From a virus: a stretch of 22,592 nucleotides of DNA. A program made the translations under genes and the position numbers. Below, piece after piece: positions 1-22,592 of this stretch. Position 1 is the first letter of the stretch. The number at the start of each line of letters is the position of its first letter. Below the pieces are notes generated by a model. That model was not told where the DNA came from. It saw only the letters and a list, made by a program, of their open reading frames with translations, and searched no databases. Location of the stretch: the IMG/VR virus record IMGVR_UViG_3300031841_000888, positions 1 to 22,592 of that record; one strand, given 5' to 3'.

Positions 1-17
1 TTTCTAAAATCAAACAT
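1..17 (-). CDS. Start of a leftward gene, partial (5 codons visible)
   Basis: On the minus strand an ATG at 17-15 is preceded by a well-placed Shine-Dalgarno AAGGA (29-25) with a 7-base spacer, and the reading frame stays open (M-F-D-F-R) to the window edge. A promoter-like TTGCAA / TATAAT pair lies 40-70 bases upstream. Only five codons are visible, so no function can be given. It matters because it makes 18-405 a divergent intergenic region. The call rests on the ribosome site and the promoter, not on coding content. Confidence 0.5.
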
Positions 18-36
18 AATGTTTTCCTTGAGTTAT

Positions 37-54
37 CGCCGCTTTATTGCGGTG
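37..54. other. Short inverted repeat (hairpin) in leftward leader
   Basis: CGCCGC (37-42) and GCGGTG (49-54) form a 6-bp stem, including one G-T pair, around a 6-base loop TTTATT. It lies between the predicted leftward +1 (about 52) and the start codon at 17, so it would sit at the very 5' end of that transcript. No U-run follows on either strand, so it is not a typical terminator. It could be a transcript-stabilising leader hairpin or chance. Confidence 0.3.
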
Positions 55-58
55 GCAC

Positions 59-89
59 ATTATAAGCACAAAACGAAATCGCATTGCAA
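59..89 (-). promoter_or_regulatory. Putative sigma70 promoter, leftward
   Basis: On the minus strand, TTGCAA (89-84) and TATAAT (64-59) are separated by 19 bases. The -10 is perfect; the spacing is longer than the ideal 17. The predicted start near 52 leaves a leader of about 35 bases before the ATG at 17, which fits the leftward gene at the window edge. Confidence 0.45.
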
Positions 90-169
90 GCCCTAAACGA
101 AAAAAAAATGAAACGGGCATGCGAATACACTAAAATGGGCTAACTGTAAAGAATTAATTTACATTTATT

Positions 170-274
170 TTATCCACAACCAAATTACAATATTTATCCA
201 CAGCTTTGTTGCCTGTGGATGAATTGTGGATATCCTGTGGATAACTTTTTAGCCTGTGGATATCTTGTGGATAA
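170..274. repeat. Cluster of seven DnaA-box-like 9-mers
   Basis: The consensus DnaA box is TTATCCACA. Perfect copies occur at 170-178 and 194-202 (plus) and, as TGTGGATAA, at 236-244 and 266-274 (minus). One-mismatch copies occur at 214-222 (TGTGGATGA), 225-233 and 255-263 (both TGTGGATAT). The minus-oriented boxes include two tandem pairs (225/236 and 255/266), each spaced exactly 11 bases start to start, with the pairs 30 bases apart. An AT-rich tract lies next to the first box. The arrangement resembles bacterial oriC or plasmid origins. A DnaA-titrating or transcription-control role is the main alternative to an origin. Confidence 0.8.
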
Positions 275-289
275 GCCCAGGAATCGGCT

Positions 290-298
290 ATTATACCA
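290..298 (-). promoter_or_regulatory. Extended -10 element, leftward
   Basis: Plus-strand ATTATACCA reads TGGTATAAT on the minus strand, a perfect extended -10. The -35 position (about 313-318) has no match to TTGACA, so it would depend on the TG extension or an activator. If used, it would transcribe leftward through the DnaA boxes toward the gene at base 17. Confidence 0.45.
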
Positions 299-341
299 GT
301 ATAAGGGACTGCGAGGCCCATGAAAAGGGACTGTGGGACAG

Positions 342-370
342 TTGTGTAGGGGACTGTGGTGTGGTATAAT
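342..370 (+). promoter_or_regulatory. Sigma70 extended -10 promoter, rightward early
   Basis: TGGTATAAT (362-370) is a perfect extended -10. TTGTGT (342-347) matches the first three bases of TTGACA at a 17-base spacing. The predicted start near 377 lies about 29 bases before the first rightward ATG at 406. The identical 12-base string GTGTGGTATAAT recurs upstream of the tRNA-Cys gene. It probably drives the early operon using host RNA polymerase. Confidence 0.65.
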
Positions 371-383
371 CCAGTTTTTCACG

Positions 384-395
384 CACTATAGGGGA
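384..395 (+). promoter_or_regulatory. T7-promoter-like core
   Basis: CACTATAGGG at 384-393 is identical to ten bases of the T7 RNA polymerase promoter around its initiation site; the next two bases differ. It sits 11-22 bases before the ATG at 406. The upstream recognition part of the T7 promoter is not matched well and no single-subunit RNA polymerase gene is in this window. It may be a promoter for such an enzyme encoded elsewhere, or chance plus the GGGAC repeat. Confidence 0.3.
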
Positions 396-405
396 CGGTG
401 AAGCA

Positions 406-591
406 ATGAGATGTAAAGCTTGTAATGCTGAGTTGAACTCGTTTGAGTCTACTCGTAAAAGTTCACAGACCGGTGAGTTCATTGATCTGTGTAATACATG
501 TTACTCGTCTGTTAGGAATGACGTTCAAGCCATTGAAAGGTTTGATTTAATGAATGTTGAAGACGAGCTTGACGATTACGATAATTCGTGA
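406..591 (+). CDS. Small zinc-ribbon protein
   Basis: This 61-residue protein has two CxxC pairs, C3/C6 and C29/C32, spaced as in a single treble-clef or ribbon zinc site, followed by an acidic C-terminal tail (about residues 50-61, rich in D and E). Short zinc-ribbon proteins of this type are common at the start of early regions in T7-like and marine phages, where they are thought to bind nucleic acid or host proteins. It is the first gene after the origin and its promoter, so it is likely very early. The ribosome site is weak (GGTGA at 397-401). The role is unknown; the zinc site is visible, regulation is inferred. Confidence 0.8.
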   Translation: MRCKACNAELNSFESTRKSSQTGEFIDLCNTCYSSVRNDVQAIERFDLMNVEDELDDYDNS

Positions 592-672
592 TATTTTTCT
601 ATATAGTCTATGTATACATAGTCTTTTAGGGTTATTTACATAGAGCTAGTGTAGCTAAATAGCTAAGGAGCT
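592..672. promoter_or_regulatory. Short intergenic region with a 14-bp perfect palindrome
   Basis: CTATGTATACATAG at 608-621 is a perfect 14-bp palindrome inside an AT-rich gap between the zinc-ribbon gene and the small-ORF cluster. A run of AGCTA copies follows (652-673). The palindrome is too AT-rich and has no loop to act as a terminator. It suits a dimeric regulator (operator). Nothing else is seen in the gap. Confidence 0.4.
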
Positions 673-675
673 ATG

Positions 676-852
676 ATGACCGATACTCAAAAAAGAGACG
701 TGCTAGAAATGATCTTACTAGCAAAGCAACTTAAAATGAAACCCAAAGATGTAGTTGCAGTGTTTCAAAAGAAGTATGAAGGGCAGGAACAGCCTGACGA
801 GACTGACCTGATGCAGTCTATTAAACAATGGTGGTCTTGGTATGGCAAATAA
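676..852 (+). CDS. Hypothetical 58-aa protein
   Basis: This short ORF is preceded by a strong AAGGAG (665-670). The ATG at 676 has 5-base spacing; the one at 673 would add one methionine but sits only 2 bases away. The protein has a helix-forming first half (KRDVLEMILLAKQLKMKP) resembling a small helix-turn-helix-like fold, then a polar linker and a tryptophan-rich end (QWWSWYGK). It overlaps the next gene by 11 bases. No family is recognised. It begins a run of five short, overlapping genes that are probably co-transcribed. Confidence 0.7.
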   Translation: MTDTQKRDVLEMILLAKQLKMKPKDVVAVFQKKYEGQEQPDETDLMQSIKQWWSWYGK

Positions 853-1090
853 AATTCCAACAGTGCATCGTTGTCCGATCAACGGTGGCTTGACAGGCGA
901 GTCAGCCTACAAATGGGCAAGGTTTGTTGCGGATGAATATTTGTTTGACCCCGACAATCATTTGTTGTATGATACGTATACAGTGATGGCTGAAGGTTTG
1001 CGGCCTGTTAAAGGCAAGCCAACTGCGGCATCATTTAATTCGGCTATGTTAGAAAAGGAAATAGCGAAATGGACTCGATCTACGGATTAG
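842..1090 (+). CDS. Hypothetical 82-aa protein
   Basis: It is translated from an ATG lying inside the end of the previous gene (11-base overlap), with no clear Shine-Dalgarno, so translational coupling is likely. The sequence is mixed in charge, with an aromatic middle (YKWARFVADEYLFDP) and no membrane segment or recognisable motif. It overlaps the next gene by 22 bases. No function can be assigned. Confidence 0.65.
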   Translation: MANKIPTVHRCPINGGLTGESAYKWARFVADEYLFDPDNHLLYDTYTVMAEGLRPVKGKPTAASFNSAMLEKEIAKWTRSTD

Positions 1091-1287
1091 ACCCGGTAAG
1101 CACGATTATCCTGATTAGAGAATTGGATAGGCGTGTAGCTTATTATGATGGCTCAGACGACATGCTGTGTAGCATCACAGACCAGACTGTGCAGTCTTTG
1201 AAAGAATCCCTAACAAGCGCTCTGGAAGAATACACTGATGTTATACTGATGCGGATTCAAGATAATATGGAGCCAGACGATGATTGA
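1069..1287 (+). CDS. Hypothetical acidic 72-aa protein
   Basis: The start lies inside the end of the preceding gene. The protein is acidic, predicted mostly helical, and ends in EPDDD. No motif is recognised. It overlaps the next gene by 8 bases. Small acidic early proteins in phages often bind host enzymes, but nothing in this sequence shows that here. Confidence 0.65.
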   Translation: MDSIYGLDPVSTIILIRELDRRVAYYDGSDDMLCSITDQTVQSLKESLTSALEEYTDVILMRIQDNMEPDDD

Positions 1288-1477
1288 TCCCCAGACAGGC
1301 TGTGATGACGACTATGACGAGTCAATCAAGTGGGCTATCGAGGAAATCATTAACGAGATCCACCGGATTAAGGAGCTTGATGCTCTGGCTGTCGAGTCAA
1401 TTCACTACAGCCTATTCAACCGAGAGCTTGAAGATAGCTACAATACGTATTTAGGAGACCTTCAAACAGATGGATAA
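1280..1477 (+). CDS. Hypothetical acidic 65-aa protein
   Basis: The start ATG at 1280 has GGAG (1269-1272) seven bases upstream. The protein has an acidic N-terminus (DDDYDE) and a likely amphipathic helix (IKWAIEEIINEIHRIKEL). It overlaps the preceding gene by 8 bases and the next by 8. No known family is recognised. Confidence 0.65.
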   Translation: MIDPQTGCDDDYDESIKWAIEEIINEIHRIKELDALAVESIHYSLFNRELEDSYNTYLGDLQTDG

Positions 1478-1646
1478 TCGAGTTGAATTTCATGTCGAGA
1501 AACAGATCCAGCAGGCGCTTAGTGCGCTAAAGATTGCTTCAGATCATGTGAACGACACAGCGATTGAGGATGATGAACTTGATGCGATTAGCAGTTTAAT
1601 CAAATCAACCATCAATAAAGTTGAATTTTATTTAGGGAAGTTTTAA
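1470..1646 (+). CDS. Hypothetical 58-aa helical protein
   Basis: ATG at 1470 with AGGAGA (1453-1458) 11 bases upstream; it ends with TAA at 1644-1646, whose last base is the A of the primase-helicase ATG. The protein is predicted to be two helices (residues about 6-28 and 36-54) joined by an acidic loop. No family is recognised. The TAATG join to the primase-helicase gene suggests coupled translation and a replication-related role, which is inference. Confidence 0.65.
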   Translation: MDNRVEFHVEKQIQQALSALKIASDHVNDTAIEDDELDAISSLIKSTINKVEFYLGKF

Positions 1647-3259
1647 TGGCATTTATCGACACCCATACAGCCTGTCCCAAGTGCGACAGCAGTGATGCGT
1701 TTGCACTGAACGACAACGGCTGGGGAAAGTGTTTTAGCTGTGGTGCAAATGTACCACCAGAAAACAGTAACACAGCGGAGGTTATACATATGCCTAGTAG
1801 GGGCGTTAAGGACACCACGAGATCGTCCAGCACAGGGGCTTACAATGCGTCTCAGGGGGTAAAATACACCAACTTAGCAGTACGCAAGATTAACTCTAAC
1901 GTATGTGAGTTCTATGGCGTAGGTTTTAGAGGCACAGATCTTGTGTTCCCCTACAACAATAACCAAGCCGCCAAAGTTCGTATCAACAATGAGAAACGGT
2001 TCAAGACTGAAGGGGATTGGACAGCTTCTGAGGCCTTGTTCGGACAGGACAAGTTCCCTGCCGGGGGCAACACTGTTGTTGTCGTTGAGGGTGAGCTTGA
2101 TGCGCTGTCAGCCTATCAGATGCTAGGTGTCCGTAAGGTCGCTGTGGTGTCTGTTCGTAATGGCGCAGGCTCTGCATTAAAAGACTGTAAGGCCAACTAC
2201 GAGTATCTGGACAGCTTCAAGCATGTTGTGTTCAACCTCGATAGTGATCCTGCCGGGTTAAAAGCACAGGCCGACTGCGCCGAACTGTTTAGTCACAAGG
2301 CTAGCTGTGTTGTCCCTGCTAACGGCTACAAAGATGCGTCAGACTACCTGCAAAGCAATCGAACAGCAGACTACTTGAACGCTGTCAAGAACGCTGAACG
2401 GTGGACTCCTGACGGCATTGTAGCCGGTATCAACCTGTACGATGACGTGATGAAGCCGGTGCAACGGTCAGATGTTGACTATCCATTCGGAGGCCTGAAC
2501 CAACTAACGTATGGCATTCGCAAAGAAGAGCTAGTCACGGTAACTGCCGGGTCTGGTCTAGGTAAGTCTCAGTTCTTACGAGAGATAATTTGGCATATCT
2601 TGCAGAATACAGAGGCCAACATCGGCATGATGTTTCTGGAAGAATCAACTCGTAAGACCGGCCTATCTTTGATGTCTCTGGCGGCAAATAAGCCTTTACA
2701 CCTACCCGACTGCAAGTCAACGCAACAGGAGAAAGACGATGCGTTCAATCAAACCCTTGGCACAGATCGTTTGTATCTGTTCGATCATTTTGGCTCCAGT
2801 GACGTTGATAATATTGTCAATCGGGTACGCTACCTTGCCAAGGTTGCCAGATGTGATTATGTGTTCGTGGATCATATTTCTATTATTGTCTCTGCTCAAT
2901 CTAACGGAGACGAGCGGAAAGCAATAGACGAGATCATGACCAAGCTCCGTATGCTTGTGCAGGAGACCGGCATCTCGCTTGTCTGCGTATCGCACTTGAA
3001 GCGCCCGGACAGCCGTGGTCATGAAGAAGGTGCGGCAACGTCTTTGTCACAGCTACGAGGCTCTGGCTCGATTGCACAGCTTTCCGACATGGTTATCGGT
3101 CTTGAGCGTGATGGGCAGTCTGACGATGCTATCAAGCGTAACACCACATATGTACGTGTGCTAAAGAATAGATTCTGCGGCACAACTGGAAAGGCTTGTG
3201 CGCTTCTGTATAGTCTTGACACCGGGCGTATGTCGGAGGTTGATGAGGAGGCTCTGTAA
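1646..3259 (+). CDS. T7 gp4-like DNA primase-helicase
   Basis: This bifunctional replisome enzyme (537 aa; T7 gp4 is 566) unwinds DNA 5'-3' as a hexamer and makes RNA primers for the lagging strand. The N-terminal zinc-binding domain has C10/C13 and C29/C32. A TOPRIM domain follows with VEGELDAL (147-154, E148) and the metal-binding NLDSDPAG (D199, D201). The RecA-like helicase has Walker A GSGLGKS (302-308), Walker B YVFVDH (D409), the sensor histidine in VSHLK (H450), and the RGSG motif from 471 leading to a probable arginine finger near R487. All key residues are present. The gene abuts the next one by TAATG. Identification is firm. Confidence 0.95.
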   Translation: MAFIDTHTACPKCDSSDAFALNDNGWGKCFSCGANVPPENSNTAEVIHMPSRGVKDTTRSSSTGAYNASQGVKYTNLAVRKINSNVCEFYGVGFRGTDLVFPYNNNQAAKVRINNEKRFKTEGDWTASEALFGQDKFPAGGNTVVVVEGELDALSAYQMLGVRKVAVVSVRNGAGSALKDCKANYEYLDSFKHVVFNLDSDPAGLKAQADCAELFSHKASCVVPANGYKDASDYLQSNRTADYLNAVKNAERWTPDGIVAGINLYDDVMKPVQRSDVDYPFGGLNQLTYGIRKEELVTVTAGSGLGKSQFLREIIWHILQNTEANIGMMFLEESTRKTGLSLMSLAANKPLHLPDCKSTQQEKDDAFNQTLGTDRLYLFDHFGSSDVDNIVNRVRYLAKVARCDYVFVDHISIIVSAQSNGDERKAIDEIMTKLRMLVQETGISLVCVSHLKRPDSRGHEEGAATSLSQLRGSGSIAQLSDMVIGLERDGQSDDAIKRNTTYVRVLKNRFCGTTGKACALLYSLDTGRMSEVDEEAL

Positions 3260-3627
3260 TGGACTTCTCACGGAGTCGCATGGGAGACCTTGCAGAATAC
3301 TACGCTGTCACATGGCTCTGGGATCAAGGCTACGAGGTGTTCCGCAACTGCGGTTGTGATGGCCCGGTTGACTTGATTGTCATGGACGGACATGGTAAAA
3401 TGTTTCTTGTCGATGTGAAAACAAAGTGGGACACCGAACGGCCAGATCAGGCTCATGGTGCAGTACGTACCGACCATCAGGTTAATATTGGCGTACAGAT
3501 ACTTTTGTTTGATAGACACACACGTAAATGCGAATGGGTAAAACACAGAGATGCGACAACTTTTGATAGATATCGAGACCAACAGCACCCACAGCTTGAT
3601 TTGGCTAGCAGTGACGCAGGATGTTAA
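3259..3627 (+). CDS. PD-(D/E)XK nuclease, Holliday-resolvase-like
   Basis: This 122-residue protein fits the small PD-(D/E)XK nuclease fold: an N-terminal helix with E13 (GDLAEYYAV), then GPVDLIV (D38) and FLVDVKTKW (D52, K54), the D-X13-D-X-K metal-binding core. Similar proteins are found as Holliday junction resolvases and intron-associated endonucleases. Its position between the primase-helicase and DNA polymerase suggests resolving or degrading branched DNA. It starts at the TAATG junction and its last 25 residues are encoded by bases shared with the start of the polymerase gene. The exact substrate is unknown. Confidence 0.7.
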   Translation: MDFSRSRMGDLAEYYAVTWLWDQGYEVFRNCGCDGPVDLIVMDGHGKMFLVDVKTKWDTERPDQAHGAVRTDHQVNIGVQILLFDRHTRKCEWVKHRDATTFDRYRDQQHPQLDLASSDAGC

Positions 3628-5206
3628 AACAGAGGAAGTGATATGTCATACAGATCCATCAACACTAGCTCCGCTGGTAAAGGAATACGATCAAATAATC
3701 GGTCACAACTTAATAGGTTTCGATGCTCCAGTATTGCGGAAAGTCTGGAACATTGGGATACCGAAATCGAAAGCGGTAGACACCTTGGTTTTATCACGTC
3801 TTTTGAACCCCGTCATAGAAGGCGGTCACAGCTTGAGAGCATGGGGTAACCGCTTAGGCGACCAAAAGATAGAATTTAATTTTGAGGATTTTGATCATGG
3901 GCTTACGCCAGAGATGCAAGAATATTGTGTACAGGACGTTAAACTTACCCGAACTCTGTTCCTTCACTTACAGACCGGATTTTCCAATTGGAAATCGCCG
4001 CAAAAAAGTATATTACTGGAACACGAAATCGCAGTCATTTGTTCCCAGCAAGAGCGAGAAGGCTTTAGGATGGATATCGACCAGACTGAAACTCTTAGAG
4101 CTACGCTTGCGGATCGAATGGGCGATATTGAAGATTGTGTTCAGTCTGTATTCCCGCCGATTGTTGAAGAGCGCTGGAGTGAGAAAACAGGCAAACGGTT
4201 AAAAGATCGTGTGACCGTGTTTAATCTGGCTTCCCGTAAGCAGATTGCTGAACGTCTGATGGGGCTTGGATGGAAGCCTACTAAGCACACAGAGAAGGGT
4301 CAACCTATCGTAGACGAAAGCACCCTTGAGAATATTGACATCGCACAGGCACAGTTGATAGCAGAGTATTTAATGCTACAAAAACGTGTCGGTATGATCG
4401 ACTCATGGCTTAAACATGTTGACCGGGATACTAACCGGGTTCACGGCGGCATTATTACTAACGGAACTATAACCGGTCGGATGACCCACCGAAACCCCAA
4501 CATGGGACAGGTTCCAAGCGTGACCAAGCCGTATGGCAAACAGATCAGATCGCTCTGGACTGTAGATAGCGGAAACGTGCTTGTAGGCACAGACTTGTCT
4601 GGTATTGAATTGCGCTGTCTTGCGCATTACATGCAAGACGATGATTGGACAGAGGAGTTGCTGAATGGCGATATACATCAAAAGAACGCAGATGCGGCAG
4701 GCGTTACCCGACCACAGGCTAAGACTCTTATCTACGCCACGCTCTACGGCGCAGGGCCGAGCAAAATTGGTAGTATCGTCAATGGCGGTGCTAGGGAAGG
4801 GCAGAACATACTTGAGCGCTTCTATAAGGGAACCCCTGCGTTATCTAAACTCATGGAAAAAGTTAAAAAGGTGGCGGTCAACGGGTATGTACCCGGGTTG
4901 GACGGTAGACGGATTGCAGTTAGGTCAGAACATGCCGCCCTTAATTCACTCTTGCAGGGATGTGGTGCTATTATTGCCAAGCAATGGTGTATTGAAGCCC
5001 ACAAGACTTTCAAAGCACAGCGGATTCCAGTCCAACAGGTTGCGTTTGTGCATGATGAAATCCAGATTGAAACACCGGAGGAATATGGTGAACAAGTTGC
5101 GCAAATCATGTGCGATGCGGCCTCACAAGCCGGGATTACCTTGGGCTTTCGATGCCCAGTAGATGCCGAATCAAAAATCGGTAAAAATTGGTTTGAAACA
5201 CATTAA
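3551..5206 (+). CDS. Family A (T7-type) DNA polymerase with proofreading
   Basis: This replicative polymerase (551 aa; T7 gp5 is 704) keeps the 3'-5' exonuclease domain with D7/E9 (DIET), HNLIGFD (52-58) and YCVQD (D129). The polymerase domain has motif A DLSGIELR (348-355), motif B R387-K391-Y395-Y399-G400, and motif C HDE (501-503). The residue equivalent to E. coli Pol I Phe762 is Tyr395, as in T7. There is no 5'-3' nuclease domain; a separate exonuclease gene lies downstream. The start is fixed by the exonuclease motif at residue 7, so the 77-base overlap with the upstream nuclease gene is real. The shorter length suggests a missing or reduced thioredoxin-binding thumb loop, which is inference. 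Confidence 0.95.
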   Translation: MRQLLIDIETNSTHSLIWLAVTQDVKTEEVICHTDPSTLAPLVKEYDQIIGHNLIGFDAPVLRKVWNIGIPKSKAVDTLVLSRLLNPVIEGGHSLRAWGNRLGDQKIEFNFEDFDHGLTPEMQEYCVQDVKLTRTLFLHLQTGFSNWKSPQKSILLEHEIAVICSQQEREGFRMDIDQTETLRATLADRMGDIEDCVQSVFPPIVEERWSEKTGKRLKDRVTVFNLASRKQIAERLMGLGWKPTKHTEKGQPIVDESTLENIDIAQAQLIAEYLMLQKRVGMIDSWLKHVDRDTNRVHGGIITNGTITGRMTHRNPNMGQVPSVTKPYGKQIRSLWTVDSGNVLVGTDLSGIELRCLAHYMQDDDWTEELLNGDIHQKNADAAGVTRPQAKTLIYATLYGAGPSKIGSIVNGGAREGQNILERFYKGTPALSKLMEKVKKVAVNGYVPGLDGRRIAVRSEHAALNSLLQGCGAIIAKQWCIEAHKTFKAQRIPVQQVAFVHDEIQIETPEEYGEQVAQIMCDAASQAGITLGFRCPVDAESKIGKNWFETH

Positions 5207-5220
5207 TAGTGTGGTATAAT
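5193..5220 (+). promoter_or_regulatory. Sigma70 extended -10 promoter for tRNA-Cys and downstream genes
   Basis: TTGAAA (5193-5198), a 16-base spacer and TATAAT (5215-5220) with the TG extension (TGGTATAAT, 5212-5220) make the strongest rightward promoter seen. The predicted start near 5227 lies just before the tRNA. The -35 overlaps the last codons of the DNA polymerase gene, so this is a second early/middle transcription unit. Confidence 0.75.
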
Positions 5221-5231
5221 ATATACATAAA

Positions 5232-5306
5232 CTTAGAGTGGCCGAATGGTGAGGCAACAGACTGCAAATCTGTTTTATGTGGGTTCGACTCCCACCTCTA
5301 AGTCCA
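5232..5306 (+). tRNA. tRNA-Cys (GCA) with encoded CCA
   Basis: All four arms fold. The 7-bp acceptor pairs CTTAGAG (5232-5238) with CTCTAAG (5296-5302). The D arm runs 5241-5255 with a 3-bp stem. The anticodon stem is ACAGA/TCTGT around loop CTGCAAA (5262-5268), anticodon GCA at 5264-5266. The variable loop is 5 bases and the T arm has a GTGGG/CCCAC stem with loop TTCGACT (5284-5290). The discriminator base is T (5303), which is the bacterial cysteine identity element U73, and CCA is encoded (5304-5306). It has its own promoter and lies between the polymerase and SSB genes. Confidence 0.95.
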
Positions 5307-5331
5307 AGATACTTCCTGAAAGGAGAAAAGT

Positions 5332-5748
5332 ATGGAAAACACCCAGCGTGTTAAAATCAAAGCCGACATTATGTGGGCTTATCTCGACCGTAAGAACGAG
5401 ATGTCAAACAAGTACCAAGTGGACTTGTGCAATCTCTCCGATTCTGCTGTCTCTGCTTTAGAGTCTATGGGGCTGACAGTGAATCAAAAAGATGAGAAGG
5501 GTTATTATATAACCTGTAAGTCTAATAACTCCATTCGTGCATACGACTCCAATGGAGAAGTGCTTGAGGGCGTTGGCGTTGGAAACGGCTCTCAGGCTGT
5601 TGCGCTTGTCGGGTATTACGATTGGTCTTGGAAGGCCAAAGCCGGTCGCAGTGCGTCACTTAAAAAGCTTGTCATTACCGACCTAGTGTCTTTTGATGGC
5701 GATGCAGGTGACACTGACGTTGCAATGGATGACGACGAGATTCTATAG
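5332..5748 (+). CDS. Single-stranded DNA-binding protein, T7 gp2.5-like
   Basis: This 138-residue protein begins after AAAGGAG (5320-5326). It resembles the OB-fold SSB family of short-tailed marine phages, with the motifs DIMWAYLD, KYQVDLCNLSD and GYYDWSWKAKAG, and it ends in a strongly acidic tail (DAGDTDVAMDDDEIL), the typical site by which gp2.5 and SSB proteins contact polymerase and helicase. It would coat lagging-strand DNA and coordinate the replisome. It lies directly after the tRNA and ends by TAGTG overlap with the exonuclease gene. The family call is by recognition of motifs and context. Confidence 0.85.
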   Translation: MENTQRVKIKADIMWAYLDRKNEMSNKYQVDLCNLSDSAVSALESMGLTVNQKDEKGYYITCKSNNSIRAYDSNGEVLEGVGVGNGSQAVALVGYYDWSWKAKAGRSASLKKLVITDLVSFDGDAGDTDVAMDDDEIL

Positions 5749-6431
5749 TGCAACACGCTCTTATAGACGCTGACATCCTGAACTATCGTATCGGGTTCGC
5801 AACCAACAATGAGTCTGACGAGGTGGCTATCAGAACGATGGCCTCCTTTTTAGAGGACTTGTTGATTCTTGATCTGCCAGAGGTTCAGACGTGGGAGCTA
5901 CATTTAACCGGGAAGACCAACTTCCGAAACAATGTAGCTCGCACAGTGCCTTATAAGGGCAACCGAAAGGCTGAAAAGCCAGTGCATTATCATCTGCTCC
6001 GTGAGTACCTTGAGTTATCGTGGGGCGCTAGCGTCTCAAAAAATATGGAAGCAGATGATGTTTTAGCTATCCGGGCAACCGAACTAGGTGACGCTAGTGT
6101 GATCGTTAGTCTCGACAAAGACCTCGATCAGGTTCCCGGGTGGCATTATAATTTTGTAAAGCGTACACATTACAATGTTACCCCGGAGCAAGGGCTGTTG
6201 CGTTTTTATATGCAAATGCTTACAGGCGACCGTGTGGACAATATTAAAGGTGTACGAGGTATCGGTGATAAAAAGGCAGAGAAGCTCCTCACAGGCAAAA
6301 CAGAGCCAGAGATGTGGGATCTATGCGTAGAGCTTCTAGGGGCTGACAGAGCAATGGAGAATGGACACTTGTTGTACATGCTAAGACATTATGAAGACTC
6401 GTTTACCCCGCCAAAGGAACTTTGTACATAA
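5748..6431 (+). CDS. 5'-3' exonuclease (FEN/PIN fold, T7 gp6-like role)
   Basis: This 227-residue protein starts with GTG at 5748, overlapping the SSB stop (TAGTG). It has the structure-specific 5' nuclease motifs: an early aspartate (ALIDADI, D7/D9), a basic arch with R60 and YKGNR (69-73), the acidic cluster MEADD (100-104), SLDKDLD (D123, D125) and TGDRVDNIKG (D161, D164), followed by a helix-hairpin-helix (VRGIGDKKAEKLL). It would remove RNA primers and degrade host DNA, supplying the activity missing from the phage polymerase. Family assignment is firm. Confidence 0.92.
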   Translation: MQHALIDADILNYRIGFATNNESDEVAIRTMASFLEDLLILDLPEVQTWELHLTGKTNFRNNVARTVPYKGNRKAEKPVHYHLLREYLELSWGASVSKNMEADDVLAIRATELGDASVIVSLDKDLDQVPGWHYNFVKRTHYNVTPEQGLLRFYMQMLTGDRVDNIKGVRGIGDKKAEKLLTGKTEPEMWDLCVELLGADRAMENGHLLYMLRHYEDSFTPPKELCT

Positions 6432-6436
6432 ACACC

Positions 6437-6838
6437 ATGCCACGTTCAACAAAGCAAAGGTCTACAAAGACCGCAAGAAAGAATCCAAGAAAGGCTACAA
6501 CCGGCATAAGCGCTCAATCTGCGAAAGCGAAAGGTAGACGACTACAACAGCTAGTCAGGGATGCCATCTTAGATGCGTATCCCAGCCTTGAGAGCGATGA
6601 TGTTCGTAGCACAAGTATGGGCGCAGGGGGAGAGGATGTGCAGTTGTCTCCCGCCGCTAGAAAGCTTTTCCCGTACACCATTGAATGCAAAAACCTTGCA
6701 AAGATTGCCGTTTACAAGTATTATATTCAAGCAATGGGTCATGGTAATCACGAGCCTCTTGTTGTTATTAAACAGGATAGGGCTAGACCACTGGCCGTTG
6801 TCGATCTGGAACACTTTATGGAGTTGGTAAAAAAATGA
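6437..6838 (+). CDS. PD-(D/E)XK endonuclease, second copy of fold
   Basis: This 133-residue protein has a basic, Lys/Arg-rich N-terminus (about 1-37) and then a nuclease core: helix KGRRLQQLVRDAI, GGEDVQ (D67) and YTIECKN (E83, K85), the D-X15-E-X-K pattern. It plays the likely role of T7 endonuclease I or another Holliday-type enzyme. The start is uncertain: TTG at 6422 would add five residues and lies 3 bases after AAGGA (6414-6418), whereas the ATG at 6437 is 18 bases from it. It overlaps the next gene by ATGA. Confidence 0.75.
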   Translation: MPRSTKQRSTKTARKNPRKATTGISAQSAKAKGRRLQQLVRDAILDAYPSLESDDVRSTSMGAGGEDVQLSPAARKLFPYTIECKNLAKIAVYKYYIQAMGHGNHEPLVVIKQDRARPLAVVDLEHFMELVKK

Positions 6839-7089
6839 TAGACCTTAATCAAATGGCAAAAGATTTTCATTGCGATTTTGCTCGTGACCGACAGGTAGCA
6901 GGGGAGCATTATACCAATAAATCTATACAGCCTTGGGACGCAATGGAAGACTGGATGTCAGAAGAAAAATTTTTAGGATATCTTCAAGGCAATATTATCA
7001 AGTATGTAGCCAGATGTGATGAAAAAGGCGGTAAAACTGACCTTGAAAAGGCACGGCACTATCTTGACAAATTGATAGAATTATATTAA
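6835..7089 (+). CDS. DUF3310-like small protein
   Basis: This 84-residue protein carries the features I associate with the phage DUF3310 family: HYTNKSIQPWDAMEDW near residues 25-40, then LQGNIIKYVARCDEKGGK and LEKARHYLDKLIEL. The family is widespread in tailed phages, often among nucleotide and DNA metabolism genes; its function is not established. It starts by ATGA overlap with the endonuclease gene. An extended -10-like string on the opposite strand (6908-6916) lies inside it and is probably chance, since it encodes the conserved HYT. Confidence 0.8.
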   Translation: MIDLNQMAKDFHCDFARDRQVAGEHYTNKSIQPWDAMEDWMSEEKFLGYLQGNIIKYVARCDEKGGKTDLEKARHYLDKLIELY

Positions 7090-7107
7090 AATAGAGGGTT
7101 CCGCATA

Positions 7108-7284
7108 ATGCTTACGATTGAAGAGTTGAAAGAAAAACTTGCTAGCGTAGAAGAGGTCATACTGATGGAGCTTTTAGATCTAACCTCAGAAGATTTAGTC
7201 AATCGTTGCGGTGATATAATTGAAGAAAACTATGAAGCTCTGGAGAAACAATTTGATGACACAGTACCTTGGGATAACGATTGA
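7108..7284 (+). CDS. Hypothetical acidic 58-aa protein upstream of nrdA
   Basis: ATG at 7108 with AGAGGG (7093-7098) 9 bases upstream. The 58-residue product is acidic and helical (LTIEELKEKLASVEEVILMEL), with motif DLTSEDLVNRCGDIIEENYEAL. Its end overlaps the nrdA start (7256) by 29 bases. I recall similar short proteins before RNR or late early genes in marine podoviruses, but no function is known. It is supported by the ribosome site, the tight fit between its neighbours and protein-like composition. Confidence 0.7.
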   Translation: MLTIEELKEKLASVEEVILMELLDLTSEDLVNRCGDIIEENYEALEKQFDDTVPWDND

Positions 7285-9013
7285 CTATGCAAGAGATGAT
7301 CGCCTCAGTGAACAAGCAGTTACGCTCATGCGTGACTACTATATGTTCGACCACGAAAACAGCCCTCAAGAAGCCTTTGCACGGGCTAGCGTGGCTTATT
7401 GTGCGGATGATCTCGACTTTGCACAGCGTATTTATGACTACGCTTCAAAAGGTTGGTTTATGTTTGCGTCACCTGTGTTGTCGAACGCACCTGACAATGT
7501 ACGAGACAATCGGGGCTTGCCTATTAGTTGTTTCCTTACTTACGTGGGGGACAATCTTGATAGCCTTATTGACCATAATGGTGAAGTAGCTTGGCTGTCC
7601 GTCAAAGGTGGCGGCGTAGGCGGGCATTGGTCAGACGTGCGAGGCGTGTCAGACAAGGCTCCCGGGCCGATACCGTTCATGAAAGTAGTGGACAGTCAGA
7701 TGACTGCGTACAAACAAGGCAAGACCCGGAAGGGAAGCTATGCGGCCTACCTAGACGTAAGCCATCCTGACATTGAAGAGTTTATTAGTTTTAAAGTTCC
7801 GACCGGTGGCGATATAAACCGTAAGTGCTTTAATTTGTTTAACGCTGTGAACATCACAGACGACTTTATGGAGAGTGTAATTCATGATAGAGAATGGAAC
7901 CTTACAGACCCGAATACAGGAACTGTCCGAGATACAGTCAAAGCTCGCAGATTGTGGCAACGAATCCTTGAAGCTAGGTTCAGAACTGGCAGTCCATATC
8001 TTAACTTTATCGACACAGCCAGAAGAAGCTTACCAGACGCTCAGAAAGCACTTGGACTCTCAATTAATGGTAGCAACCTCTGCAATGAAATCCATCTCGC
8101 AACAAGTGAAGAACGCACAGCAGTCTGTTGCCTCTCCTCAGTCAACCTCGAAAAGTACGATGAATGGCGAACAAGCGGGATGGTTGGTGACCTTATCAGA
8201 CTCTTGGACAACGTGCTTCAATACTTTATTGACCACGCACCAGAAGAACTATCAAAAGCTGTCTACTCAGCTTACAGAGAGCGCTCAGTCGGTCTTGGAG
8301 CAATGGGGTTCCACGGATACCTCCAAAGCAAAGCAATAGCGTGGGAATCATGGCAGGCCGCAAGTGAAAACTATCAAATCTTCAAACACATCAAAGAACA
8401 GTCTACAGAAGCCACCTACCAACTCGCTGTGGAGCGTGGCGAGTGTCCTGATGGAGTGGGTCATGGTGTTAGAAATATGCATTTGTTGGCTATTGCTCCT
8501 AACGCTAATAGTAGCATCTTATGCGGGTGTTCTGCTTCTATTGAACCCCGTATATCTAATTGCTACGTCCACCGTACTAGGGCTGGTAGCCACACGGTAC
8601 GTAATGCGTACTTGGAAGAAACGCTAGAGACACATGGTAAAAACACCAAGAAAGTCTGGGCTTCTATTATTGAGGCGGAAGGCTCGGTACAGCATCTGGA
8701 GTTCCTTAGCGAGGAAGAGAAGGGTATCTTTAAGACCGCTTTTGAGCTTGATCAAACGTGGGTGGTCGAACACTCAGCCCAACGACAACAGTTTATTTGC
8801 CAAGGGCAGTCCGTCAATGTTTTCTTCCCGGCAAACACGGACAAGGCTGTCGTTAATAAGATCCACCTTAAAGCTTGGAAAGACGGACTCAAAGGCCTCT
8901 ACTATCTCCGCACCACGTCTGGCGTTACGGCGGAGAAGGTTGGCACTAAGGTCGATAGGAACGCATTGAAAGACTTTGTAGACGAGGAGGTATGTGTATC
9001 ATGTCAGGGCTAG
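7256..9013 (+). CDS. nrdA: Class I ribonucleotide reductase, alpha subunit
   Basis: It reduces ribonucleoside diphosphates to deoxy forms to feed phage DNA synthesis. Start ATG 7256 has GGAGA nine bases upstream; an upstream TTG at 7220 has no such site. In the 585 residues, the redox pair is C92 (GLPISC) and C291, the radical site is C276 with N274 and E278 (SNLCNE), the radical-transfer pair is Y549/Y550, and a C-terminal CxxC (C580/C583) allows re-reduction by thioredoxin or glutaredoxin. The N-terminus lacks room for an ATP cone, so dATP overall inhibition is probably lost. All catalytic residues are intact. nrdB follows downstream. Confidence 0.95.
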   Translation: MTQYLGITIDYARDDRLSEQAVTLMRDYYMFDHENSPQEAFARASVAYCADDLDFAQRIYDYASKGWFMFASPVLSNAPDNVRDNRGLPISCFLTYVGDNLDSLIDHNGEVAWLSVKGGGVGGHWSDVRGVSDKAPGPIPFMKVVDSQMTAYKQGKTRKGSYAAYLDVSHPDIEEFISFKVPTGGDINRKCFNLFNAVNITDDFMESVIHDREWNLTDPNTGTVRDTVKARRLWQRILEARFRTGSPYLNFIDTARRSLPDAQKALGLSINGSNLCNEIHLATSEERTAVCCLSSVNLEKYDEWRTSGMVGDLIRLLDNVLQYFIDHAPEELSKAVYSAYRERSVGLGAMGFHGYLQSKAIAWESWQAASENYQIFKHIKEQSTEATYQLAVERGECPDGVGHGVRNMHLLAIAPNANSSILCGCSASIEPRISNCYVHRTRAGSHTVRNAYLEETLETHGKNTKKVWASIIEAEGSVQHLEFLSEEEKGIFKTAFELDQTWVVEHSAQRQQFICQGQSVNVFFPANTDKAVVNKIHLKAWKDGLKGLYYLRTTSGVTAEKVGTKVDRNALKDFVDEEVCVSCQG

Positions 9014-9171
9014 ATAATTTGTTAGAAAGGCTTAGGATACTTAAAGACGTTGATCCTTTTAACAAGCGACTACTCAACGACTGCTATGATTCAATCATAG
9101 AACTACGGGCAAGAAACGAACAACTGGAGAAACAGATTTATGAGCTTGCTGGAACAGAACAAAAGCTATAA
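9001..9171 (+). CDS. Hypothetical 56-aa coiled-coil protein between nrdA and nrdB
   Basis: ATG at 9001 with GAGGAGG (8984-8990) upstream. It overlaps nrdA by 13 bases and nrdB by 32. The product is highly helical with heptad-like leucines (LDNLLERLRILKDV, LRARNEQLEKQIYEL), so it may form a short coiled coil. Being translated between the two subunit genes, it could be an RNR-associated factor, but this is inference and it has no recognised family. Confidence 0.65.
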   Translation: MSGLDNLLERLRILKDVDPFNKRLLNDCYDSIIELRARNEQLEKQIYELAGTEQKL

Positions 9172-10090
9172 ACCCTTTAGCTACCCTTGGGCTGTATCGT
9201 ATGCCACAGAGCATGAACGGATACACTGGATAGAGGACGAACTGGAGCTACAGACAGATGTTAATCACTGGAAATCCGGGATATTGTCGGAAGCCGAAAA
9301 AAACCATATCACCCAGATCTTGCGGTTATTTACGCAAACTGACGTGGCGGTCGGAACAAACTATCTTGAGTATTATATTCCCAAGTTTAAAAACAATGAA
9401 ATCCGAGCCATGCTCACAGCCTTTGCTTCTCGTGAGTTCATCCATCAACGGGCATACGCCTTACTTAATGACACTCTCGGATTACCTGAAGAAGAATTTA
9501 CCGCATTTTTAGAATATCAACAAATGGCAGACAAAGTAGAATTTATGGGGGATATAGATGTACATTCCTTGTCAGGAACAGGTCTGGCTATTGCACGATC
9601 TGTACTTAATGAAGGGATGTCATTGTTCAGTGCATTCGCCATGTTACTCAACTACCAACGATTCGGCAAGATGCCGGGAATGTGTACGGTTGTGGAGTGG
9701 TCAGTCAGGGACGAGTCACAACATGCAGAAGGCATGGCGAAACTATTTAGGGAATTTTGTGAAGAGCATCCAAGGATTGTGAACGATGACTTTAAGAAAG
9801 AAATTTACGAAATGTTTAGACAGGCTGTCAAGCTGGAAGACAAAGTTATTGACCTTGCATATGAAATGGGAGCTTTGGAAGGACTCACTGCGCCAGAAGT
9901 CAAGCAGTATATACGTTACTTGGCAGACCGCAGGCTTATACAACTGGGTCTCAAGTCAAATTGGAAAGTTAAAGACAATCCTCTCCCGTGGATGGAAGAG
10001 CTAATTGGAGGGTCTAGTATCAGTAACTTCTTTGAGAAGCGTGTAACGGACTACAACGCTCAAGGCATGACAGGAACTTGGGGGTGGTAA
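9140..10090 (+). CDS. nrdB: Class I ribonucleotide reductase, beta subunit
   Basis: It holds the di-metal site and radical needed by NrdA. In 316 residues the carboxylate and histidine ligands match E. coli NrdB: D68, E99, H102, E158, E192 and H195, and the radical tyrosine is Y106 (E-x-x-H-x-x-x-Y, E. coli Y122). This indicates a tyrosyl-radical (class Ia/Ib-like) enzyme rather than a tyrosine-lacking one. The start ATG at 9140 has GGAGA 9 bases upstream, the same spacing as nrdA. It is about 60 residues shorter than E. coli NrdB, about half of that between E99 and E158. The C-terminus (MTGTWGW) is probably the NrdA docking tail. Confidence 0.95.
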   Translation: MSLLEQNKSYKPFSYPWAVSYATEHERIHWIEDELELQTDVNHWKSGILSEAEKNHITQILRLFTQTDVAVGTNYLEYYIPKFKNNEIRAMLTAFASREFIHQRAYALLNDTLGLPEEEFTAFLEYQQMADKVEFMGDIDVHSLSGTGLAIARSVLNEGMSLFSAFAMLLNYQRFGKMPGMCTVVEWSVRDESQHAEGMAKLFREFCEEHPRIVNDDFKKEIYEMFRQAVKLEDKVIDLAYEMGALEGLTAPEVKQYIRYLADRRLIQLGLKSNWKVKDNPLPWMEELIGGSSISNFFEKRVTDYNAQGMTGTWGW

Positions 10091-10266
10091 TGTTTAGAAT
10101 CTATGAAGTCTATTGTGAAGATCGTTTTGTTGGTAACTTTAAAGACCTGTCAGCAGACGGAGCAATCAACCAAGCTTACATGAAAAGTGGTAGCGCATCC
10201 AAGTACACAGGCAACGCACGTCACATGTACAAAGCCAAGGAAATTGGCACAGGAGGAAGACGATGA
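10090..10266 (+). CDS. Hypothetical 58-aa basic protein
   Basis: ATG at 10090 shares its A with the nrdB stop (TAATG); a TTG at 10078 would extend it by 4 residues. The protein begins MFRIYEVYCEDRFVGNF and has the motif SGSASKYTGNARHMYKA. I recall similar short proteins in marine podovirus genomes, usually near nrd genes, without known function. It is followed by a 4-base overlap with the next gene. Confidence 0.7.
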   Translation: MFRIYEVYCEDRFVGNFKDLSADGAINQAYMKSGSASKYTGNARHMYKAKEIGTGGRR

Positions 10267-10448
10267 TCACAGCTAGATTCCACCATGTGTTCGGGCTGTC
10301 TTTAGAAACTGTGCAGTCTCAGCCGGTGCTTGGTTGGTCTCAGTCTCAGGACATTGATGAAGCACAGGTTTATTTTTTTGACGGGTTCGTCATCAACATC
10401 CCTTTTATTAAAATTATGATAGGGGATGTCTTTGACATCTTTGAATAA
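10263..10448 (+). CDS. Hypothetical 61-aa protein, last rightward gene
   Basis: ATG at 10263 with GGAGGAAG (10252-10259) directly upstream and an ATGA overlap with the preceding gene. The protein has a mildly hydrophobic C-terminal half (GFVINIPFIKIMIGDVFDIF) that is not a clear membrane segment. No family is recognised. The terminator that closes the rightward unit follows 15 bases after the stop. Confidence 0.65.
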   Translation: MITARFHHVFGLSLETVQSQPVLGWSQSQDIDEAQVYFFDGFVINIPFIKIMIGDVFDIFE

Positions 10449-10462
10449 CACTCCAGTGACTT

Positions 10463-10486
10463 AGCCCCTGTATAGGGGCTTTTTTT
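10463..10486 (+). terminator. Rho-independent terminator, end of rightward operon
   Basis: AGCCCC (10463-10468) and GGGGCT (10475-10480) form a 6-bp GC-rich stem with loop TGTATA, followed by a run of seven T (10480-10486). On the minus strand no T-run follows the stem, so it should stop only rightward transcription. Its tail touches the stop codon (10485-10487) of the converging minus-strand gene. Confidence 0.9.
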
Positions 10487-12602
10487 ATTGCTCTTCCGTA
10501 TTTCGACTGAGGTAGATAGATGGAATACCCCCCGTCAGATAAATCCGTCCTAACAACGCCGCTCCCTGTAACGCTTTTATCTGAGCCGGTTTAAGGTCTT
10601 TGAATTCACCCTTTAACGACTTAATTAGCGCTATCCTAGCATCCGGGTTGTTCGCAAAGTACGCCGCCATTTTTGGATCAAAGCGTCCTTTCCTGAGTAG
10701 GTCACCGACCTTCACAGCTAGCTCACCCAGATAACGACCTTTAGGGCCAAGAGCCGCACCTAATGCTTCCGCACCAGCTTTGCCTTGCCGGTAAAAACTT
10801 GTAACGTCTGCAAAGTCTTTAAACACCCGGTCGTTTCGAGCAAAGACACCCTGAAGCTGTCGTATAAACCCATCAAAGGCATTCACCGCACCTTTATCAC
10901 CAAACAACAATTTGTTCTTACGCAAGTCCTCTACCGCTCTTTGTAGCTTGGCAAGATCAATTAATCCTTGCTCGTCACGTAATCCTCTGAATGTATCCTC
11001 AAAGATAAGTTGCTTGACCTGTCCCCACAACTCTGGATCTTCCTTGCGTATCAAGCTGGTCAAGATTTCAATCTGACCTTTACGTGTTGGGGTTGATGTG
11101 TCTTGTGTAATAGCCCTCAGTTGCGCTAAAAGCTGGTCAGGCGTTGCAGAATCGAGGTTAGCGATACCGAACTTAATAAACGATCTATTAGACTCTACAT
11201 TCAATGCATCCAGACGGGCATTAAAGTTGTCTCTGGCGTTTATTAAAGCCTCTGCCGCCTCTTTCTGCGGGCCAACTAAGTTTTCGTCTTTAATAACGCC
11301 TTTGAACGCATATAGAAGCTCACGAGCCATTGCCTTAGCAACGCCCGGAGTGAGGTCTTCAAACCCCGGCCCTGACCCCTTCCACGCAAGATCACCAAGC
11401 TCCGACATAATATCTTGAATTTCATTAGCAGTTAAGTCCCGTTGGTTGCCGTTCTCGTCAAACAAGCGCCGGGTAAAGCCTTCCAAGGCTAGTCTAGCAG
11501 ACTCAGCCCGTGCTTTAGTAAAGTCATCTGCATCGACCGGAACAGCCCGATACTTTTCCGCAATCGCATCAAAAGAGTTTAATACGCTGGTCATGTCAAA
11601 GTATATGTCATCCGGTATTTTATCAAAGTCAGCTTTGTTCCGGGCTTTGAAATCTTCAATACGAGACTTTTCCCATTTATTAAACGCTTGCGCTACACGC
11701 TCAACCACAACCGCAGGATCAGCCTGTCCTGTAGCCTCTGCCAGTTTCTGCAATTGGTTTTCCACGGCTCTTTGACGCTGACGATCTAAAAATATCCATG
11801 ACTCTTGATTGAAGCCTCCCAAGGCTTCTACACGCCGCCTACCGGTTTCTTCTACGGCCAACGTCTCCCTAGCCTTAGCTAGCGCATTTAGTTGCTCCTG
11901 AGATCCGTCAGGTAGCTCTAGAGCCGCACGATACTCTTGCATCCCACGGGTCTCTTGAATACCGGTCTCTTCTGTTAACTGTCTGCCAAGGGCTAGTGCG
12001 TCAGAGTCTTGCTTATCAATCTTTGAAATTTCAGGCCCAGCTTTCAAAGGATTTATTTTTTTACCTGTACGCCCGGTAGGAAGCACGGAAATGCCAACGC
12101 CTAATGCGGCATTTTCTTCTGACGCTAGGCCACCTGCCGCACCTTGAATCAGAGTTCTAACTAATTTTGTCGGGCCTCCGACTACCGCTTCGCCGCCATA
12201 ATAAAGCCCACGCTCCCACCAAGGCTTACTGTCTGGATCTTCTAGTTTATAATAATCACCAAACAAAAAGTCACCAACCGCCTCATAGCCTTTACCCATT
12301 TCAAGTATAGGCTCATTAGTTAGCGGATTTATCACAGGCTCGTCACCTGTTAAGTATTGATATCCTCCATATGCTAACGCAGGAAGCTCATACGGGCCAG
12401 AAACAAAACCTGCCGCCCCTGACAGCAAACTTCTACCGGCTGTCTCAGCGACACTTAATGCACGATCTCCAACATCCTGCATAGTCATAGAAGGCTGTAT
12501 CGGCTGTACCGGAGGCGCACCAGCCGGTTGACGTGCGGTTAGTTGTTCTGCCGCAATCTGTCTTAGTTGCTGTAGCTGTTGCTGACTTAGAGGTTGTGAC
12601 AT
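10485..12602 (-). CDS. Large internal virion / ejection-type protein (705 aa), function unknown
   Basis: The last gene of the leftward virion block, 705 residues, starting by TAATG overlap with the 445-residue gene and with GGTGGAG upstream. The N-terminal 40 residues are Gln/Pro rich. A small-residue, glycine-rich stretch (about 50-80 and 145-175) could be membrane-active, and the rest (about 200-700) is charged and helical. Composition and position next to two similar proteins resemble T7 gp15/gp16-like or P22 ejection proteins. No catalytic motif is recognised, so this is an inference from context. Confidence 0.55.
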   Translation of the reverse strand: MSQPLSQQQLQQLRQIAAEQLTARQPAGAPPVQPIQPSMTMQDVGDRALSVAETAGRSLLSGAAGFVSGPYELPALAYGGYQYLTGDEPVINPLTNEPILEMGKGYEAVGDFLFGDYYKLEDPDSKPWWERGLYYGGEAVVGGPTKLVRTLIQGAAGGLASEENAALGVGISVLPTGRTGKKINPLKAGPEISKIDKQDSDALALGRQLTEETGIQETRGMQEYRAALELPDGSQEQLNALAKARETLAVEETGRRRVEALGGFNQESWIFLDRQRQRAVENQLQKLAEATGQADPAVVVERVAQAFNKWEKSRIEDFKARNKADFDKIPDDIYFDMTSVLNSFDAIAEKYRAVPVDADDFTKARAESARLALEGFTRRLFDENGNQRDLTANEIQDIMSELGDLAWKGSGPGFEDLTPGVAKAMARELLYAFKGVIKDENLVGPQKEAAEALINARDNFNARLDALNVESNRSFIKFGIANLDSATPDQLLAQLRAITQDTSTPTRKGQIEILTSLIRKEDPELWGQVKQLIFEDTFRGLRDEQGLIDLAKLQRAVEDLRKNKLLFGDKGAVNAFDGFIRQLQGVFARNDRVFKDFADVTSFYRQGKAGAEALGAALGPKGRYLGELAVKVGDLLRKGRFDPKMAAYFANNPDARIALIKSLKGEFKDLKPAQIKALQGAALLGRIYLTGGIPSIYLSRNTEEQ

Positions 12603-13939
12603 TACTGAACTCCACCATAAAGAACATTCTGTAAGTATAGTAAAATACCCGCCTGATCAGGGGTTATCTTGCTTTGGTTTAATAGGCCGGTCAAAAACGT
12701 ATGTACTGCTTCGTTACTGCCTTTGCTGTTAAGTAGCGTGTTTAACTGGTTAATTTGTGGCCCTGATAGATCCTCTTTGACTACTGCTACAGGAACCTGT
12801 ATCGCACCCATACTAGTAATACGAGGATCAGGACGTGTGTTTTCCACGCTTGTATCTACGCCTACAGACCGGAGAATCTCGTTCAGCTTTTCAGCTTGTG
12901 GAGGTATGTAACCGGCCAAGGTTGTATTCTCAGGATCATTTAAGTATTTCTCACGGGCATTTAACTCTTCTTGGGCATACAGTGCCTTTTCTTGCATGTA
13001 CTGATAAATGGTCTGAATAGCTTCAGGAGACTGATTAATCTGTGGTAACATCTGTGCAATAAAGTCTCGGTCAGCGTTAGAGGGGTTAGTACCTAACTGT
13101 TTGATTGCACCTAACAAGGCATCACCAATAGTCTGCGCCGCCGCTTGCGTATTACCGATTTTTCTACCAAGCTCTGGGCCGCCCATATTAGGGAACAAGA
13201 CACGCATAAACGCATAGCCTGTGGCTCTCCAAGACGCTCCGGGGCCGGTAAATATATCTCCGGTTGCAATCGGGTCAACAATTTGAGACTTGATCTGCTG
13301 TAGGAGAACAGCCTGATTGTTAGAAGCGACACGCTCTTCCCCTAATTTATTAAGCAAAGTCATTCTTGATTTTTCTTCTAGCCCTGCTTTTTCTTTGGCT
13401 CTCTCAATTTCACGAGCATCAGCAACGTCTTGAGTCTGCACCTCTGCACGGCCTTTCTGCATAGCCTCTGCAATCTGCTTGTATAGTCGCTCTTTCTGCA
13501 TCCGGTCGGTTGTTGCGGCATACTGATTAATTAGCGAGGCAATCGGTACAGTATAGCTACCGTAGTCTTTAAATGAAATCTTTCCAAACTCAGCGGTAGC
13601 CGCTTCAACAGCATCATCTTTCATTTCTTTGGCCTTGCCCTGCAAAGCCATTGCCGCCTGTATCATACCTTTTTGACGCAACCGCTCGGCTAACTCCATG
13701 TAGTACCCTGACGTGCCGAACTCTCCGGGAGTCTCTTGAGCAGTCTGATTGATGACACGGGCGTTACGGGTACGAGGGTCTAGTGCGGCTGAGATGCCAC
13801 TTAGCCCTTGAAACATGGTCTGCGCAGGTAAAAACGTCAGGCCAGACGGCATTTGTTGATTGCGCTCTTGGCGTACCTGTTCTGCAACTAATTTAGGATC
13901 AGCAAACAGACCTAATACTTGTGATTCATAGCTAGCCAT
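12602..13939 (-). CDS. Internal virion-like helical protein (445 aa)
   Basis: ATG at 13939 has AGGTGG 7 bases upstream. The 445 residues are mostly helical and Gln/Ala/Glu rich, with no membrane segment and a central coiled-coil-like region (about 125-215, RAEVQTQDVADAREIERAKEK). It lies between two likely ejection proteins and overlaps the next gene by TAATG. It most likely travels inside the capsid and enters the cell with the DNA, as in T7-like phages. Homology is not visible from sequence alone. Confidence 0.5.
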   Translation of the reverse strand: MASYESQVLGLFADPKLVAEQVRQERNQQMPSGLTFLPAQTMFQGLSGISAALDPRTRNARVINQTAQETPGEFGTSGYYMELAERLRQKGMIQAAMALQGKAKEMKDDAVEAATAEFGKISFKDYGSYTVPIASLINQYAATTDRMQKERLYKQIAEAMQKGRAEVQTQDVADAREIERAKEKAGLEEKSRMTLLNKLGEERVASNNQAVLLQQIKSQIVDPIATGDIFTGPGASWRATGYAFMRVLFPNMGGPELGRKIGNTQAAAQTIGDALLGAIKQLGTNPSNADRDFIAQMLPQINQSPEAIQTIYQYMQEKALYAQEELNAREKYLNDPENTTLAGYIPPQAEKLNEILRSVGVDTSVENTRPDPRITSMGAIQVPVAVVKEDLSGPQINQLNTLLNSKGSNEAVHTFLTGLLNQSKITPDQAGILLYLQNVLYGGVQ

Positions 13940-13940
13940 G

Positions 13941-14855
13941 TTATGTCCACCTCTGCGTTAAATACGGATCTTCATACCCCGGCTGTGGAGTAGACGTTGG
14001 TGAATTATAGAACCTAAACTTGGTATTTTGCTGTTGCGCCGGTTCTTGTAGCAAGCCAAACCCTTTGTTAACAATATCACCATACTGATTATATTTAGCC
14101 GCAATCATTTGTGCGTTGTTGTTTGCAATATCGCTTGTTAACGCCCCAATATTCTGTGATGCCCGGGCCTGCATTCCAGCACCTTCTAGTCGTCTGGCTC
14201 TCTCTTCATCAGCCAGTTTACGACCGTATTCAAGCTCTGAACGACCGATATCGTATACACCGTACTCATCTTTAAACAAACCACGAGTCAAGTTTAGCTG
14301 ATCTAAGATGTCTTGTTGTGCAAAATCATACGATTCTGCGGCTATGCTCCGGTCTTGCTGTGCAAATGACTCTTGAAGGCCTGTCATTATCGGATTAACA
14401 TACGCCCCTGTGCCAATGTCTCCACCCGCTCCTAAAAGCCCCTTTGCGGCTAGTTGTGCATATGCGCTTTCAGTCTGCGCAGATCTTGAAGGATCGAGTA
14501 AAGAGATCATACGCTCAGTGCGCTCTTGCGCAACTCGTGTAGGGTCTACAGATATATTTGCTAAAGTTTCGTTTCCTAGTCTACTAAACGTAGCCGCCCG
14601 TTCTTGCATCTCCTGCGACAGTTGAAAATCAACCGCCGTTAGATTTCCATCGCCGTCTACGTCATACGTGGCTGTGCCATAAGGTGACGTAAAGCCAACC
14701 GCTCTAAACTTTGCCGCATCTTTTCCAGCCTTTAAAGCTTCTCGCTGTGCCGCAATCTGAGCTTCAACACCTTTATTGGCTGTTTGAGCGGCTTTGTTAG
14801 CACCATAACTGGTGACACCAGCCGCCCCGACCATACCTACCGCAACCCAACTCAT
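13941..14855 (-). CDS. Internal virion / DNA ejection protein (304 aa)
   Basis: The N-terminus MSWVAVGMVGAAGVTSYGANKAAQ is a glycine/alanine-rich hydrophobic helix, a feature of short-tailed phage ejection proteins (T7 gp14, P22 gp7/gp20 types). The rest is Gln/Ala rich and helical, with an inserted DVDGDGNLTAVD loop (about 66-77) resembling a calcium-binding type loop. It starts by ATGA overlap with the cupin-like gene and ends one base before the next start. Role assigned from composition and context. Confidence 0.6.
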   Translation of the reverse strand: MSWVAVGMVGAAGVTSYGANKAAQTANKGVEAQIAAQREALKAGKDAAKFRAVGFTSPYGTATYDVDGDGNLTAVDFQLSQEMQERAATFSRLGNETLANISVDPTRVAQERTERMISLLDPSRSAQTESAYAQLAAKGLLGAGGDIGTGAYVNPIMTGLQESFAQQDRSIAAESYDFAQQDILDQLNLTRGLFKDEYGVYDIGRSELEYGRKLADEERARRLEGAGMQARASQNIGALTSDIANNNAQMIAAKYNQYGDIVNKGFGLLQEPAQQQNTKFRFYNSPTSTPQPGYEDPYLTQRWT

Positions 14856-15334
14856 GAGTCATTCTCCAATAGATCCCAAGGATATGTAAATTCACTATAG
14901 TCTTCTGCTTTTAACACGCTTTCAACCTCTTCTAAATTATCAGTTTCGGGTAAGCCTGTAATAGCCGCCCATAGTACGTCAGTTTGTGCATATAATGCAA
15001 TACGAGATCCGTAAGGTGCTTTACCAATATACGGAGCCTCAATCAGCATATCACCCTCTTCAGACTTTACCCCAACAACCCCGGAGATAATAATCCAAAG
15101 TCTTTCTTTTTTCCAAAGCTCAGATACAATTGTTGTATCGGCAGGAATATGTAACACACGAGTATATGCACCACCAACAATAAACTCTTGCAATCCCTCA
15201 TTTATCTGATCTCTATCACCATGATCAGAGCCTGTTTCTGCTTGGATTGCAGTATGCAATTCTTCAATCAATTCTCGCTGATTTAATCGTAGCTCTTTGT
15301 TATCTTCCGGGATTACTAACTGGTGTTCTACCAT
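14852..15334 (-). CDS. Cupin-like (RmlC-fold) structural-region protein
   Basis: This 160-residue protein has a probable cupin beta-barrel at about residues 50-120: a strand with YTRVLHIPADTTIVS, then WKKERLWIIISGVVGV (loop normally carrying metal ligands), EGDMLIEAP, and APYGSRIALYAQTDVLWAAIT. The usual metal-binding His/His/Glu pattern is not evident, so it may be structural, not catalytic. Similar domains occur beside tail fibre genes in phages. Its start overlaps the tail fibre gene by 7 bases. Fold call is by pattern recognition only. Confidence 0.5.
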   Translation of the reverse strand: MVEHQLVIPEDNKELRLNQRELIEELHTAIQAETGSDHGDRDQINEGLQEFIVGGAYTRVLHIPADTTIVSELWKKERLWIIISGVVGVKSEEGDMLIEAPYIGKAPYGSRIALYAQTDVLWAAITGLPETDNLEEVESVLKAEDYSEFTYPWDLLENDS

Positions 15335-16083
15335 TCTAAAATGATGGCTCCATTTTGTCCATTAACACCACGAGAGAAGCGACCCATACCGCCACCATTG
15401 CCGTAGCCAGTACCCGCAGTGTCGTTTAAAGGTGCTGTGCCTGTTCCGTTGGTGCCACCTAACTTATTTGTGTAACTCAGGTTTGCATTATCGCCTTTAG
15501 CAGTTGCAGAGCTAACTAAGTCTTGAGGAGTTCCTCCCGCACCGCCGTTAGAGTTTCCTGCGGGGTAGCCACCACCGCCACCACCTGTAGCAGTAACTAA
15601 GTCTGTACTACCACGCCGTATGTAAGATGTTTCGCCTGCTGTGCCGTTGCCTGCTCCAATTTGGTTCCCGTCATCATCGTAGTTGTACGAATAATTAGTG
15701 TTGAACCTATAAGTCGCACCATATCCACGTTCACCTACAATAATCGTAAGTGTTTCTTTTGGTGTTACAGAGATAGTCTCGTCGTTCAGACCACCTGCAC
15801 CACCACCCGCACCATACCATGCGTCACCATTCTGGTTGTTTGCCCCAGAACCACCACCGCCACCAATGACACGGGCCTCTATTGAGTAAACGCCTGCGGG
15901 AACAATAAAACTAAAAGTCCCGTAGTCTGTATAAGACTCAGTACCGGCTTCGTACAGGAAAGACTTCCATGTGCCATTGTCGTTGACATACCCATCTAAG
16001 ACAGTTTTCCAAGTCCCACTGTCTTTGATATAAATCTCAGCGACCGGTTTAAATACCCCACCGTCTTTAACGTAACTAGGCAT
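15328..16083 (-). CDS. Glycine-rich tail fibre / adhesin
   Basis: This 251-residue protein has three exact-length 14-residue tandem repeats near its N-terminus (about residues 4-45), each of form Y-(V/I)-K/N-D-x-G-x-(F/W)-K. Then follows a region dominated by glycine runs (GGGGGSG, GAGGGAGG, GGGGGG, GGAGG, GNGGGMG) similar to T4-type gp38 adhesins, which fold as polyglycine sandwiches for receptor binding. It ends GAIILEW. The ATG at 16083 overlaps the previous stop; TTG at 16086 would add one residue. A host-recognition role is inferred. Confidence 0.75.
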   Translation of the reverse strand: MPSYVKDGGVFKPVAEIYIKDSGTWKTVLDGYVNDNGTWKSFLYEAGTESYTDYGTFSFIVPAGVYSIEARVIGGGGGSGANNQNGDAWYGAGGGAGGLNDETISVTPKETLTIIVGERGYGATYRFNTNYSYNYDDDGNQIGAGNGTAGETSYIRRGSTDLVTATGGGGGGYPAGNSNGGAGGTPQDLVSSATAKGDNANLSYTNKLGGTNGTGTAPLNDTAGTGYGNGGGMGRFSRGVNGQNGAIILEW

Positions 16084-16484
16084 CAAGCACTGACCTTATA
16101 CCAAATATCGCCGTCATTCCCGCCTGTAGGACTAGAAGTCGATACTGTGCGAACGCCGTATCCATTAGATGTCGAATCAATACTAATAACACCATTTGTG
16201 ATATCTATACCATCGCCTGCGGTCTGAGCATCGTTTGCAATCTGGGCAAGAACAAAAGCAGTTGTAGCAAGTTGAGTGCTATTTGTATCTACTGCCGTTG
16301 TAGGCGCTGTCGGAGATCCTGTAAAAGCTGGAGACACAAGATCAGATTTTGCATCAATAGCTCCAGCAATAAGGTTAAATTCAGTGTCAAATTCTGAGCC
16401 TCGTACCTTTTTTTGAGTATCTCCCGGAGGTAACGAATCTTTGCTAGTAAAGTTTGTTGCTTTTGTATATTCTGTGTGTGCCAT
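16083..16484 (-). CDS. Short tail fibre protein
   Basis: This 133-residue protein carries the phage tail-fibre repeat signature FTGSPTAP followed by STQLATTAFV (about residues 55-80), typical of T4 and T7-like fibre shafts or linkers. The N-terminus (EYTKATNFTSKDSLPPGD) resembles a fibre attachment segment, and it ends GGNDGDIWYKVS, a motif seen at fibre C-termini. It is short for a complete fibre, so it is probably a linker or connector with the next gene (glycine-rich adhesin) as the tip. ATG overlaps the upstream stop by one base. Confidence 0.75.
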   Translation of the reverse strand: MAHTEYTKATNFTSKDSLPPGDTQKKVRGSEFDTEFNLIAGAIDAKSDLVSPAFTGSPTAPTTAVDTNSTQLATTAFVLAQIANDAQTAGDGIDITNGVISIDSTSNGYGVRTVSTSSPTGGNDGDIWYKVSA

Positions 16485-18010
16485 TATATGAGCTTCCCAT
16501 CTTTAGCAAATATATCCATTTTTTGAAGCGATAAAGCCCCACCATTTACGTCTGCTTCGACTCCAATTTGTAAAACAGCACCGGAACCGCCTAAATTTAA
16601 CGATATGTTGTCCAGAACCGTCCCGGTCGAGTACTCAGCTTCGTTGTCAATACTGTCGTCTGAGAAGTACTCGTCAACATTGTACTCAGACGTAATACCC
16701 TCGTCTAATGTAAATGATGCCGCTCGATAGTCTGTGTCGTAATCAAACGCCCATTTTAAGGATGCCTGCTGTTCTGTCGAACCAATTAACACAAGCCTAA
16801 TTTTTTTTAAAATACTTTCAACCGTAGCGTCACCAAAGTCAAAGTAGTTTGTGTAATAAAGCATCCGATATACAGATGTGTCATCGAGATAACCACTGTA
16901 TTTAGCAACGTAGCCGTTTTGCCCCACTAGTACGTCTTCATTGTTGCGAACACAAAAGGCGGAAGGATTGATTGAAGTCCAACGAGTTACTCGTCTAGCT
17001 CCGCCCTCAAGCGCCCCTCTCATGTCAAAACAATACGTATAGCCTGACGCAGGTAGCGACAATAAATAAAATGCGTTTTCTTGCGAGAACACACTCTTAA
17101 TACGAAACTTATTTTCGCCCTGCGCAAAGACCACGATCTCGTCTCGTACATTTCTAGACACATCGCCTATCGGAGACGACACTTCTTGAATGGTTCGGCC
17201 TAGTGTACGTACACCATCTGCTGACAAGAACACAACTTCGGTTCCTGCGTTCTGCACTGTGTCTCGTGCAATGCAACCAACGCCTTTGATATGATCTGTC
17301 ATTTCAAAGTTTGTGCTGGTTGGGTCTTCTGCGCCTGCAAAGAATGCAATGTTTCTGCGTCCAAAAATTATAAGCCGATTGTTATATGATGTAATGGCCG
17401 TAACTTCTTCATCTTCTCCAAAGATTTCTTTGATGTTTATGAAGCCCGTCCCAGTTCCGCTAAACGACTGAGGCTCTAAAATCTTAGACCAATAAACAAC
17501 ATGCTTATCAGCTACCCAAACCCGGTTAAAGCAAGAAGCGCCACAGGTAGGCGTTGTTGATCCCGGTGCAGATGTATACGTATAAAACGTGTCTGTTGCG
17601 CCATCGTAGTACACCATAGTATGGTCTGCTTGCACAAACACAGCATAGTTGTTATACGTGATAATTTGCCAATCATCATCATTAATAGTAAAAGCACCGC
17701 CACCATTAAGGGTTAGCTCGGTTGATGTACCATCGCTTTCTAGCCTAAATAACTTGTTATTAGCCGCATACAGTATTTCAAGCGTACCATCAGATTTGGT
17801 GTATTCTGCAATGGCTCGGACTTGTCCAGTAAATGCCGTATCATTTAACTTTGTCCAGCCTTTTCGACTACCAATCCTGCCAAACTTGTCAATGATGCAA
17901 TTTGTAGCCTCTAGCGCAAAGCCAGCGTTCAACGTAATACCAGACTCTTGAGTGTTTAGCCCATAGAAGCCCGGTGCGGCGATGGTTGCTGTCTTTAGCG
18001 GTTTACTCAT
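16484..18010 (-). CDS. Tail tube / nozzle-like protein (beta-propeller type)
   Basis: The 508-residue protein is beta-rich and repetitive, with strands separated by loops (for example NKLFRLESDG, NNRLIIFGRRNIAFFAG, NGYVAKYSGYL) suggesting a propeller. The N-terminus TATIAAPGFYGLNTQESG and early DKFGRIGSRKGWTKL resemble phage tail stabilisation or tubular proteins. It lies just after the tail tubular A-like gene in reading order, as gp12 follows gp11 in T7. A nozzle (T7 gp12 or P22 gp10 type) role is therefore likely, but not proven by motif. Confidence 0.6.
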   Translation of the reverse strand: MSKPLKTATIAAPGFYGLNTQESGITLNAGFALEATNCIIDKFGRIGSRKGWTKLNDTAFTGQVRAIAEYTKSDGTLEILYAANNKLFRLESDGTSTELTLNGGGAFTINDDDWQIITYNNYAVFVQADHTMVYYDGATDTFYTYTSAPGSTTPTCGASCFNRVWVADKHVVYWSKILEPQSFSGTGTGFINIKEIFGEDEEVTAITSYNNRLIIFGRRNIAFFAGAEDPTSTNFEMTDHIKGVGCIARDTVQNAGTEVVFLSADGVRTLGRTIQEVSSPIGDVSRNVRDEIVVFAQGENKFRIKSVFSQENAFYLLSLPASGYTYCFDMRGALEGGARRVTRWTSINPSAFCVRNNEDVLVGQNGYVAKYSGYLDDTSVYRMLYYTNYFDFGDATVESILKKIRLVLIGSTEQQASLKWAFDYDTDYRAASFTLDEGITSEYNVDEYFSDDSIDNEAEYSTGTVLDNISLNLGGSGAVLQIGVEADVNGGALSLQKMDIFAKDGKLI

Positions 18011-18654
18011 ACTGTAGTCCAGATCGTCTCTTCAGGATGTTTTGATGCATCTAAAGATATAGCATCGTTAATTACCCTAGCGGCGGTAGTGTACGCAGAT
18101 GACATCGTAATACCGCCGTTTTCGCCACGCTCTTCAACAGCTTTAGCATAGGCTAGTTGAATCACAGGCTGTGCAGGAATCAATAACTTATCTGAGCTAG
18201 CCTGTAAGTCAGCAGTACGCAATACTACGTTAAACCTTAAATCGTAGGCCTTATCAGGTATCGGATATACATCAACCTGTGTATCGCCGTTGGTATTTAC
18301 CCCGTTGAAAGAATAATATCGGGGCGGTGACGTTTCAGGCGTACTGTTTAAGAACAGATCGTTCATCTCGTGTGCAGTTTTATACTGCATAAAAAAGTCT
18401 TCAGTGTCGTTGATAACGTCTAACACCGTAATCCGGTTTTGACTACCTGTCAACGCATATGCAAACGTATTCGCTTGGGTCACAACGCTCAGAGTCTGTC
18501 GCAGAGCCGACCAACTCCAAGAGTCTTCAATCTCTCGTTTTGCATCGTTCACAAGTAACCCTATTAACGAGGCGTAAGAGCTTCCAGATAAACTGGTTAC
18601 TTCGTTTTCACGCAGTCTTTTCAGTACGTTGTTAACAATGTCAATATACGTCAT
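18007..18654 (-). CDS. Tail tubular protein A-like adaptor
   Basis: The 215 residues begin MTYIDIVNNVLKRLRENEV, then GLLVNDAKREIEDSWSWSALRQTL, and TSPPRYYSFNG, the pattern of T7 gp11-type adaptor proteins that join portal to nozzle. The VNDAKREIEDSWSW block is characteristic of this family in marine podoviruses. It overlaps the upstream gene by ATGA and is followed directly by the nozzle-like protein. Function: head-tail adaptor ring (established for the family). Confidence 0.75.
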   Translation of the reverse strand: MTYIDIVNNVLKRLRENEVTSLSGSSYASLIGLLVNDAKREIEDSWSWSALRQTLSVVTQANTFAYALTGSQNRITVLDVINDTEDFFMQYKTAHEMNDLFLNSTPETSPPRYYSFNGVNTNGDTQVDVYPIPDKAYDLRFNVVLRTADLQASSDKLLIPAQPVIQLAYAKAVEERGENGGITMSSAYTTAARVINDAISLDASKHPEETIWTTV

Positions 18655-19028
18655 TTCTTCTTACGCTTATTTAGATCAGTACGAGATACTTCTTTGCCTC
18701 TGTACGAGGTGTTGAGCATATTAGCTGTACGAGAGCCTACTTTGTTTTGACGCTTTGTGTTGTTTTTAGATGTCTGACCAGCTTTGTACGCCGCCCCAGC
18801 GACTGCTGTAGCGCCTGCACCAGCAACCGCCGCTTTGCGCTGACCCGCTCGATAGGCACGTTGTTTTGGTGTTAAAGTCTTTACAGCTTCCTGACCTTTA
18901 GTCGGCTTGCTCATTAAATCATTCATATGCTTTCGGGCTTCTTTAACAGCCGCCGAGCCATGTTTTTTGATTGCTTCTTGAACGCCTTTGCTCATAATGA
19001 GCCGAATAATTGCATTTACTGCCGCCAT
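18651..19028 (-). CDS. Hypothetical basic protein (125 aa)
   Basis: Start at ATG 19028, with AAGGTG 8 bases upstream; the ATG at 19034 is 2 bases from it and less likely. The protein has a helical N-terminus (MAAVNAIIRLIMSKGV), a basic middle, an Ala/Gly-rich stretch (AAVAGAGATAVAGAAYKAG, about 67-85) that could be a membrane helix, and a Lys/Arg-rich C-terminus. It lies between the DUF6321-like gene and the tail tube gene. Small head-tail accessory protein is plausible; no family recognised. Confidence 0.5.
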   Translation of the reverse strand: MAAVNAIIRLIMSKGVQEAIKKHGSAAVKEARKHMNDLMSKPTKGQEAVKTLTPKQRAYRAGQRKAAVAGAGATAVAGAAYKAGQTSKNNTKRQNKVGSRTANMLNTSYRGKEVSRTDLNKRKKK

Positions 19029-19294
19029 TACCATTTCACCTTATCGGCCCAATAGGCCGCTGATAGTTTACCTTTTGCTATGTTTTTGCCGTGACGAGCC
19101 TTGAAAGACCTGCTACGTGCAGTATCAGTCTTATCGCCACTAACTCCCTGCTGTCCAAATCGAATTGTTCTAATCTGATCACCAACTCTGGCAACGACAA
19201 CGTGAGATTTAGTCGGGTGGTTTGGGGTTCGCTTAGGCTTGTTGTACCCGGTTACACCTGCTCGTCTTAATCGAGCATCTTTAACTACAGCCAT
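19028..19294 (-). CDS. Conserved small basic protein (DUF6321-like)
   Basis: This 88-residue lysine/arginine-rich protein starts MAVVKDARLRRAGVTGYNKPKR, with TPNHPTKSHVVVARVGD, IRFGQQGVSG, KARHGKNIAKGKLSAAYWADKVKW. I recognise this as a widely conserved small marine-phage protein, for which a DUF family exists (name uncertain). AGGT lies 7 bases upstream. Its function is unknown; basic charge and position near head-tail genes suggest DNA or virion association. Confidence 0.65.
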   Translation of the reverse strand: MAVVKDARLRRAGVTGYNKPKRTPNHPTKSHVVVARVGDQIRTIRFGQQGVSGDKTDTARSRSFKARHGKNIAKGKLSAAYWADKVKW

Positions 19295-19297
19295 AGT

Positions 19298-19630
19298 TTA
19301 CCTATTTGAGTTGTGTTCGGTCACGGTTATAAAAATTGAACCTGCCGTAGTGCCAGACACTTGAATCTTGTCGTTCTCTTCCAAGATCAAGCATTCGCCC
19401 GGAGGGCCACCAAATTGAAATGACTCTTTTGATGCAATAGTTGTGTTATCTAATATGTTTATCGAGGCAGTTTCAGAATCGTCATAATACGTTAAAGTAT
19501 ACGAACCGGTAGAGCCACCGGTGTTTTTAACGTACATCAACTGTATTTCCGCAAGCTTATGCTCAGGAACTTGATATGTATCTGCTAGTGTACCTGTTAT
19601 AGTATGCGCAATTGTTCGTTTTGTAGCCAT
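19298..19630 (-). CDS. Small beta-rich virion-type protein (110 aa)
   Basis: The 110 residues are predicted beta-rich (TITGTLADTYQVPEHKLAEIQLMYVKNTG, SYTLTYYDDS, GSIFITVTEH) and resemble small phage decoration or tail proteins with an Ig-like or beta-sandwich fold, though without a certain family. There is no Shine-Dalgarno upstream of the ATG at 19630, and the promoter -10 ends only 3 bases before it, so translation could be leaderless or start downstream (see findings). Confidence 0.6.
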   Translation of the reverse strand: MATKRTIAHTITGTLADTYQVPEHKLAEIQLMYVKNTGGSTGSYTLTYYDDSETASINILDNTTIASKESFQFGGPPGECLILEENDKIQVSGTTAGSIFITVTEHNSNR

Positions 19631-19633
19631 TCA

Positions 19634-19662
19634 ATTATACCATAAAAGTATTGAAAAGTCAA
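19634..19662 (-). promoter_or_regulatory. Consensus sigma70 promoter, leftward, at small virion gene
   Basis: On the minus strand, TTGACT (19662-19657), a 17-base spacer and TATAAT (19639-19634) with the TGG extension (TGGTATAAT) give a near-perfect promoter. It lies between the stop at 19664 and the ATG at 19630, so it starts a second leftward unit at the head-tail genes. The predicted +1 (about 19627) falls inside the start codon of the next gene. Confidence 0.75.
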
Positions 19663-19663
19663 A

Positions 19664-19801
19664 TTACATAGTGTAAGTCTGTGAAGGCTTTGGCTGTTTT
19701 TCTTTCTTAGGTCTAGTATACACCGGCCCTTCATACTTACACTTGATTCCTTTCTTAGTCTCGTGACACACGATCTTTGGGGTTTTATCTTTAGCTTTCA
19801 T
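19664..19801 (-). CDS. Hypothetical basic 45-aa protein
   Basis: The ORF starts at ATG 19801, overlapping the previous stop by ATGA, and ends TAA at 19666-19664. It is lysine rich with two cysteines (IVCHETKKGIKCKYEG), resembling a small metal-binding or DNA-binding peptide. No clear ribosome site except weak GAAG in the upstream gene, so translation is probably coupled. It lies immediately upstream of a consensus promoter. Confidence 0.55.
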   Translation of the reverse strand: MKAKDKTPKIVCHETKKGIKCKYEGPVYTRPKKEKQPKPSQTYTM

Positions 19802-20079
19802 TTTTGCTTCATCTTCTGCCGTTGCTTACGCCTACGATTACCAGAGGCTGTAACGCTATGTTGTATCGGTTTTGAGGATGTCTTTCTTTTTATGCTGGAT
19901 TGCCGTTCTGCCGGTGTCATTTTTTGCGCTACCTTTTTGGGCCTGCAAGAAGGATAAGGTCTCTTTGATTGCCCTCTCGCACTCCGCCGACCACACGGCT
20001 TTCCTGTCTTTAGATCTATCCACTCTTCTTTAAACCACTTAGTTAGTCCACCCGTGGGTTTACCTGAATTTGCCGCCAC
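19798..20079 (-). CDS. Conserved basic small phage protein (93 aa)
   Basis: Very basic (rich in K, R, Q) with the motif GGLTKWFKEEWIDLKTGKPCGRRSA and YPSCRPKK, followed by MTPAERQSSIKRK. I recall similar proteins as a short conserved family of marine phages (possibly DUF5872), with two cysteines likely part of a small fold. Starts with GTG 20079, with AAGGA about 11 bases upstream. Function unknown; a nucleic-acid-binding or virion role is inferred. Confidence 0.6.
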   Translation of the reverse strand: MAANSGKPTGGLTKWFKEEWIDLKTGKPCGRRSARGQSKRPYPSCRPKKVAQKMTPAERQSSIKRKTSSKPIQHSVTASGNRRRKQRQKMKQK

Positions 20080-20197
20080 GTCTCTTGTATTCCTTAACTA
20101 AAAATGCGCTTCCGTAAGCACTGGGCCAAACACGGTATTTCTGCTTGGCTTCAGCTTTTACACGATTGTACAGCGCTTTATTTGTTGGTGTAGCCAT
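20060..20197 (-). CDS. Conserved basic 45-aa protein
   Basis: ATG 20197 shares its A with the previous stop (TAATG) and the ORF ends at TAA 20062-20060, overlapping the next gene by 20 bases. Sequence begins MATPTNKALYNRVKAEAKQ and contains KYRVWPSAYGSAFLVKEYKRRGGKF, a pattern I recognise from tiny conserved proteins in marine phages. Strongly basic; the function is unknown. Confidence 0.65.
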   Translation of the reverse strand: MATPTNKALYNRVKAEAKQKYRVWPSAYGSAFLVKEYKRRGGKFR

Positions 20198-20409
20198 TAC
20201 TTAGCTACCTTACCATTGACTAGCCTTTTACCGGTCTTGCGGCAACGATTTTGAGCAACACAAGCCTCTGGTGTCGTACAGCTAGGATGTGGCTTCTTTA
20301 CCTTTGGCTTCTTAGGCTGTGCTGGGTTAAACGGATCTGATTCACCAGCAAGCAAGCGACCCTCTGTATATACGTCTGCTGGGTTCCGGTGGGGTTTACC
20401 ATGTGGCAT
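20197..20409 (-). CDS. Hypothetical Cys-containing basic 70-aa protein
   Basis: Starts at ATG 20409 with AGAGGA 8 bases upstream. The protein is basic and has three cysteines in the motif PSCTTPEACVAQNRC, spaced like a small metal-binding knuckle. It ends by TAATG overlap with the next gene. No family is recognised. The small gene group 19664-20409 appears co-translated. Confidence 0.6.
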   Translation of the reverse strand: MPHGKPHRNPADVYTEGRLLAGESDPFNPAQPKKPKVKKPHPSCTTPEACVAQNRCRKTGKRLVNGKVAK

Positions 20410-20411
20410 AA

Positions 20412-20780
20412 TTACTTTCCTCTTAGTTTATCTGCAATAGAGCCAACACCCTTAACACCAAAGGATGCAGACACCACAATCATTAATACTGTGTGATACC
20501 ATTCAGGCAGTGTACTGAGTACAATGAAGCCTTCTTGTATATGATCTACCGCTCCGGGAATAAAGCATAAGATCAAAGGGACGCTGAACACAATCGTCAG
20601 CCACTCGTCCTTCCACGAGTTCTTTGATGCTTCTGCCATGATGCGTTCCCAATCCGCTGTGGACTGCGCCGCTGTTTTCAGTGCGGTGGCTTTGGCCTCT
20701 GCGGTGGCTTTGGTTGATTCCGCCTTCGCACTGACCCATGTACCTGCCAAGTTGGTGATAGCTGTGACTAGGCCAATCAT
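20412..20780 (-). CDS. 3-TM holin (GTA-holin-like)
   Basis: The 122-residue protein has a mildly hydrophobic N-terminal segment (MIGLVTAITNLAGTWVSA), a Lys/Ala/Thr-rich linker (residues 19-45), and two clear membrane helices (about 59-80, WLTIVFSVPLILCFIPGAV, and about 94-112, YHTVLMIVVSASFGVKGVG). This matches the GTA_holin_3TM family, which makes the lesion in the inner membrane that releases endolysin. AGGAGT lies 8 bases before the ATG. No endolysin gene is visible here. Identification is moderately strong. Confidence 0.75.
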   Translation of the reverse strand: MIGLVTAITNLAGTWVSAKAESTKATAEAKATALKTAAQSTADWERIMAEASKNSWKDEWLTIVFSVPLILCFIPGAVDHIQEGFIVLSTLPEWYHTVLMIVVSASFGVKGVGSIADKLRGK

Positions 20781-20783
20781 GTA

Positions 20784-20969
20784 TCATACTCCTGTTTTTT
20801 TATCGTCTGGTATTGGTACACAAGCCATTCCTCTAGGGTCTTCTGCATCCTGCATAAGTACCATTGCTTCCTTAAAGCAGTCTTGAGGATTCTCAAATTC
20901 TTTCCGGTCTATAATCCGTAACACACCCGGTTGTATAGCTATTGTAATAATTCCAAATACTGTCCACAT
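20784..20969 (-). CDS. Hypothetical 61-aa protein with N-terminal hydrophobic segment
   Basis: Start ATG 20969 has AGAGG 7 bases upstream; a start at 20990 would add MHNRGNP and has a worse ribosome site. Residues 1-17 (MWTVFGIITIAIQPGVL) are hydrophobic, perhaps a signal or membrane anchor, followed by a polar tail with two cysteines (DCF, MACV). Function unknown; its place between a TM protein and a holin suggests a lysis accessory role. Confidence 0.5.
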   Translation of the reverse strand: MWTVFGIITIAIQPGVLRIIDRKEFENPQDCFKEAMVLMQDAEDPRGMACVPIPDDKKTGV

Positions 20970-20973
20970 AGGA

Positions 20974-21417
20974 TTACCTCTGTTGTGCAATCCAATAAAA
21001 GATGTAAGCTACCAAGCCAACGGCTGAGAGAATGCAAGCACCCAAACCAATCCCAAGGCATACATTAATAATCTGCTCTCTACGTTTAGCTTTTTCGGCT
21101 TTCTGTTTTTTGGCTTCAGCTTCACGGCTTTCCCTCATCTTTTGCTGGTATGCTAACCAATCTGTCCAAAGTCCTCCTCGACCCTGCCAAATCATCATCT
21201 GTTTCAGACTAGCCTCATATTCCTTTAGCTGTTCTGCGGCCATGAAGGCCTGTAAATCTGACTTATAGCCATGTTCGTGCGCCTTCTTTTGTATCTGTGC
21301 TTTGAGTCCAAAATAATCTGCAAGAGCTTCTCCTGCTTCGTAGATTTCTTTCCCATTCGCAATGGTCTCCTTGATGACACCAAAGGCGGCATTAGCGGCG
21401 GCTAGTTCAGCTATCAT
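20974..21417 (-). CDS. Helical protein with C-terminal membrane segment (147 aa)
   Basis: Start ATG 21417 has AAGGA 8 bases upstream; the longer TTG start (21492) lies within the upstream gene and reads through its frame, so it is less likely. The protein is helical (AELAAANAAFGVIKETIANGKEIYEAG), has a basic coiled-coil-like stretch (about 90-115), and ends with a clear membrane helix (about 119-142, VCLGIGLGACILSAVGLVAYIF). It resembles a spanin- or scaffold-like lysis partner beside the holin, but no family is certain. Confidence 0.55.
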   Translation of the reverse strand: MIAELAAANAAFGVIKETIANGKEIYEAGEALADYFGLKAQIQKKAHEHGYKSDLQAFMAAEQLKEYEASLKQMMIWQGRGGLWTDWLAYQQKMRESREAEAKKQKAEKAKRREQIINVCLGIGLGACILSAVGLVAYIFYWIAQQR

Positions 21418-21595
21418 CTGGGCTTTCCTTGTTTTTGCCCAGAGCTTTTTGTACTGTTTTAGTTTCGTAGATACGGATACCTGTCCAGACAAGGGTAAAC
21501 AAAGCCGCTAGCGGCGGCAATACCTCGCCAATCGTTCCTACAACTGTTACCACACTAACCGCATCTACTAATGTTTTAGTGCTTTCAGTAGTCAT
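21407..21595 (-). CDS. Small membrane protein (62 aa), holin candidate
   Basis: Start ATG 21595 with AAGGT 9 bases upstream; a GTG at 21604 would add three residues. Contains a hydrophobic stretch (about residues 11-38, DAVSVVTVVGTIGEVLPPLAALFTLVW) followed by IRIYETKTVQKALGK, a motif I recall from small phage membrane proteins. It could be an additional holin or pinholin. It overlaps the following gene by 11 bases. Confidence 0.55.
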   Translation of the reverse strand: MTTESTKTLVDAVSVVTVVGTIGEVLPPLAALFTLVWTGIRIYETKTVQKALGKNKESPDDS

Positions 21596-21613
21596 GTCAT
21601 TCACACCTTGTCC

Positions 21614-22465
21614 TTACTGCGCATAATACAGCTTTCCTGCATCTATTAAAGTGCTATTAGTATTACTGGAAATGGTATTAAGGTATTGAGCAATTTTAAT
21701 TGTTCCTGTATTGCCCCAATCTTGTACATTCCACGTCATTGGAAGACGCAAATAAATTGTATCTCCAATTACCACAGGAGAAGATGTTTCCATATAAAGA
21801 TAGGGTGCGCCAGTGGATTGAGTAATACTAGACCCTCCACTAGGAAGTTGCGTAGAGTATGCGGTATAGTTAGATCCGTTTGCCATACCTGTGTTTGTAG
21901 AGCCTGTCCCGCCGCTATGAAAATTCCATCTTTCCGATGTTCCACTACTTGAAGTCGGGGTTGTATTTAATGACGTGTAAGATAGCAGTGATGGATTTGC
22001 GGTTGCGCTAACGCCTGCGGTACTTGTGCCACTAAAAATAGAGTACAACTGCGTTCCCGTGGTATTACCGCTTGATCCCACAAAAGTACTGTTAGGCCCG
22101 TAATATTGAGCCGCCGCAATAGAGTAGTCATGATAATACGCCGCCTGTGGGCCTTTAACGGTTAGTCCTATATAAAGTGTTGTGTTAGTTTGACTAAGAA
22201 TAGGAGTAGTAATTTCAAGAATACGATAGCCCGCAGTAGAGTTATTTGTAGTAGTAAGCTCACCACCCGGAGTAAAAGATGTTAGCGTATTAGCCGTCAA
22301 CGTAATAGTGTCTGTAAAAATAAGCGGCGCAATGTATGCAGGCCATGTACCATTATCTCTTCTCCGAAAAGCTTCATTTAAGCTCCAGATACCCGGCGCT
22401 GTAGTTCCGCTTTGGGTTGTTGACGGGTTATGCCCAATAAACCCACCGTTGTCTCTATGCGTCAT
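21614..22465 (-). CDS. Tail fibre / receptor-binding protein
   Basis: 283 residues, starting MTHRDNGGFIGHNPSTTQSG then APGIWSLNEAFRRRDNGTWP. The G-F-I-G...WSL-x-E...GTWP pattern is typical of phage fibre N-termini. The rest is rich in Ser/Thr/Asn/Gly with little charge and likely beta structure (TTNNSTAGYRILEITTP, SSSGTSERWNFHSGG). It would be a beta-sandwich receptor-binding tip. GAGGA lies 6 bases before the start. The adjacent partial gene may be its partner. Confidence 0.7.
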   Translation of the reverse strand: MTHRDNGGFIGHNPSTTQSGTTAPGIWSLNEAFRRRDNGTWPAYIAPLIFTDTITLTANTLTSFTPGGELTTTNNSTAGYRILEITTPILSQTNTTLYIGLTVKGPQAAYYHDYSIAAAQYYGPNSTFVGSSGNTTGTQLYSIFSGTSTAGVSATANPSLLSYTSLNTTPTSSSGTSERWNFHSGGTGSTNTGMANGSNYTAYSTQLPSGGSSITQSTGAPYLYMETSSPVVIGDTIYLRLPMTWNVQDWGNTGTIKIAQYLNTISSNTNSTLIDAGKLYYAQ

Positions 22466-22592
22466 CGTATTCCTCGTATACTATAGTAACATCAACTCCG
22501 GTAGTATCAGCGGCGGCTAGTAAAGATCTTGAACCTTCAGGCATATAAAGAGGCGTTTCTCGATCTATGGCTACAAGAGTAGCTTTTGCAGG
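22455..22592 (-). CDS. C-terminal part of an unidentified leftward gene
   Basis: The frame is open from the window edge and ends with TAG at 22457-22455, giving 45 residues (PAKATLVAIDRETPLYMPEG...VTIVYEEYDDA) with an acidic end. It overlaps the next gene start by 11 bases, the same style as other joins in this operon. No family is recognised from this fragment; it may be a tail-associated protein. Confidence 0.75.
   Translation of the reverse strand, partial: PAKATLVAIDRETPLYMPEGSRSLLAAADTTGVDVTIVYEEYDDA

Follow-up and report, generated by a model that had tools for sequence, protein, structure and literature searches.

In this study, we found that a viral DNA record carries seven DnaA boxes packed into 105 bp (positions 170 to 274) next to its least stable DNA, and our favoured reading is that the region 147 to 274 acts as a host-DnaA-dependent opening region within a divergent early control region. 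We put the probability of this reading at roughly 0.4; it is preferred to control of the early promoters by DnaA, which comes second, and to a decoy for DnaA, which comes third. The window, that is, the whole stretch of DNA analysed, is an IMG/VR record that is entire at 22,592 bases, yet it represents a partial genome, probably that of a lytic marine phage of the podovirus type.

A scan allowing at most one mismatch found seven TTATCCACA boxes between 170 and 274, four exact and three with one mismatch, and only three one-mismatch boxes in the remaining ~22.4 kb. Box 1 (170 to 178) and box 2 (194 to 202) are exact and lie on the plus strand, and the right-hand five are opposed to them on the minus strand. 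These are box 3 (214 to 222, TCATCCACA, one mismatch), box 4 (225 to 233, ATATCCACA, one mismatch), box 5 (236 to 244, TTATCCACA, exact), box 6 (255 to 263, ATATCCACA, one mismatch) and box 7 (266 to 274, TTATCCACA, exact). The rescan agreed with the number and quality of the boxes given in an earlier note on this DNA, but the two pairs at exactly 11 bases described there are in fact three 11-base intervals (214-225-236 and 255-266) with a 19-base step between the two sets. The largest cluster per 105 bp was three boxes in 1000 Markov shuffles of the whole record and again three in 20,000 shuffles of bases 1 to 420; the clustering of seven boxes in this space is far above chance. With a contig end close by, an artefact of assembly, for instance a joined fragment of a bacterial oriC, was considered, but the chance that artefact or random clustering explains the array is negligible, given the shuffles and the four contigs (L002, L003, L005 and L006) in which this array recurs with the same genes around it. 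This conserved synteny rules both explanations out.

The analysis confirmed the AT-rich tract that the earlier note had placed beside the boxes. In a nearest-neighbour profile of the record in 50-bp windows, the stability minimum fell at 147 to 196, a candidate DNA-unwinding element that overlaps boxes 1 and 2, so that the record's site has the unstable AT-rich tract beside its boxes that is looked for in an oriC-type origin. Box 1 is directly 3' of this tract. The corresponding early-site tract is among the least stable 0.8% in G001 and G003, and at the same early site (site E) the unstable tract is also kept in G004 to G006, the three box-less relatives checked.

The array lies between two promoters read from the sequence. 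The probable early promoter on the plus strand (342 to 370) has a weak -35 element TTGTGT at 342 to 347 and an extended -10 element TGGTATAAT with TATAAT at 365 to 370; it looks like a sigma-70 promoter, scores below the threshold of a consensus scan, and its TGGTATAAT element is conserved in the alignment of relatives. On the minus strand, a -10-like TATAAT at 59 to 64, also conserved in the alignment, would serve as the leftward promoter of the divergent gene, a homologue of L003 8144-8491. The stretch between the array and the early promoter differs in length among the close relatives. Three GGGACTG repeats on the plus strand (305 to 356, starting at 305, 327 and 350, with a pitch of 22-23 bp) begin between the array and the early promoter, and a degenerate fourth copy follows at ~391-400. 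These repeats are absent elsewhere in the record, occur at the same site in G001, G003, G004 and G005, and are common to relatives with and without DnaA boxes at the early site. Spread over 305 to 400 around the early promoter, they are possible sites for a phage regulator or initiator. A search for further early-site relatives by this repeat gave mostly single matches, which are probably due to chance.

The early genes are located on the plus strand and begin with a gene for a 61-aa protein with CxxC pairs (406 to 591; phrog_10364, unknown function). They include a T7 gp4-like primase-helicase (1646 to 3259; phrog_239, E 6e-162; Pfam DnaB_C and Toprim_2), a T7 gp5-like family A DNA polymerase (3551 to 5206; phrog_17, E 3e-141; Pfam DNA_pol_A), a T7 gp6-like 5' exonuclease (5748 to 6431; phrog_107, with weak Pfam 5_3_exonuc matches), nrdA and nrdB, and a tRNA-Cys gene (5232-5306) lies between the polymerase gene and a gene for a 138-aa protein. 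The tail genes are on the minus strand. Portal and terminase genes were not seen in the record; in the relatives they are located past its left end. The T7-like replisome named in the earlier note was confirmed, with primase-helicase, polymerase and exonuclease all present. The contrast with T7 drawn there was incomplete, as the group seems to be without a T7-type RNA polymerase. A PF00940 search of the incomplete record and of 36 related ones, several of them longer than 30 kb, gave no match above the cut-off, and the positive control, three Berlinvirus/Eapunavirus phages, was detected at E ~1e-110. Of the features by which Autographiviridae/Autotranscriptaviridae are recognised, the gp4-like primase-helicase and gp5-like polymerase are present, and the phage-encoded single-subunit RNA polymerase was not found in that search. 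A phage-encoded DnaA acting on its own boxes was also considered, and rejected, as there was no DnaA C-terminal domain in 35 records.

Bases 1-1500 showed no DNA similarity to known phages. Among named phages there is no close relative, the primase being at most 49% identical to that of Pelagibacter phage HTVC115P. A relative's portal shows only a distant likeness to those of HMO-2011 and similar phages. The search for the large-terminase gene (terL) in bacterial genomes gave only two loci, a 24-kb contig in a 'Euryarchaeota' MAG that is probably mis-binned and a weak Sulfurimonas match, and no host was assigned from them. The GC skew flips near the site, but gene direction flips there too, and because of this confounding the skew was discarded as a sign of an origin.

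The same array is found at the same place, before the 61-aa early gene, in the four relatives whose primases are 84-86% identical to that of the record (L002, L003, L005 and L006). The alignment, which includes L002, L003 and L005, shows the AT tract joined to box 1, then box 2 and the opposed boxes, and AT-richness next to box 1 is kept. Single letters differ, although the boxes are mostly kept as boxes: box 1 is invariant in the four aligned sequences, box 2 is a one-mismatch box in L002, L003 and L005, and box 6 is exact in L002 and L003. On the other hand, the slightly more distant G004 to G007, whose primases are 80-82% and whose 148-aa gene products are 89-96% identical, have no box cluster. 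The check for box conservation proposed in the earlier note gave a mixed picture: the closest relatives share the seven-position layout and the AT tract, but the boxes are absent in G004 to G007 and labile on the terL tree. Because close relatives have lost the boxes, the role of the array must be dispensable or replaceable.

A second and denser array is present in L003, L005 and L006, located 2.6 kb further out and upstream of the 148-aa gene (site T), which brings L003 and L005 to two arrays and about 14-16 boxes each. The 148-aa gene is presumed to encode the small terminase only because it precedes the genes for lysozyme, large terminase and portal, and it has no family match. The site T array has no AT tract touching it, and in many members of the group site T lies between leftward early genes and rightward packaging (late) genes. 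A scan with the large terminase yielded 80 loci, and upstream of the packaging genes, arrays of at least three boxes were found at 18 of the 41 non-redundant T sites selected in this way, against 0.5% of shuffled regions. The spacings between same-strand boxes at these T sites were 11 (51 cases), 22 (32 cases) and 33 bp (24 cases) and nearby values, and none fell at 14-17 or 35-37 bp. In the same way, exact triples across viruses at large had the 11-bp spacing in at least 120 contigs, against four contigs with a 15-bp spacing. A cooperative row of proteins bound along a single face of the helix would require such phasing, and the pattern of spacings points to a phased, probably cooperative DnaA array. 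The arrayed weak sites in E. coli oriC are likewise 2 bp apart (PMC6070618). Since the closest relatives retain the layout and phased arrays turn up in many other phages, the binding of DnaA to the array is predicted with high confidence.

In the mechanism that we infer, host DnaA would first occupy the exact boxes and then spread cooperatively across the boxes 11 bp apart. The bound DnaA would help to melt the adjoining AT-rich tract, where the phage primase-helicase could enter and begin replication together with the phage's own polymerase. The primase-helicase gp4 of T7 needs no loader, and the same is assumed here by analogy. In favour of such an opening region, the strongest evidence is that box 1 stays joined to the AT tract in the relatives, the tract being the least stable DNA in this record; the oriC-like layout, the lack of a detected phage RNA polymerase and the variable distance from the array to the promoter agree with it. 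As in an E. coli-type oriC, there are several boxes in opposed sets with 2-bp gaps and an unstable AT-rich tract alongside. Unlike oriC, all seven phage boxes are consensus or one-mismatch boxes, whereas the same scan of E. coli oriC with a margin found two exact and two one-mismatch boxes and otherwise weak sites; the phage has a T7-like replisome instead of DnaB/DnaC, and its boxes are dispensable in close relatives. The many consensus, high-affinity boxes speak against an opening region, as oriC arrays consist mostly of weak sites, and so does the lack of an adjoining AT tract at site T. The primary origin of T7 is an AT-rich tract near promoters that is used with gp4 and gp5, and the region studied here resembles it in having such a tract near promoters together with a gp4-like primase-helicase and a gp5-like polymerase. 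It differs in that DnaA boxes replace the phage promoters and no phage RNA polymerase was detected.

What weighs most against an obligate origin is that the boxes are missing from close relatives whose replisome is nearly the same. When mapped onto a 58-row terL tree, the DnaA label required 18 changes, of which 13 were forced by well-supported branches, and this number is hardly below that for shuffled labels (mean 19.4). In the near-identical pair L283/L280, the difference is due to box decay. The idea of a host-type origin raised in the earlier note is plausible, though unproven, but the group as a whole is unlikely to depend on an obligate DnaA origin, because relatives with 80-82% identical primases are box-less and the array changed about 18 times on the tree.

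The density of consensus boxes at 170 to 274 is also a feature looked for in a titration locus of the datA type. The datA locus of E. coli, which has two consensus boxes and four with one misfit, is reported to titrate DnaA (PMC5835720), and the phage array resembles it as a dense cluster with consensus boxes. By analogy, the arrays might absorb host DnaA as phage copies rise, halting new rounds of host replication and sparing nucleotides, and arrays of other kinds would titrate other regulators. The dense packing of consensus or near-consensus boxes, the 14-16 boxes of L003 and L005, and the occurrence of arrays in varied gene contexts from which they are easily lost would suit this explanation. 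However, one incoming genome brings only ~7-16 boxes, so the effect would be likely only after phage replication, and the tight link to the unstable tract would not be needed. The phage array also differs from datA in its location on a multiplying genome with an unstable tract and promoters adjacent. We consider a decoy rather unlikely as the main role.

The places held by DnaA arrays in some phages are occupied by other host-regulator-like sites in others. At site T, G004 to G007 (loci L204-L210) have three palindromes GCACC-N5-GGTGC per phage (for example GCACCATCTTGGTGC), ~200-270 bases ahead of the gene presumed to encode the small terminase, where their relatives have DnaA arrays, and there is one further palindrome of this form at site E. 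These palindromes match the NtrC binding consensus. In G009 (L213), five TTGGCATGATAGTTGCA-like elements with the sigma-54 -24/-12 pattern are found at site T, and four Fur-like AATGAGAATCATT repeats lie upstream of the early promoter at site E (~10450-10700). The NtrC-, sigma-54- and Fur-like patterns pass the thresholds in at most 0.35% of shuffles, and by their consensus matches these sites can be called NtrC-like, sigma-54-like and Fur-like. Many loci combine DnaA arrays with NtrC- or sigma-54-like sites. We also observed sigma-54-like TTGGCAYGNNNNTTGCW arrays upstream of the presumed small terminase gene in G009 (L213), L248, L249, L270, L278, L119, L126, L314 and others, with elements that mostly point away from the packaging genes. 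At the same place, the DnaA-array-less phages L257, L258, L241, L286 and L302 have other repeat arrays, some with a 15-bp pitch.

These sites raise the possibility that DnaA, like NtrC, sigma-54 and Fur in the related phages, is a host regulator of the divergent early promoters, the array being an operator and not an origin; the phage would then read the state of its host. Such a switch would account for the different regulator-like sites at the same places, for their frequent sharing of a region with DnaA arrays, and for the position of the packaging-side site between leftward early and rightward late genes. However, the variable length between array and promoter fits poorly with contact activation, and the NtrC, sigma-54 and Fur calls are consensus matches only. 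The early promoter looks like a sigma-70 promoter, and NtrC does not normally act on such promoters. Taken together, we regard a transcription switch as doubtful, though the first alternative to consider after the opening region. A few phage promoters under host regulators are already known, and cyanophage genes use host PhoB boxes (PMC10976474). Those Pho-box promoters are similar in that phage DNA carries host-regulator sites, but the Pho boxes sit at individual phage promoters, and here phased arrays occupy a control region.

Similar arrays were also found outside this group. Blastn with the L003 array as query pointed to the T7-like phages P483, VB_Ship_A7, nasanit and phiEap-1, in which the arrays lie near a packaging gene, mostly in non-coding DNA. 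The arrays of these enterobacterial phages contain 5-9 boxes and were located at KP090453 37247-37389 (L318), PV245933 4070-4196 (L321), both ends of MK685668 (L317, L322) and both ends of KT321314 (L323, L324). As in our record, the boxes are spread over ~100-150 bp and are partly 11-12 bp apart. The Berlinvirus/Eapunavirus arrays differ in their location at both genome ends where both were checked, and an RNA polymerase is encoded by each of the three phages tested. The direct terminal repeat of phiEap-1 (195 bp) contains five exact boxes, present at both ends, and eight boxes lie near either end of the VB_Ship_A7 genome. An exact 221-bp terminal redundancy (1-221 and 36118-36338) that contains a seven-box array was also seen in G019 (L220, L221), where it may represent a physical terminal repeat. 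In phages outside the group, the genes most often recognised next to arrays are those for terminases of several families, for a RecE-like exonuclease and for the replication-initiation family phrog_942; such neighbourhood is weak evidence of function. In L174, L350, L364, L403, L405, L411 and L429, a DnaA array lies 93-159 bp from a phrog_942 gene. A major head protein gene (phrog_514) is also beside the array in L411, and for this reason the phrog_942 loci may be microviruses.

The terminal arrays suggest that DnaA at or near a genome end could aid end processing, protection or packaging. The repeats of phiEap-1 and G019, the boxes near both ends of VB_Ship_A7 and the terminase neighbours in unrelated phages point in this direction. 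Yet the array of the record belongs to the early control region and, going by the relatives, is 2.6 kb away from the packaging-side site, and the terminase neighbours may merely reflect where non-coding space is located. A physical terminus beside the presumed small terminase gene should cause contig ends to gather there, but only weak enrichment was seen. A terminus or packaging element is thus improbable for the array described here.

DnaA-box clusters at origins and titration loci are already known (PMC5835720), and phage DnaA boxes were predicted by Ori-Finder in one phage paper (PMC11512268). In the open-licence literature, we found no reports of phages that combine a T7-like replisome with helically phased DnaA arrays, none of an exchange between DnaA arrays and NtrC-, sigma-54- or Fur-like sites, and no papers linking Berlinvirus or HMO-2011-type podoviruses with DnaA. 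We propose, at a little less than even odds, that in a large uncultured group of marine podoviruses, and perhaps more widely among phages, the early/late control region serves as a variable panel of sites for master regulators of the host. Phased DnaA arrays, NtrC enhancers, sigma-54 elements and Fur boxes would be quickly gained, lost and exchanged on it, tying the start of the phage programme to host replication and nutrient state.

For phages that have a T7-like replisome and no phage RNA polymerase, the phased host-DnaA arrays offer a concrete and testable candidate for how replication starts. Because many other phages carry such arrays, whether host DnaA takes part in phage growth is now open to experiment, and the similar arrays in culturable phages of E. 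coli, Shigella and Enterobacter provide laboratory models. If the arrays are switches or decoys, these phages would be reading or disarming the replication clock of their hosts.
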